Shown one piece after another: positions 1 through 64,000 of a stretch of 64,000 nucleotides of DNA. Positions within the stretch are counted from its first letter, which is position 1. Every line of letters starts with the position of its first letter. The notes under the pieces were generated by a model. The model saw only the letters and a list, made by a program, of their open reading frames with translations. It did not search any database and was not told the DNA's origin. Source of the DNA: an uncultured Bacteroidales bacterium (lineage in GTDB: Bacteria > Bacteroidota > Bacteroidia > Bacteroidales > WCHB1-69); contig CAMJXE010000006.1 in NCBI GenBank assembly GCA_946409645.1, forward strand, positions 1-64,000. The letters are read 5' to 3'. The translations under genes were made by a program, and so were the position numbers.

Positions 1-120
1 ATCATCGCATCATCGCATCATCGCATCATCGCATCATCGCATCATCGCATCATCGCATCATCGTATCATCGTATCATCGCATCATCCCATCATCGCATCA
101 TCGCATCATCCCATCCTCGC
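1..120. repeat. Octanucleotide tandem repeat (ATCATCGC)n, about 15 units with some variants
   Basis: Direct reading: atcatcgc repeated from base 1 with variants atcatcgt and atcatccc; it overlaps the miaB stop codon at 106. The array is truncated by the window start. Confidence 0.95.
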
Positions 121-1422
121 CATCAACGTTGCCGGCGTGCATTCCGTCACCTTCACATCCACATAATCCCCTATTTTGTGCTCGCCTTTCGGGAAAATAA
201 TTACCTTGTTCTGACTGTTTCTGCCAAACAATTGGTCATCAGAACGTTTCGACGTCCCTTCCACTAACACGCGGAAGGTTTTGCCCACGTCGCGTCGGTT
301 GCTTTCCATCGAAAGTTCGCCCTGCAAGGCAATCACCTCCTCCAAACGGCGGGTCTTCTCGTCGTCGGGAATGTCGTCGGGATAGCGTTTGGAGGCCAAT
401 GTGCCGCCGCGCTCCGAATACTTGAACATATAGGCGTACTCATAGCCAACCTCTCGCATAATGGACAATGTATCTTGATGGTTCTCAAGTGTTTCCCCGC
501 TAAATCCCACGATGATGTCCGTCGTGAGGGCGCATTCCGGCAGCACTTCCTTGATCTTGCGCACGCGCTCCAAGTAGCTCTCGCGGGTATAGACCCTGCG
601 CATCTTGGCCAGCATTTCGTTGCTGCCTGACTGCACTGGCAAATGGATGCACTTGCAGATATTGTCGTAACGCGCAATCGTCTCAATCAGCCCATCGGAA
701 AGGTCTTTGGGATGCGAAGTGGCAAAGCGTACTCGCATTTCGGGCGACATCTCCGCCACCATCGCCATCAGCTTGGCAAAAGAGACCTCCTGTCCCTCCT
801 CTTTCCAGAAATAGGAATTCACATTCTGTCCTAACAGGGTGACTTCCTTGTAATTATGTTTCAGTAAATCCTCAATTTCACCAAGGATGGTTTTCGGACT
901 GCGACTGCGTTCGCGCCCACGAGTGTAGGGCACCACACAATAGGAGCAGAAATTGTTGCAGCCGCGCATGATGGAGACAAACGCTGACACACCATTGGCA
1001 TCGTAGCGCACCGGCATAATATTGTCGTAAGTCTCTTCCTCTGAGAGCAATACGTTGAAAGTCGTCTCTCCTTTCTGCGATTCGGCAATCAGCTCCGGCA
1101 GCGTGCGGTAGGCATCCGGACCCGCGATGAAGTCCAACACCGGCTCCGTTTCCAACAGTTCCTCCTTCATACGTTCCGCCATGCATCCTAACAAGCCCAC
1201 CTGCAATGTCCGTTTTTTGCGCTTAAACGCCTCTAATTCCTTCAAACGTTTGTGAATGCGTTGTTCTGCCTTGTCGCGAATCGAACAGGTGTTTATGAGG
1301 ATTAAATCGGCCTCCTGGATCTCTTTGGTCAGCGTGTACATCTCCTTCAGGATGGAGGCGACCACCTCGCTGTCCGCGAAATTCATCTGGCAACCGTATG
1401 TTTCTATGAATAGTTTTTTCAT
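106..1422 (-). CDS. miaB: tRNA-2-methylthio-N6-dimethylallyladenosine synthase MiaB
   Basis: MKKLFIETYGCQMNFADSEVV start, radical SAM CNNFCSYCVVPYTRGRERSR motif, TRAM-like C-terminus. Confidence 0.95.
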   Translation of the reverse strand: MKKLFIETYGCQMNFADSEVVASILKEMYTLTKEIQEADLILINTCSIRDKAEQRIHKRLKELEAFKRKKRTLQVGLLGCMAERMKEELLETEPVLDFIAGPDAYRTLPELIAESQKGETTFNVLLSEEETYDNIMPVRYDANGVSAFVSIMRGCNNFCSYCVVPYTRGRERSRSPKTILGEIEDLLKHNYKEVTLLGQNVNSYFWKEEGQEVSFAKLMAMVAEMSPEMRVRFATSHPKDLSDGLIETIARYDNICKCIHLPVQSGSNEMLAKMRRVYTRESYLERVRKIKEVLPECALTTDIIVGFSGETLENHQDTLSIMREVGYEYAYMFKYSERGGTLASKRYPDDIPDDEKTRRLEEVIALQGELSMESNRRDVGKTFRVLVEGTSKRSDDQLFGRNSQNKVIIFPKGEHKIGDYVDVKVTECTPATLMARMG

Positions 1423-1465
1423 TTAATTACTTCTCTTACTTTGATTTTGGGGTTAGGAGAACAAA

Positions 1466-1518
1466 ACTTGAAATCTGAAACTTGAAACTTGAAACCTGAA
1501 ACTTGAAACCTGAAACCT
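1466..1518. repeat. Heptameric tandem repeat (TTGAAAC/CTGAAAC) abutting the der stop codon
   Basis: acttgaaatctgaaacttgaaacttgaaacctgaaacttgaaacctgaaacc; starts immediately after the der TAG on the minus strand. Confidence 0.9.
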
Positions 1519-2821
1519 ACTTCTTCCGGAAGTATATCTCAATGGGCACGCCGGCAAAATCCCAATTCTTGCGGATCTGGTTCTCTAAGAAGCGTTTATA
1601 GGAATCCACTACATACTGCGGTAGATTGCAGAAAAAGGCGAACGTAGGGTACGCCACTGGCAACTGCGTGATGTATTTGATGCGGATCACCTTGTCTTTG
1701 TTCATGGGCGGAGGGGTGTGCTCAATAATCGGCAGCAGCGTGTTGTTCAGCTCAGAAGTCGAAATCTTGCGCTGACGGTTCTGATAGACCTGAATAGCTG
1801 TCTCTAACACCTTGTAAATGCGCTGTTTCTCTGTCACCGAGGTGAAGATGATCGGCACATCGGTAAATGGCGCAATCTTCCTCTTCACTAAATCCTCATA
1901 ATTTTTATGCGTATGCGTGTCTTTTTCCACCAAATCCCATTTGTTCATCACCAACACGATGCCCTTGTGGTTGCGGGCACACAAACCGAAAATGTTAAGA
2001 TCTTGGGAGTCAAAACCTTGCGAAGAGTCGGCCATCACAATGCAGACATCAGAATTCTCAATGGAACGCACGGCCCTCATCACGGAATAGAACTCCAAAC
2101 TCTCTTCCACCTTACTCTTTTTGCGCAAGCCAGCAGTATCAATCAAGTAAAAGTCAAAACCGAAGCTTTTGTATCGAGTGAAATTCGTATCACGAGTTGT
2201 GCCAGCCAGCGGAGTCACGATATGGCGATCCTCGCCAAGAAAAGCGTTGATAATGGAAGATTTGCCCACATTAGGTTTACCCACGATGGCAATACGCGGC
2301 AAATCATCGGGCAAATCATCCTTGTCTTTGGAGAAGTGCTTCACCACTTCGTCAAGCAAATCGCCCGTACCACTTCCGGAAACAGCTGAAATAGGATATA
2401 TCTCACCTATACCCAATGCATAGAACTCGGTGTAGTCCAAGTAGTTACTTGGACTATCAATCTTGTTCACCGCCAAATAGTAGGGTTTTTTGGACTTGCG
2501 TAGAATGTCGGCTATTTCCTCGTCTAAAGGCGTCAACCCCTCACGACCATCGACCATAAAGACGATAACATCGGACTCCTCGATGGCCAATACCGCCTGT
2601 TTGCGTATCTCTGCCTCAAAAATATCGTCCGAACCGACTACATAGCCGCCCGTGTCGATGACGGAAAAGTCGTATCCGTTCCAGTCGGACTTTCCATAAT
2701 GACGGTCGCGTGTCACACCCGCCGTGGCATCCACAATGGCCTCACGCGCCTGTATCAAGCGATTGAAAAAGGTCGATTTGCCCACATTCGGGCGACCGAT
2801 CAGTGATAATATATTTCCCAT
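1517..2821 (-). CDS. der: Ribosome biogenesis GTPase Der (EngA), double G domain
   Basis: Two GxPNVGKS P-loops (GRPNVGKSTFFNRL, GKPNVGKSSIINAF), C-terminal KH-like domain. Confidence 0.96.
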   Translation of the reverse strand: MGNILSLIGRPNVGKSTFFNRLIQAREAIVDATAGVTRDRHYGKSDWNGYDFSVIDTGGYVVGSDDIFEAEIRKQAVLAIEESDVIVFMVDGREGLTPLDEEIADILRKSKKPYYLAVNKIDSPSNYLDYTEFYALGIGEIYPISAVSGSGTGDLLDEVVKHFSKDKDDLPDDLPRIAIVGKPNVGKSSIINAFLGEDRHIVTPLAGTTRDTNFTRYKSFGFDFYLIDTAGLRKKSKVEESLEFYSVMRAVRSIENSDVCIVMADSSQGFDSQDLNIFGLCARNHKGIVLVMNKWDLVEKDTHTHKNYEDLVKRKIAPFTDVPIIFTSVTEKQRIYKVLETAIQVYQNRQRKISTSELNNTLLPIIEHTPPPMNKDKVIRIKYITQLPVAYPTFAFFCNLPQYVVDSYKRFLENQIRKNWDFAGVPIEIYFRKK

Positions 2822-2872
2822 GTTTTATTATTTAGACTTAAACTAAAGACTTAGAACTATGGTTTAACTTTA

Positions 2873-2946
2873 GTTTCAGGTTTCAAGTTTCAGGTTTCAG
2901 GTTTCAAGTTTCAAGTTTCAAGTTTCAAGTACCTGAAATCTGAAAC
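2873..2946. repeat. Heptameric tandem repeat (GTTTCAG/GTTTCAA), reverse-complement family of the 1466-1518 array
   Basis: gtttcaggtttcaagtttcaggtttcaggtttcaagtttcaagtttcaagtttcaagtacctgaaatctgaaac. Confidence 0.92.
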
Positions 2947-3014
2947 TAAGACTTTGACATTCACAAATTTCAATTCTGGCTTAAATAATCTTTAACCATC
3001 TAACCGTGTAACTC

Positions 3015-3890
3015 TCACAGCACATTCGCCAACTGCTCCTTCAACTTCTCCAACTCGTCCTTCATCTGAACCACAATCTGTTGGATGTCGAAATCGTTGC
3101 TTTTGGAGCCTAAAGTATTGATCTCACGACCACACTCTTGCACTATAAAGCCCAATTTTTTACCATTGGACTGATTTTCGTTAAGTGTTTCGATGAAATA
3201 ATCGCAATGCTTGCGCAGGCGAACTTTCTCTTCGGTAACATCCAATTTCTCCAAATAGAAGAAAATTTCCTGTTCAAGGCGATTTGGATCATACTGTACT
3301 TTCGGTGCGAGATCTTTCAGTGAGTTCTCAAATTTCTCGCGAATTTTAACAATGCGATTCTGTTCGAAAGGCGTAACCTTGTCTATCATATTGCGTATCA
3401 ATGTAATACGCTTTACAAAGTCTTGCTCCAACACTTTACCTTCTGAAATGCGGAAGTCGTTTAATTGATGACATGCGTTCAAGATGGATTCCCGAACGCT
3501 ATTCCATAACTCCTCACTAACCTCTTCCTGAGGCGTGGAAATTACATCGGGCATCCGCAGCACATGCAAGAATATGTCACTCTCCAAAGGATTCCCCATT
3601 TCGTGGGAAAGCTCAGAAAGAGTCTGATAATAAGACTTTGCCAACTCTTTGTTGATAGCCACAGCACTGTTGGTCGAACGATTTTCCACCGTAATGGTAA
3701 AATCAGCTTTCGCGCGTTCCAACTCCTTAGCGAGAATCGATCGGATTTCGTTCTCATAATTCTTGAACAGCAGCGGAATGCGGGTATTCAGGTCCAACTG
3801 TTTACTATTCAGGGTGCGAATCTCAACGGTAATCACTTTCCCGTCCTTTTCAAGCACCGTCCGACCGAAGCCAGTCATCGATTTGATCAT
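3015..3890 (-). CDS. YicC family endoribonuclease-like protein
   Basis: MIKSMTGFGR N-terminus and GKKLGFIVQECGREINTLGSKSND motif typical of the YicC family. Confidence 0.93.
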   Translation of the reverse strand: MIKSMTGFGRTVLEKDGKVITVEIRTLNSKQLDLNTRIPLLFKNYENEIRSILAKELERAKADFTITVENRSTNSAVAINKELAKSYYQTLSELSHEMGNPLESDIFLHVLRMPDVISTPQEEVSEELWNSVRESILNACHQLNDFRISEGKVLEQDFVKRITLIRNMIDKVTPFEQNRIVKIREKFENSLKDLAPKVQYDPNRLEQEIFFYLEKLDVTEEKVRLRKHCDYFIETLNENQSNGKKLGFIVQECGREINTLGSKSNDFDIQQIVVQMKDELEKLKEQLANVL

Positions 3891-3910
3891 AGCAAAAAGA
3901 TTATTATAGA

Positions 3911-3944
3911 AAAAAAGGCAGGTCGCACTACGGCCTGCCTTTTT
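3911..3944 (-). terminator. Rho-independent-like hairpin after the 3964-5973 gene
   Basis: AAAAAGGCAGG-tcgcactacgg-CCTGCCTTTTT. Confidence 0.75.
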
Positions 3945-3963
3945 GAAAATATCTTACAAATAA

Positions 3964-5973
3964 TTATTTCACAATCAACTTTTGAGTGGAAATACCAGTA
4001 TTGGTACGCAGGGTAACCATATACATACCCGTTGTGAGTTGTTTCACAGGAAGAGTGATGAAGTTATAACCCTCATTCACTTCCAAATTGCTGGTATAAA
4101 CTGTTTGACCCATCAAGTTCATCACAGAAATCACACCGCTTTCAGCGTTTTCAGCAGAGAAAGAGATGTTCACAGTCTCCGTAGCAGGGTTCGGATACAT
4201 CTTCATTCCGGAGAGATTTCTATTGTTGAGACCCCAGTGATCTTCCCACAATCCTTGGCATACCTCATTGGTATTGTTATAAATACCAATAGAATCGGCC
4301 TTCATTCTCAAGAAGTAAATAGTGGATTCTGTACCACTCATTTGAACAGAATTGTCCTTAATTTCAGAACCTGCAGCAAAATCTTGTTGCCAAGTCATAA
4401 CAATATCTCCATTGAGAAGATTCTGGGAAACGGCCGGAAATACGCTTTCACCTTCAATTACAATATATTCGGAAACATCTTGCAGAGTTGTTCCTTCTTC
4501 CATCGGGAAGAGTTCCCAAGAAGAAAGGTAATAACAGTCGTTGTTATAGGAGAGCCAGCTATAGTCGCCAAAGGTCTGTCCATTATCAGTAGATTTGGTA
4601 GCGAAAACACCTCTATAATATTTGGAATGCGTGGCATCTACGAATGGATATTCCATTACTTGGCAGAAAGTAAGATATACTTTACCGTTTTGGGCAACAA
4701 TTTGTGGGAAGGAAACTGAGCCTACGCCATAGTTCGGAAATGCATCGGTGCCCCAGCCTGAAATACCCCACATACTTGTATCGCAGTCCAAATTAAAACG
4801 TTCGATGACAGTGTGACCAGCAGCGGTCAACACATCGGGTTGCATATAATATTTATCACCGTTATAAAGAATGGGATTTTGCGTATCATTCCAATAAAGC
4901 AGATAACCGATGCCAGGATACCAATACCAAGAATCGCCAGTGTCAACGTCAGAATAAACAAGGTATGCACCAAAAGCAATGTGAACAATACCGTCATCAC
5001 CAACGGCTACAGCGCAGCTACCATCTTGAACGTAAATAGTAGTATCTCTCATGGGAGCCAAATTGCCATTTTTAATAGCAGATTCTTGGAAAACGGTTTT
5101 GGTGAAATTCACACCTTTGTCGGTGGATTTCCAAAGGAATGCATCCATTGTGCTTGCAGGCATAGCAACGATAGCAACGGTGTTACCTTTAGCAGAGATA
5201 GCGTAGGCATCACCAGAAAATCTGGGATATTCAGTCGGGTTAACATCACCAACCACGCGAGGATTTTCCCAAGTAATGGTATTGTTAGATGCGTTGTAGG
5301 TACCACGATAATACACCAGACAAGCCTGAATGCCTTGGTAGAGGAAACCATCATCTGACTCTGTACAAGCGATCAGGTGGATAATGTTGTCCGTAGAAGC
5401 GAGAGCGGGCCACAGCAGGCAGGTGCTGGTGGTAGTACCATTGGAAACTTCCGGTCCTTGAAGGGTAGTGAAAGTCCAGTCGCCTGTTCCTTTTTGAGGA
5501 CGACAACCGATCACCAGTGCATTAGAACCATTGTGAGAAGCCACGATTTCAGCATTGCCAACAGAGGTGATAGTACCCCAACCCGTACGAACATTCTCAA
5601 TACGAGCAGTGCTTGTTGAGGAATTAATCCAAGAAGAACCATTATAATAGTTGTAACCTGTACCACGGCTGGAAGTAGTAGAACCATTAGTGTTCCAAAT
5701 GGTGGAAACGGTACCATCGTTATGGGTAACAACTCTGTTAGACATAGAACCGTTCGTTTGCAAGTCGTAGTAAGTCATACCAATGAAACTACGATCATAA
5801 ATACGGGTAATAGGAGAAATGGTTTGAGGGACTGCGCCTTCTTCAAAACCGGTGAGATAACTTTTTTGATTTGCCGTTGACACAACCTGTTTGCGTATGT
5901 CAACGCGCTCGCTTTGAGCAAAAACAGCGCTAAATAAAAACAGCGCAGAAACAGCAAGTAAAATTTTCTTCAT
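3964..5973 (-). CDS. Secreted protein with T9SS type A C-terminal sorting domain
   Basis: Signal peptide MKKILLAVSALFLFSAVFAQ; C-terminus MKMYPNPATETVNISF...GMYMVTLRTNTGISTQKLIVK. Confidence 0.85.
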   Translation of the reverse strand: MKKILLAVSALFLFSAVFAQSERVDIRKQVVSTANQKSYLTGFEEGAVPQTISPITRIYDRSFIGMTYYDLQTNGSMSNRVVTHNDGTVSTIWNTNGSTTSSRGTGYNYYNGSSWINSSTSTARIENVRTGWGTITSVGNAEIVASHNGSNALVIGCRPQKGTGDWTFTTLQGPEVSNGTTTSTCLLWPALASTDNIIHLIACTESDDGFLYQGIQACLVYYRGTYNASNNTITWENPRVVGDVNPTEYPRFSGDAYAISAKGNTVAIVAMPASTMDAFLWKSTDKGVNFTKTVFQESAIKNGNLAPMRDTTIYVQDGSCAVAVGDDGIVHIAFGAYLVYSDVDTGDSWYWYPGIGYLLYWNDTQNPILYNGDKYYMQPDVLTAAGHTVIERFNLDCDTSMWGISGWGTDAFPNYGVGSVSFPQIVAQNGKVYLTFCQVMEYPFVDATHSKYYRGVFATKSTDNGQTFGDYSWLSYNNDCYYLSSWELFPMEEGTTLQDVSEYIVIEGESVFPAVSQNLLNGDIVMTWQQDFAAGSEIKDNSVQMSGTESTIYFLRMKADSIGIYNNTNEVCQGLWEDHWGLNNRNLSGMKMYPNPATETVNISFSAENAESGVISVMNLMGQTVYTSNLEVNEGYNFITLPVKQLTTGMYMVTLRTNTGISTQKLIVK

Positions 5974-6019
5974 AATTTATGATTTTTGGTTTATAAATGA
6001 ATTGCTTTTAAATACAAAA

Positions 6020-6054
6020 CATTCAGGAAAGGTGTTTAATTTCTTTCCTGAATG
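6020..6054 (-). terminator. Hairpin downstream of the ExbD gene
   Basis: CATTCAGGAAA ... TTTCCTGAATG stem. Confidence 0.6.
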
Positions 6055-6067
6055 TATTGGAAATGGA

Positions 6068-6553
6068 TTAATCCGTATTTTTTTTACCAGCTGCGTAGTT
6101 GATTTTCAACGCATTATTCTTACGCAGCTCTTGTTTAATCGTGTTCACATATCTCATCTGCACATTCTGGTCAACTTTCAGGGAGAATGTCAGACGGTCT
6201 CTATCCTGAGCATCACGGGACTCCTTTTCAGTACCAATGAAAGATTGCACTTCTTTCACGAGCTCCTCAGACTTGATAGTCTGGTCATTTAGCTGTACAG
6301 AAACCTCACCAGGGGGCAGTGTGTTCTCGTTTTTGGAGAGAGGCGCACCGATGTAGATATTTGCCACGAGGGATTTTTTCTCCAGTTTCTGAATTTCAGT
6401 GGCTTTCGGCGGGGAGAAGCGCACCTTAAGAGTGGCTTCACGCATCGTGGTAATCACCATGAAGAAGAACAGGAACATGAAGATAATATCAGACATGGAA
6501 CCCATGTTGAGTTCGGGTGTCTCTTTTTTTCCTTCTTTTCTGAATCTTGACAT
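6068..6553 (-). CDS. ExbD/TolR family biopolymer transport protein
   Basis: Short N-terminus, single TM segment (MSDIIFMFLFFFMVITTM), ExbD-like. Confidence 0.85.
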   Translation of the reverse strand: MSRFRKEGKKETPELNMGSMSDIIFMFLFFFMVITTMREATLKVRFSPPKATEIQKLEKKSLVANIYIGAPLSKNENTLPPGEVSVQLNDQTIKSEELVKEVQSFIGTEKESRDAQDRDRLTFSLKVDQNVQMRYVNTIKQELRKNNALKINYAAGKKNTD

Positions 6554-6572
6554 AATCTATACGTTTTTAAGG

Positions 6573-7160
6573 TTACTGGGCACCATTTGAACCATAATCA
6601 ATAGGCGGAGCCTCTGAAATACTCATAGGAATAGCCAAAGTGACAGCACGTTGTGCGGCAGAGTCCAATCCTTCATATTTTTTACCGAAGTATTCCAATG
6701 CAGTTTCGTCACGCAGTTCATTGACGGCGCGTTGCAGTTCATTCTGCACTTGCACGTACATATTGTAACTGGTGCCCTGGTCATTTGTCAGGGAAACCAC
6801 ACCCTTTGACACGGCAAAGTCGCCGATACCGTCAATGGCTTTGCTTTGTTTTTCGGGCAGAGAAGGATCATTGGTGGGATTAGCGAAGAACTCTTTAGCC
6901 TTGGCTTTCAGGTCTCCAATCATGATGACTTCACCGTTCACGGAGATTTCATCACGGAAATTCACCAACACGTTCAAGACATTTCTCTTGTTGATATCCA
7001 CCTTCTTATCCTTAGTGTCTTCCGTTTTGGGTGGCGGAAGTTTTCTCGGAATACCTTGTTCCGTATTAATGGAAGAGGTAAGCAGGAAGAAGGTCAACAA
7101 CAGAAAAGAAATATCTGACATTGCACCCGTATTCAAGCCCGGTGTTTTTCTTTTACTCAT
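6573..7160 (-). CDS. ExbD/TolR family biopolymer transport protein
   Basis: NTGAMSDISFLLLTFFLLTSSINTEQGIPRKLPP. Confidence 0.87.
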   Translation of the reverse strand: MSKRKTPGLNTGAMSDISFLLLTFFLLTSSINTEQGIPRKLPPPKTEDTKDKKVDINKRNVLNVLVNFRDEISVNGEVIMIGDLKAKAKEFFANPTNDPSLPEKQSKAIDGIGDFAVSKGVVSLTNDQGTSYNMYVQVQNELQRAVNELRDETALEYFGKKYEGLDSAAQRAVTLAIPMSISEAPPIDYGSNGAQ

Positions 7161-7161
7161 T

Positions 7162-8112
7162 TTAATTTCTGTTTTTAACGGCGTTCATAATCAAAGTCAC
7201 AATAATTGAGATTATTGCAACGAACAAACATACATAGACTGTAAACACGGCAGCGTTCACCATCTTGTAACCTGAACCAGTCATGCCAGCTTTGATAGCT
7301 GAAGGGCTGAGGGTAGGTGTGCCCACCAAGTAGCCGATAAAGAAGGCAACAACCAAGAACAAGAGGCCTACGAGAATCTTGTAGGAAGTCTTGAAGTTGG
7401 TGATCATGTTCTTCAATAGGAAAAACACCATAAGGAAAGCAGCACCCAGACCGAGGACATAGGTCAAAAGGATGAAGAAGTTCTGCAGTTTTGCACTCTT
7501 GCCAAAGCTACCCAAGTCGTTCTGGAAAGCTTCCCAGTCGGAAGCCTTCTTAGAAGCGGAAGCGTTGTCATTGATCATGGCCGCTTTGTTGATGAGAGCG
7601 TTGGAAGATTTGATATAATTGCGTTCAATCAAATAGTTTTGTTTGACTGCCGTATAATCCTTATTCACTTCTTCGATATAACCTTCGAGATCTTTATAGG
7701 TGTTCACGCCATTAAAGCCTTCCACATATTTCTGCTTGTTTTCGCTCTTTGCGAACAGACCTGCTGAACGTTCCGGAAATTTAGCTTTGTAAGCTTCGAA
7801 GTTGTTCTCATCTAAGTTTTTGAGATCCTGAAGATAGGTATAAAGGATATCCTTTTCCATCTGAACGCCCTTGAGGTTATCGTTGCGTTCCTGATTCTCT
7901 TTTTGATATTTTTCAATCACAGAGGGGAGGGACTCCAAAGTAGCCGTCTGGAGTTCTGCCACCTGTTCGGGTGACTGAGCTCGTACTTCCTGCGTTTGGA
8001 TGTATTCCACCTTCTTGTCTGCATCAAAAGAGAAGAAGGAGAAAGCAACAGCCAGACAGCAGGCCAGTATGGCGACTGCAAATATGACGATAGTGATAAT
8101 TCTATTTTTCAT
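7162..8112 (-). CDS. Membrane protein of unknown function in the ExbBD operon
   Basis: N-terminal TM, coiled-coil middle, several C-terminal TM segments; lies between exbB and exbD genes. Confidence 0.7.
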   Translation of the reverse strand: MKNRIITIVIFAVAILACCLAVAFSFFSFDADKKVEYIQTQEVRAQSPEQVAELQTATLESLPSVIEKYQKENQERNDNLKGVQMEKDILYTYLQDLKNLDENNFEAYKAKFPERSAGLFAKSENKQKYVEGFNGVNTYKDLEGYIEEVNKDYTAVKQNYLIERNYIKSSNALINKAAMINDNASASKKASDWEAFQNDLGSFGKSAKLQNFFILLTYVLGLGAAFLMVFFLLKNMITNFKTSYKILVGLLFLVVAFFIGYLVGTPTLSPSAIKAGMTGSGYKMVNAAVFTVYVCLFVAIISIIVTLIMNAVKNRN

Positions 8113-8163
8113 TATACAACGTTTTAAAAATTATTGTATATATAATATATAGGTTCACAAACC

Positions 8164-8988
8164 TTATTTATTTTCTTTATTTTTAACCAAAATATCCATG
8201 AAGGAGATGGTTGCATCTTCCATATCATTGACGATGGCGTCGATACGGGTGAGGAGGTAGTTGTAGAACACTTGGAGGATCATGGCGGTGATCAAACCGA
8301 ACACGGTGGTCAACAAAGCCACTTTCATACCACCGGCGACGATAGTCGGGGAAATATCACCTGCGCGTTCGATATCGTCGAATGCCTGCACCATACCGAT
8401 GACCGTTCCCAAGAATCCCAAGGAAGGAGCCAAAGCGATGAACAAGCTGATCCAAGTCATGTTATTCTCTAATTTTGCCATTTGGACAGCACCGTAAGAG
8501 GTAAGGGATTTTTCAACGGAATCAAGACCTTCATCATAACGGTCGAGACCTTGATAGAAAACTGCGGCGAGAGGTCCTTTAGTGTCGCGGCAAAGTTCTT
8601 TAGCGGCATTCACGCCTTTTGTCTTAATAGTGTTCTCAACCTTATCGAGTAATTTCTTTGAATTAACAGAAGAGAGGTTGAGGTAGAAAATACGTTCGAT
8701 GACGAAAGCTAAACCTAAGATCAAGCAGATCAACACAGGGGTCATCCACACGGCACCACCCTGGATGAATTTGTCTTTCAAAACATAGTGCAGACTTTGA
8801 TTCACAGCCTCATCAGGATCCTCAGACAATTCAGCCTGAGCAGTTGCGGGAGCGGCAGGAGCTTCTTCTGCGACCTGTTCAGTAGCGGCAGCTTCGTCAG
8901 CTTTTTGTTGTTTTTGAGCAAATGCTGTGTTTGCAATACCGAAGGTTAAGAAACCGAAAACGGTAAGTAAGGCGATAAGCTTTTTCAT
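8164..8988 (-). CDS. MotA/TolQ/ExbB proton channel family protein
   Basis: APSLGFLGTVIGMVQAF and VALLTTVFGLITAMILQVFYN motifs. Confidence 0.93.
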   Translation of the reverse strand: MKKLIALLTVFGFLTFGIANTAFAQKQQKADEAAATEQVAEEAPAAPATAQAELSEDPDEAVNQSLHYVLKDKFIQGGAVWMTPVLICLILGLAFVIERIFYLNLSSVNSKKLLDKVENTIKTKGVNAAKELCRDTKGPLAAVFYQGLDRYDEGLDSVEKSLTSYGAVQMAKLENNMTWISLFIALAPSLGFLGTVIGMVQAFDDIERAGDISPTIVAGGMKVALLTTVFGLITAMILQVFYNYLLTRIDAIVNDMEDATISFMDILVKNKENK

Positions 8989-9055
8989 AATTGATTTTGA
9001 TTTGTTGAAATTAAATTATTTTTACTTTATTGATTTTCAGAACTTTACGTCTTGG

Positions 9056-9143
9056 CGGAGAGAATGGGATTCGAACCCATGAAGCGCTTTTGGCGCTTAC
9101 GCGCTCTCCAGGCGCGCGCCTTCGACCACTCGGCCATCTCTCC
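9056..9143 (-). tRNA. tRNA-Ser(GGA)
   Basis: Minus strand GGAGAGATGGCCGAGTGGTCGAAGGCGCGCGCCTGGAGAGCGCG...GGGTTCGAATCCCATTCTCTCCG; 7-bp acceptor, long variable arm, anticodon GGA. Confidence 0.96.
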
Positions 9144-9247
9144 GAAAATTTCAGGGTGTAAAAATACACTTTTTTTCAATCGCTACACCACTTTGTAAAA
9201 AAAAAATTCAATGACTGAAATTCCGTGCGAATGGTCACTTTATTTTG

Positions 9248-9255
9248 TATCTTTG
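9248..9255 (+). promoter_or_regulatory. Bacteroidota -7 box (TAnnTTTG) upstream of serC
   Basis: TATCTTTG. Confidence 0.6.
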
Positions 9256-9303
9256 CCGCATATTAAATTTATAATATCATCATTCAAATAATATCATATT
9301 TAA

Positions 9304-10428
9304 TTGATTATGAAAGAAGTACACAATTTTAACGCAGGACCTTGCGTCCTTCCGAAAGAGGCTGTTGAATCCACAATCAACGCTATCCGCAATTTTGACA
9401 ACACTGGCATCGGCCTGATGGAGATTTCTCACCGTACCCCCGGTTGGGAAAGAGTCATGGCAGAAACCCGCCAATTGTGGCGCGACCTGCTTAACATCCC
9501 CGACAATTACGAGGTTCTTTTCCTCGGTGGTGGTGCCAGCACCCAATTTTTCACCGTGCCCGCTAACCTGCTGAAAACCAAAGCCGCTTACCTCCAAACT
9601 GGAGTCTGGGCAAAAAAATCTGCAAAAGAAGCTAAAAACTTCGGTAAAGTCGAGATCGTGGCTTCCTCTGAAGACAAGACCTACAACTACATCCCGAAGG
9701 GTTGGACTGTCCCCGCTGACGCTGACTACTTCCACATCACTACCAACAACACCATTTACGGCACTGAAATCCGCAAGGATTTTGCTCCCGAAGAAATCAA
9801 CAACGTGATGCTCGTCGCTGATATGTCTTCCGATATCTTGAGCCGTCCTGTCGATGTGACCAAATACGGCCTCATCTATGGTGGTGCTCAAAAGAACGTA
9901 GGCCCCGCCGGCGTCACCTTCGTCATCGTGCGTAAGGACATTCTCGGCAACATTGGCGACCGCGCTTACATGAACCCGCTGCCTACGATGGTTGACTATC
10001 GTACGCACGCCGCTGAGGAAGCCAAGAACATCTCCATGTTCAACACTCCTCCTGTGCTCCCCATCTTCGTGATGCACGAAACTCTCTTGTGGCTCAAGAA
10101 CACCATCGGCGGTGTGGCTGAGATGAACAAGATCAACATGAAGAAATCCAACCTATTATATGACGAAATCGACCGCAACAGCATGTTTGTGGGCACCGTC
10201 GCTGACAAGGCTGACCGCTCCATCATGAACCATTGCTGGGTGATGGCTCCCGGTTACGAAGACAAACAAGACGCTTTCATGGCCTTCGCAAAAGAACGTG
10301 GCATGATCGGCATCAAGGGTCACCGCTCCGTTGGCGGCTTCCGCGCTTCCCTCTACAACGCTTGCACCGTGGAAGACGTTGAAGCTCTCGTGGCTTGCAT
10401 GCAGGATTTCGAAAAAGCAAACAAATAA
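9304..10428 (+). CDS. serC: Phosphoserine aminotransferase
   Basis: [35 protein letters not shown] lysine motif. Confidence 0.95.
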
Positions 10429-10443
10429 TTTTTTAAGTGATCA

Positions 10444-10495
10444 GTGAATAGTGAGCAGTGTGTGGTTCCCAAATTACGCTCTGCTCACCATTCAC
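10444..10495. repeat. Inverted repeat in the serC-serA intergenic gap
   Basis: GTGAATAGTGAGCAG (10444-10458) pairs with CTGCTCACCATTCAC (10481-10495), 15 bp with one G-T. Confidence 0.85.
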
Positions 10496-10522
10496 CGTTT
10501 ACTATCAAAACCAATAATAATA

Positions 10523-11440
10523 ATGAAAGTATTAGTTGCAACCCAAAAACCTTTTGCGAAAGCCGCTGTTGACGGCATTCGCGCTATCGTGGAAAAAGCT
10601 GGTTATGAATTGGTTCTGCTGGAAAAGTACGAAACTCCTGAGGAACTGTACGCCGCAGTCGCTGATGTGGATGCCATGATCGTCCGCTCCGACAAAGTCA
10701 CCGCTCAGGTGATTGACGCCGCCAAGAACCTCAAGGTGGTTGTTCGCGCCGGTGCCGGTTTCGATAACCTCGACCTTGCTGCTTGCACAGCCAACAACAT
10801 CGTGGCGATGAACACTCCTGGTCAGAACTCCAACGCTGTGGCTGAGCTGGCTCTTGGCATGATGATTTACATGGCCCGCAACACCTTCAAACCCGGCACT
10901 GGCTCAGAGCTGAAAGGCAAAAAGGTCGGTATCCAGGCTTACGGTAACGTCGGTCGCCTCGTCGCTGAGAAGGCTCGCGCCCTCGGTATGGAAGTTTGGG
11001 CATTCGACCCATTCGTCCCTAAAGAGAAGATGGAAGCTGAAGGCGTTGTGGTTCCCGCAACCCTCGAAGAGATGTACAAGAATTGTCACTACATTTCCCT
11101 GCATATCCCCGCCAACGACCAGACCAAGAAATCCATCAACAAAGCGCTCGTCGGCCTTATGCCCAAAGGAGGTTGTGTGATCAACACCGCCCGCAAGGAG
11201 GTAATCAACGAAGAAGAACTTATTGCTTTGATGACAGAGCGCGAAGATATCAAATACTGCACTGATATCGCTCCCGATGCCATGGAAGAATTCGGTAAAT
11301 TCGAGAAACGCTTCTTCGCAACACCCAAAAAACAAGGTGCTGAAACCGCAGAAGCTAACATCAACGCTGGTTTGGCCGCTGCTAACCAGATTGTGAACTT
11401 CTTCGTGAATGGCGACAAAAAATTCCAAGTAAATAAATAG
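10523..11440 (+). CDS. serA: D-3-phosphoglycerate dehydrogenase
   Basis: ORF 10451-11440; likely start is the internal Met (MKVLVATQKPF). GVVVRAGAGFDNLDLAACTANNI and NTARKEVINEEEL motifs, NAD-binding fold. Confidence 0.93.
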   Translation: MKVLVATQKPFAKAAVDGIRAIVEKAGYELVLLEKYETPEELYAAVADVDAMIVRSDKVTAQVIDAAKNLKVVVRAGAGFDNLDLAACTANNIVAMNTPGQNSNAVAELALGMMIYMARNTFKPGTGSELKGKKVGIQAYGNVGRLVAEKARALGMEVWAFDPFVPKEKMEAEGVVVPATLEEMYKNCHYISLHIPANDQTKKSINKALVGLMPKGGCVINTARKEVINEEELIALMTEREDIKYCTDIAPDAMEEFGKFEKRFFATPKKQGAETAEANINAGLAAANQIVNFFVNGDKKFQVNK

Positions 11441-11462
11441 AAATTCAAAATTTTGCATTTAT

Positions 11463-11490
11463 GTAGAGACGGGGCATGCCCCGTCTCTAC
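11463..11490. repeat. 28-bp dispersed palindrome (GTAGAGACG family), perfect copy
   Basis: gtagagacggggca/tgccccgtctctac, 14/14 paired, followed by T7; may act as serA terminator. Confidence 0.95.
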
Positions 11491-11498
11491 TTTTTTTG

Positions 11499-11506
11499 TA
11501 CCTTTG
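11499..11506 (+). promoter_or_regulatory. -7 box upstream of the TonB-dependent receptor
   Basis: TACCTTTG. Confidence 0.5.
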
Positions 11507-11520
11507 CGCCCTCAAAAAAT

Positions 11521-13815
11521 ATGGTTATGACATTAAAGAGATATATTCTTTTATTCTGCTTATGGATTTCGACTTTGGTCACATTAGCTCAACATGGTGT
11601 TATTAAAGGTTTTACATACGATGAGTCGTCTGGAGAATCCCTACCCTTCTGTTCTATTCAGTTGATGGGAACCTCTTTCGGCGCTTTGTCGGATGCTACT
11701 GGAGCTTTTTTGATCAACAAAATTCCTGCCGGAACATACGTTGTAAGGGTATCTCTTTTAGGTTATAACGACCTGTTAGACACGGTGGAAGTGAAAACCA
11801 ACGGACTTCTAACGAAACGTTACAGCATCACGCCAAACTCGCAAACTCTTGAGGCTGTGCAAATTGTGGGCGAAAACACCCGTAAGGAACAGGAAACGCG
11901 CACCTCGGTCATCAGCGTCACACCGAAAGACATGAGCAAAATGCCCGCCATCGGCGGTCAACCCGACTTCGCCCAATACCTGCAGGTGCTACCCGGTATC
12001 ATCTCCACAGGCGACCAAGGCGGTCAGCTCTACGTGCGCGGCGGTACTCCCGTGCAGAACATGTTGCTGCTCGACGGGGTCATTCTCTACAACCCATTCC
12101 ACTCCATCGGTATTTTCTCCGTGTTCGACATGGACATCATGAGCAGCGCCGATGTCTATACCGGCGGTTTCGGAGCAGAATTCGGCGGCAGAATCTCTTC
12201 GGTGATGGACATCAAAACCCGCGACGGAAACAAAAAACGTTTTTCCGGAAAAGTGGATGTGAGCAATATCGGAGCGCAATTGCTGCTCGAAGGCCCTATC
12301 GTGAAGCTCAAAGAAAACCGCAAAGCCTCGTTAAGCTTCATCCTCTCCGGAAAAGGCTCATTTCTCGACCACTCTTCCAAAGTGTTCTATCCATACGTGA
12401 AAGATGCTGAAGGCCTTCCCTACTCTTTCCTCGACTTGTACGGAAAAATCACGTTGGCCACGAAGAACGGTACCCGTTTGAATATCTTCGGATTTAATTA
12501 TGATGATCGCGTAAAATACAGTTCTATAGCTAATTACGGTTGGAACAACTGGGGAATTGGATCTAATTTCCTAATTGTGCCCGGCGACGCTCCCACGACC
12601 ATTGAAGGTTCTTTGGCTTATTCCAAATATACCTCATCCCTGCAAGATGCCAATTACGACCCACGTTCCAGCTCCATGGACGGATTTACTTTCGACCTCG
12701 GGTTCAACTATTATTTGGGTAAAAGTTTGTTGAAAGTCGGCTTGGACGTCGTGGGCTACAACACGAACTACACATACTATACCATTTACCATTCGGAACG
12801 CATTATTGAGGATCACACCACCGATTTGTCATTGTTTATCAAATACAAATATAATTTCCGTGACAAATTGTTGATTGAACCAGGTTTTAGATTGCAGTAT
12901 TACTACTCGCTCGGTGAAGTTTCACCAGAACCTCGGTTGGCTATTAAATACAACATTACCAAAAACTTCCGCTTAAAGTTGGCGGCTGGCATGTATTCTC
13001 AAAACTTAGTGGCTGTGAGCTCCGATCAAGATGTGGTGAACCTTTTCAACGGTTTCATTTCCTCTCCTATCGAGGGCGCTCAATTACCCAACACGCTAAT
13101 CAATGACGACAAAGAGATAAAAGGACATCTCCAAAAGGCACAACACGTTGTGTTAGGTTTGGAATATGATCCTATTAGCTCCTTGAGCATCAATCTTGAA
13201 GGTTATTACAAGAACTTCTCCCAGCTTATCTCTGTCAACCGCTATAAGATGGTGGAGGAAGACTACAACTTTATTTGGGAAAAGGGATGGTCATACGGTG
13301 GTGATGTATCCATAAAATACGAGAACAAAGGTGTTTACTTGTGGTTTGTCTATTCTTTGGGATGGGTGAAGCGTTATGACGGCAAAATCACTTATTATCC
13401 GCACTTCGATCGCCGCCACAACATCAACTTGGTGGCTTCCTACGCTTTCGGCAAACGCCGTTCTTGGGAAATCAATGCACGTTGGAACTTCGGTACCGGA
13501 TTCCCGTTCACGCAGACTCAAGCCTACTATCCGCACTACAATCCCATTGATATTAGCGATGATTATGTCTCCACCAATGAGGATGTTTACTTCCTGCTGG
13601 CCGATTTCAACCAAGCCCGCTTGCCCAGCTACCATCGTCTCGACCTCGGTGCGAAGAAAAAATTCTTCCTGACCCAGCACCAAACCCTCGAACTCAGCCT
13701 GTCAATGACCAATGTCTATAACTACAAGAACGTGTTCTACGTCAACCGCACCACGAACGACATCATCTACCAACTGCCGTTCCTGTATTACTTTGGTGTG
13801 ACGTGGCGGTTTTAA
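11521..13815 (+). CDS. TonB-dependent receptor with carboxypeptidase-like regulatory N-terminal domain
   Basis: ORF 11476-13815, likely start 11521. GVIKGFTYDESSGESLPFCSIQL, plug GGQLYVRGGTPVQNMLLLDGVILYNPFH, beta-barrel ending in aromatic F. Confidence 0.92.
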   Translation: MVMTLKRYILLFCLWISTLVTLAQHGVIKGFTYDESSGESLPFCSIQLMGTSFGALSDATGAFLINKIPAGTYVVRVSLLGYNDLLDTVEVKTNGLLTKRYSITPNSQTLEAVQIVGENTRKEQETRTSVISVTPKDMSKMPAIGGQPDFAQYLQVLPGIISTGDQGGQLYVRGGTPVQNMLLLDGVILYNPFHSIGIFSVFDMDIMSSADVYTGGFGAEFGGRISSVMDIKTRDGNKKRFSGKVDVSNIGAQLLLEGPIVKLKENRKASLSFILSGKGSFLDHSSKVFYPYVKDAEGLPYSFLDLYGKITLATKNGTRLNIFGFNYDDRVKYSSIANYGWNNWGIGSNFLIVPGDAPTTIEGSLAYSKYTSSLQDANYDPRSSSMDGFTFDLGFNYYLGKSLLKVGLDVVGYNTNYTYYTIYHSERIIEDHTTDLSLFIKYKYNFRDKLLIEPGFRLQYYYSLGEVSPEPRLAIKYNITKNFRLKLAAGMYSQNLVAVSSDQDVVNLFNGFISSPIEGAQLPNTLINDDKEIKGHLQKAQHVVLGLEYDPISSLSINLEGYYKNFSQLISVNRYKMVEEDYNFIWEKGWSYGGDVSIKYENKGVYLWFVYSLGWVKRYDGKITYYPHFDRRHNINLVASYAFGKRRSWEINARWNFGTGFPFTQTQAYYPHYNPIDISDDYVSTNEDVYFLLADFNQARLPSYHRLDLGAKKKFFLTQHQTLELSLSMTNVYNYKNVFYVNRTTNDIIYQLPFLYYFGVTWRF

Positions 13816-13834
13816 CCGATTAGTCGGTTATACG

Positions 13835-13943
13835 AAAAAGAGGGTGTGTCATAAGTCTGTTTTGGCAAAAATTGCTATTTGATTATCAGATAGTTACAAA
13901 TCGAAAAATGCCGATTTTTGGACTTTTGACACACCCTCTTTTT
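13835..13943. mobile_element. MITE-like element with 23-bp terminal inverted repeats
   Basis: AAAAAGAGGGTGTGTCATAAGTC (13835-13857) versus reverse complement of GACTTTTGACACACCCTCTTTTT (13921-13943), 22/23 identical, no coding capacity. Confidence 0.75.
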
Positions 13944-14108
13944 TTGCGGACTGGACGAGACTAAGATTGTGCATTGCATCTGTTTGTTGCATCTGTTTGT
14001 ATTCATTTAATTACATTGCAAATGAATGAATGCCAGCAAAATACGCACAGTCAGTTAAGTGAACACAAAGTGTATGAGTTAGCAGAATGACGCCTTCTTA
14101 TCGTAGCG

Positions 14109-14136
14109 GTGCATTTTTTGGGGATGAAAAATGCAC
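14109..14136. repeat. Perfect 10-bp-stem hairpin upstream of the 14305 gene
   Basis: GTGCATTTTT-tggggatg-AAAAATGCAC. Confidence 0.85.
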
Positions 14137-14304
14137 GGGGGATGCTATGTCGGAATAGGTTGTCTCAAACAGCAATAACCGTCTATTGTGGTTCCCAAAG
14201 CGATAAAACGTATCTAAACACAATTTTTCTTCTTATGTAGCGTTACACTGAAGTATGGTTGCAATGGCCTGAACAAGTAAATAGTTAATCAAAAACAACA
14301 GACA

Positions 14305-14826
14305 ATGGAACAGTTAGAAACACCTGCCAACAAAACAAAATCGTTCTACGGAACATTCGCACTAATCTATGTGGTGCTCAACATCTTTGCATTCCTTATA
14401 ATGCTGCTGACAACCAAATGGAGCATTATAAATGGTGGTGAAAAGAGCAATGTTTTTGCTGCAGGTAGTACTTTTATGGTTGTTGGTATCGTAGCAGCGC
14501 TTATATGTGGCGTCGGTCCGGCATTGGTACTGTACAAAGGATGGAAGAGCGCCTGGATGTATGCTTTCCCTGTTGCATTGCTCTTGATTGGTGTATCGGG
14601 TGCTATGCTTTGGAAGTTCACAAATCTGTCGGTTTTTTCATATGTTGTATTAGTATGCACTTTGCCCGCTGCCCCAATATATAACTGTTTGGTGTTTAAC
14701 CATTCTCCTTTTTTTGATTATATGGCTAATGCATTAGTGGGCATTGCTCCTCTTCTTTACGCTTTGGTCATATATTTCACATTCCTTATTTCACGAAAAC
14801 GTGCTTTGCGGACAGTGTTATCATAG
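14305..14826 (+). CDS. Multi-pass membrane protein of unknown function
   Basis: 173 aa with several hydrophobic segments; no family recognised. Confidence 0.65.
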   Translation: MEQLETPANKTKSFYGTFALIYVVLNIFAFLIMLLTTKWSIINGGEKSNVFAAGSTFMVVGIVAALICGVGPALVLYKGWKSAWMYAFPVALLLIGVSGAMLWKFTNLSVFSYVVLVCTLPAAPIYNCLVFNHSPFFDYMANALVGIAPLLYALVIYFTFLISRKRALRTVLS

Positions 14827-14857
14827 TTTTTCAATATAGAATATCCAGAAACAAGAA

Positions 14858-16333
14858 TTATTCGAGCAGCTTCCGCCCCTCCTCCGTGAGCACATACCGT
14901 TGTGTGGGACTGTTTGGAGAATCGGGTTGCGTCTTTTTAACAAGACCCGCCTTTATAGCCGGTGTCAGATAATTGTTCAAGAACATAGGGCGACTCTTCA
15001 TCTCAAGTTCCGCCATTATCTCCTTAATGCTCATTTCTTCCTTTATAACGCGAACCAGTCGAAGTATTTTCTCACTTGTACTATTACTTATACTATTACT
15101 TGTACTGTTACTTGTACTTACTTGTCCCCTACTTGTCCCCTCTACTTGTCCCTCACTTATCCCCTCACGCTCATACTCCATTGAATAAATGGTAGTTATA
15201 AAGTGGCTGGAAAAGGACTTGAACTTCGGTTTCCGGTCTTCCTTATAGGACTCTAAACTCCGAGTCTCATTGCAAATACGCTTCAATCCGCTGCCTCGCT
15301 TCTCCATATAGTCCAGCTGCGCCATTACATCAGCCAATATCGGGTTCCGCCTGTCAGATGATACCTCTTCAATGTCAAGGTCTTGCACCTTTTGTCCGTT
15401 GTACATTCCGCCAGGAGAGGTAATTACCAACCTGTCGTCATAGATGTCCAAATGCACCTCGCCGCCCATCACCGTGTAATCGCGATGGATGAAATGGTTC
15501 ACTAACGCTTCCAGCACGGCTCTCTCCGCATACTCCGGCTTATTCTTTCTGCCATCAGGTAACTTTTCCCACCCTTTGCGCGTGCTCGACTTCACGAAGT
15601 TCATCGCTTCAAGCAGCAATAGCAGGATATTCCCTTTATACTCGGCATCGTTCAGAGCATCGTTCTTCTCAAGTCCCGCCCATCGGGTACAATACAGTCT
15701 CGATTGGCTGAGCTCACAATAGTCCGTAAACAACATTCCTGCATTCGTGAGGTATCCATCTTTGGACACAAGTCCGAACGATTGCAGATACTTTTTGTCC
15801 CATTCCTGTTGCGTGCGTTCTCTGAATGTACTTGCCAGCAACGCAAACGAATAATCTTCCGTCTTACAATCCGTACGTAGGGAATCGAACGTCCTGTTAG
15901 TGCCTTTCAGTACCAGACGCACCATCTCCTCCGCCGTGGCGGGCAAACTCTCTTCGCCATTACGAACGTATGCGACTCGCTGACCGTCACCGACATAATA
16001 GTATGGGGTGTAGTTGCCTTCGTGTACTTTCACCTGCAGAATCATCTTGTCTTCCATCTTTAACGGAATCATCTCCACATCGGGCAGCGGGTCCATACGG
16101 TCACGGATGTGTATGCTAATAGCTTCACACACGTGCTGTACATCGTCCAGACCTCTGACAACGCCATCGTTATCAACACCGAAGAAAAGCGAACCGCCCC
16201 GAGTGTTGGCGAAAGCACTCACGCTCTTCAGCCAACTTTTGGGTTTCCGCTCCTCTAATTCAACCTTATAGTCATACGCCGTACATTCTGCTACCAGAAT
16301 TATCAAATCCGCTGTGGTCTTGATTTCTTCCAT
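14858..16333 (-). CDS. AlbA_2/Schlafen-type putative DNA-binding ATPase-like regulator with winged-helix C-terminus
   Basis: ESKRGSLFFGVDNDGVV-type pattern (NTRGGSLFFGVDNDGVVRGLDD), EALVNHFIHRDYTVMGGEVHLDIYDDRLVITSPGGM, C-terminal HTH. Confidence 0.88.
   Translation of the reverse strand: MEEIKTTADLIILVAECTAYDYKVELEERKPKSWLKSVSAFANTRGGSLFFGVDNDGVVRGLDDVQHVCEAISIHIRDRMDPLPDVEMIPLKMEDKMILQVKVHEGNYTPYYYVGDGQRVAYVRNGEESLPATAEEMVRLVLKGTNRTFDSLRTDCKTEDYSFALLASTFRERTQQEWDKKYLQSFGLVSKDGYLTNAGMLFTDYCELSQSRLYCTRWAGLEKNDALNDAEYKGNILLLLLEAMNFVKSSTRKGWEKLPDGRKNKPEYAERAVLEALVNHFIHRDYTVMGGEVHLDIYDDRLVITSPGGMYNGQKVQDLDIEEVSSDRRNPILADVMAQLDYMEKRGSGLKRICNETRSLESYKEDRKPKFKSFSSHFITTIYSMEYEREGISEGQVEGTSRGQVSTSNSTSNSISNSTSEKILRLVRVIKEEMSIKEIMAELEMKSRPMFLNNYLTPAIKAGLVKKTQPDSPNSPTQRYVLTEEGRKLLE
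15065..15165. repeat. In-frame 12-bp tandem repeat encoding STSN/SISN in the AlbA_2 gene
   Basis: acttgtactattacttatactattacttgtactgttacttgtactt encodes STSNSTSNSISNSTS, followed by acttgtcccct repeats. Confidence 0.85.
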
Positions 16334-16425
16334 ACTTCAATCGTCAAATCAAATTAGTTTGCAAAACTACGAAATTTCCGTTTAAGAAAAAGGAATTTTG
16401 ATGTGTTATTTTGGAACATAAAAAA

Positions 16426-16452
16426 ATAGAGACGCAATGATTACATCTCTAC
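16426..16452. repeat. Degenerate copy of the GTAGAGACG palindrome family
   Basis: atagagacgcaatgattacatctctac then T7; 10/13 arm positions paired. Confidence 0.7.
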
Positions 16453-16460
16453 TTTTTTTG

Positions 16461-16537
16461 GCGGACCGGACGAGACTCGAACTCGCGACCCCATGCGTGA
16501 CAGGCATGTATTCTAACCAAACTGAACTACCGATCCG
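16461..16537 (-). tRNA. tRNA-Asp(GTC)
   Basis: CGGATCGGTAGTTCAGTTTGGTTAGAATACATGCCTGTCACGCATGGGGTCGCGAGTTCGAGTCTCGTCCGGTCCGC; anticodon GTC. Confidence 0.96.
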
Positions 16538-16742
16538 TTCGTTGTTTGATGGCGCAAAAATACACTTTTTTTTAATTAATCAACACTTTCAACAATATTT
16601 TTTTTATTATAGTATATTATATTGATTATCAGATATATATATAATATTTTGTGCCTTATTGGTTACTATTTTGAACGAACTTATAAGACATCATTCCCAA
16701 AAAATCGCAAAAAAAGGTCTTTCACCTTACAACTGTTAACTG

Positions 16743-17525
16743 CTAATTGTTTTTCACGCACCTCACTGAACGCCCATAACACTTGTAATCCAAATAATTG
16801 TACCCTTCATTTTTGTAATCATAAACGATACAACACCACGCTTGTTCGCGATTAAAATTGTCGGAACTCCAGAACGTTGCTTGAAAACCAGTGTTTTGGG
16901 AGCCATTTTCGGTGTATAAGCCAGCAGGCTCCGCATCAAATCCCATATTGTTGCCTTTTTTGATAATCAGATGCGGTTGCCACTGTTGTGTCGGAGCTTT
17001 CATTAATTCGCCCGCCTCCTGGTGTCCACCTAACGTATTGAACAATTGCGACCAATCTTCGTTGTCGGGCAGATGCCACCCTTCCGGACAGATGCCGCGC
17101 ATCTTGTTTCCAGCAGGTCTGGTATTGCCATGATGTGATGACAAATCGAGTGCCGCCGCCCAATTGTACAGCATTCCATAGCGATTATTCTTCGAAGAAG
17201 TGTAATAAGCTGCATATTGAGGTTGTGATGCAGAAAAATGGGGATTGAAATACCATGATTTGTCTGTAGGAGAGGAGGTACATCTCATGTTTTCCGCCAT
17301 CCAACATTGCGAACCGATCTGTACCGTACGATATTTGTTCCCTTCATGGTCTGTCACCGTCGGCGCATCAGGACAAAAAGGGAAGAAAGGTGATGCTGGC
17401 GCTTGCGCCCATGAGGTCAAACAACAACATATCATACTGATAATCAGAAAAAAGATTCCTTTCTGAAAACACGTAGAGACGCAAGATTTTGCGTCTCTAC
17501 CATATAGGGAAAAACCAAATTTCAT
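16743..17525 (-). CDS. FISUMP (Fibrobacter succinogenes major paralogous) domain protein
   Basis: VTDHEGNKYRTVQIGSQCWMAENMRC...GMLYNWAAAL...CPEGWHLPDNEDWSQLFNTLGG...SVRCVKN; N-terminus overlaps a dispersed palindrome, start uncertain. Confidence 0.85.
   Translation of the reverse strand: MKFGFSLYGRDAKSCVSTCFQKGIFFLIISMICCCLTSWAQAPASPFFPFCPDAPTVTDHEGNKYRTVQIGSQCWMAENMRCTSSPTDKSWYFNPHFSASQPQYAAYYTSSKNNRYGMLYNWAAALDLSSHHGNTRPAGNKMRGICPEGWHLPDNEDWSQLFNTLGGHQEAGELMKAPTQQWQPHLIIKKGNNMGFDAEPAGLYTENGSQNTGFQATFWSSDNFNREQAWCCIVYDYKNEGYNYLDYKCYGRSVRCVKNN
17473..17500. repeat. 28-bp dispersed palindrome (GTAGAGACG family)
   Basis: gtagagacgcaaga/ttttgcgtctctac, 13/14 paired. Confidence 0.92.
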
Positions 17526-17539
17526 ACCGAATAAATAGA

Positions 17540-18565
17540 TTAGTATTTGGTCAAAGATTCGAATTTGTCGAGGTTCTTAAGCGCGATAGCCGTACCACGG
17601 GCCACAGCGCGAAGCGGATCTTCCACCACATGTACCGGCAATTGCGTAATCTTGTTGATACGCTTGTCGAGACCGCGCAAGAGTGAACCACCACCGGCCA
17701 AGTAGATACCAGTCTTGAAAATATCAGCGGACAACTCGGGAGGAGTTACGTTAAGTGCCTGCATCACAGCATCTTCGATAGCGTTAATGGAGTTGTTGAG
17801 CGCGGTAGCAACCTCCTGGTAGTTAATCATGATACTGCGCGGAATACCGTGTACCAAGTCACGACCATAAACTTCATAATCAGCAGGCGGATTATCAAGT
17901 TGCGTGATAGCAGCACCCACATTAATTTTGATCTGCTCGGCAGTCGGAATGCCGATATCAAGGTTGTGCTCACGACGCATGAACTCCTTAATGTCTGTAT
18001 TCAAACGGTCGCCGGCCACCTGTACGGACTTCTTGGACGCGATGGAGCCCAAGGCAATGACGGCCACCTCGCTGGTACCGCCGCCGATGTCGATGATCAT
18101 GTTGCCGTTGGCATCCAAAACGTCGATTCCGCTACCGATAGCGGCTGCCATCGGCTCGTAAATCAGACGCACCTCTTTGGCACCGGCCTGCTCGGCAGAC
18201 TCACGCACAGCGCGCTCCTCCACCTCGGTGATACCCGAAGGGATGCAAATCACCATCTTCATGGCAGGAGTGATCAAAGAGTGCTTGGTGTTGGTCATCT
18301 TGATAAACTCACGCAACATCAGCTCTGTCGGCTGGAAGTCGGCAATCACGCCGTTGCGCAACGGACGAACCGTATATATTTCGCCAGAGGTTTTGCCCTC
18401 CATCATCAACGCTTTCTTGCCCACCGCCACGACGGATTTCGTGCGGGAGTCGATGGCAATGATGGACGGCTCGTCCACCACCACCTTGTTGTCATGCAAA
18501 ATGACGGTGTTGGCTGTACCTAAATCTATGGCTATCTCTCTGGTAAACAATGAAAATAAACCCAT
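17540..18565 (-). CDS. mreB: Rod shape-determining protein MreB
   Basis: MGLFSLFTREIAIDLGTANTVI, GGGTSEVAVIALG, GIYLAGGGSLLRGLD. Confidence 0.97.
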   Translation of the reverse strand: MGLFSLFTREIAIDLGTANTVILHDNKVVVDEPSIIAIDSRTKSVVAVGKKALMMEGKTSGEIYTVRPLRNGVIADFQPTELMLREFIKMTNTKHSLITPAMKMVICIPSGITEVEERAVRESAEQAGAKEVRLIYEPMAAAIGSGIDVLDANGNMIIDIGGGTSEVAVIALGSIASKKSVQVAGDRLNTDIKEFMRREHNLDIGIPTAEQIKINVGAAITQLDNPPADYEVYGRDLVHGIPRSIMINYQEVATALNNSINAIEDAVMQALNVTPPELSADIFKTGIYLAGGGSLLRGLDKRINKITQLPVHVVEDPLRAVARGTAIALKNLDKFESLTKY

Positions 18566-18650
18566 TTTATCTCTTCTTTTTATAAACTTGCAAAAATATA
18601 AAAATTCTTGGGATTGTACGTAAGTTTTAGCAAAAAGTTACAATTTAAAA

Positions 18651-18685
18651 GGGTTAAGGGTTAAGGGTTAAGGGTTAAGGGTTAA
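18651..18685. repeat. Tandem repeat (GGGTTAA)x5
   Basis: Five perfect 7-bp units between mreB and the capA-like gene, followed by degenerate purine-rich units. Confidence 0.95.
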
Positions 18686-18791
18686 AAGGGGTGATGGTTA
18701 AAAGGGGAGGAGGTGAAGAGGTGAAGGGAATTGGGATTTTATTACTTTTGCCGAATCTTTTGATTATCTCAAAGTGTTAATATTTAGAATT

Positions 18792-19961
18792 ATGAGAATA
18801 CTGTTGTTCCTGTTGATTTACGGTTTGTTGATGCCTACTGACGGAGGGTGGTTACGACGGATCTTTCCTGACAAACGTCCAGTGGAGGTTCTGCAAGAGG
18901 AGCCTACTCCCGACACCCTCACCCTGATGTTCATCGGCGATGTGATGTCGCATAGTCCACAGGTGGATGCCGCACGACTGCCGGACGGCACTTACGACTA
19001 TGCGCCGTGCTACCGCTACCTTGCGCCCTACATAGCCTCGGCCGACCTCTGCATCGCCAACATGGAGGTGCCGTTGGCTGGCGCACCCTACACCGGCTAC
19101 CCGCAATTCTCCTGCCCCGATGCGATGATGTCGCAACTCTTTGACGCAGGAGTCGATATCTTCCTGACCGCCAACAACCACTCTTGCGACAAGGGGGCCA
19201 AGGGGATCCGCCGCACCATCCAGGTGATGGACAGCTTGGGCATCCCGCACGTGGGCACCTACCTCGACAGTGCGGACTTCCAACAGCGCAATCCGCTCAT
19301 TGTGGAAAAGGACGGCTTCCGCATCGCTGTGCTGAACTACACGTATGGCACGAATGGTATTCCAACACCTAATCCGTTTATCGTCAATATGTTGGACTCT
19401 ATCGAAATCGCCCGCGACATTGCCCGTGCCCGCCAATTGAAGGCCGACTACATCGTGGTGATGCCGCACTGGGGCATCGAATACGAGCGGAAACAGAACA
19501 AAAAGCAAGAGATTTACGCCAATTACATGTACGAATGCGGCGCGGATATGGTTATCGGCGGGCACCCCCACGTGGTGCAGCCCATTACGTTGGAAAACAA
19601 GAATGAATACGGTGTAGCTCAGCGCATTACGGCCTATTCGTTGGGCAACTTCGTCTCCAACCAGCGTAAACGCTACACCGACGGCGGCATCATCGTCAAA
19701 TGCACAATTGTGCGCGACACCACCGGTGTTATTCAAATCACGGATTACGAATATCTGCCCTACTGGGTCTATAAGGGCGTTTGCCAAGGGAAATACCAAT
19801 ACCACATCCTGCCGGCCAAACACGCAGTGGAGAACTGCGCCCACTACAACATCCACGGCGCAGACTCCGCAGCACTCCATCTATTCTACAACGACACGAA
19901 ATCCCTGATAGACAACGTGCCAGAATCGGAATTCAATTTTGGTCTATACCGTAATAAATGA
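18792..19961 (+). CDS. CapA family protein (poly-gamma-glutamate capsule-type metallophosphatase)
   Basis: ORF 18774-19961, likely start 18792. TLMFIGDVMSHSPQ, LTANNHSCDKGAKGI, VVMPHWGIEYE, VIGGHPHVVQP. Confidence 0.9.
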   Translation: MRILLFLLIYGLLMPTDGGWLRRIFPDKRPVEVLQEEPTPDTLTLMFIGDVMSHSPQVDAARLPDGTYDYAPCYRYLAPYIASADLCIANMEVPLAGAPYTGYPQFSCPDAMMSQLFDAGVDIFLTANNHSCDKGAKGIRRTIQVMDSLGIPHVGTYLDSADFQQRNPLIVEKDGFRIAVLNYTYGTNGIPTPNPFIVNMLDSIEIARDIARARQLKADYIVVMPHWGIEYERKQNKKQEIYANYMYECGADMVIGGHPHVVQPITLENKNEYGVAQRITAYSLGNFVSNQRKRYTDGGIIVKCTIVRDTTGVIQITDYEYLPYWVYKGVCQGKYQYHILPAKHAVENCAHYNIHGADSAALHLFYNDTKSLIDNVPESEFNFGLYRNK

Positions 19962-20003
19962 TATACGGACGTAAGCAATACGTCCCTACTTCTATAACCT
20001 TTA

Positions 20004-21605
20004 TCAAAATCCCGTCCAGAACGTCTCCCACAGCTTGTGTTCCATCTCCTGCCAGGTTTGGCGGGTGGCGCCGGCGAAATCCGCACTGTATTGGTTCAAT
20101 AACGTTTGGGCCTCCTCTTTCTTGCCAGCATTCAGCAAGTTAACGGCTTTCTGCTCCAAGGCGGGCAGCTCTTCGAAGGCTTTGTCTTCGTAGCGCATGA
20201 TGTTGTCCATCATCATCTTTTTGCTACGGCCCCAGCGCACTTGCGCTAACTTGTTGGCCTTGCGGTAGTGCCACAGCACCGCGTTGTCGTTGTAGCGGTA
20301 GTGACCACAAATCTCGAAGCCTGCAGGCATCTTGGTGGCACCGGCATAAATCGGGATGCGCGGGCTTTGTCCCGGATTCTCCACAGAGAACCAACAAAGG
20401 CCTCCCACCTCATCGGGCAGCCAGTCGCGACACTGCATGATGAACGAATAGGAACACCACGACATGGCCACGCCACGGTAGAAGGTCACGGTGCCGGGGT
20501 TCAGGAAGTTGTACATCGCACGCTCGTTGCCATCCATCCAAGGGTTGGCGTTCGGACAGATGACCGTGTCTTTGTAGGGATTGCCTTCTTTGTCTTTACG
20601 GTTCACCACCATCTTGAGGTTGCCGATTTGGTCGAGCACAGTGCCTTCGTAAGTAGCTCTGAACAACGCCATTACATCGCGAACATCGACTTTTTTCTCG
20701 GGTTTCACGGAGAAAGGCAGCGCTTCAGCATTGAGATCGAGGTTTAGCGACGGGGCGAGCTCGTTGAAGATGTACCATTCGCGCTCTTTGTGGTTTTTGC
20801 CTTCGGCGTAGGAGGCGTTGAAAGCTTTCCACCAGAGAAAGTCGCCCTTACCGTCCCAAAGTCCGTATTTCTTGGCCACCTGTTCGATATTGTCGGAGCA
20901 GAGGAAGTTGTCCTTGTCTTTGCGGTTGAGTTTGCCGATGCGGGGCACATTGCAGCTCACGGCCACCTCATCGTCGGGCACGCGCTGCGCCACCCACATG
21001 CCGCCGATCACGTCGGGACCTTCGCCGAGAATCTCCATCTGCCAGACCTCGTTTTTGTCGGCAATGGTGATGCACTCGCCGCCATCGGCATAGCCGTACT
21101 GCTTCACCAAATCGCCGATAAGCAGGATAGCCTCGCGGGCGGTCTTACAACGTTGCAAAGCAATGCGTTGCAGCTCCTCAATCATGAACATGGCGTTCTT
21201 ATTGACCAGCGTGTCGGGACCGGAGAAGGTGCTCTCGCCCATGGCCAACTGATGCTCGTTCATGCAAGGATATGCGGTATTCATGTAAGCGTAGGTGTGT
21301 TCCACTTCGGGAATTTCGCCTGCCAGCACCAGGTTTTCCATGCTTTTGGCCGTCTCGGTATGCATCGTGCCTTTATAGACCTTGTGCATCGTGCCGGGTT
21401 TGTGGTCGGCGGCAGGCTCGATGGTCACCCACGTGCGGTATTTGCTGTCACAGGTGTGCGAAGTGATGACGGAACCATCGGCGGAGGCTTTTTTGCCCAC
21501 CATGATGGAGGTGCAGTTTGCGCCCACCAGTTCTTCGTTCTGAGCGCTCGTCATTTGCACAAAGCCCCACAAAATGAGGGCGGAAAAAAGAAATAGTTTC
21601 TTCAT
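20004..21605 (-). CDS. C69 family dipeptidase
   Basis: Signal peptide, then NCTSIMVGKKASADGSVITSHTCD, Cys-nucleophile N-terminal motif; ADKNEVWQMEILGEG. Confidence 0.9.
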   Translation of the reverse strand: MKKLFLFSALILWGFVQMTSAQNEELVGANCTSIMVGKKASADGSVITSHTCDSKYRTWVTIEPAADHKPGTMHKVYKGTMHTETAKSMENLVLAGEIPEVEHTYAYMNTAYPCMNEHQLAMGESTFSGPDTLVNKNAMFMIEELQRIALQRCKTAREAILLIGDLVKQYGYADGGECITIADKNEVWQMEILGEGPDVIGGMWVAQRVPDDEVAVSCNVPRIGKLNRKDKDNFLCSDNIEQVAKKYGLWDGKGDFLWWKAFNASYAEGKNHKEREWYIFNELAPSLNLDLNAEALPFSVKPEKKVDVRDVMALFRATYEGTVLDQIGNLKMVVNRKDKEGNPYKDTVICPNANPWMDGNERAMYNFLNPGTVTFYRGVAMSWCSYSFIMQCRDWLPDEVGGLCWFSVENPGQSPRIPIYAGATKMPAGFEICGHYRYNDNAVLWHYRKANKLAQVRWGRSKKMMMDNIMRYEDKAFEELPALEQKAVNLLNAGKKEEAQTLLNQYSADFAGATRQTWQEMEHKLWETFWTGF

Positions 21606-21643
21606 AAGGTTTGATTATTTGTTATAGAATGTTGGCTTTATGG

Positions 21644-22132
21644 CTACTGCATCCCTTTCTCGATATACTCCTTCAGTGTCCCTTTTTTTCTCATTTTGAG
21701 GTACTGCTCCGCCCCTTTGTCTTTGGGGAGCTGCTTCCGGTACTGCTCGTAGTAATCGAGGGCGGTATCCATGCCGGCGCAACAGCCCTTCAGCTGGTCG
21801 TCGTCGTTGTTCTGGACGGCATACTGAGCCCAACCGCCCAAAAACAGCAGAAGCAGGTTGACGTCCTCGAATTTCACCACGTTGGTGTTGAGCACCATGT
21901 GCACGTCAGGCGTTCCCGAGATCCACCACAGCGTGAAAGCGGATACATCCTTGCGTTTCGGGTCGGACGGGGAATGGGTTTTCAGCCAATCAATGCAGTT
22001 CATCGCATCCTGCGTATATTTGGCATATTCGGTTTTTTCAATATCGCCGGGAACGGTCGGCACGACAAATTTCTGCGCACTCACGCCTTGCATGAGAAGC
22101 AGACAAAGGGTAATTACTGCGAATTTTTTCAT
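21644..22132 (-). CDS. Hypothetical secreted protein
   Basis: Signal peptide MKKFAVITLCLLLMQGVSAQ; 162 aa; no family recognised. Confidence 0.65.
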   Translation of the reverse strand: MKKFAVITLCLLLMQGVSAQKFVVPTVPGDIEKTEYAKYTQDAMNCIDWLKTHSPSDPKRKDVSAFTLWWISGTPDVHMVLNTNVVKFEDVNLLLLFLGGWAQYAVQNNDDDQLKGCCAGMDTALDYYEQYRKQLPKDKGAEQYLKMRKKGTLKEYIEKGMQ

Positions 22133-22232
22133 TTCTTTTATGTTTGATTATGAAAATGCAAAAATAGAATATTCTTTGATATTCAGGATGCTGAATTTCG
22201 AAAAGGTTGCAGTTTTCGGTTAGCTTCGGCCG

Positions 22233-22275
22233 TTGGTTACTTCGTGTTAACATGTAACCAACACGAAATAACCAA
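22233..22275. repeat. Inverted repeat (hairpin)
   Basis: TTGGTTAcTTCGTGTT ... AACACGAAaTAACCAA, 15 of 16 bp paired. Confidence 0.88.
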
Positions 22276-22456
22276 GGGTTTGGCAAGGAGATGGCAAGGA
22301 GATGGCAAGGGTTTGGCAAGGGGATGCACTGTCATTTCTTCGATAGTTCTTCGATAGTTCTTCGATAGCTGTTCGATGAAATATCGAAGAACTATCGGAC
22401 AAGTATCGAACAACGAAGGACGCAGACTCTTGGTTGACCCTTGCCATATCCTTGGG
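22276..22456. repeat. Nested 11-bp-period direct and inverted repeat block upstream of porQ
   Basis: ggcaaggagat units; GTTCTTCGATA-type units on the left arm and TATCGAAGAAC-type units on the right arm; inverted GGCAAGG copy at about 22436-22456. Confidence 0.85.
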
Positions 22457-22583
22457 AAGAACGACGCAGACATATAACAAATCGTATCATAAACAGAAAC
22501 GGCACATTCATGGTGTTGTACAGCGAAAACTCCTAAAATTTCTTAAAATTGTAAAACACTCATAAGGTAAATAGAAGAAATTA

Positions 22584-22591
22584 TATCTTTG
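22584..22591 (+). promoter_or_regulatory. -7 box upstream of porQ
   Basis: TATCTTTG. Confidence 0.6.
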
Positions 22592-22605
22592 CCGTTTGAA
22601 TTTTT

Positions 22606-23700
22606 ATGAATCGGCGAGGTTTATTATGGGTGTTATTGCTGCTGACCGGATTGTTGCCGGCCAACGCGCAGATAGGCGGGAAGTTTATCTATAACTTCCT
22701 CAATATCAGCTATTCATCAAGATTGATGGGTCTGGGGGGAAACCTCATCTCCGTACACGACAACGACCCCACCCTACTCTTTACAAACCCCTCCTACATC
22801 AGCGAACGACAACATAATGCCTTGGCACTCAACTATACCAACTATTTCGCCTCCACAAATGCCATATCCGCATCATATTCGTACACTTTTCCTAAGGCAG
22901 GCAGCTTTGCCTTTGGAGTCTATGGTCTGGCATACGGGGCGTTCCGTGGAGCGGATGACGCTGGCATCGAAACCGGCAAATTCAATGCCGGTGACTATGC
23001 CCTGATCATTGGCTGGGGACGACAACTCTCCCCCAACTTCTCCATCGGCGCCAACCTCAAGACTATCTTCAGCCACTATGAAGCCTATTTCTCCTCCGGC
23101 ATTGCCGTAGATATCGCCGGCAGCTACTATAACGAAAAACACAACCTGTCACTCACATTGCTGGCGAAAAACATCGGTTCACAAATAAAACCTTATACGT
23201 ATGGCGATTACGAAATTCTGCCTTTTGACCTGCAGCTTGCCCTTTCACAACGGCTCAAACACGTTCCCATCCGCTACCACATCTCTCTTCACTCCCTCTA
23301 TCGCTGGGATATGAGCTACTACGGCATCGACAACCCCTTCATTGAGACCGACGCCATCACTGGAGAACCGCAATATCCGTCTAAAGTGGCGCAATTCGCC
23401 GACAATTTCTTCCGCCATTTCGTCTTCGGCCTTGAAATCGAACCCTCGAAATACTTCTCCATCCAATTTGCCTACAACCATAACGTCCACCAAGAAATGC
23501 GAGTGATCTCCCGCAAGTCTATGGCAGGTTTCTCCTACGGTTTACAATTGAATATCAAAGGAATACATGTCGGTTTTTCTCGTCAGCATTATGCTATCGG
23601 AGCTACACCGAACTGCTTCGACCTCGCCTTTGACTTTGATGAATTGGCAAAAAATAGCAAAGAACGAAAAGCTAAAAAATTAGAAAGAATCAACCCTTAA
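22606..23700 (+). CDS. porQ: Type IX secretion system protein PorQ
   Basis: IGGKFIYNFLNISYSSRLMGLGGNLISVHDNDPTLLFTNPS; PorQ-like outer membrane protein. Confidence 0.87.
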   Translation: MNRRGLLWVLLLLTGLLPANAQIGGKFIYNFLNISYSSRLMGLGGNLISVHDNDPTLLFTNPSYISERQHNALALNYTNYFASTNAISASYSYTFPKAGSFAFGVYGLAYGAFRGADDAGIETGKFNAGDYALIIGWGRQLSPNFSIGANLKTIFSHYEAYFSSGIAVDIAGSYYNEKHNLSLTLLAKNIGSQIKPYTYGDYEILPFDLQLALSQRLKHVPIRYHISLHSLYRWDMSYYGIDNPFIETDAITGEPQYPSKVAQFADNFFRHFVFGLEIEPSKYFSIQFAYNHNVHQEMRVISRKSMAGFSYGLQLNIKGIHVGFSRQHYAIGATPNCFDLAFDFDELAKNSKERKAKKLERINP

Positions 23701-23720
23701 TAAGCATCATCCCATCCAAA

Positions 23721-24935
23721 ATGAATATATCTTTTTCCCCTCCTCATATTGACGATGTCATTATCGATGAAGTGGTCGCTGCGTTGCGCTCCGGCTGGAT
23801 AACAACTGGTCCACGCACTAAGGCTTTTGAACAGAAATTGGCAGAATACTGTGGTATTCAACATGTTGTGTGCGTAAATTCAGCCTCCGCAGGCCTTGAG
23901 CTCGTGCTCCGTTGGTTTGGTATCGGTCCCGGTGATGAAGTGATTGTCCCCGCATATACATACACTGCCTCAGCCGAAGTGGTGATTCACTGCGGTGCAA
24001 AGGTTGTGATGGTGGATGTAAACGACGACATGCTCATCGATGTTGAAAAGGTGCGCCATGCCATCACCCCACACACCAAAGCGATTATACCCGTGGATAT
24101 TGTCGGACTCCCTTGCGACTATCAGGAACTATTTGATTTAGTAAATGATACAGAAATCCGCAAACTGTTCGCCCCTAATAATGACAAGCAGAAAAAAATG
24201 GGTCGCATTCTCCTTCTTGCCGATGCAGCACACTCCTTAGGCGCGTATTATAGGGGCAAACACACCGGCGCGGTGGCTGACATCTCCGTTTTTTCGTTCC
24301 ACGCAGTGAAAAATTTAACAACCGCTGAAGGCGGCGCAATCTGTATTAATCTTCCTGAATCCTTTGATTCTGAAAATATTAAGAATTCGATGAATACGTT
24401 TTCATTGCATGGTCAATCGAAAGATGCCTTCACGAAAACAAAAGCTGGCGCCTGGCGTTACGACGTATGTTCTATCGGTTACAAATGCAACATGACTGAT
24501 GTGGCCGCAGCGATGGGGTTGGCGGAATTGAAACGCTACGACAAACTCATCTTGCCACGTCGAAAAGCTATATTCGATGCTTATAATCAAGCTTTTAAGA
24601 ATAATCCTCTATTTATCGTGCCCACTTATGAAACGGCTGACAAAATCTCCTCCTACCATGTCTTTACGCTGCGGGTGAACAACATCACGGAAGAGCAGCG
24701 CGACGCCATCATTTTGGATATGGCGGAACAAGGGGTTGCAGCCAACGTGCATTTCATCCCATTGCCGATGTTAACAGCCTATAAATCTTTAGGTTATCGT
24801 ATCGAAGACTACCCTAATGCCTACCACCAATATGCCTGCGAAATCAGCCTTCCCGTCTATTTTGACCTCTCCGACGAACAGGTGAACGAGGTGATTCGCG
24901 CACTCAAAGCGGCAGTGGCAAAGGTCTGCCTATAA
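23721..24935 (+). CDS. DegT/DnrJ/EryC1/StrS family PLP-dependent aminotransferase
   Basis: SGWITTGPRTKAFEQKLAEY, GDEVIVPAYTYTASAEV, SVFSFHAVKNLTTAEGGAI. Confidence 0.94.
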   Translation: MNISFSPPHIDDVIIDEVVAALRSGWITTGPRTKAFEQKLAEYCGIQHVVCVNSASAGLELVLRWFGIGPGDEVIVPAYTYTASAEVVIHCGAKVVMVDVNDDMLIDVEKVRHAITPHTKAIIPVDIVGLPCDYQELFDLVNDTEIRKLFAPNNDKQKKMGRILLLADAAHSLGAYYRGKHTGAVADISVFSFHAVKNLTTAEGGAICINLPESFDSENIKNSMNTFSLHGQSKDAFTKTKAGAWRYDVCSIGYKCNMTDVAAAMGLAELKRYDKLILPRRKAIFDAYNQAFKNNPLFIVPTYETADKISSYHVFTLRVNNITEEQRDAIILDMAEQGVAANVHFIPLPMLTAYKSLGYRIEDYPNAYHQYACEISLPVYFDLSDEQVNEVIRALKAAVAKVCL

Positions 24936-25514
24936 ATTGAACCACTCGGGGTGGGCGTGAGGCTTGTCCTCCAAGTTGAACTGCCCTTTTTTGTAACCCT
25001 GAAGACCATAGTATTGGGCCTCAATCTCTTTGAAGTCCTTTTCGTAATCGCCCGTCGGATGGAAAATGGACATGATGCCGCACGTGCGCGTGTTGTAATC
25101 GATGTAGCCCAAACTGATCGGCACACCTGCCTCCATCGCGATCTGATAGAAACCGCGTTTCCATTTGTCGGTGCGCTTGCGAGTGCCCTCCGGACAGATA
25201 ATCAAGGTGATACGCTCGCGCTCCTTGATGGTGTTCGCCGCAAAACTCACGAAATTGCGAACATGTTTTCTGTCCACAGGAATTCCGCCTAACTTCTTGA
25301 GCAGCCAACCCAATGGAAAGAAAAAGAACTCCTTCTTGATAATCGTCTTGGCGTGCAAATCATAATACTTCATAGCTGACAACCCTATCACAAAATCCAT
25401 CATGGAGGTGTGCGGTGCCATCATCAAGACGCTCTTGGGTATAGTGCCGTTTGGATTTGGATAGTCAATGGGCTTTACCCGATATACATATTTGAAAAGA
25501 AAATTGCTAAGCAT
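24930..25514 (-). CDS. Lysophospholipid acyltransferase (PlsC-like) family protein
   Basis: MAPHTSMMDFVIG (acyltransferase HxxxxD-like), ICPEGTRKR. Confidence 0.88.
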   Translation of the reverse strand: MLSNFLFKYVYRVKPIDYPNPNGTIPKSVLMMAPHTSMMDFVIGLSAMKYYDLHAKTIIKKEFFFFPLGWLLKKLGGIPVDRKHVRNFVSFAANTIKERERITLIICPEGTRKRTDKWKRGFYQIAMEAGVPISLGYIDYNTRTCGIMSIFHPTGDYEKDFKEIEAQYYGLQGYKKGQFNLEDKPHAHPEWFNL

Positions 25515-26421
25515 GATCCAAATTGTTGATTATAAACTTATTATTTTCAAAGAAACCTTCTGTTTGACAACCCATGCGGAAGGCCTGGTTATCTGGCAAA
25601 TGACCTGCCGGTACGTTGAAAATCAACGGAAATCCGAACTCTCGGCAATGGTCTGCCACAATCTCTTCCGCCGTCTTCCCAAACGGAATGGTATTGTCGT
25701 GCATGTCGCTTAAATGTCCGACTAATAGCGCTTTAATCCGCGAAAGCTTGCCACTACGTTTCAGATTCAGCATCATCCGGTCTATGTGATACAAATATTC
25801 GTCCAAGTCCTCGATAAAGAGCACCTTATCTGTCGTTTCTATATCCGACGGGGACCCGATAAGCGAGTAAAGCATGGAAAGGTTGCCGCCCACTATCGTA
25901 CCCGAAAAAGGTTTGCACTGTGACAATAGGTGTGAATGAATTTCGTAAGTAAGCGTTTTTCCTGTTAATGCATCCAAAAACGACTGAACCACAGATGTTT
26001 GCATCGACTCGTGCGTTACATTTATCGGCATAGTGGCATGTATGGTGGCTGTTTGTAGATGACGATGAACGTGATTGTGGAACACCGTGATGTCACTATA
26101 ACCACAAATCCATTTCGGATGTTCGCGAAAACGGGTGAAATCCAGCCTATCAATAATACGAGCCGAGCCATAACCACCTCTTACACACCAAATTGCATTA
26201 ATAGAATCGTTATCTAACAAATTCTGGATATAGGCGGCGCGTATAGCATCTTCGCCAGCAAACTGATGGTCTTCGGCAAAGAGTCTCTCGTCATAAAAAA
26301 CGTTAAAACCGACACTTTTCAACCAAGTCACTGCGGGAATAATTTCGGTTTCAGAGATTTTACGGGCAGGAGCGGCCAATGCCACCGTATCACCAGGCAA
26401 CAGATATGGAGGTATAATCAT
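25507..26421 (-). CDS. LD-carboxypeptidase (peptidase S66)
   Basis: LLPGDTVALAAPARKI, IWCVRGGYGSARIIDRLD, FEDLDEYLYHIDRM, NVPAGH. Confidence 0.9.
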   Translation of the reverse strand: MIIPPYLLPGDTVALAAPARKISETEIIPAVTWLKSVGFNVFYDERLFAEDHQFAGEDAIRAAYIQNLLDNDSINAIWCVRGGYGSARIIDRLDFTRFREHPKWICGYSDITVFHNHVHRHLQTATIHATMPINVTHESMQTSVVQSFLDALTGKTLTYEIHSHLLSQCKPFSGTIVGGNLSMLYSLIGSPSDIETTDKVLFIEDLDEYLYHIDRMMLNLKRSGKLSRIKALLVGHLSDMHDNTIPFGKTAEEIVADHCREFGFPLIFNVPAGHLPDNQAFRMGCQTEGFFENNKFIINNLDHA

Positions 26422-27290
26422 ATTTGGATATTATGGTCAGCAAGGATTTGTAACGTCATCTCTCTCAATTTTTTACGCTCTTCAATATTGGGATAAAAAA
26501 GCGTATTGTGCTTCGAAATCCCTCTCTTCTTGAAAATTTTTCCCGTAACTCCAAAATATTGGGGATCGATAGCAGCAGTCATCATGACGGCAGAACCCTG
26601 TTCTGGTGTTCTGAACAAAAAACGGGAAGTGATGTTACCAAGCGTGTCAAATAACTTATTATCCAACCGTATTATGTTGGTTCTCACGATGAAAGGATCC
26701 GCTACGTTGTAGCAGATACCCTCGTCTTTCCACGCTTCAGAGGTGTCCAACATGAAGTAATAAAGCGCCAATTTAGAACTGCCGTATGCGGTGAAGCGGT
26801 TGTATTGACGCTGGGTCTTCGGCGCAAACATATCCGGTGTGATCTTGCCCAAAACATAGTCAATCGAGGTCATGCTGACAATACGAGTTCCTGAACCCAT
26901 AATAGGGTGGAGGAGGTTCGTTAACACAAAGTGTCCCAAATAGTTAACAGCAATGGTATATTCTATATTGTCGGCACTCACTTTCGAACGACTTGGCAAC
27001 ACACCAGCATTGTTCAACAGCACCTGCAACGACGAAAACTGACTCTTCACCTCATTGGCAAAGCGAACAACATCGGACAGATTGGCAAGATCTAACTGCA
27101 TTAAATGGAAAGTACCATCTGTCTCTTTTTGGATTTCTTCCATAACGGGTTGAGCTACTGCAGTATCTATGCAAGCCATAATAACTTCATAACCGGCTTT
27201 GGCCAGCTCTCGCACGTGAATCCGTCCCATACCGCCATCCGCACCGGTTACCAATGCAATGCCTTTGTTCTCTTTCCCCATTTTTAACAA
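26418..27290 (-). CDS. SDR family NAD(P)-dependent oxidoreductase
   Basis: ALVTGADGGMGRIHVRELAKAGYEV, LLNNAGV, YGSSKLALYYF. Confidence 0.92.
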   Translation of the reverse strand: MLKMGKENKGIALVTGADGGMGRIHVRELAKAGYEVIMACIDTAVAQPVMEEIQKETDGTFHLMQLDLANLSDVVRFANEVKSQFSSLQVLLNNAGVLPSRSKVSADNIEYTIAVNYLGHFVLTNLLHPIMGSGTRIVSMTSIDYVLGKITPDMFAPKTQRQYNRFTAYGSSKLALYYFMLDTSEAWKDEGICYNVADPFIVRTNIIRLDNKLFDTLGNITSRFLFRTPEQGSAVMMTAAIDPQYFGVTGKIFKKRGISKHNTLFYPNIEERKKLREMTLQILADHNIQI

Positions 27291-27310
27291 TTATTAACCC
27301 TGTACAAAGA

Positions 27311-27556
27311 TTAGTTCTCTTCGCACAATAAAATATGGTGGATGATAATGTTTGTATCCATCTGCATCGTCTCATCCACATTGAACTCGTCACAATTTCC
27401 ACGTGTGAAATTGCTGACGGTGTCTGTCCTGAATTCAATCAGACTGTCGTTTTTAGTGATTTGATTGGTTGATACACATTTACACTCTTTCATTCCACAT
27501 GAGGTGAAGCATAAAACGGCTGCTGTCACTAAAATGAAACTCTTTATTTTTTTCAT
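27311..27556 (-). CDS. Small putative lipoprotein
   Basis: MKKIKSFILVTAAVLCFTSCGM lipobox. Confidence 0.65.
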   Translation of the reverse strand: MKKIKSFILVTAAVLCFTSCGMKECKCVSTNQITKNDSLIEFRTDTVSNFTRGNCDEFNVDETMQMDTNIIIHHILLCEEN

Positions 27557-27572
27557 TATTCTATTGATTTAA

Positions 27573-27995
27573 TTATTGTTTCGCAGAACAAGCCAAAGCA
27601 TATAATTTGATTTGTTTAATCATGGAAGCCAATCCGTTGGAGCGGGTAGGGGAGAGGTGATTTTTGAGCCCGATAGCATCCAAATAGGACAAATCGTTGT
27701 CGAGAATCTCCTGCGGTGTATGTCCCGAAAGCACTCTAATCAACAGATTCACAATACCTTTCGTGATAATAGCGTCGCTATCAGCCGAAAAATAGAGTTT
27801 GTCGTCCTTCATCTCCGGATGCAGCCACACCTGTGACTGGCAACCGCTAATCAGATACTCTTCTGTCTTGAATTGAGGGTCTATCATTGGCAAATCCTTC
27901 CCCAATTCAATAATATAATTGTATTTGTCCATCCAATCGTCGAACATTTCAAACTCCTGAATGAGTTCCTCTTCCTTTTCTTTCATCGTATTCAT
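27573..27995 (-). CDS. SufE family protein
   Basis: DDWMDKYNYIIELGKDLP, LISGCQSQVWLHPEM, ARSNGLASM. Confidence 0.93.
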   Translation of the reverse strand: MNTMKEKEEELIQEFEMFDDWMDKYNYIIELGKDLPMIDPQFKTEEYLISGCQSQVWLHPEMKDDKLYFSADSDAIITKGIVNLLIRVLSGHTPQEILDNDLSYLDAIGLKNHLSPTRSNGLASMIKQIKLYALACSAKQ

Positions 27996-28075
27996 AATCG
28001 TAATACTCTTAATTTCAATTAGTTATATTTTAAATATGACGGTGCAAAAATAAGAAAAGTGCACAAATGTTGACA

Positions 28076-30097
28076 CTAATAATCTCGAATTCTGCTTTCT
28101 ATCTCCACAATCGCATCACGATATTGTGCCGCTTTCTCGAAATCCAACTCCTTCACCGCCTTATCCATCTCTTTCCGGTACTGTTTTTTCTTCTTTTCCA
28201 ACTGTTCTACATTATACAGAGTGAAATCTTCCGCCACGGCAGCCAATTTTTTCTCTTTTGCAATGTATAATCCAGATTTCTGTTGCTTTGCGCTGTCGCC
28301 TGACATGCCCGTGAGGAGCATCTCTTCCGATTTAATCACGCCCTTCGGGGTAATATGATGTAACTCGTTGTATGCTATTTGCTTAGAACGCCTTCTATTG
28401 GTTTCATCAATGGTGGACTGCATTGATTTGGTGATTTTGTTGGCATAGAAAATCACCCGGCCGTTCACGTGTCGCGCTGCGCGTCCGGCGGTCTGTGTAA
28501 GCGATCGCACGTTACGAAGAAAGCCCTCTTTGTCGGCATCCATAATGGCTACCAAGGAGACCTCTGGTAAGTCCAAACCTTCACGGAGCAGATTCACGCC
28601 CACCAATACATCGATAGCTCCCGCGCGAAGATTTTGCAAAATCTCCACTCGATCCAAAGTTTCTACATCCGAATGGATGTAACAAGCTCTGATTCCGATA
28701 TTTATAAGATAAGTATTCAGCTCTTCGGCCATGCGCTTGGTCAGCGTGGTCACTAATACACGCTCACCCTTATCCACCGTGTCCTCAATTTCGTTCAGCA
28801 AATCATCGACTTGGTTGGTGGCAGGGCGCACTTCGATGGGCGGATCCAAAAGACCCGTAGGTCGTACCACCTGTTCCACCACAATGCCGCCCGACTGCTC
28901 TAATTCGTAATCCGCAGGCGTCGCACTCATGTAAATGGTTTGTCCTACCAATGACTCGAACTCATCGAACTTTAAAGGACGGTTGTCCAACGCCGCAGGC
29001 AACCGGAAACCATACTCCACCAGATTGATTTTACGAGAGCGATCTCCTCCGTACATCGCACCAATCTGCGGCACTGTCACATGGCTTTCGTCAACTACCA
29101 AAATGAAATCATCAGGGAAAAAGTCGAGAATACAGAATGGGCGCATTCCCGGCTCGCGCTTGTCGAAATAGCGAGAATAATTCTCAATGCCAGAACAGTA
29201 GCCCAACTCCTTCATCATCTCCACATCGTATGTCACGCGATCCTCCAACCGTTTAGCTTCCAAATGTTTACCAATAGATTTGAGATAGTCACGTTGTTCA
29301 CCCAAATCCAGCACGATTTGATTAATCGCCTCATTCATGGTCTGTTGTGTTGTCACGAAAAGGCTGGCAGGATATATCACAATTCTTTCCTCCTTAGTGA
29401 TGACACAGCCAGAAGAAGCTTCTATCACAGCCAAAGACTCGATCTCATTATCCCAAAAAATGATGCGATAGGCGTGTTCAGAGTAAGGCGGAAAAATATC
29501 CACCGTATCGCCCTTCACGCGGAACTGCCCTCCTTGCAGGTCGAGCTCAGTGCGGGAATAGAGACTGGCCACAAACTTAAACAGCAGGGCGTTGCGGTCG
29601 ATAATCATTCCCGTATGCAGATGTACCACATTTTTAGAGAAATCTTCCGGATTTCCGATACCGTAAATACAAGATACTGAAGCCACTACAATAACATCTC
29701 GCCGTCCTGACATCAAAGCAGCGGTGGTATGTAACCGCAACTTCTCAATTTCATCATTGATGGAAAGATCTTTTTCAATGTATGTGTTTGTGGTAGGAAT
29801 GTAAGCTTCAGGCTGGTAATAATCGTAGTAGGAAACGTAGTATTCAACGGCGTTTTCGGGAAAAAACTGCTTAAACTCGCTGTAAAGTTGCGCGGCAAGG
29901 GTTTTATTGTGACTGAGAATGAGTGCAGGACGGTTCACCTGATTGAGCACATTGGCGATAGTGAAGGTCTTGCCGGATCCCGTCACGCCGAGCAACGTCT
30001 GCGCTTTGTCACCACGATTCAACCCCGCCACCAGTTGTTTAATAGCTTCGGGCTGATCGCCGGATGGTTCGTAAGAGGAGGTGAGTTTGAAGTTCAT
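28076..30097 (-). CDS. uvrB: Excinuclease ABC subunit UvrB
   Basis: TLLGVTGSGKTFTIANV, YYDYYQPEAYIP, IGAMYGGDRSRK, C-terminal UVR domain. Confidence 0.97.
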   Translation of the reverse strand: MNFKLTSSYEPSGDQPEAIKQLVAGLNRGDKAQTLLGVTGSGKTFTIANVLNQVNRPALILSHNKTLAAQLYSEFKQFFPENAVEYYVSYYDYYQPEAYIPTTNTYIEKDLSINDEIEKLRLHTTAALMSGRRDVIVVASVSCIYGIGNPEDFSKNVVHLHTGMIIDRNALLFKFVASLYSRTELDLQGGQFRVKGDTVDIFPPYSEHAYRIIFWDNEIESLAVIEASSGCVITKEERIVIYPASLFVTTQQTMNEAINQIVLDLGEQRDYLKSIGKHLEAKRLEDRVTYDVEMMKELGYCSGIENYSRYFDKREPGMRPFCILDFFPDDFILVVDESHVTVPQIGAMYGGDRSRKINLVEYGFRLPAALDNRPLKFDEFESLVGQTIYMSATPADYELEQSGGIVVEQVVRPTGLLDPPIEVRPATNQVDDLLNEIEDTVDKGERVLVTTLTKRMAEELNTYLINIGIRACYIHSDVETLDRVEILQNLRAGAIDVLVGVNLLREGLDLPEVSLVAIMDADKEGFLRNVRSLTQTAGRAARHVNGRVIFYANKITKSMQSTIDETNRRRSKQIAYNELHHITPKGVIKSEEMLLTGMSGDSAKQQKSGLYIAKEKKLAAVAEDFTLYNVEQLEKKKKQYRKEMDKAVKELDFEKAAQYRDAIVEIESRIRDY

Positions 30098-30159
30098 TCG
30101 TTTTTTAGGGTTAGAGGGTTAATGTCATAATCACTTATAAGTCGCAAAAATACAAAAAA

Positions 30160-30180
30160 ACGCCGATGGTTAGTCGGCGT
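30160..30180 (-). terminator. Terminator for the 30204-30707 gene
   Basis: ACGCCGA...TCGGCGT stem; T-rich tract follows on the minus strand. Confidence 0.75.
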
Positions 30181-30203
30181 TTCTATATTTTGATGGATAA
30201 CTA

Positions 30204-30707
30204 TTAGTGGAATCTGTAACGGAGACCCACGCCGATGTTATAAAGGCCATTCCATTTCGGATAAGAGGGATTTGTAAATCCTAACACGTTAACCATTGGA
30301 CGCCAATCCACAGTGAGGTTCAACGGAATGTTGAATTGCCATTCAAAACCGATCTGACCACCAACATTTAAACGGAAAGGCATGTACGGATGAGCATCAT
30401 AGCCACTGTAATAACGATAGTTGTATCCAAACCCAAAGCCAATACCTGCAGCGGGACCCACAAACCAGTTCCAAATACCTTTGATGTTGAATGTCCAATC
30501 AAAAGCGGCGGTAGCATCAATATGACCCCACGATGACCAAAAATTACCTATACCAGCGGTCAAGTCCATATACATACCTTCAGTAAGGGAATGTTGATAA
30601 GAAAATTCCTCGTTAAGGCCCAAACGACCGCCGATTGCGCGAGGCTGCGAAAATGCAACGCTTGCTACAGCAAGCATAATAACCATTGTTGTAAAAATCT
30701 TTTTCAT
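30204..30707 (-). CDS. Hypothetical outer-membrane beta-barrel-like protein
   Basis: Signal peptide MKKIFTTMVIMLAVASVAFSQ; alternating barrel-like strands ending GLRYRFH. Confidence 0.65.
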   Translation of the reverse strand: MKKIFTTMVIMLAVASVAFSQPRAIGGRLGLNEEFSYQHSLTEGMYMDLTAGIGNFWSSWGHIDATAAFDWTFNIKGIWNWFVGPAAGIGFGFGYNYRYYSGYDAHPYMPFRLNVGGQIGFEWQFNIPLNLTVDWRPMVNVLGFTNPSYPKWNGLYNIGVGLRYRFH

Positions 30708-30865
30708 ACTTTTGGTTTTTTAAGTGATTATTTTTGAAAGTGCAAAATTATTTTTTTTTAACACTCGCAATGTTTGGAACAATGAAATAATTATAAACAG
30801 AATAATATTAATAACTCACCGTTATTTAACCCCATAACCTTCCAACCTTGTAAACAAAAAAATCC

Positions 30866-30873
30866 TATTTTTG
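30866..30873 (+). promoter_or_regulatory. -7 box upstream of metG
   Basis: TATTTTTG. Confidence 0.55.
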
Positions 30874-30918
30874 CTGTTCTATCAAAAAAATATAAATCAC
30901 CATTAAAATACTGATAAT

Positions 30919-32967
30919 ATGAAAGATATAAAACGTTACACCATTACTTCCGCGCTACCGTATGCCAACGGTCCCGTACATATTGGTCACCTCGCTGGAG
31001 TCTATGTGCCTGCCGATATCTACGCTCGATACCTGCGAAACAACGGCAAAGAGGTGCTATTCATTGGCGGTTCCGACGAGCATGGCGTGCCCATCACAAT
31101 CAAGGCCCGCAAAGAGGGCGTTACCCCACAAGATATTGTGGACCGCTACCATAATATTATTAAAAATTCGTTTGAAAAGCTTGGAATCTCTTTCGATATT
31201 TACTCACGCACTTCTAATCCGACACATCATGAGACAGCATCGGACTTCTTCAAATATCTCTATGACAACGGAAAACTTATCGAGAAGGTTTCCCAACAGT
31301 ATTACGACGAGGAGGCGCACGAGTTTTTGGCAGACCGCTATATCACCGGTACCTGTCCGCATTGCAACAACGAGCACGCATACGGCGACCAGTGCGAGGC
31401 TTGCGGAACTTCCCTCAGCGCCACGGATCTGATCAATCCGAAGTCGGCACTGAGCGGAAACACCCCTGTAATGAAAGAGACTAAACATTGGTACCTTCCT
31501 CTGAACGAGTATGATGCATGGCTAAGGGAGTGGATTCTGCAAGGACATAAAGCCGACTGGCGCCCAACGGTGTACGGACAATGCAAATCATGGATTGAGC
31601 AGGGTTTGCAGCCACGTGCCGTCACCCGCGACCTTTCCTGGGGTGTAAAGGTGCCACTAAAAGAGGCTGAAGGAAAAGTGCTCTATGTCTGGTTTGACGC
31701 ACCCATCGGCTATATTTCAGCCACTAAGGAGTGGGCCAAAGCGCACAACACTGATTGGAAACCTTGGTGGCAGGATGAAAGCTCCAAGTTGGTACACTTT
31801 ATCGGCAAGGATAATATCGTTTTCCACTGTATCATCTTTCCGTGCATGTTGAAAGCGCATGGCGATTACATCGTTCCGGATAACGTGCCCGCCAACGAAT
31901 TTCTGAATCTTGAGGGTGACAAAATATCCACTTCCCGCAACTGGGCAGTTTGGGCACACGAATACGTGGAGGAATTTCCTGGAAAACAAGATGTTCTGCG
32001 ATACACTTTGACTTCCATAGCACCGGAAACCAAAGACGCCGACTTCACTTGGGCCGACTTCCAAGCCAAAAACAACAACGAGCTGCTGGCCATCTTCGGC
32101 AACTTCGTGAACAGAACTGTCGTGCTTTCACATAAATACTATGGCGGCATCATTCCAGAATGCGGAGAACTAACCGATTATGAGAATGAAATCATTGAAA
32201 AGATGTCTCAATTCCCAAGTATTATCGCTGATTCTATTGAACATTACAAATTCCGTGAAGCACAAGCCGAATTGATGAATTTGGCACGCTTGGGTAATAA
32301 ATATCTCACCGACACAGAGCCTTGGAAGAAACAGAAGGAAAATCCTGAATATGTGAAGACTATTTTACATATTTCTCTCCAAATTTGCGCTTCCTTGTCT
32401 ATTTTGTGCGAGCCTTTCTTGCCATTTACGGCAAAAAAGCTGCAAAAAATGCTCAATCTTGAAAACAAAAATTGGCAAGAAGGTGGTCGTCATGATTTAC
32501 TAACGGCTGGCAATCCTCTCAATCCCGCTGAATATCTGTTTGAAAAGATTGAGGACGAAACAATAGCAAAGCAAGTGCAAAAGCTTCAGGACACCAAAAA
32601 GCAAAATGAAGTGGCCAACGCAAATGCAGTTCCTTCTAAAGAAGACATCTCTTTTGATGATTTCCAGAAGATGGACATTCGCGTGGTGACCGTTTTGGCA
32701 GCCGAAAAGGTGGCCAAAACCAAGAAACTGCTGAAATTGAAGGTGAACACCGGAGTGGATACCCGCGAAATCATCTCCGGTATTGCGGAATATTATCAGC
32801 CTGAAGAGTTGGTAGGCAAACAGGTACTGATGCTCATCAACCTTACACCTAAGAACATCAAAGGTGTGGATTCTCATGGTATGGTTTTGATGGCAGAAAA
32901 CGCCGACGGCACCCTCTCTATCATGCAACCACATAAACATGTTAAAGAGGGGAGCACGGTGAAATAA
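30919..32967 (+). CDS. metG: Methionine--tRNA ligase with C-terminal tRNA-binding (Arc1p/EMAP-like) domain
   Basis: [31 protein letters not shown] (KMSKS-like), C-terminal [17 protein letters not shown]. Confidence 0.96.
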
Positions 32968-33017
32968 TTCGGATTTTTGAATTCGGAATTTTAAATTTTA
33001 TACGAAATATCCGTGTT

Positions 33018-33045
33018 GTAGAGACGTGATTATTCGCGTCTCTAC
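33018..33045. repeat. 28-bp dispersed palindrome (GTAGAGACG family)
   Basis: gtagagacgtgatt/attcgcgtctctac, 12/14 paired; downstream of metG. Confidence 0.9.
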
Positions 33046-33569
33046 TTCTTTTCATTTAACCGATTTATAAGCAGTTAATTGCATTAAAATCCCAGTAAAA
33101 TAGGGAGTTTTCAAATATATAAACAAAAAAATGAGAATGAGAAAATTACGAGGTTACCAACATAAAAATGTTTATAAAAGGACTTTTTATCCAAATAATG
33201 CAAGTTACGATTTGAAATCATTGTGTATAAAAAATGGATAACTAAAAACTCCACAAAAAAAATGATTTTTGAACCTTCTTTTTTAACTTTTGAACGAGTT
33301 GGAAAGAGGTCATTTTATCCACTGAAAAAAATTCAAAAGAAAATGTCGGAGATATATACTCTCTTGAAATCTGAAAGTTAGCTTTAACATTTTTCCAGTC
33401 TCTATGTTGATTACTTTTAATAACTCACTTTACCAAATTTTTCAGCAGAATCTTATGAACTTTTCAACACACATAATCATCATAGAGAATACATTTTTAA
33501 AATCTTTAAAGATAAATATCCAGACAAAAAATGAGTTTCGAAAACGTATTTATACATTCATCTTTTTTG

Positions 33570-33577
33570 TATTTTTG
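33570..33577 (+). promoter_or_regulatory. -7 box upstream of rpiB
   Basis: TATTTTTG. Confidence 0.6.
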
Positions 33578-33585
33578 CAGCCATT

Positions 33586-34026
33586 ATGGAAAGTAAGAAA
33601 ATGAAAATTTACATTGGCTCAGATCATGCTGGTGTTGACCTCAAAGCGCTTATAAAAGAGCGTTTTGCTGAGGTTTGTGATTTCGATGATGCAGGAACCT
33701 TCTCGCATGATAGTGTGGATTATCCTGACTTTGCCCATAAGGTGGCTAATGATGTGTTGAATAACCCTCAATCTTTAGGCATCTTGATTTGCGGTACTGG
33801 AAATGGTATGGCGATAACCGCCAACAAACATGCTGGCATTCGTGCTGCTCTTTGTTGGGCTCCAGAGATTTCCGCTTTGGCCAAACAGCATAACAATGCC
33901 AATATTATCGTTCTCCCCGCACGTTTCATAGAGAGTGAGGTAGCGATTGAAACCGTCAAATCATTTTTCGATGCGACATTTGAGGGAGGCAGACACCAAA
34001 GAAGAATCGACAAAATCAATATTTAA
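33586..34026 (+). CDS. rpiB: Ribose 5-phosphate isomerase B
   Basis: IYIGSDHAGVDLKALIK, LICGTGNGMAITANKHAGIRAALCW. Confidence 0.95.
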   Translation: MESKKMKIYIGSDHAGVDLKALIKERFAEVCDFDDAGTFSHDSVDYPDFAHKVANDVLNNPQSLGILICGTGNGMAITANKHAGIRAALCWAPEISALAKQHNNANIIVLPARFIESEVAIETVKSFFDATFEGGRHQRRIDKINI

Positions 34027-34027
34027 G

Positions 34028-35152
34028 ATGAACCAGCCCGTTTTTGACCAAAATTTTGAAAGTATCCGAAAGAAAGCATACGCTCTTCGTCATAACTATT
34101 TTGACGATATGGATAAGCATTTGCTGAATTTGGAGAGCTCTTTGATGAAAAAAGGTCTCAATGTGCTGTGGATTAAGGATAAGAATTCTTTGATTGAATC
34201 TGTTAAGGAATTGATTGATAGTCAAGATGTTCGTCGTCTTTGCTTTGATACTAAGATGCCTTTGGCATCAGTGTTCCAAAATAAATTGGAAGTGGTACCA
34301 CCAGAACAAGCTGAAAATTCATCTGATGACATGGACCTTTTGGTAGTAGATGCCGATATGGCAGTTTGCGACAGTGGCTCCCTTGTCATGATGGACAGAA
34401 AATCTGGATGTTGCTTCAACAAAGTAAAAAATTTGGCTGTCATTGTTGATATTGATCAAGCAATTGCTCACCTTCAAGACCTCTCATTCTTCATTGCTTT
34501 AAAGTATTGGTCGAAAGACTACAAAATGCCGCAAGATGTAAAAGTGGTACAAAATAAATTGAACTATATTCTGCCTTCCAATCTTTCTTATTTGTCGGAA
34601 CAGATGTTTTCCCAAGAAGATATGAACATCACAGTGATTCTTTATCTTAATGATATCGAGGATATTATATCTTCGGATTTGCTCAAAGAATCTTTGTATT
34701 GCATTCAATGTGGGGAATGTCTTAAAGTATGTCCCGTCGCCTCAGCTCACGATGGTATTTCTCCGATTGATCTGGTAAAGATGAACAGTTTGGATAAGTA
34801 CAACCAGTCGCAACACCTATTTGCACATACTACTCTTTGTGGAGCTTGCGAGGCAGCATGTCCTGTTAACATTCCTTTGGTGAAACTGATGCTTTCAGAG
34901 ATGCAAGCTTCCAATATGATCTCCAAACCATCACGCACGAAACAACTCTATTCACTTTTCGCAAAACGAAGCAAGCTGAATAAGGCCAATAATTCTTTCT
35001 TCCGCTTTTTCTTTGTGAAACGCTTTTTTGGACGTAATAAAATGCTGAGTCGTTATTTCTCGAACCAAACAGCTGATTTTTTCAATATTTCTTATCAACC
35101 CCCTCACGAAGATAATCCTAATGAGCTCATCAAAGATTCAGATTTTGAATGA
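34028..35152 (+). CDS. LUD domain / 4Fe-4S ferredoxin-type protein (LutB-like)
   Basis: ORF 33947-35152, likely start 34028. CIQCGECLKVCPVAS and CGACEAACPVNIPLVKL clusters, LUD-like N-terminus. Confidence 0.85.
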   Translation: MNQPVFDQNFESIRKKAYALRHNYFDDMDKHLLNLESSLMKKGLNVLWIKDKNSLIESVKELIDSQDVRRLCFDTKMPLASVFQNKLEVVPPEQAENSSDDMDLLVVDADMAVCDSGSLVMMDRKSGCCFNKVKNLAVIVDIDQAIAHLQDLSFFIALKYWSKDYKMPQDVKVVQNKLNYILPSNLSYLSEQMFSQEDMNITVILYLNDIEDIISSDLLKESLYCIQCGECLKVCPVASAHDGISPIDLVKMNSLDKYNQSQHLFAHTTLCGACEAACPVNIPLVKLMLSEMQASNMISKPSRTKQLYSLFAKRSKLNKANNSFFRFFFVKRFFGRNKMLSRYFSNQTADFFNISYQPPHEDNPNELIKDSDFE

Positions 35153-38100
35153 TAAAATCAGGCAATTTCTTAAAAAATATTACCTGAATAAACTTTACAA
35201 AGGAATTATTTTCTTTGTAATCATTCTTTTGGCCACTTTCATTGCTTTTTCTTTGTTCGAATATTTTTCATATTCGAATACAACAATCCGTTCCCTTTTG
35301 TTTTACTCTTTTATAGCACTCACAGCAGTTGTAAGTGTTGTGTACCTTATTATTCCTGCATTGAAAATCACGGGTCTTGGTAAGCAACTTTCTAATGAAG
35401 AAATAGCGAAAATTATTGGTAATCATTTCAATCAGATTGATGATAAACTATTAAATCTGTTTGAATTACAGAAACAGATGGAACGTGGTGACTATATTAG
35501 CTACGACTTATTATCTGCCGCTATAGATAGTAAAATAGATTCTTTTAAGGCCTATTCTTTCGTACAGGCTATTCCGGTGCAGAAAACCAAACGATTTGCA
35601 CTTTGGATGTTACTTCCCATAGCTCTCTTTCTTTTGTTGTTTTCTATTAAAAAAGAGCTTTTCACTGAACCTACGAAACGTATCGTGCACTATTCCGAAG
35701 TTTATGAAAAGCCCGCACCTTATTCATTTGTGATTACTAATGATTCATTGAATGCTTTTCAATATGAGGATTTCACGGTGAACGTAAAAGTCGAGGGTAG
35801 TGAAGTGCCTGACGAAGTATATATCAAGTATAAAAATCGCAATTATAAGTGTCAAAAGAATGCCAATTCTGAGTTTTCATATACATTCACGAATTTACAA
35901 CAAAATATTGATTTTCAAATCGTTACTGATGAAGTGAATTCTACAGTATATGAATTGCAGGTGCTTCCGAAACCGGTAATGCTTGGATTTAATATCTCTC
36001 TTCACTATCCTTCGTATCTGAATAAACCGGATGAAGTTTTGGAAAATGTGAGTAATCTGACGGTTCCTGAAGGAACTCAAATTACTTGGAATTTTGTCAC
36101 TCGCAATTCCGACAATTTAATCTTGATTGTAGATGATAATCGTAAAGTTATTTCTTCCGAAAAAGATAATTATCTCGTCAATGTTACCGCTAAAAATTCT
36201 TTCACTTATTCTATTTTGAATCAGAACCAGTATATGACAGGCAAAGATACTCTTACGGATCAGGTAACCGTCATTAAAGATATGTATCCGGAGATTTATG
36301 TTCAGTCGCAACAGGATTCAGCCTATCATGATCGTATCTATTTCAAAGGCAACATTAAGGATGATTACGGTTTTACAAAACTTCAGTTTGTTTATAGTAA
36401 GTTAGATAAGGATGGTAAGGTTATATCTTCTCATGTTATTGTTCCTATCAAAATTCAAAATAATGTCACTATCCAGGATTTTTACTACTATTTTGACCAA
36501 AACATGTTGCAACTGAATCCAGGAGAACAATTGGAATATTATTTCCAAGTATTTGATAATGATGGAGTTAATGGTTCAAAATCTTCAAAATCTTCTGTAC
36601 AGAATTATCGTGTGCGCACGATGGAAGAAATTGAGAAAGATTTATTGAAATCGGAAGAACAAACTAAGTCCGATTATTCCGATTTATTGAAAGAATCTCA
36701 AGATTTGGCAAAGGAGATTGAGAAAATGCAACAAAAGATGCGTCAGGAGAAAGATCTTTCCTGGCAAGATAAGAAAAATTTGGAAAAACTGATGAAAGAT
36801 TATCAAAAGTTGCAAGATAAACTCAACGAATTGAAACAAAAGCAGGAGAATCATAATCAAGTGGAAAATCAGTATAAAAATTACGATGAGGATATATTGA
36901 AAAAGCAGTTGGAGCTTGAAAAGCGCATGGATGAAATTCTCACTGACGAGATGAAAAAAATGATGAAAGAGCTGGAGAATATGATGCAAAATATGAATAA
37001 AGATCAGATTCAACAGCAGATGGAAAAAATGAAACTTTCGACCGAAGATATAAAGGAATCATTAGATCAACAATTACAGCTTTATAAGCAGTTGGAAGTC
37101 GAGAAGAAACTCAACGAAGCTGTTCAAAATATGCGTAATTTAGCTGATGCATTAAGGAAAAATGCTGATAAAATTGAAAACAAGCAAAACTCTAAAGAAT
37201 CCTTGCAAAAAAATCAACAGGAATTACAGAAAAAATACGATGACATTAAGAAGGATATTGAGGATTTGAAAAAATTAAACAATGAGCTTGAAGATCCTAC
37301 TAAATTCAAAGATAACCAAGAATTACAAAAAGATGCTGACCACAATATGCAACAAAGTCAGCAAAACTTAGAAAAAAACAATCGTTCAAAGTCAGCAGAT
37401 AATCAAAAGAAAGCTGCCGATGATATTGAACAGATGGCCGAACAGATGGAGCAAGATTTTAATGAAAGTCAATTGGAAAGTATATCAGAGGATATTGCTA
37501 CATTACGTCAGATCTTGGACAACTTGGTTAAAGTATCTTTTGATCAAGAGGATTTAATGAAACGTTCACAAAAGATGTCTCCTAATTCATCCATGGTATC
37601 TGATGTGATGAAGAGGCAATTTGAGGTAAAGCAAAACATGAAACATATTGAGGATTCTTTGAACGCTTTAGCTCGTCGTCAAACTGCAGTTAAACCATTT
37701 ATACAAAAGGAGGTTTCAAAGATCCAGAGCAATATTGAAACCACGCAATCGGAATTACAGAATCGTAGGATGTCCAATGCTTCAAAGAATCAGCAGTTTG
37801 CACTTACTTCGATGAATAATTTAGCTCTGATGCTGATGGAGTCGATGAAGGATATGCAAGATCAGCAACAACAATCAAAATCTAAATGTAATAAATCAGG
37901 TAATGGTTCTTGTAACAAGCCAGGAGGAAAAGGAAAACCTAAAAAGACTTCTGCTCGTGAGTTGCAGCAACAGTTGAATCGACAGATGGAGGCGATGAAG
38001 AAATCTATGGAACAACAGGCTAAGCAAGGTCAAACAGGAAAACCACAGCAGAATATGAGTGAACAGTTTGCTAAGATGGCTGCTCAGCAGGAAGCTATTC

Positions 38101-38477
38101 GTAAGATGTTGCAAGATTATGAGTCTGAATTGAAATCCCAAAATGGAGTAGGGGATAAGTCTTTGCAAAAGATTATAGAGGATATGCAAAAGACAGAAAA
38201 AGAATTAGTGAACCGTCAGATCACCCAACAGACCATTAACCGTCAGAAAGACATCACAACACGTTTATTACAAAGTGAACGTGCTGATCAAGAACAAGAG
38301 AAAGACAAAGAGAGAAAAGCCAACGAGGCTCGCCAGATTCCTAATCTGAATCCTCCAAAAGAGTGGAATTTTGACCATCAGCAAATTCAGCAGAATGAAA
38401 TGTTACGTTCTGTTCCAGCGAATCTGAATTATTATTATAAAGCAAAAGCGAACAACTATTTTTATAACATTGATTAA
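35121..38477 (+). CDS. DUF4175 family membrane/coiled-coil protein
   Basis: N-terminal TM segments, very long Q/K/E-rich coiled coil; synteny with ybeY-mnmG. Confidence 0.8.
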   Translation: MSSSKIQILNDKIRQFLKKYYLNKLYKGIIFFVIILLATFIAFSLFEYFSYSNTTIRSLLFYSFIALTAVVSVVYLIIPALKITGLGKQLSNEEIAKIIGNHFNQIDDKLLNLFELQKQMERGDYISYDLLSAAIDSKIDSFKAYSFVQAIPVQKTKRFALWMLLPIALFLLLFSIKKELFTEPTKRIVHYSEVYEKPAPYSFVITNDSLNAFQYEDFTVNVKVEGSEVPDEVYIKYKNRNYKCQKNANSEFSYTFTNLQQNIDFQIVTDEVNSTVYELQVLPKPVMLGFNISLHYPSYLNKPDEVLENVSNLTVPEGTQITWNFVTRNSDNLILIVDDNRKVISSEKDNYLVNVTAKNSFTYSILNQNQYMTGKDTLTDQVTVIKDMYPEIYVQSQQDSAYHDRIYFKGNIKDDYGFTKLQFVYSKLDKDGKVISSHVIVPIKIQNNVTIQDFYYYFDQNMLQLNPGEQLEYYFQVFDNDGVNGSKSSKSSVQNYRVRTMEEIEKDLLKSEEQTKSDYSDLLKESQDLAKEIEKMQQKMRQEKDLSWQDKKNLEKLMKDYQKLQDKLNELKQKQENHNQVENQYKNYDEDILKKQLELEKRMDEILTDEMKKMMKELENMMQNMNKDQIQQQMEKMKLSTEDIKESLDQQLQLYKQLEVEKKLNEAVQNMRNLADALRKNADKIENKQNSKESLQKNQQELQKKYDDIKKDIEDLKKLNNELEDPTKFKDNQELQKDADHNMQQSQQNLEKNNRSKSADNQKKAADDIEQMAEQMEQDFNESQLESISEDIATLRQILDNLVKVSFDQEDLMKRSQKMSPNSSMVSDVMKRQFEVKQNMKHIEDSLNALARRQTAVKPFIQKEVSKIQSNIETTQSELQNRRMSNASKNQQFALTSMNNLALMLMESMKDMQDQQQQSKSKCNKSGNGSCNKPGGKGKPKKTSARELQQQLNRQMEAMKKSMEQQAKQGQTGKPQQNMSEQFAKMAAQQEAIRKMLQDYESELKSQNGVGDKSLQKIIEDMQKTEKELVNRQITQQTINRQKDITTRLLQSERADQEQEKDKERKANEARQIPNLNPPKEWNFDHQQIQQNEMLRSVPANLNYYYKAKANNYFYNID

Positions 38478-38487
38478 TTTTAAGGAT

Positions 38488-38907
38488 ATGATTGAGATAT
38501 TTCTGACTGACCTCGACAAGAGCAATTTTTACGAAAAGACTTTGAAGACGATTGAGCGTATTTGTGACGATTATGCCATTGATTCTCATTTCGGGACCTT
38601 ATCTATGGCGAATCAAATGGTGTGCGACTATTTAGAAACGATGCCTCAATTTGCCGTTGATGTGGCTTTTCAGATAGAGAACGATGAAGTGACATTCCAT
38701 TATTGCTTACAGAATGGTGATTTCCGTTCCTTCTCTACCAACACTAATCAAGAGAATACGGGTTATTTTGTATTATGCAATTTGGCAGATGAAATTTCAT
38801 TGACCTCTGGTTTAGATACACTTACCATCACTTTTCACGTGAAAACCAGGATTAATATTCAACGTCAATTTGTGAATCAGCAAGTTCGTTCCCATATCCT
38901 CAAATAA
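38488..38907 (+). CDS. Hypothetical protein
   Basis: ORF 38470-38907, likely start 38488; overlaps the DUF4175 ORF end only if the upstream start is used. Confidence 0.6.
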   Translation: MIEIFLTDLDKSNFYEKTLKTIERICDDYAIDSHFGTLSMANQMVCDYLETMPQFAVDVAFQIENDEVTFHYCLQNGDFRSFSTNTNQENTGYFVLCNLADEISLTSGLDTLTITFHVKTRINIQRQFVNQQVRSHILK

Positions 38908-38910
38908 TAG

Positions 38911-39957
38911 ATGAGACGTCTGTTTCTTTTATTCTGTTCCCTTTTATTCTGTTATACGCTCGTTGCTCAATCGAGTAGAGTGCTTTTCTTAGGGAATAGT
39001 TATACGTACGTCAACAATTTGCCCCAATTAGTTCAGCAATGTTTTCAATCGGTAGGCGATGATGTGATTGTGAATATGTCAACATCAGGTGGTCTTACTT
39101 TTCAACAACATTGTACTTTTTCTTTAGGATTCATTATGTCTGGTGACTATGACATCGTTGTGTTGCAAGAACAGAGCCAGTTACCTTCATTCCCAGAGAG
39201 TCAGTTTATGCAAGAGTCTTATCCATACGCGCAGCAATTGTGCGATCTAATACATCAATATAATCCAAATGCGAAGATCTATTTTTACATGACATGGGGT
39301 CGAAAGAATGGGGATGCCCAGAACTGTCAATTTTTTCCTCCATTGTGTACTTATGAGGGTATGGATAGTCTCTTGTATGACCGTTATTTGATGATGGCAG
39401 CGGATAATCAGGCTTGTGTTTCTCCTGTTGGAGCTGTATGGCATTATATCCGTGATCACTATCCTGACATGGAATTATATCAATCGGATGAGAGCCATCC
39501 TTCCTACTTTGGCTCATACGTAGCCGCTTGTTGCTTTTATACCTCAATAACAGGCCAAAATCCATGCGATATTCAATGGAATGGCACCTTGACTGGCTAT
39601 GAAGCTGATATCGCAAAATTAGCCACAAAAAAGGTGATTTACGATTCTTTATCGAAATGGTGCTTTATGGAGAATCCTATTGAAGAGGATTCCACAGGCA
39701 TAGCTATACTTTCGGGTCTCAATCCAGTCATTGATATTTATCCAAATCCCTCTTCTCATTGTGTATATTTAAAGTCTGAAGAGCCTCTTGTGGATATAGT
39801 TTTAGAAATTTACGATATGGCTGGTAGATTAATTACTCGTTATGACCATTTCAATGGAGACTCTTTCGACGTTTCAACATTTAAAAACGGACTTTATTTT
39901 TTAAAAGTTCACTTTTCAGATTATTGTTTCCAAACCCGCTTTTATGTAGTTCATTAA
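38911..39957 (+). CDS. SGNH/DUF4886-like hydrolase with T9SS C-terminal domain
   Basis: RVLFLGNSYTYVNNLPQL, VVLQEQSQLPSFPES, DESHPSYFGSYVAACCFYTSI, C-terminal IDIYPNPSSHCVYL...FKNGLYFLKV. Confidence 0.82.
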   Translation: MRRLFLLFCSLLFCYTLVAQSSRVLFLGNSYTYVNNLPQLVQQCFQSVGDDVIVNMSTSGGLTFQQHCTFSLGFIMSGDYDIVVLQEQSQLPSFPESQFMQESYPYAQQLCDLIHQYNPNAKIYFYMTWGRKNGDAQNCQFFPPLCTYEGMDSLLYDRYLMMAADNQACVSPVGAVWHYIRDHYPDMELYQSDESHPSYFGSYVAACCFYTSITGQNPCDIQWNGTLTGYEADIAKLATKKVIYDSLSKWCFMENPIEEDSTGIAILSGLNPVIDIYPNPSSHCVYLKSEEPLVDIVLEIYDMAGRLITRYDHFNGDSFDVSTFKNGLYFLKVHFSDYCFQTRFYVVH

Positions 39958-39959
39958 AT

Positions 39960-40382
39960 ATGATCACTTTCGAATATATTGCCAAAGCCTCTTTCAAACC
40001 AACAGCTCATCACAAAGTATGGTTACATCAGGTGATCCGCCATGAGGACAAAATACCTGGTGACATATCTTACATTTTCTGTGATGATGACTATATGATT
40101 AAGCAAAATATCACTTTCTTGAATCATGATACTTATACAGATATTATCACATTCGATGAGTGTGTGGGGGACATTGTGGCTGGCAGCATATTGATAAGTC
40201 TCGACCGTGTCGAGGAGAACGCCAAACTATTCAATAAATCCTTCGAGAATGAGCTTCTGCGTGTATTGGTTCACGGCACTTTACACCTTTGTGGATATAA
40301 GGATAAGTCGGAAGATGAATCAATGACCATGCGCTGCAAGGAAGATGAAGCATTGGCATTATTATTACAATCCAATCAGTAA
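39960..40382 (+). CDS. ybeY: Endoribonuclease YbeY
   Basis: ORF 39924-40382, likely start 39960. ELLRVLVHGTLHLCGYKDKSEDE zinc motif. Confidence 0.93.
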   Translation: MITFEYIAKASFKPTAHHKVWLHQVIRHEDKIPGDISYIFCDDDYMIKQNITFLNHDTYTDIITFDECVGDIVAGSILISLDRVEENAKLFNKSFENELLRVLVHGTLHLCGYKDKSEDESMTMRCKEDEALALLLQSNQ

Positions 40383-40426
40383 CAAATTTATAGTCAGATA
40401 ATTTCGGACAGTTTTCACGTGAAAAG

Positions 40427-42295
40427 ATGGAGAATAATTATGATATAATAGTAGTGGGAGCGGGTCATGCTGGCTGCGAGGCGGCGGTGGCTCCAGCACG
40501 AATGGGACACCAGGTATTGCTCATTACTATGAACCTAACATTGGTGGCGCAGATGTCGTGCAACCCTGCTATCGGCGGAATCGCGAAGGGACAAATCGTA
40601 CGGGAAATTGATGCCCTCGGAGGTATGACAGGAATTGTTACCGACCATACGATGATTCAGTTCCGAATGCTCAACCGCTCCAAAGGTCCAGCCATGTGGA
40701 GCCCGCGTGCCCAATGCGACAAAACAGCCTTTACCATCTATTGGCGACATATTCTCGAAGGAATACCGAACCTCCACTTACGACAAGACACCGTCACGGA
40801 GTTGCTTTTGGATAATAATACAGTCACCGGAGTGAAAACCCAACTTGGACGAGTAATCCATGCCAAAAGAGTAATTCTTACAAACGGTACTTTCCTTAAT
40901 GGACGTATTCATGTCGGAGAGGTGAACTTCTCTGGCGGTAGGATAGGGGAGAGCGCTTCTTTTGTTCTTTCAGATCAATTAAAAGAGTGTGGTATTCGAA
41001 CTCAGAAACTGAAGACGGGAACCCCTGTTCGCATAGATGGTCGAACGGTCGATTTTTCCAAAATGGAAGAACAAGAAGGCGAAGTGAATCCCGGACATTT
41101 TTCGTTTTCACATACACCGAATCTGCATCGACAACTGAGTTGCTGGATTACCTATACGAATGATGAGGTGCATCAAGTATTGCATAAAGGTTTCGAAAAG
41201 TCACCTATGTTTCAGGGACGCATCCAAGGAGTGGGACCTCGCTATTGTCCTTCTATAGAGGATAAAATTGTTCGTTTTGCAGAACGCACCCGCCACCAAC
41301 TCTTTTTGGAGCCCGAGGGTCGAAATACTAACGAATATTATCTGAATGGTTTTTCCTCCTCCTTGCCCGAAGAGATTCAGGTGGAGGCTATGCATCTGAT
41401 TCCTGGATTGGAACGGGCGGAAATTTATCGTCCAGGGTATGCTATCGAGTACGACTATTTCGATCCTACTCAACTGCATTATACACTCGAGTCGAAAGTG
41501 ATTCGCAATCTCTACCTTGCCGGTCAGGTCAACGGAACTACCGGCTATGAAGAAGCGGCATGTCAGGGGTTGATGGCGGGCATCAATGCGCACCTCTCCC
41601 TAACCGATAAAGAACCATTGATCCTTACCCGTTCACAAGCTTATATTGGCGTTCTCATTGATGATTTGGTGACAAAAGGGGTGGAAGACCCCTATCGGAT
41701 GTTCACGTCCCGCGCAGAATATCGCATCCTGCTTCGTCAGGATAATGCAGACTACCGTCTCACCCCCATTGGTCATCAGCTTGGATTGATAGATAATGAA
41801 CGTTATGAGGAATTCCTTCACAAATATGAAATACAACAACAGATTGCAGAATACCTCCGTCGTCATGCCACGCAATTTCAAACGCTGAATGAGTTGTTAG
41901 TGAAGCGCGGTACGCCTTCTTTGACTCAAAACGTTAAGCTTGAAAATGTTCTTCTCCGTCCGCAGATTTCAATTCAAGATATCATTGACTACGATACTGA
42001 TTTCGCTCAGTTCCTTTCTCAAATCGGTGCCGATGCCGAACAAATTATCAATGCCGAAACCTACATTAAATATAACAGCTATATTCAGAAAGAAGAAGAA
42101 TTAGTTCAGCACCTCTCTAATTTGGATAATATAAAGTTGCCCGTCGATATGGATTATTCCAACATTCAATCTTTGTCGAAGGAAGCACGTGAAAAACTCT
42201 CAAAATTAAAACCTGTCAATTTAGGACAGGCTTCCAGAGTGAGCGGTGTCAGTCCTGCCGACATCACTGCGCTGATGATTGTACTCCGAAATTAG
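40427..42295 (+). CDS. mnmG: tRNA uridine-5-carboxymethylaminomethyl modification enzyme MnmG (GidA)
   Basis: YDIIVVGAGHAGCEAAVAPARMGH, CNPAIGGIAKGQIVREIDALGG. Confidence 0.97.
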   Translation: MENNYDIIVVGAGHAGCEAAVAPARMGHQVLLITMNLTLVAQMSCNPAIGGIAKGQIVREIDALGGMTGIVTDHTMIQFRMLNRSKGPAMWSPRAQCDKTAFTIYWRHILEGIPNLHLRQDTVTELLLDNNTVTGVKTQLGRVIHAKRVILTNGTFLNGRIHVGEVNFSGGRIGESASFVLSDQLKECGIRTQKLKTGTPVRIDGRTVDFSKMEEQEGEVNPGHFSFSHTPNLHRQLSCWITYTNDEVHQVLHKGFEKSPMFQGRIQGVGPRYCPSIEDKIVRFAERTRHQLFLEPEGRNTNEYYLNGFSSSLPEEIQVEAMHLIPGLERAEIYRPGYAIEYDYFDPTQLHYTLESKVIRNLYLAGQVNGTTGYEEAACQGLMAGINAHLSLTDKEPLILTRSQAYIGVLIDDLVTKGVEDPYRMFTSRAEYRILLRQDNADYRLTPIGHQLGLIDNERYEEFLHKYEIQQQIAEYLRRHATQFQTLNELLVKRGTPSLTQNVKLENVLLRPQISIQDIIDYDTDFAQFLSQIGADAEQIINAETYIKYNSYIQKEEELVQHLSNLDNIKLPVDMDYSNIQSLSKEAREKLSKLKPVNLGQASRVSGVSPADITALMIVLRN

Positions 42296-42569
42296 AAATT
42301 CCTTACCCTCCCTTCCCCACGTATGATTGGGAAATGATAATAATTATTCCCCCAAATTCCATTTTAAATAACTGATATTCAAATAAATAATTATTTTTTT
42401 CTGATTATTGAGAAGATAATCTTAAAAAGGTATTTCAACTCATTTTTTCTATTATAGTGTCAATATGATGATATTTTGAAAATTATCACTGATAATCATA
42501 CATTTACGTTTGTTTTTAATGATATAAAATTTTTTTTTCTGAGAAAACTTGTATTAAATAAAAAATACG

Positions 42570-42577
42570 TAATTTTG
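42570..42577 (+). promoter_or_regulatory. -7 box upstream of rubrerythrin, with TTG 18 bp further upstream
   Basis: TAATTTTG; upstream TTG at 42549-42551. Confidence 0.65.
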
Positions 42578-42625
42578 CAGTTCAATAATTATGAATCAAT
42601 AAATCATCATTTTTTAAAATCGATT

Positions 42626-43165
42626 ATGGAATTAAAAGGATCACAAACCGAAAAAAATCTGCAAACCGCTTTCGCAGGTGAGTCGCAGGCACGTAACAAA
42701 TATTCTTACTATGCTTCTAAAGCTAAGAAGGATGGTTATAACCAAATTGCTGCTATCTTTGAAGAGACGGCTGCCAATGAAAAAGAACATGCCAAAATCT
42801 GGTTCAAACTGTTACACGATGGTAAAGTACCGGATACCATTACCAATCTGAAAGATGCAGCTGCTGGCGAAAACTACGAATGGACCGATATGTATGCTGG
42901 TTTCGCAAAAACCGCTAAGGAAGAGGGTTTCGACCGCATCGCTAAGTTGTTCGCTATGGTTGGCGAAATCGAAAAGCACCACGAAGAACGTTATAAAAAG
43001 CTGTTAGCCAACATCGAAGGCGGGATCGTTTTCTCCCGTGACAACGACATGATCTGGCAGTGCAGCAATTGCGGTCATATCGTCGTTGGCAAAAAAGCAC
43101 CGGAAGTGTGCCCTGTTTGCGACCATCCGAAAGCCTATTTCCAAATTATGCCCGATAATTTTTAA
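42626..43165 (+). CDS. Rubrerythrin (C-terminal rubredoxin domain)
   Basis: ORF 42476-43165, likely start 42626 ([26 protein letters not shown]); [27 protein letters not shown]. Confidence 0.95.
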
Positions 43166-43205
43166 CCCATAATTTATTAATAATCAACAACAAACAATCA
43201 CAATT

Positions 43206-43754
43206 ATGAAGAAAAAATTCGTTTGTACCGTGTGCGGTTATGTACACGAAGGAGATACTCCACCTGAAAGATGTCCTCAATGCAAGCAACCTGCTGAAAA
43301 ATTCAAAGAACTGGTTGAAGACACTTTATCATTTGTTACTGAACACGTTATCGGTGTTGCAAAGGATACCGATGAAGAGATGATCAAGGACCTCAATGCG
43401 CACTTTATGGGTGAAGCTACCGAAGTGGGCATGTATTTGGCTATGAGCCGTCAAGCTGACCGTGAAGGTTATCCTGAAGTGGCAGAGGCTTTCAAACGCT
43501 ATGCCTTTGAGGAGGCCGAACATTGCGCCAAATTCGCTGAATTACTAGGTGAAGTGGTCTGGGATACCAAGACCAACCTGGAAAAGCGTATGATGGCCGA
43601 AAGCGGCGCTTGTGCCGATAAAATGCGCATCGCGAAACGCGCCAAAGAGATGAACTGGGACGCTATCCACGATACAGTACACGAGATGGCCAAGGATGAA
43701 GCACGTCATGGCCAAGGTTTCGAAGGTCTATTCAATCGTTATTTCAAGAAATAA
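43206..43754 (+). CDS. Reverse rubrerythrin-type protein (N-terminal rubredoxin + ferritin-like domain)
   Basis: [29 protein letters not shown], then ferritin-like [15 protein letters not shown]. Confidence 0.92.
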
Positions 43755-43757
43755 TCT

Positions 43758-43785
43758 GTAGAGACGCGATTAATCGCGTCTCTAC
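43758..43785. repeat. 28-bp dispersed palindrome (GTAGAGACG family), perfect copy
   Basis: gtagagacgcgatt/aatcgcgtctctac, 14/14 paired. Confidence 0.95.
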
Positions 43786-43794
43786 AAAGAAAAG

Positions 43795-43827
43795 GACGGA
43801 ATCATGCTAAATGGTTCCGTCTTTTTT
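43795..43827 (+). terminator. Terminator after the reverse rubrerythrin gene
   Basis: GACGGAA-tcatgctaaatgg-TTCCGTC followed by T-rich tract. Confidence 0.75.
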
Positions 43828-43852
43828 CTGCTATAATGGCAAACTCTTTTAA

Positions 43853-46800
43853 TTAAAAATCTGTACCGATAGAAAACATGAACATGCCTTTTTTGTTGTC
43901 GATTTTCATGTCTTCCACGCCCCATGCATAGTCGAAGCGAAGGAAATATCCGAAAATAGCAAAGCGCGCTCCGATACCGAAACCGCCAACCCATGGATCC
44001 ACCTGTCGTTTAACCTCCGCGTGAATCGGACCGCTGTCGATGAAACGTGTGTAAAGACAATTGTCTTCGGAATAAGGAGTGAATCCTGTCCAAGCAGTAC
44101 CCAAATCACCGAATAGATTTAGCTGCAAGGTGTTAAGCAGATTCCAACCGACTCTATGTCCGACAATTAGCTGAACGATGGGAATACGCAATTCCCCATT
44201 AAACAGCAGAAAAGAGGTGCCGTTGCGAATATTCTGCTGGAAGCCCCGCATATTGGTCGCAAGTGTCTGATAAGCGTAGTTTTTGGTTGGATCTACCATC
44301 ATGTCGCGGTTGAATTTAGCACCGATCCAGGAATCTACACCACCCAGAAAGTAAACCAGTCGTGCGGAACCTGCATTGGTGCTGCCAGCGCAACGAAGAG
44401 CCAACGTCATATTGCGGTAGAGTTTGATAGAGTGTCTCAAATCAAAACCGACGACAAGAAGGTTAAGAGTTTGTTCTTCAAGACGTTGCTCATATTCTGC
44501 AAAAAGTTTCAACTTGGTTCCACGCCACAGATTGGTATAAAGTTCTTTAGAGGAGTCGAAGATGTATTCCAGCTTCGCACCCGCCCAAAAATGCCGTTCA
44601 TCGGGCATCTGCAATGTTTGGTCGTTGAGAGCCGTTACCACATTCGTTTCGTAACGCCCTTTTAACGATAATCTCATGCTGTTGGTTTTGTTGAACGGGA
44701 ATTTCAACGTATAGAAAATGTTATTCGAGCTCTGTCGATAAACATATCCGCTCACTTGCGAGGTGATGGACTGACGGTGGAGCGTGATTTGCCTATCTAA
44801 ACGGTGAGCAAGGTTTTCATAGCTGAACAAAAACTCATAACTATTTAAATTCCAGCCGATTCTGAATCCTCCAGTGATACGATAATCTTCAAACAAATCA
44901 TTGATACCCAACATAAACAAAGCGTTAAAACCCGTGTTGAGATAGATAGGATTTGTGCCGCCCTCAAACTGCTGGTATGAAGTGTTCAGAAAACTGAAGT
45001 CAGCTTGCGTAATCAATTGATCAATAGAATATTGCACTCGATAGGGAAGCCCTACAGGGATAGAAAAAGCATTTTTGGATTTGGCGGAAGTATAGGTGGT
45101 GTCGTTGTCGATATCATCCGTGACAGGCGTTTCGTTTTTTTGGGTGTTTGACAATATAAAACCATGGTCCTGTTTATTCTTTACGGTTTCAACACTGTCC
45201 TTCACTGTTTGTTTTTCAGATTGTAAGATAATATCTGCATTTGTTTGTTTATGGAAGGATGAGATTTCAATTTCGGGATGGTACAAGTTATGGAATTCTG
45301 TGAACCAAATATGTTTGTACTTCTTCATTAAAGAGATGTCGGCAATAGTATTGGTAACTTGGTTATATGCCTGTTCTTCAATATTATAGGCTCTATCTGT
45401 CAAAGGGTTGGTGGTGGCGTAATACATATAGTGCACTGCCGTGTCGATACGACTGATGGAGCTGTCGAAAACGGCTTCGTAACGGTTCACCACGCCGCTT
45501 TCGTCGCTCAGGTAAAGCAACCGTTGTTCGCCTGCGGGCTGCAAGCCACTCTCATTGGCAAAAGGAGTATCGGTAATCCGCAATAGCGACGAATCTTTAG
45601 CCTTGAGATGGTATAGGAAAAGGTTGTATTTTCGGTCGCGAGAAGCATCTAAGAAATTGTCTTTCAGCAGTATAGAATCTACAGGACGATTCGAAGCGAA
45701 TGCGATTTGCTGTGGATTCATGAAGACAGGGTTGTAGTCGTCATAAAAGTCGTTGGTGATGTTCTGGAATGTTTTGGCCGCAAAACTGTATAGATAGATA
45801 TCGGATTGACCATTTTTGAAGCCGGAAAACAGCATCCGTTGCCCGTCGGGGGAATAGCACCACGAGGTGACTTTCTCCACATCAACGAGGAATTTTTTGC
45901 CCCAACGTCGTTTCTCTAAATCGTAAGGCTGATACAGGCAATCGCCTTTGTATTCGTAAGTTAGCCCTAAAATTTCTCCAGAAGGATGCCAAGCGATGAG
46001 AGGGAAACTCAGGTCTGGGTTGTCTTCCGTTTTGTGGTATTTTTTATAGATACATCTCGGGGATTTCCATTTTTCAGTTTTCATCCATACGCGCACTTGC
46101 CCAGATTCGTTAGTGACGTAGGCGTATTTGTCGCCTTCAGGAGAGAAACAAAATCGGGCATAATCGCGTTTGGGGTTGGGCTTTTTAAGGATTTCTTCGC
46201 CGGCAGGCATCTGCTTCGACATGTCCGGGTGGAACATGACTATATAATATTTATACCAATTTTCAACCAATGTTTTGAAAGGAACCATCGTGGCGCGGGA
46301 CAATCCGTTTTGTATGTTCCTGCCTGAGCGTGTGAAATAGAGCACTTTTTGGATAATTTCCTCGCCGTAAAGATCCACAAGGTATTTCCAGAAAGAGTGT
46401 CCAGCGTAGGTGGCCTCCACGGGTGACAGATCTTCCAAACAATTGTAACTATTTGTAATAATGCCGTTTTTGACGTGAGATTCCACCTCGACATTCCAGT
46501 GTTCGCCAAAATAAGAGGATAATCCACTGTAAAACCAACTCGGAACATTCATCAGGTAGTCGTAGGAGATGTTGGCACCGACTGTTGCGCCCTGCACCAT
46601 CCAGTGGGCATAGACGTTCATGATGCCGCCACGGATCATGCGGTCAAGATGCGCACGGTTTCCGTCGAAATAGATGTAGATTTTCGTGCCATAGATGTTC
46701 GTCACGCCGCCTTGGTTGTAGAAATCTTCGTAATCGTAGGCGAAATTGGATTCGCGGAAATCGGATTGGGTGTTATAGACGATGATTTGCAACTTTTTCT

Positions 46801-47125
46801 TGGAGGTGTAGTTCAGCAATTGTTCGATTTCCGACACGATTTCCGGAGTGCGGTAAAAGACATACTGTGCCAAAGCACGGCCGGTAGGGTAGTAATAGAC
46901 ATCGTACTGTTCCGCCCGCAAGTATTGCCAGTTAAAGTTCTGATGCTGAACGCGGTTCTTTCCGAACGTGAGCTGAGAGCCGTTGTAGAATTGCGCGTGC
47001 GCCGAAGGCAAGAACAGACACAGGAACACCCACGCCGCCGCCGTTTTCAGCAGCAACGATGCCAAAAGGTTTCTATGTCTCGTCCCTTGTATCATTTTCT
47101 TTTTCGGTCTGTAGAGACGTGCCAT
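43853..47125 (-). CDS. Large outer-membrane protein: degenerate peptidase-MA-like N-terminus, TolB-like propeller, Omp85/BamA-like barrel
   Basis: Signal peptide best after an internal Met (MIQGTRHRNLLASLLLKTAAAWVFLCLFLPSAHAQ, start about 47095); propeller-type repeats; C-terminal surface-antigen-like barrel ending FMFSIGTDF. Confidence 0.78.
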   Translation of the reverse strand: MARLYRPKKKMIQGTRHRNLLASLLLKTAAAWVFLCLFLPSAHAQFYNGSQLTFGKNRVQHQNFNWQYLRAEQYDVYYYPTGRALAQYVFYRTPEIVSEIEQLLNYTSKKKLQIIVYNTQSDFRESNFAYDYEDFYNQGGVTNIYGTKIYIYFDGNRAHLDRMIRGGIMNVYAHWMVQGATVGANISYDYLMNVPSWFYSGLSSYFGEHWNVEVESHVKNGIITNSYNCLEDLSPVEATYAGHSFWKYLVDLYGEEIIQKVLYFTRSGRNIQNGLSRATMVPFKTLVENWYKYYIVMFHPDMSKQMPAGEEILKKPNPKRDYARFCFSPEGDKYAYVTNESGQVRVWMKTEKWKSPRCIYKKYHKTEDNPDLSFPLIAWHPSGEILGLTYEYKGDCLYQPYDLEKRRWGKKFLVDVEKVTSWCYSPDGQRMLFSGFKNGQSDIYLYSFAAKTFQNITNDFYDDYNPVFMNPQQIAFASNRPVDSILLKDNFLDASRDRKYNLFLYHLKAKDSSLLRITDTPFANESGLQPAGEQRLLYLSDESGVVNRYEAVFDSSISRIDTAVHYMYYATTNPLTDRAYNIEEQAYNQVTNTIADISLMKKYKHIWFTEFHNLYHPEIEISSFHKQTNADIILQSEKQTVKDSVETVKNKQDHGFILSNTQKNETPVTDDIDNDTTYTSAKSKNAFSIPVGLPYRVQYSIDQLITQADFSFLNTSYQQFEGGTNPIYLNTGFNALFMLGINDLFEDYRITGGFRIGWNLNSYEFLFSYENLAHRLDRQITLHRQSITSQVSGYVYRQSSNNIFYTLKFPFNKTNSMRLSLKGRYETNVVTALNDQTLQMPDERHFWAGAKLEYIFDSSKELYTNLWRGTKLKLFAEYEQRLEEQTLNLLVVGFDLRHSIKLYRNMTLALRCAGSTNAGSARLVYFLGGVDSWIGAKFNRDMMVDPTKNYAYQTLATNMRGFQQNIRNGTSFLLFNGELRIPIVQLIVGHRVGWNLLNTLQLNLFGDLGTAWTGFTPYSEDNCLYTRFIDSGPIHAEVKRQVDPWVGGFGIGARFAIFGYFLRFDYAWGVEDMKIDNKKGMFMFSIGTDF

Positions 47126-47138
47126 GGCGCGTCTCTAC
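47111..47138. repeat. 28-bp dispersed palindrome (GTAGAGACG family)
   Basis: gtagagacgtgcca/tggcgcgtctctac, 13/14 paired; CCATGG centre contains the called ATG of the 43853-47125 ORF. Confidence 0.93.
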
Positions 47139-47155
47139 AATGTCATGTACATTGT

Positions 47156-48502
47156 TTATATTATATATGGTTCCAAAATTTGTTCGATGAAAGCCCTTTT
47201 CTCCTTCAACAGATCTTCCGTGCGAGCCTCCATGATGAGACGCAGGTAGGGTTCGGTATTCGAAGGGCGGATGTTGAACCACCAGTCGGCGAATTCCACG
47301 CGGTAGCCGTCGAAGTCGAGCACTGTTTCTGGCGTTTCCTGCGCGATGCAGGCCGCCTTAACCGCCTCCATGGCTGCTTTCTTCTCCTCGATGGTGAAGT
47401 TGATTTCACCGGAATTGGCATACCGTTTGATGCGTGCAATCAGTTGGGACACAGACACTCCGCGCTCTTTCATTTGGGAAAAGACACGCAGAGCCACCTG
47501 TGCGGCAATCATAGCGGAATCGGAGTAGAAAAAGTCGCGGAAGTAGTAGTGTCCGGCATATTCTCCACCGAAAGCGCCGTCGATTTCCCGCAGCTTCATG
47601 GCGGCATAGGCACGACCCACACGCCAGATGTACATCTCGCGACCCATCTTCCCTAAATATTCCGCCACCGATTTGGAAGTCCTGATATCTTGAATGACAA
47701 GTCCTTGAATATCTTTTTCCTCAATAAAGTAGTGACCTAACACGGCAATGATCAAATCCGGGGAAATAAAGTCGCCGTGCTCATCGACAAACATCACCCG
47801 GTCAGCGTCGCCATCGAAAATCACACCGACGTCGGCATGGGTTTCACGCACTTTTTGCTGAAGTTCTACGATGTTTTCTGCCTCTAAAGGGTTCGCTTCG
47901 TGGTTGGGGAACGTACCATCCAGTGTATCAAAGAGATAGCAAGGTTTGTCCCCGAAAATTTCCTTCACCAGAATGGAGGCCATTCCATTGGAGCAGTCCA
48001 TCACAATATTCAGATTATCAGGCGAATAGTGGTACTGCGACTGGAATTGGAGATACTCTTCGCGCACCGGATAGTCGATGACTTTCCCTTTAGGTGCGGT
48101 AATGACCACCTCTTCGTGCAGCACTTTCTGTTCCAATTCGCCCAGTCCTGTGTCGAAACCTACGGGCAGCGCATCCGTTCGGGAAACCTTTAATCCGTTG
48201 TATTCCTTGGGATTATGCGATGCCGTAATCATCACTGAAGCGTCGAAATGGTGCTTGGCGGTGAAGTAATAGACCATAGGTGTGGTGGTCAGCCCCATGT
48301 CATAGACATCGGCGCCGGCATCGGTAATGCCCCGCGACAAAGCCTCGAATATCTCTTCTGAAGTCACCCGCATATCCCTACCAATCAACACTTTATCAGC
48401 ATTCAGCAGTGATGGAAGAAAGAAACCGAACTTGTAGATCGTCTCCAAATCGAAATCCTTGCCATAGATTCCGCGAAAATCGTATGCTTTAAATGCGCCC
48501 AT
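47156..48502 (-). CDS. Phosphomannomutase/phosphoglucomutase
   Basis: ORF 47156-48523, likely start 48502. AFKAYDFRGIYGKD, VMITASHNPKEYNGLK, IFDGDADRVMFVDE. Confidence 0.94.
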   Translation of the reverse strand: MGAFKAYDFRGIYGKDFDLETIYKFGFFLPSLLNADKVLIGRDMRVTSEEIFEALSRGITDAGADVYDMGLTTTPMVYYFTAKHHFDASVMITASHNPKEYNGLKVSRTDALPVGFDTGLGELEQKVLHEEVVITAPKGKVIDYPVREEYLQFQSQYHYSPDNLNIVMDCSNGMASILVKEIFGDKPCYLFDTLDGTFPNHEANPLEAENIVELQQKVRETHADVGVIFDGDADRVMFVDEHGDFISPDLIIAVLGHYFIEEKDIQGLVIQDIRTSKSVAEYLGKMGREMYIWRVGRAYAAMKLREIDGAFGGEYAGHYYFRDFFYSDSAMIAAQVALRVFSQMKERGVSVSQLIARIKRYANSGEINFTIEEKKAAMEAVKAACIAQETPETVLDFDGYRVEFADWWFNIRPSNTEPYLRLIMEARTEDLLKEKRAFIEQILEPYII

Positions 48503-48558
48503 AGTTTTCCAAATTGGGTGCAAAAATACGAATTACTTTGATATATCGGTTGCCGTGA

Positions 48559-49650
48559 TTATTTCCCGCTTTTCCTGCGATTGCATTCCTTGCAAAGCAT
48601 TTGGCAATTTTCTGCGATGGTGCGGCCGCCCGCGTGCCACGGAGTGATGTGGTCGGCCTCCATTTGTGAGATGTCGAAGTGCTGACCGCAGTCGGCGCAA
48701 AAACCGCCTTGCCGCTCGTAAGCCGACAATTTCTGCGCTTCGGTGAAAGCTCGAATAGACAAATATTTCTCTTTATGGGTGAGGAGATAAGGATAGATGC
48801 CCGTCTTTTTGGTCACATCATCGTCCAAAATGAGCCGCTTCACCTCGTTATCAATTTGTTGGGAATCAAATACTTTATCTTTGAACTGTTTGTAGAGCCA
48901 ACCCCAATCCACTCCTTTCATGATTTTCTTGCGTTCTTTGTTGGGAAGAAAAGAGGTCTCCACCCATGTGATGACTGCTTGGAAGAACTGCCACAACGGA
49001 GCCGCGCTTGCATCATGCTGATGATTAGACATATACACTTCGATATTGCCATCCGAAATCCAAGAGATAGCCGTCTCCAAATAGTCTTGACGGATGGCAG
49101 AACCCGTGAGGTAATCACTCCCGATTTTGGCTGCGGGTGCTCCGTTTTTGCTGAAATAGCGTTTCGCGTCACCCACCCAAGAACCTGCATACACCGCGTT
49201 TCGAAGTTCTTGATTCGTCAGTTCCTCACCTGCTATATTGATGGTTTTGAACCACTTGAGTTTCTCGCTGTCGGTGCCGCTACATATATAGACCTGCAGC
49301 TCGTAGCTGAGGATTTGCTCCTGCTCGTCGGGTTGTAGGTTGTGGAAATAGCGGAAATCGAATGCGAAGTCGCCGTTCACATACTGACAGATAGAGATGG
49401 TGCGTTGCTGACCGTCGATGATTTCAAAGGTACTGTCTTCTCGCACCGCCCAATACATTACATTCAGCGGAAAACCTTGCGTGAGGGTGTCGATGACGGC
49501 ATCGCGCTGTTTCTCCTTATAGACGAATTCGCGCTGGTAGGGAGGTCGCACATCCAGTTGGCCGCCGTAGGCCCGCACGCCTTTTTCGTTGTTGTCCTCG
49601 TAGCCCGCTGTCAGCTCGCGGACGGTGATTTTGTGTAATTCGATTTGCAT
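48559..49650 (-). CDS. DUF262 domain protein with C-terminal HNH endonuclease domain
   Basis: DUF262 motif FEIIDGQQRTISICQY; C-terminal CADCGQHFDISQMEADHITPWHAGGRTIAENCQMLCKECNRRKSGK. Confidence 0.92.
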   Translation of the reverse strand: MQIELHKITVRELTAGYEDNNEKGVRAYGGQLDVRPPYQREFVYKEKQRDAVIDTLTQGFPLNVMYWAVREDSTFEIIDGQQRTISICQYVNGDFAFDFRYFHNLQPDEQEQILSYELQVYICSGTDSEKLKWFKTINIAGEELTNQELRNAVYAGSWVGDAKRYFSKNGAPAAKIGSDYLTGSAIRQDYLETAISWISDGNIEVYMSNHQHDASAAPLWQFFQAVITWVETSFLPNKERKKIMKGVDWGWLYKQFKDKVFDSQQIDNEVKRLILDDDVTKKTGIYPYLLTHKEKYLSIRAFTEAQKLSAYERQGGFCADCGQHFDISQMEADHITPWHAGGRTIAENCQMLCKECNRRKSGK

Positions 49651-49653
49651 GAT

Positions 49654-50757
49654 TTATCGGTTTTGGTTGTATGATTCGGGGTCTTCCGCAGCTAATGGCA
49701 GGGTTGTTTCAGGTTGGTTGTATGATGTTGGTTGCTTTGACCCAACATCATCCATTCGTTTGCGCCGGCGGATGAGGATGCGGGAATAAACCCGTTTGTT
49801 GTTTAATACCGCGCAACCTCCCCTATCCTCAATATGTGGATAATAAGGAACTATTCCATAAAATTTATTTAACTTGCTATTTCCAGCACATATTCCTAAT
49901 ATTTCAAATTGATCGGGATTATATTTATCCATAAAAGTAATAGGTACGCCCATAAAATCGTTATAATCCATAGGTATATTAGCTGTTTTATCTACATTGA
50001 TAGCATCATAGTTGTCATATTTTGGATATTCTTCTTCATTATACATTTTATAGAGAATCAAATCTTCATGTCGTTTAGGTATTTCCAAATTGGTAAACCA
50101 GTTTACACCTGAAACACGAATCATTCCCTTTCGATGATCGCCTGCGGTGGCAGTATCTTCATATTTACTGAAAAAATGTGCTGCTCCACCCTTAAACCCA
50201 TATCCTAACCATACTTTATTGTCTCGGATGAGAGGAAAAAAATCTTTGTTAGTGATTGCATTTTGATTACCAATTATCACAAATTTCTTCTCATATTTCA
50301 TCAACTGTGCCACGTATTCTCGAAACAGCGAAAATGGAGGGTTGGTCACCACTATGTCGGATTGTTTCAACAGCTCAAGACACTCAGCAGATCGGAAGTC
50401 GCCATCTCCTTTAAAATAATGTATACCTATTTCCTCAGGATCAGGTACGCGATTTCCGTTACGATCACCGTAATACTCTAACCAAATAGCTTTTTCACTA
50501 TCATTTTGACTAAATAGGTCTCTGTTTTGACTTTTGTAGCATGTGGTAATCAGTTTTTTCAAACCTAACTGTTCAAAATTGTAACTAAAATAGTGGAAAA
50601 AATTGCTCACACGTGGGTCATCACAGTTACAAAGCACTGTCTTGCCCTTGAAATGAACTTTGTAGTGCCTCAATTCATTCTCTATATCCACGAGTTGAGT
50701 ATAAAATTCATCTTTTTTATTTTTATTTGCTGCATGAAGATTAATATTTCCTGCCAT
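49654..50757 (-). CDS. EcoRI-family adenine-specific DNA methyltransferase
   Basis: ORF 49654-50841, likely start 50757 (MAGNINLHAANKNKKDEFYTQL). VVTNPPFSLFREYV catalytic motif; CDDPRVSNFFHYF; overall EcoRI methylase family pattern. Confidence 0.9.
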   Translation of the reverse strand: MAGNINLHAANKNKKDEFYTQLVDIENELRHYKVHFKGKTVLCNCDDPRVSNFFHYFSYNFEQLGLKKLITTCYKSQNRDLFSQNDSEKAIWLEYYGDRNGNRVPDPEEIGIHYFKGDGDFRSAECLELLKQSDIVVTNPPFSLFREYVAQLMKYEKKFVIIGNQNAITNKDFFPLIRDNKVWLGYGFKGGAAHFFSKYEDTATAGDHRKGMIRVSGVNWFTNLEIPKRHEDLILYKMYNEEEYPKYDNYDAINVDKTANIPMDYNDFMGVPITFMDKYNPDQFEILGICAGNSKLNKFYGIVPYYPHIEDRGGCAVLNNKRVYSRILIRRRKRMDDVGSKQPTSYNQPETTLPLAAEDPESYNQNR

Positions 50758-50829
50758 ATTTGATTGATAGATTATCCATAAGCTATCAATCGTGAATATC
50801 GAATATAAAGAAAGGCGTGAACCATTTCT

Positions 50830-51001
50830 TTTCGCGTTCACGGGAGTCCGCTAAGAACCCGTATGCTACACTAAATGAATCCACGCCTGAGGCGCGAACA
50901 TCAACTAAGTGTAGCATTTGGAAACTATCACAGACCTACCGTGAACACCTATTATCGACTTTAAGAAAATCGTTTAGCGGACTTTTTTCTTGAACGCGAA
51001 A
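50830..51001. repeat. Nested inverted-repeat element (three perfect stems plus apical palindrome)
   Basis: TTTCGCGTTCA/TGAACGCGAAA (50830-50840/50991-51001), AGTCCGCTAA/TTAGCGGACT (50845-50854/50974-50983), ATGCTACACT/AGTGTAGCAT (50863-50872/50908-50917), CGCCTGAGGCG (50884-50894). Confidence 0.85.
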
Positions 51002-51008
51002 TAATAGC

Positions 51009-51042
51009 TAATGCTTTGGTTTATAATATGTTAATTACTTTT
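51009..51042. repeat. Direct repeat copy 1 flanking the zeta-toxin module
   Basis: TAATGCTTTGGTTTATAATATGTTAATTACTTTT; 3 differences from copy 2 at 51873. Confidence 0.9.
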
Positions 51043-51095
51043 CTTTCTCTTTTTTTGTAACTATTTTTTGATTTATATTTCTGATACTCAGTTGT

Positions 51096-51689
51096 TTATT
51101 CACAAATATTCGTTGCCCATTCAGGCATTTGCTCTACATAATGTTTGATAATTTCACCATCAGCAAAACGAACAAGCAGTTTTGCTTCAGAATTATCAAT
51201 GGAATTGTCGTACAAATATGCTCTATTTACCTTTCGTACAAGATATTTGCAGCGAGACAATGATTTCTGATAGCGAGATACAATTTTTGTAATAGGAACA
51301 TCATGGCCTCCTTTCATCACCCTATTGGCTATTCGAGCGGCATTAATGGTTGGAGAACTTGTACAAACAAAGAAAAGTCTGACAAAAAAACCAGCAGCAA
51401 TAGCCCTTTCTATATAATCAACTTTATCATTAGCTGACAACACTGTCTCAAATATCAGACTTTTTTGATCCGAGAGGCACTTTTCTCGCCAATCTTCACA
51501 ATATTTTACCGCTTTCATAATGGCCTCTTTGGAGTTCCAGTCGCCAAAACGTTCTTGTGCTACGTTATCCGGATTGATATATACAGAATTTTCCAACCAC
51601 TGATGATGCAATATCTTGCTTGTCACAGAGGTTTTGCCCGAACCGTTAGGTCCGGCTACCACAATCAGAACAGGTTTCCTATCTCCCAT
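51096..51689 (-). CDS. Zeta toxin family protein (AAA/kinase-type P-loop)
   Basis: ORF 51096-51734, likely start 51689. MGDRKPVLIVVAGPNGSGKTSVTSKIL Walker A; INPDNVAQERFG; zeta-like. Confidence 0.88.
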   Translation of the reverse strand: MGDRKPVLIVVAGPNGSGKTSVTSKILHHQWLENSVYINPDNVAQERFGDWNSKEAIMKAVKYCEDWREKCLSDQKSLIFETVLSANDKVDYIERAIAAGFFVRLFFVCTSSPTINAARIANRVMKGGHDVPITKIVSRYQKSLSRCKYLVRKVNRAYLYDNSIDNSEAKLLVRFADGEIIKHYVEQMPEWATNICE

Positions 51690-51867
51690 TAGCACAACCG
51701 TACTCTTGTTGATACATTTCTCTGATTTCGGCAAAATACCGCTTATGGGCTTCTTCGTTCGAGATACGCGCCTCCTCTGCCACCTCGTGCATGATGTAGG
51801 CCAACATCTCGTCGGTAGGTTCCTCCATATCGGTCAATCGATATTGGTTTATTTCTCGCTCAGACAT
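51679..51867 (-). CDS. Small protein overlapping the zeta-toxin start; putative antitoxin
   Basis: 62 aa acidic helical ORF whose 3' end overlaps the predicted toxin start by 11 bp. Confidence 0.65.
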   Translation of the reverse strand: MSEREINQYRLTDMEEPTDEMLAYIMHEVAEEARISNEEAHKRYFAEIREMYQQEYGCANGR

Positions 51868-51872
51868 GTTTA

Positions 51873-51906
51873 TAATGCTCTGGTTTATAATATGTTAAAT
51901 ACTTCT
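51873..51906. repeat. Direct repeat copy 2, immediately upstream of the putative antitoxin
   Basis: TAATGCTCTGGTTTATAATATGTTAAATACTTCT. Confidence 0.9.
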
Positions 51907-52182
51907 GTCCAAAACAATCTCGGACTTAACAACTCTTTCAGATTCAGCGGCAAAGATACGGAATATTCACGATATGCGATTTAAATATGAAAAATGTAAA
52001 AAGCTTTTGACCTATTGGCTCTAATCTTTTAACCTCCAAATCACAATTTTGCGCCCCAACTTCCCATTTTCTGCGAAAAAAACGCCATCTTTTGTGACAA
52101 AAAAAATCGATGGAAGTATAACACGCTGATTATCAGCAAGAAAAAATTTTTCAAAAAGTGTACAATATATCGCAAAGTGTAT

Positions 52183-52190
52183 TACTTTTG
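52183..52190 (+). promoter_or_regulatory. -7 box of the ABC/GntR operon
   Basis: TACTTTTG. Confidence 0.6.
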
Positions 52191-52191
52191 C

Positions 52192-52215
52192 AGTGTCTTA
52201 GTTCACTAATACAGT
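52192..52215. promoter_or_regulatory. Candidate GntR-family operator (palindrome) overlapping the transcription start region
   Basis: AGTGTCTTAGT-TC-ACTAATACAGT, 9/11 half-site match, directly after the -7 box. Confidence 0.6.
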
Positions 52216-52228
52216 AACAATTTAAAAT

Positions 52229-53074
52229 ATGAACAGTATGATACAATTGAAAAATGTAGAATTCGGGTATGACAAGAACCGCAAGTTATTCAACGGGGTG
52301 GACTTGCTGTTGGAGCCCGGTCACTTTTACGGATTGCTCGGCCGCAACGGAGCGGGCAAAACCACCCTGCTGAAAATCATGACGGGACTTCTCTTCCCGC
52401 AGGCGGGCGAAGCCCTCATTGACGGTGAACCCGCCTACAAACGCACCGCTCACCAGCTGAGCGACATCTATTTCCTCCAAGAGGAGATCTATGTTCCTCA
52501 CCTGAAAATCAAGCAGTACGAGGAAGCTTTCGCACCGTTTTACCCGAACTTCAGCCATGAACAGTTCATGTATTATTTGACGGAGTTCGAGATGGACAAC
52601 ATGCTTGGCTTCATCGACAAGTTCTCGCACGGGCAGAAGAAGAAAGTGATGATAGCTTTCGCTTTGGCCGCCAATGTGCCGCTGCTCATCATGGACGAGC
52701 CCACCAACGGCCTCGACATCCCTTCCAAGAGCATCTTTCGCAAATTCATGGCCGCCTACGCCGACGAGCAGAAAACCGTGCTCATCTCCACGCATCAGGT
52801 GCGTGACCTTCACAGCCTCATCGATGCGGTCTCCATCATCGACAACGGCCGTATGATTCTCAACGCCTCCGGCGATGTCATCACCGACAAGTTAGTCTTC
52901 GATACAAATGACGAAAAGACGAAGGAGGGCAAGCTGTACTACAGCGAAGAGACTCCGCGCGGCATCCAGCAAGTGAAGGAAAACGTCAATCACATTGATA
53001 CCCCCTTGGATTTGGAACTGCTCTTCAACGCCGCCGTCTTAAACAAGCAAGAGTTCACGGAAATGTTCAAATAA
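52229..53074 (+). CDS. ABC transporter ATP-binding protein
   Basis: GLLGRNGAGKTTLLKIMTGLL, FSHGQKKKVMIAFALA, LLIMDEPTNGLD. Confidence 0.95.
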   Translation: MNSMIQLKNVEFGYDKNRKLFNGVDLLLEPGHFYGLLGRNGAGKTTLLKIMTGLLFPQAGEALIDGEPAYKRTAHQLSDIYFLQEEIYVPHLKIKQYEEAFAPFYPNFSHEQFMYYLTEFEMDNMLGFIDKFSHGQKKKVMIAFALAANVPLLIMDEPTNGLDIPSKSIFRKFMAAYADEQKTVLISTHQVRDLHSLIDAVSIIDNGRMILNASGDVITDKLVFDTNDEKTKEGKLYYSEETPRGIQQVKENVNHIDTPLDLELLFNAAVLNKQEFTEMFK

Positions 53075-53092
53075 CCTTAAAATCTGAAGATT

Positions 53093-53338
53093 ATGAAAAA
53101 ATACACGAATAAGATATTAATCATCACCGCCATTGTTTTGGTGTTGGGCCTGGTCATCGGCTACACCATCGATTTCCAGACAGGCTATCGCAGCGGCAGA
53201 ATTAAATATGAGAAAATCGAAAAGGATTCGACGCAAGTGCTTCATTTTAATGGTCTGGATGAAATAGAGGCATACGCCGATTCCGTAGAGACGAGCCAAG
53301 GTGCGTCTCAGCAAGACGAATCATCCACTGAAAATTAA
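53093..53338 (+). CDS. Small single-TM protein in the ABC operon
   Basis: 81 aa with N-terminal TM; 3' end contains a degenerate dispersed palindrome. Confidence 0.65.
   Translation: MKKYTNKILIITAIVLVLGLVIGYTIDFQTGYRSGRIKYEKIEKDSTQVLHFNGLDEIEAYADSVETSQGASQQDESSTEN
53285..53312. repeat. Degenerate GTAGAGACG palindrome inside a CDS
   Basis: gtagagacgagccaaggtgcgtctcagc. Confidence 0.65.
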
Positions 53339-53371
53339 CCCGAATTGTCTCACCAATAAAACCGTATAATT

Positions 53372-54106
53372 ATGAACATCAAAAACATAATCAAATTAAT
53401 CAAGGCCTATTTTTACGAAAACTGGCAAAATGACGTGTTTTACAATTTTGTCATAGTGATGGCGTTATCATTGTTTACCATGCTAACGTCCCCTTTCACT
53501 AAGGGCACGATATTCCTTGTCGCCTTCGTACTGATTATTTATTACCCCTGTCGCGTCTTTTCAAATCTTCATCGGCCCTCAAGCCGGATACACTACTTGA
53601 TGATTCCCGCTACCAATAGCGAAAAAGTGGTTACGGGAATGCTTTTAGCGAATGTCTATTATGTTGTAGGCATTTTTTTATCCACGCTCATAGGACTGGT
53701 ATTAGGATGTGTTATATTAGACATCGTAAAACCTGGCGTGATCGATATCTCCATATACGAATTAATAAAGAACACTTTTCCATTATCCAACGCCTTATAC
53801 ATCATAATAATCTATTCCAGTATTGCGGTTATGTTTTTCGCGGCCATTTATTTCAAGAAAAGTCCGTTCTGGAAGCTGATGCTGACCGGCTTTATCGTTA
53901 CGTTGGTATTTGGTGTTATTATGGCAGGTACTGAATGGTTGAATGTAGTGTCGGCTGTTCCTGCAGAAATCCGCAACGGTAACTATTATAAGGTTGAGCA
54001 TTACATCACCACATCCAAAGATTGGTTCCCGTATGTCGCTTGCTGTGCGACGATTGTCTATTTCTACGCAATGAGTTTTTTGAGAATGAGAGAAACGGAG
54101 GCATAG
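53372..54106 (+). CDS. ABC transporter permease-like membrane protein
   Basis: Six hydrophobic segments; follows the ATPase gene and precedes the GntR gene. Confidence 0.75.
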   Translation: MNIKNIIKLIKAYFYENWQNDVFYNFVIVMALSLFTMLTSPFTKGTIFLVAFVLIIYYPCRVFSNLHRPSSRIHYLMIPATNSEKVVTGMLLANVYYVVGIFLSTLIGLVLGCVILDIVKPGVIDISIYELIKNTFPLSNALYIIIIYSSIAVMFFAAIYFKKSPFWKLMLTGFIVTLVFGVIMAGTEWLNVVSAVPAEIRNGNYYKVEHYITTSKDWFPYVACCATIVYFYAMSFLRMRETEA

Positions 54107-54107
54107 T

Positions 54108-54452
54108 ATGGATTTCAAGAGCACACAAACCATATACCGGCAGATCGAGAACTGGGTGTTTGAGCAGATTTTGTCGGGCGCGTGGAAGCCGGGCGATCGG
54201 GCCAAGTCGGTGCGCGAGTTGGCCGTCGCCTTCGAAGTGAACCCCAACACCGTCATGCGCTCCTACGAACGCCTCCAGAACCAGGAGATCATCACCAACA
54301 AACGCGGAATCGGCTACTTCGTCAACGAGGACGCCCCCGAGAAAATCCATGCCATCCGCAAGAAGGAGTTCATGGAAGAGGAAGTGCCGGAGTTTCTGAA
54401 AAATATGAAACTGTTAGGAATCGATTTTAATGAAATTGTGAATAGTGAATAG
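54108..54452 (+). CDS. GntR family transcriptional regulator (YtrA-like)
   Basis: YRQIENWVFEQILSGAWKPGDRAKSVRELAVAFEVNPNTVMRSYERLQNQEIITNKRGIGYFV. Confidence 0.93.
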   Translation: MDFKSTQTIYRQIENWVFEQILSGAWKPGDRAKSVRELAVAFEVNPNTVMRSYERLQNQEIITNKRGIGYFVNEDAPEKIHAIRKKEFMEEEVPEFLKNMKLLGIDFNEIVNSE

Positions 54453-54503
54453 TGAGTTGAGAGTTTGTTAATAGTTAATTATCATTAGAAAGGGGAAGAA
54501 AAA

Positions 54504-54867
54504 ATGAACCATAAAGACTTAAATGTTTGGAAAGAGAGTATGAAACTTGTGAAAGAAGTGTATGTTGTACTAAAAAAGTTTCCTACTGATGAACTTTTTG
54601 GATTATGTTCTCAGATGAAAAGATCTTCTGTTTCTATTCCATCGAATATTGCAGAAGGAGCAGGTCGTAATAATGACAAAGAAAACTTACGGTTTTTGTT
54701 ATATAGCGCAAGGCTCTTTGTCAGAGTTGGAAACACAATTGCTTTTATCTGCAGATTTAAACTATCTCAAGCCAGATCATCCTCTCTTTAAACAAATCAC
54801 CACAGTTCAAAAACTACTATCCGGTTACATCCGTCACCTTCAGTCAAAAATCAAATCCCCAAAATAA
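54504..54867 (+). pseudogene. Frameshifted four-helix bundle protein (23S rRNA-intervening-sequence / TIGR02436 type)
   Basis: Frame 1 gives MKRSSVSIPSNIAEGAGRNNDKENLRFL; frame 2 gives YIAQGSLSELETQLLLSADLNYL; one extra base near 54691-54700 breaks the ORF. Confidence 0.88.
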
Positions 54868-54935
54868 ACCACCACTCACAATTCACAAATCACCACTCAC
54901 AATTCACTAGCCACTAATCACAATTCACTAAAAAA
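54868..54935. repeat. Degenerate tandem repeat (CACTCACAATTCACAAAT type)
   Basis: ccaccactcacaattcacaaatcaccactcacaattcactagccactaatcacaattcac. Confidence 0.85.
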
Positions 54936-54944
54936 CCAAACAAT

Positions 54945-57212
54945 ATGAAAAAAGTAACAATCATTACCTTATTCTTCTGTGCATTGGCAAGTCAGCTAAT
55001 CGCGCAGAACAGTTACTGGGTATTCTTCACCGACAAGCAGAACACCACGTTCGATCCGTATCGATACTTTGATGCGAAGGCCATCGAGCGTTACGCCTTG
55101 AACGGCGCGGACCTTTATGACATCACCAACTATCCTGTGAGCGGCGAATACACTTCAGCGGTGGAGAATGCTTCGGAGGAGCTGATCGGCACTTCGCGGT
55201 GGCTCAACGCGGCCGGCGTGATGGCCACGGAGGAGCAGATTACCGTTATTCGGCAATTTCCCTTCGTGGCGGGCATCCAGCTGATTGCCAGCGATATGAA
55301 AGTCGTTTCGGAGTCTGAATTGGAGAATACGTCGAAAAGTGCCAAAAACTACAGTGACCAAATTGACATCCACAAAGGTGAGCTGTTCAAGGAGCATAAC
55401 ATCACGGGCAAGGGCGTGCGCATTGCCGTGTTTGACGCCGGTTTCCCGGAAGTGAACACGCACCCTGCATTTCAACAAATGCGGGATAACAACCAGATTA
55501 TCAAGACTTGGAACTTCGCGCAAAAGAAAGAGAACGTCTATTTGGCCAACTCGCACGGGCGCATGGTGCTGAGCTGTATCGGTGGTAGAATCAGCGATAG
55601 CATTTGGTTAGGCATGGCTCCCGACGCGCAATTTCTGCTGGCACGTACCGAGATAAACACCGAGCCGTTGAAAGAGGAGGTTTGGTGGGTGCAGGCTCTT
55701 GAATGGGCCGACCAAAACGGTGCCGACATCGTGAACAGCTCCCTCGGCTACGGCAAACAGCGTTACCAAGTGAAACAGATGAACGGTACTTCGATGGTCG
55801 CAAAGGCTGCCAATACCGCCGCCCGCAAGGGTATTTTGGTCTGCAACGCCATGGGCAACGAGGGCGACGACAAAGAGTGGAAGATGCTCATCACGCCCGC
55901 CGATGCCGACAGCATCCTCTCCGTGGGTGGTGTCTATTCTATCAACCAGCTCACTGATTTCAGTTCGTTCGGTCCGACAGCCGACGGTCGCATGAAACCC
56001 AACGTGGTAGCTATGGCTCACTGCTGGGTGGCCGGTGAAAAAGGCAACTTCACCCAAGCTTACGGCACTTCTTTCTCCTCCCCGATGACGGCCGGTTTCG
56101 CCGCTTGTGTCAAGCAACTGCATCCCGAATACACCGCTTGGCAGCTGAAAACCGAAATCGAGAAATCCGGCAACCACTATCCCTACTTCGACTATGCGTA
56201 CGGTTATGGTGTGCCGCAAGCTGGTTATTTCTTCGGTGAAAAGCCCGAAGTCAAAAACAACATCTCTTTTTCGGAAGATGACAATGCGGTGTATGTCACA
56301 GGTAAGGAACCTGCCACCGTTTTCTACAAAATCACCAATGGCGACGGTTCGATTGACTTTTACAATCAGAAGGAAATTAATGAGAACAGTGGCGCTATCC
56401 GTTTTTCCAAGGACCGGCTGCAAAGCGGGCAAACGTTAGAGATATGGAGCAACGGGCAGATTCTGAAATATGCCGTGGGACAGAAAACGTTACCGAAAGT
56501 AGATAGCCTTACCGCAAAAAATGCCAACTACTACAGCTGTGCGAAGACAATCTCCATTCCCGCCAACGACATCTACACCCGTAAATTCAAGGCCACATAC
56601 AAATTCAGTACAGTGCTGAATTTCTCCTTTATGCTTCCTTCTATGTGGAGTCCGAGCGGCAATATCTGGACCTGCGACAGAATTTCCCACGGTCTTACCT
56701 TCGCCTTCGACAACAGCTGGCGTGTTTCAAAACCCTATGCGATAGGTTTTCGCCTCGGCTTCGGTTCTTCTTGGTATGCGGAGGAGAGTCCGATATTCGT
56801 CAATCCTGCTACTGGATTGCCTTATGAAATGATGGATATTAAAGTGATCAAAAACAACATCAAAGTCACAAAATTTGATTTGGAATTGGTTAACCGGTTC
56901 ATTTTGGGCTATGCCGGTAAAGAGTGGTGGTACATAGACGCTGGTATTTTCGGTGAATGGAATACAGGAAGTCGCCATAAAATCGAGACCCAAAGAGGCG
57001 ATGCAATCAACACGCATATCATTAGAAAATATCTCAATGATGGACAATATGGTCTTATGATGAACCGTCTCGACTATGGTGTGCGTATGCGTGTAGGTAT
57101 CACCCGCCGCTTCGCCATCTATGGACAGTACCGTATTTCCAACTTGCTGAAAGTGAAAGGCACAACCACTTCCGACTTCCCGAAATGGGAAATTGGCATA
57201 CAATTGTTCTGA
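54945..57212 (+). CDS. S8 family serine peptidase with C-terminal outer-membrane barrel-like domain
   Basis: IAVFDAGFPEVNTHP (Asp), NSHGRMVLSCIGG (His), YGTSFSSPMTAGFAA (Ser); C-terminal barrel-like strands ending GIQLF. Confidence 0.88.
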   Translation: MKKVTIITLFFCALASQLIAQNSYWVFFTDKQNTTFDPYRYFDAKAIERYALNGADLYDITNYPVSGEYTSAVENASEELIGTSRWLNAAGVMATEEQITVIRQFPFVAGIQLIASDMKVVSESELENTSKSAKNYSDQIDIHKGELFKEHNITGKGVRIAVFDAGFPEVNTHPAFQQMRDNNQIIKTWNFAQKKENVYLANSHGRMVLSCIGGRISDSIWLGMAPDAQFLLARTEINTEPLKEEVWWVQALEWADQNGADIVNSSLGYGKQRYQVKQMNGTSMVAKAANTAARKGILVCNAMGNEGDDKEWKMLITPADADSILSVGGVYSINQLTDFSSFGPTADGRMKPNVVAMAHCWVAGEKGNFTQAYGTSFSSPMTAGFAACVKQLHPEYTAWQLKTEIEKSGNHYPYFDYAYGYGVPQAGYFFGEKPEVKNNISFSEDDNAVYVTGKEPATVFYKITNGDGSIDFYNQKEINENSGAIRFSKDRLQSGQTLEIWSNGQILKYAVGQKTLPKVDSLTAKNANYYSCAKTISIPANDIYTRKFKATYKFSTVLNFSFMLPSMWSPSGNIWTCDRISHGLTFAFDNSWRVSKPYAIGFRLGFGSSWYAEESPIFVNPATGLPYEMMDIKVIKNNIKVTKFDLELVNRFILGYAGKEWWYIDAGIFGEWNTGSRHKIETQRGDAINTHIIRKYLNDGQYGLMMNRLDYGVRMRVGITRRFAIYGQYRISNLLKVKGTTTSDFPKWEIGIQLF

Positions 57213-57311
57213 TGACGTATGAGACTTGGGACTTAAGACTTGTGAATCTAAAAGCCTAAAGTCAAAATTAAAGTCGATAATATAAGCACGAAAAGTTTCA
57301 ACATTGAACGT

Positions 57312-57357
57312 CCCGCGCTCCCAATCATAGCCACTAATCCCCGGAGCGCGGGTTTTT
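57312..57357 (+). terminator. Terminator of the S8 peptidase gene
   Basis: CCCGCGCTCC ... GGAGCGCGGG followed by TTTTTG. Confidence 0.8.
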
Positions 57358-57396
57358 GTGTTCTGATGTCGGCGATAAAGGGGGAATGAAGGGAAA

Positions 57397-58269
57397 TCAG
57401 GTGCAGAGCACGTAAAGGTCATCTCGCTGGTTGATGCAAAGGATGGACATCGGCGTTTTGCCGATGATTTTGCGCTCGCGGGGGCCCATCAGCACATCGC
57501 CGAGGGTGTAATAGCGGGTCATCATGATCACGGATGCGCCCGCATGTTCGCTGACATGCTCTATCAGAGGGAATTTCAGAGCATAGGCATCTAAATAATC
57601 CTGTGGCTGCGTTTCGTGTTTTTTATAAGTAACTTCCAGATTCTCATACAGTTTCTCTACAAAAGCCATATTGTCATAGACTAACTTGGCTAACCCTTCG
57701 TCTTTGTATTTCGGATAGAGAATATGGATAACAGAACCATAAAACCGGCTGAAATAGCCTGCCCACAGCGCCTTTTCCTTGTTCTGCCGTTCAATGTCCA
57801 ACGGCAACAGAATGTGCTTGTAGTAGGTGGCATCCGGGTAGGCGAACGTGACGGTCATCACGGGGAACCGCGATTGACGGATAAATTTGATGGCTTTCTT
57901 GGCGCTAAAGAAACCTCCTCTATCGGAACCACTCCCATCAGGAATCCCGATGACGAACATGGCGGTGTTGTGCTCTTCGGCATAGCGGAAAAGTGTTTCG
58001 GGGAAAATGTAATCGGTGATAATCTGACAATTAGCTACTTCTGAGACTGTTTTTCGAATTTCCTGTAAATAGGGACTGTCGTCTGGGATATGGCGGAATT
58101 CCGTTGGTCCGAACCCGAATCCGAAGTTTGCCATGACCGTCAGCGAGGCTTGGAACACCTCAGCCAGCAACACACCTTGCGATACGGCTGCCAATCCGCG
58201 TTGGGAATCGTCAGCAATCACCGTGATGTTGAGGTTTCGGTCGCGTTTTATCGGTTCGTGTACTTCCAT
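57397..58269 (-). CDS. Universal stress protein family protein
   Basis: NLNITVIADDSQRGLAAVSQGVLLAEVF; two-domain Usp-like organisation. Confidence 0.72.
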   Translation of the reverse strand: MEVHEPIKRDRNLNITVIADDSQRGLAAVSQGVLLAEVFQASLTVMANFGFGFGPTEFRHIPDDSPYLQEIRKTVSEVANCQIITDYIFPETLFRYAEEHNTAMFVIGIPDGSGSDRGGFFSAKKAIKFIRQSRFPVMTVTFAYPDATYYKHILLPLDIERQNKEKALWAGYFSRFYGSVIHILYPKYKDEGLAKLVYDNMAFVEKLYENLEVTYKKHETQPQDYLDAYALKFPLIEHVSEHAGASVIMMTRYYTLGDVLMGPRERKIIGKTPMSILCINQRDDLYVLCT

Positions 58270-58297
58270 GCTTTATCACTGTTTAAGGTTTTGGTAG

Positions 58298-58390
58298 CTA
58301 CGACCCCCTGCACTGCGGCTTCGCCTTGTGTGGGGTTAATAGCGCTTCGCGCGTTTTGCCTCTCCGAGGCTGCTCAAGGAATATCTTTTA
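58298..58390. repeat. Hairpin-rich dispersed repeat 3' of tsaB
   Basis: accccctgcactgcggcttcgccttgtgtgggg and ttttgcctctccgaggctgctcaaggaatatctttta; the second part recurs at 59190-59232. Confidence 0.75.
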
Positions 58391-58432
58391 CTATTATTGG
58401 GGATTCTCGTTTTAACTACTACTAACTGCTAA

Positions 58433-59146
58433 TTATCTCAGTCCTTTCACCACCGGTTTTGCCGCTACATACTCCTTCAGGTAGAACGGTTCGAAGTAGG
58501 CAACGTCCTCAAACTCCTGTTTTTGCCACTTGCGAATGGCGGTAGGGAGCATATTTTTCGCGGAGACGGGTGCGTCGATGAAGCAGGCGTTGGGGAAAGC
58601 GGACAGTAATTCGTGGCATTTGGGCATTCCGTTGCCGCAGAAGAGCACTTTTTGTTCCGAAAGCAGCTCTGTAAAGGTGTTTTGGTCGATGATTTTGGCG
58701 GAAACTTCCTCTAACGAATTCATGTCGAAGTCGTAGCGGGTGGTGAAGACCTCCATGCGGCGGGCATCAATCATCGGGACGATTTGCACGGTTTCCGTTG
58801 AGGTCCCAGACCATAACGTTTTGGCTCCCTGTGCGATGCTTTCCAACGTACTGATGGCCATTACGGGAATGCCGGCGGTGTAAGCGATGCCTTTGGCGGT
58901 GGAGACCCCGATGCGCAAGCCGGTGTAAGAGCCGGGTCCGATGCTCACGGCCACCCCGTTGATTTCGGTCATGTTCACTCCCGATTGTTTCAACACTTCA
59001 TCCACGAATGGCAGGAGGTTTTTGGCGTGGTTGTTGCCACCGGCCTCCTCTTTCAATCCGATGATTGCCGTGCCTCTCGACAATGCCACGGAACATACGT
59101 CGGTGGCGGTTTCGATATGTATAATTATTGGGTTCATCATATTCAT
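58433..59146 (-). CDS. tsaB: tRNA threonylcarbamoyladenosine biosynthesis protein TsaB
   Basis: IIHIETATDVCSVALSRG, GVAVSIGPGSYTGLRIGVSTAKGIAY. Confidence 0.95.
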   Translation of the reverse strand: MNMMNPIIIHIETATDVCSVALSRGTAIIGLKEEAGGNNHAKNLLPFVDEVLKQSGVNMTEINGVAVSIGPGSYTGLRIGVSTAKGIAYTAGIPVMAISTLESIAQGAKTLWSGTSTETVQIVPMIDARRMEVFTTRYDFDMNSLEEVSAKIIDQNTFTELLSEQKVLFCGNGMPKCHELLSAFPNACFIDAPVSAKNMLPTAIRKWQKQEFEDVAYFEPFYLKEYVAAKPVVKGLR

Positions 59147-59171
59147 CGTTTATTCATCGTACATTCATCGT
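59139..59171. repeat. 3 x 11-bp tandem repeat (nnATTCATCGT) spanning the tsaB start
   Basis: atattcatcgt ttattcatcgt acattcatcgt. Confidence 0.85.
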
Positions 59172-59189
59172 CATGCGATCTCAATCTAC

Positions 59190-59232
59190 CGAGCTTTTGC
59201 CCCTGTCGGGGCTGTTCAAGGAAGATATTTCA
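59190..59232. repeat. Second copy of the tsaB-flanking hairpin repeat
   Basis: gagcttttgcccctgtcggggctgttcaaggaagatattt; GCCCC-tgtc-GGGGC hairpin. Confidence 0.75.
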
Positions 59233-59254
59233 TATATGTTTCTTCGATCGTTGC

Positions 59255-62137
59255 CTATTGCCTGTTGCCTAATCCTTTATAAATCAAATCATGCACCTTC
59301 AGGCGGATTCCGCTCTTCGACAATTTGTTGGGTTCAGCATCGGGGCAGACACGGTTGGAGAGGAAGACGAAGATGAGTTCCTCTTTCGGGTCGCACCAGA
59401 CGACTGTGCCGGTAAATCCTTGGTGACCAAATATTTGTATGTCGGAAGCGGCTGGTACAATGGAGGATTCGCCAGGTGCTTTCGGGGTGTGGAAGCCCAA
59501 ACCGCGCACATGACAGCCGTGCAGCGAGTGCATTCTTGTGAACTCTTCCACGGTGGCTTCCGACAGATACCGTTGGGCGTTGAGGATACCTCCGTTTTGG
59601 ATCATGAGGAAGATGGCAGCAAGCTCTTCCGCTGTGGTGAAGAGTCCGGCGTTGCCGGCGTTGCCGTTCATCAAAGCAGCTGTTTGGTCGTGTACATAGC
59701 CGTGTACCAGCTGTTTACGGAACAGTTTGTCCTCTTCCGTCGGGGCGATTTCATTGTGCTGGAAACCATGCGACAACGGACGGAAAGTGGTGTGCGAAAG
59801 GCCCATCGGTTGGTAGAAATTCACCGACAGAAACTCTTCCATCGGCTGCATCGTGATGGTTTCCACCATATCCTTCAGCAGGAAAAAGTTCAAATCGCTG
59901 TATTCGTACTTTTTCTCTTTCAACTTGCAATGCGCAATCTTGTATCGGATGCTATCGGGATAGTCTTTGCGCAAATAGAAGTGATCGGCCACTTGAATGT
60001 TGTAGTTTTCGGTCTTATATGCGCGTAAATAGCGTTCGTTGCCCATGATGGACTTGTAGAATGGAATGAACGACGGCATTCCGGAAGTGTGGGTCAGCAG
60101 CTCCTCCAACGTGAGGTTGGCCTTGTCGGTGCCGGCTAAGTAGGGCAGGTATTTGCCGATTCTGTCGGAGAGCTGGATTTCGTGGTTGTCGTATAACTTC
60201 ATGACAGCCAGTGTGGTAGCCGCCACTTTCGTGATAGAGGCCACATCGTAAAGCGTCTGATGAGTCACCCTGTCCTGACGGTTATAGTCCAGATAGCCGA
60301 ATACTTTCTGATAGACAGGCTGTCCGTGGTGCAGCGCAATGACGGCACATCCCGGATAGATGTGGTCATTGATGCCGTTTTGCAGAATTTTGTCGATCTC
60401 TTGGGTGATATTGTCGGGCAATGCGGAGATGTTTTCCGTGGTGACCGAAGGAAGGATGCCGCTGCCCGCCGGGTAGTCGTTGATGCTGACCGGCAAAGTG
60501 CCCTCAAAGGCAGTTTTTCCGAAGCAGGCGTTGATGGCCGCTGCGACGGTAGTGGGGGAGAATTGGTAGGCGCAGATGACCGCTCGATAGCTGCTGAGGG
60601 AGTCGAAAGCGTTGAGAGCGTAGGGGTTGCCTAAATGAAGCAAAATCACAGATTTCTCCTTGGTGAGGCGGTTGAGCAGCCGTACGGATGACATGTCGAT
60701 GCCGTAGCCAGAGCCTCCTAACTGGTTGGAACCACCGAACGCCACAATCACCTGATCGTAAGATGCCAATTTTGCCATGATGCTCGACTGCTCTTTGGCG
60801 GAAATCTTCTTGTCGATGTAGTAGAAAGGAAGGTGACACTCACCTACAATTTGTTCGTATTCGTTTGCGTATTTTTTTCGATCTACACACAGAAACGCAG
60901 TATTTTCGGCGGTTTTGGCATTCAAAGGCAGAATATTGTCGTCGTTTTTCAGCAAAGTGATCGCTTTTTCTTCTAATTGACGGTTAAGCCAAACAGCTTT
61001 TGCGCTGTTCAGTTTAGATGGAATGTCAGCAATACGGGCAGGTTTGGATGCAAGAATTCCGCGGCTTTCTTTGAATTGAAGTACTCGAAGGCACCGTTCG
61101 TTGATGAGTTCTTCGGGGATAATATCTTGTTCCACAGCCTGTTTGATAGCGGCGATGACGGAATCGGTTTCACCAGGCAGCAACAAAATGTCCACACCGG
61201 CCAACAGTGCGCGAATCTCCACGTCTCCTTCGAAACGGTTCTGGTTGCGAACCCCTTTCATCTCCATACCATCGGTGATAATCAGGCCATTGTAGCCTAA
61301 TTCCTTTTTCAGGAGGTCGGAGACGATGGTGTATGACATGGAAGAGACAGAGCTGGGTTCGGGGTCTAAGGCGGGGATGTTGAGGTGGCCGACCATCACC
61401 ATGTCGGGATTCTCGTTGATGAGGTAACGGTAAGGGTAGAGTTCCATCTCGTCCAGTTCTATGCGGTTTTTTCGGATGGTGGGCAGGCCCACGTGGGAGT
61501 CGGTTTCGGTGTCGCCGTGGCCCGGATAGTGTTTGATGGAGGTGGCGATGCCGCCATCCTGCATGCCGTGCATGTAAAGAGCAGCTTTGCGACTCACTTT
61601 GTCGCGGTTTTCCCCGAAGGAACGGCTGTTAATCACAGGGTTACGACTGTTGTTGTTGATATCGACGCAGGGTGCGAAGTTGAGATTGATGCCCACTGCC
61701 TTGCACTGTTCGGCGATTTCGAGTCCCATTTGGTAGATGAGAGAATCGTTCTCTTCGGAGATGGCGCCGAGGGTCATCTGTCGCGGGAAGGCCACGCAGC
61801 TGTCGAGGCGCATGGCAGGGCCCCATTCGCCGTCGATAGAGATGAACATCGGGATCTTGCTGACCGCCTGCATACGGTTGGTAAGCAGCGCCTGCTTCGT
61901 CGGATTCCCTTTGAAAAAACAGACACCTCCAGGCTGAATACGCGCGATCTTCTCTATCAACTCCTTGTTGTATTGTTCGTTTTCCGTGGAACTCACGCGG
62001 ATGATGATCAGTTGGGCAATTTTCTCCTCTATCGTCATTTTATTCAGCATGTTCATAATTGGATCGGGATTTCGCACGCCAGAGGAGACGGTTAACAACA
62101 AGAGCGCAATAACACTATATCGAATCAATTTTTTCAT
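59255..62137 (-). CDS. Glycoside hydrolase family 3 (NagZ-like) fused to serine hydrolase (beta-lactamase/PBP-like) domain
   Basis: IKHYPGHGDTETDSHVGLP GH3 motif; C-terminal TLYDVASITKVAATTLAVM (SxxK) serine hydrolase. Confidence 0.93.
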   Translation of the reverse strand: MKKLIRYSVIALLLLTVSSGVRNPDPIMNMLNKMTIEEKIAQLIIIRVSSTENEQYNKELIEKIARIQPGGVCFFKGNPTKQALLTNRMQAVSKIPMFISIDGEWGPAMRLDSCVAFPRQMTLGAISEENDSLIYQMGLEIAEQCKAVGINLNFAPCVDINNNSRNPVINSRSFGENRDKVSRKAALYMHGMQDGGIATSIKHYPGHGDTETDSHVGLPTIRKNRIELDEMELYPYRYLINENPDMVMVGHLNIPALDPEPSSVSSMSYTIVSDLLKKELGYNGLIITDGMEMKGVRNQNRFEGDVEIRALLAGVDILLLPGETDSVIAAIKQAVEQDIIPEELINERCLRVLQFKESRGILASKPARIADIPSKLNSAKAVWLNRQLEEKAITLLKNDDNILPLNAKTAENTAFLCVDRKKYANEYEQIVGECHLPFYYIDKKISAKEQSSIMAKLASYDQVIVAFGGSNQLGGSGYGIDMSSVRLLNRLTKEKSVILLHLGNPYALNAFDSLSSYRAVICAYQFSPTTVAAAINACFGKTAFEGTLPVSINDYPAGSGILPSVTTENISALPDNITQEIDKILQNGINDHIYPGCAVIALHHGQPVYQKVFGYLDYNRQDRVTHQTLYDVASITKVAATTLAVMKLYDNHEIQLSDRIGKYLPYLAGTDKANLTLEELLTHTSGMPSFIPFYKSIMGNERYLRAYKTENYNIQVADHFYLRKDYPDSIRYKIAHCKLKEKKYEYSDLNFFLLKDMVETITMQPMEEFLSVNFYQPMGLSHTTFRPLSHGFQHNEIAPTEEDKLFRKQLVHGYVHDQTAALMNGNAGNAGLFTTAEELAAIFLMIQNGGILNAQRYLSEATVEEFTRMHSLHGCHVRGLGFHTPKAPGESSIVPAASDIQIFGHQGFTGTVVWCDPKEELIFVFLSNRVCPDAEPNKLSKSGIRLKVHDLIYKGLGNRQ

Positions 62138-62197
62138 ACACAGGTTTAATGGATTTCGGCAAAAACAGCAAATTCATGCGTATTTTTGATGATTGGT

Positions 62198-63607
62198 TTA
62201 TAGGTTTTTTAGTTTAAGCAACACCACGTTCTCGACATGCTGCGTGTGCGGGAACATATCCACGGGCTGCACCTTCTCCACACGGTACTTCGGGTCGAGC
62301 AAGGTGAGGTCGCGGGCTTGCGTGGCAGGATTGCAGCTCACATAGACGATGCGCGGTACCTCCAATTTCAGCAGCTGTTCGATGACGTTCGGGTGCATGC
62401 CGGCGCGCGGCGGGTCGGAGATGATGACGTCCGGCTTTCCGTGCTGCGCGATGAACTGGTCGGTGAAGATCTTCGCCATATCGCCCACCACGAACTCCGT
62501 GTTCGTGATGTGGTTCTGCGCGGAGTTGATTTTCGCGTCCTCCACGGCGGTATCGACATACTCGATGCCGACCACCCGCTTGGCTTGGTGTGCCACAAAA
62601 TTGGCAATCGTGCCGGTGCCGGTGAACAGGTCATAGACGACTTCATTTTTCTGTATATCAGCAAATTCGCGCACTACCTTGTAGAGATTGTAGGCCTGTT
62701 CGCTGTTGGTTTGATAGAAGGATTTCGGCCCGACCTTGAACTGCAGATTCTCCATCTTTTCGGTGATGTAATCCTGACCGGCATAGAGATGGAACGGCAG
62801 ATCGAAGATGGCGTCGTTGAGCTTGGTGTTGATGACGAAAGTCAGCGAGGTGATTTCGGGGAAACGCTCCATCAAGGCGGCGAGCATATCCTTCACCTCC
62901 TGGTTGTATTTGGTGACGATGAGCACTACCATCAGGTCGCCGGTGGAGGCGGTGCGGATGATGATGTTGCGCAGCAAACCCACCTGTTGACGCGGGTCGT
63001 AAAAGTCGAGGTTGTGTTCGATGGCGTACTGCTTGCAGAAGAGACGAATGTCGTTGCTCGGGGCCGCCTGCAACCAACAGTGCTGGATATCCAAGATCTT
63101 ATCGAACATGCCGGGCACGTGGAAGCCAAGGCAGCGGTTCTCGAAGAACTCGCCTTCCGCCTGTCGTTTCATGTCGTCATAAGTCAGCCACAACATCGTG
63201 GAGAAGGTGTATTCCAGCTTGTTGCGGTAGTAGTAGATCTTCTCCGACCCGAGGATGGGCATTAGCGGCGGGAACTCGAATTTGCCGAGGTGCTTGAAGT
63301 TGTCCTCGACCTGTTTCTGCTTGAATTCCAGCTGTTTCTCATACGTCAGCATCTGCCATTTGCATCCGCCGCAGTGGCCGAAGTGTCCGCATGGCGGTGT
63401 CACTCGGTCGGGCGAAGGCTGCTTGATGGCCAGCAGGTTGCACTCCGCGTAGCCGCGTTTGCGTTTATAGACTTCCACATCGACGATGTCGCCGGGCACC
63501 GCGTATGGCACGAAGACAGTGAGGCCATCGACTTTTCCGACGGCTTTTCCCTCCGCCCCTGCGGAGATGATTTCCAGATTTTCTATGTTATATCGTTTGA
63601 AGCTCAT
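62198..63607 (-). CDS. rlmD: 23S rRNA (uracil(1939)-C(5))-methyltransferase RlmD
   Basis: TRAM domain, PPCGHFGHCGGCKWQ cluster, VYDLFTGTGTIANF, IISDPPRAGMHPNV, RIVYVSCNPATQARDL. Confidence 0.9.
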   Translation of the reverse strand: MSFKRYNIENLEIISAGAEGKAVGKVDGLTVFVPYAVPGDIVDVEVYKRKRGYAECNLLAIKQPSPDRVTPPCGHFGHCGGCKWQMLTYEKQLEFKQKQVEDNFKHLGKFEFPPLMPILGSEKIYYYRNKLEYTFSTMLWLTYDDMKRQAEGEFFENRCLGFHVPGMFDKILDIQHCWLQAAPSNDIRLFCKQYAIEHNLDFYDPRQQVGLLRNIIIRTASTGDLMVVLIVTKYNQEVKDMLAALMERFPEITSLTFVINTKLNDAIFDLPFHLYAGQDYITEKMENLQFKVGPKSFYQTNSEQAYNLYKVVREFADIQKNEVVYDLFTGTGTIANFVAHQAKRVVGIEYVDTAVEDAKINSAQNHITNTEFVVGDMAKIFTDQFIAQHGKPDVIISDPPRAGMHPNVIEQLLKLEVPRIVYVSCNPATQARDLTLLDPKYRVEKVQPVDMFPHTQHVENVVLLKLKNL

Positions 63608-63622
63608 ATTCGTTTGGGTTTG

Positions 63623-63693
63623 GTTCTGTCCCAGGGCTTGCAGCGTTCACCCTGGTTGTTCTGTCCCAGGGCTCACTTCGTTCACCCTGGGTT
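63623..63693. repeat. Two tandem 35-bp hairpin units between nadD and rlmD
   Basis: gttctgtcccagggcttgcagcgttcaccctg / gttctgtcccagggctcacttcgttcaccctg; CCAGGG/CCCTGG stems. Confidence 0.85.
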
Positions 63694-63734
63694 GACACGT
63701 GTCGGGCTTGCAGCCCTCTTGGAAAATATTATGG

Positions 63735-64000
63735 TCAACGGTAGAATCCTTCTTGATCGACATATTGGAACACTTTTTCGGGCATCATGTAGCGTGCGGA
63801 CTTGCCGTTTTTGAGGTTGTCGCGGATGAGGGTGGAGGAGAGGGCCATCAGGGGCGCATCGACGAGGTGCACGTGCGGGTGCGTGCGGAAGTCGCCGCCG
63901 TCGTAGCCGGGACGGGGATAGACGTAGAGGTGATAGTTCTCCAGAATGTACTCGTAGTTGAACCATTTCGTGAAGGTCTGCAGGTTGTCTTCGCCCATGA
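63735..64000 (-). CDS. nadD: Nicotinate-nucleotide adenylyltransferase, C-terminal part (5' end outside the window)
   Basis: GEDNLQTFTKWFNYEYILENYHLYVYPRPGYDGG...LSSTLIRDNLKNGKSARYMMPEKVFQYV. Confidence 0.92.
   Translation of the reverse strand, partial: MGEDNLQTFTKWFNYEYILENYHLYVYPRPGYDGGDFRTHPHVHLVDAPLMALSSTLIRDNLKNGKSARYMMPEKVFQYVDQEGFYR

Follow-up and report, generated by a model that had tools for sequence, protein, structure and literature searches.

Riboswitches and attenuators, such as the trp attenuator and the cobalamin riboswitch with its kissing expression-platform hairpin, offer the closest comparison to the element described here, being likewise structured and conserved 5' leaders in which one strand has alternative pairings and a hairpin governs the start of the gene. 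They differ from the present leader, which has no known ligand or leader peptide, appears to swap four strands, the very 5' end included, serves no single pathway and has no match in Rfam. Restriction-modification operons are controlled at the level of transcription by C proteins and reverse promoters. The element would resemble these in regulating such an operon, but it is an RNA leader and is common to unrelated genes. The Bacteroidetes RNAs of Rfam, 6S-Flavo, Bacteroid-trp, Bacteroidales-1, Bacteroides-1 and Flavo-1, listed in Weinberg 2010 (PMC2864571), have a similar taxonomic range and include some presumed leaders, and are distinct from it so far as the Rfam models tell. The accessible part of PMC8040213 lists thousands of unnamed RNA candidates, palindromic Bacteroidetes ones among them, and HMP2_1032 (106 nt, Bacteroidetes, near TonB) and HMP2_4205 are palindromic structured candidates there. 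In that part of the paper these two are not described as one family, and neither a leader or switch architecture nor a link to restriction-modification is given; fragments of the leader family may be among the candidates. A leader common to restriction-modification and surface genes was not found described in the literature. The Rfam check that the preliminary description of the locus had proposed gave no identification: in six scans of Rfam 15 (4227 models, gathering and permissive thresholds) no copy tested gave a match, the other matches being tRNA, DUF805 RNA or chance, elsewhere. The leader family belongs to no Rfam 15 family.

The window, i.e., the whole 64,000-nucleotide stretch of Bacteroidales DNA that was analysed, has at 50830-51001 an inverted repeat of three perfect nested stems. 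The flanking genes, which encode a zeta-toxin-like protein, a methylase and a GmrSD_N/HNH protein, are all on the minus strand, so that in the RNA sense the element directly precedes the methylase. Minus is also the functional strand of the element, which is longer than first noted, with limits at 51014 and 50809, and extends to the ATG at 50757 if the start-codon hairpin is counted. From comparison of sequences, we think it probable that the EcoRI-type methylase operon is controlled by the element acting in cis as a 5' leader RNA, and that it is one copy of a Bacteroidota leader family, found before accessory genes, with four strands, two partnerships and a putative switch. The features, in the order of the RNA, are as follows.

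51096-51734, minus strand: zeta-toxin-like protein.
50809-51014, minus strand: whole structured leader element, long class, 206 nt (covariance model R1, 103.8 bits, E 5e-28; fold z -6.8).
51007-51014, minus strand: e5, the conserved 5' strand GCATTAGC, whose GCATTA is the 5' side of T1 (sequence; T1 covariation).
50991-51001, minus strand: P1 5' strand TTTCGCGTTCA, partner 50830-50840, 11 bp (all 7 modelled P1 pairs with double changes; 98.7% paired).
50974-50983, minus strand: P2 5' strand AGTCCGCTAA, partner 50845-50854, 10 bp (98.4% paired; all 8 modelled pairs covary).
50956-50972, minus strand: P2b hairpin CGATTTTCTTAAAGTCG, within the 56-nt insertion (fold; helices 3 and 4 of the covariation analysis).
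50939-50945, minus strand: TTCACGG, possible pseudoknot strand, partner CCGTGAA at 50837-50843 (conserved; pairing 81.5%, shuffled mean 74.9%, maximum 78.3%).
50908-50917, minus strand: P3 5' strand ATGCTACACT, partner 50863-50872, 10 bp (helix 6, 93.5% paired).
50898-50903, minus strand: TGATGT, the a1 flank, pairs with the 5' end in T1 (T1 covariation).
50891-50899, minus strand: a1 GTTCGCGCC, partner of a2 (98.7% paired).
50879-50887, minus strand: a2 GGCGTGGAT, partner of both a1 and a3 (covariation with each).
50863-50872, minus strand: P3 3' strand AGTGTAGCAT (perfect stem with 50908-50917; covariation).
50845-50854, minus strand: P2 3' strand TTAGCGGACT (perfect stem with 50974-50983; covariation).
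50830-50840, minus strand: P1 3' strand TGAACGCGAAA (perfect stem with 50991-51001; covariation).
50809-50829, minus strand: P4 trailing hairpin, arms AGAAATGG and CCTTTCT (helix 8, 94.1% paired; fold).
50814-50822, minus strand: a3 GTTCACGCC, alternative partner for a2, located in the P4 loop and 3' arm (a2:a3 covariation above all 1000 shuffles).
50762-50791, minus strand: start-codon hairpin GATTGATAG ... CTATCAATC, 3' arm ending 4 nt before the ATG (59/75 leader loci, 4/35 leaderless methylase loci).
49654-50757, minus strand: EcoRI-type adenine DNA methylase PF13651, the gene proposed to be controlled (Pfam 458 bits; ATG at 50757).
48559-49650, minus strand: GmrSD_N/HNH protein, probable restriction partner in the same operon (Pfam; after the methylase in 71/72 cellular loci).

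Much of the architecture had been recognised beforehand. The sequence bears out the stems of 11, 10 and 10 bp (50830-50840/50991-51001, 50845-50854/50974-50983 and 50863-50872/50908-50917) and the asymmetric 56-nt insertion on the 3' side (50918-50973), and the alternative pairing of that insertion with the strand at 50836-50843 is present as the 11-nt pairing GTTCACGGGAG/CTACCGTGAAC (91%). The folding check that had been proposed for both strands gave -71.7 kcal/mol and z -6.8 for the minus strand and -58.9 and z -5.8 for the plus strand, none of 200 shuffles being as stable; for the complete leader up to the ATG, z was -7.2. The plus-strand T-run after the second stem, to which attention had been drawn, is incidental. 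Two further helices were considered and are not claimed: H0, CTATTATT:GATAATAG, is complementary, yet its covariation is not above shuffles, and an extended pairing of the 5' and 3' flanks beyond P0 was dropped for the same reason. A retron was also rejected, there being no reverse transcriptase gene beside the ncRNA, whose flanks are the zeta toxin, the EcoRI methylase and GmrSD/HNH.

In a genome of the same genus, the same element stands before a methylase of 50% identity; its ends are conserved, its middle is divergent in sequence but structurally conserved, and the upstream gene is DUF3990. The zeta-toxin neighbourhood named in the preliminary description is coincidental, as the relative G023 has DUF3990 in that place. 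The zeta-toxin-like protein at 51096-51734 (minus strand) has no obvious antitoxin partner listed beside it, and its place beside the leader is not conserved. Methylase-anchored searches found dozens more copies, which have in common GCATTAGCTATTATT, the nested rod and the trailing hairpin. A protein-independent search of 393 Bacteroidales genomes with R1 found copies in 42 genomes, many of them not adjoining PF13651, and the weaker R1 matches led to a shorter class of about 170 nt and its model, R2. With R2, copies were found in at least 99 of 295 Bacteroidales genomes, with at least 9 in the richest genome of that search; the window's own genome has at least 10 copies, the window copy included, Bacteroides congonensis has 11, and a phylum-wide sample has copies in at least 20 of 248 genomes, all of these counts being lower bounds because divergent members escape the models (e.g., L047 and L048, here counted as leaderless). 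Possible family members were seen in Fibrobacter, Ignavibacteria and Kiritimatiellia genomes (L343, L344, L345 and L346) by a search that found no copies in Pelagibacter, Falkowbacteria and Helicobacteraceae genomes, and in L344 a DNA-methylase-like protein lies about 530 nt downstream. The window copy as a DNA query had no match among phages and plasmids, long-class copies were not found on plasmids, and viral contigs with the 5' signature yielded only one full-length model match, a weak one (L312). The phage-borne PF13651 methylases are without the full leader.

In the long class, 94.7% of 3773 cells are paired, with 814 double-change cells against 230 in shuffled alignments and a covariation score of 0.60 against 0.22; in the short class, 94.0% are paired, with 825 double-change cells against 217 and a score of 0.62 against 0.19. 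Alignments fitted to a model inflate such pairing percentages and supply part of the covariation, but the control values are far off, and the slide and partner-shuffle controls mitigate the effect; when the structure was slid, pairing collapsed to 39-49%. G-U to A-C counts were 406:49 (8:1) and 262:53 (5:1), and this excess of G-U favours an RNA of the minus, gene-sense, strand. A covariance model of the homologues was built, as the preliminary description had suggested, and the stem decay without compensation that it named as a refuter did not occur. Compensatory changes on one strand accompany a conserved secondary structure, as expected of a leader RNA, and the comparison shows a conserved rod, P1-P2-P3, with an a1:a2 hairpin as its cap.

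The possibility was considered that the element acts as DNA, either as a MITE or REP-like repeat or as an attC-like folded single-strand recombination site that mobilises the next gene. Several copies per genome lie beside horizontally mobile genes, and structure is conserved more than sequence, as such an element might show, but G-U lies far above A-C and the position is inside a predicted transcribed leader. Further, blastn of the window's genome found a single copy of the window element with no second near copy, the model-found copies there are divergent save for one pair at 94%, and the integron core sites RYYYAAC...GTTRRRY were not seen at the ends by eye. A MITE or IS end was rejected, as near-identical copies with terminal inverted repeats were not found in that genome. 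A DNA element is very unlikely, and the recombination site or mobile-element relic suggested earlier is unsupported, as no signature of an IS or MITE is present, near-identical copies have not spread in the genome, and position and orientation to the start codon are fixed.

Among 29 R1 copies above 60 bits (our own count), 14 precede PF13651 and 8 precede other genes of restriction-modification type, namely Tsp45I with its own N6/N4 methylase, two MmeI-type, one N6/N4 methylase, two type III Mod, one D12 methylase and one ResIII-HNH protein. The rest precede sulfatase/phosphoethanolamine-transferase-like genes (3), a GDSL esterase (1) and small helix-turn-helix proteins (2), with 1 lacking an assignment. 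The short-class genes mostly encode lipoproteins, BspA-type proteins, T9SS-sorted proteins and SusC-like receptors, the last by N-terminal sequence. On the B. uniformis plasmid pBUN1 (L347, 2501-2719), the beta-lactamase gene blaMUN-1 (MUN-1) has a leader 51 nt 5' of it, itself behind the promoter motif TACTTTTG, and on a P. distasonis plasmid (L348, 2501-2686) a DarT toxin begins 17 nt after the element match; the leader there also precedes a gene weakly matching the DarT1-associated NADAR antitoxin. A small helix-turn-helix-like protein of 68-102 aa is repeatedly the first gene after the leader (L187, L188, L220, L277 and L333), and could be a regulator linked to the leader family.

Of 72 cellular loci examined (48559-50757 in the window; loci L005-L084), 71 have a GmrSD_N/HNH gene after the PF13651 methylase, leader or not, and the pair is probably a widespread restriction-modification unit. 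That the leader directly adjoins the methylase in many genomes might suggest that the RNA is part of the restriction-modification system, as a guide or cofactor for the methylase. The model, however, detects no leader at 35 of the 71 methylase-GmrSD pairs, which argues that the restriction machinery does not include the RNA, and the same RNA stands before unrelated genes. A guide or cofactor role is largely refuted by the leaderless pairs, and we give it next to no credence. Because the same leader and start-codon hairpin precede unrelated genes, the element behaves as a portable control module. The downstream genes have no common pathway, which is unusual for a metabolite riboswitch, and from this we conjecture that the signal is a general one or a protein, rather than a dedicated metabolite.

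In 114 of 120 copies (114:6) the gene that follows has the same strand as the element; the upstream gene is mixed (66:48), and the distance from the end of the element to the ATG is 47-53 nt in most long-class copies. Of 111 copies, 66 have TAnnTTTG, which we take to be the Bacteroidetes -7 promoter motif, 30-110 nt 5' of the element; the corresponding figures are 5.0 (maximum 12) for shuffles and 9 for the reverse strand. The motif precedes 10 of the 11 B. congonensis copies; upstream of the window copy no exact motif was seen by eye. A hairpin ending a median of 2 nt before the AUG was found at 59 of 75 long-class loci, regardless of the gene; the comparable figures are 4 of 35 for methylase loci that lack the leader and 1.1 for shuffled leaders. 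The arms of the hairpin covary (8.75 bp vs 4.16 shuffled). In short-class copies, a supported partner of a3 itself follows closely on its 3' side. Initiation in Bacteroidota depends on unstructured leaders more than on Shine-Dalgarno pairing, so the expected default effect of a hairpin abutting the AUG is repression. In ten loci (L198, L199, L201-L203, L219, L221, L223, L225 and L226), GCCTATG is conserved about 30-50 nt 5' of the element, with a stop almost at once after it (ATG TAA, ATG AAA TAA and similar); these arrangements are possibly minimal upstream ORFs.

These positions bear on the further proposal that a trans-acting small RNA is produced by termination or processing after a3/P4, gene position being incidental. 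The U-rich tract after a3, the P4 hairpin and a promoter motif of its own in most copies are what such an RNA would have, but the fixed place before a start codon, the 114:6 strand bias and the conserved AUG hairpin speak against it, and we judge it unlikely. The structured ncRNA or RNA-based regulator of the preliminary description is retained as a structured RNA, given the compensatory changes throughout and the strand-specific G-U excess, and given up as a free ncRNA in favour of a cis leader; the antitoxin RNA offered beside it likewise gives way, the copies lying for the most part 5' of a same-strand gene, with a promoter motif upstream of them and a hairpin at the AUG.

Within the leader we recognise four strands and two PARTNERSHIPS. 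The apical 3' strand, a2, has two partners, a1 and the trailing strand a3, and covaries with the latter too. The 5' end pairs either with a3 (P0, short class) or with the a1 flank (T1). For 51 distinct long-class triples, a2:a3 has 8.51 of 9 standard pairs, against 8.05 (maximum 8.25) for shuffled partners, and 6.86 Watson-Crick pairs against 5.93 (maximum 6.33). For the distinct sequence combinations of the short class, each helix exceeds all 1000 partner shuffles, with z of 8.5 for P0, 4.8 for T1, 11.9 for a1:a2 and 4.9 for a2:a3. Within the conserved 5' GCGTTA, the C and G covary with a3 as well as with the a1 flank, and divergent loci have, by eye, compensating versions of T1 (ACATTA/TGATGT, GCATTC/GAATGC and GCGCTT/AAGCGC). 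P0 is clear only in the short class; in the long class a3 sits in hairpin P4. The two incompatible partnerships appear to be the anatomy of a switch. As regards the mutually exclusive conformations of a riboswitch, alternative pairings are seen by covariation, and their coexistence as a four-way junction is possible; we infer either two alternative states (P0 + a1:a2 vs T1 + a2:a3) or a single four-way junction with a mobile branch point. Another explanation is a static leader, in which the rod guards the mRNA 5' end against decay or fixes a low level of translation, with no switching. That the rod is stable and close to the transcript's 5' end, and that the downstream genes have no common pathway, would suit it, but a2 and the 5' end each covary with two partners and a static hairpin needs none of that, making a static leader rather improbable, if less so than the other alternatives.

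For a switching leader, the most likely course would be that the hairpin at the AUG represses translation by default. A signal, be it a metabolite, a protein, or the dynamics of transcription and translation, would shift the equilibrium of the four strands, and repression would be relieved or deepened, the state of a3 and of the start-codon hairpin deciding whether a ribosome can start. Transcription attenuation or termination at the U-rich tract after a3 is a possible alternative or additional output. More tentatively, at somewhat short of even confidence, we propose a new, phylum-wide class of Bacteroidota RNA switch in which four strands (the 5' end, a1, a2 and a3) would exchange partners in the manner of a Holliday junction, giving portable control of expression before horizontally acquired genes for restriction-modification, toxins, resistance, lipid modification and surface proteins.

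From the four-strand exchange the behaviour of mutants can be predicted directly, and natural variants are numerous and ready to serve as test material; the element might also provide a regulated leader for Bacteroides genetic tools. The element would bring in a large RNA family that is present in common gut Bacteroides, Parabacteroides and Prevotella relatives and is overlooked by current annotation. Restriction-modification and other mobile genes in these bacteria would be under control at the RNA level, which would answer how newly arrived genes of this kind are silenced or timed.
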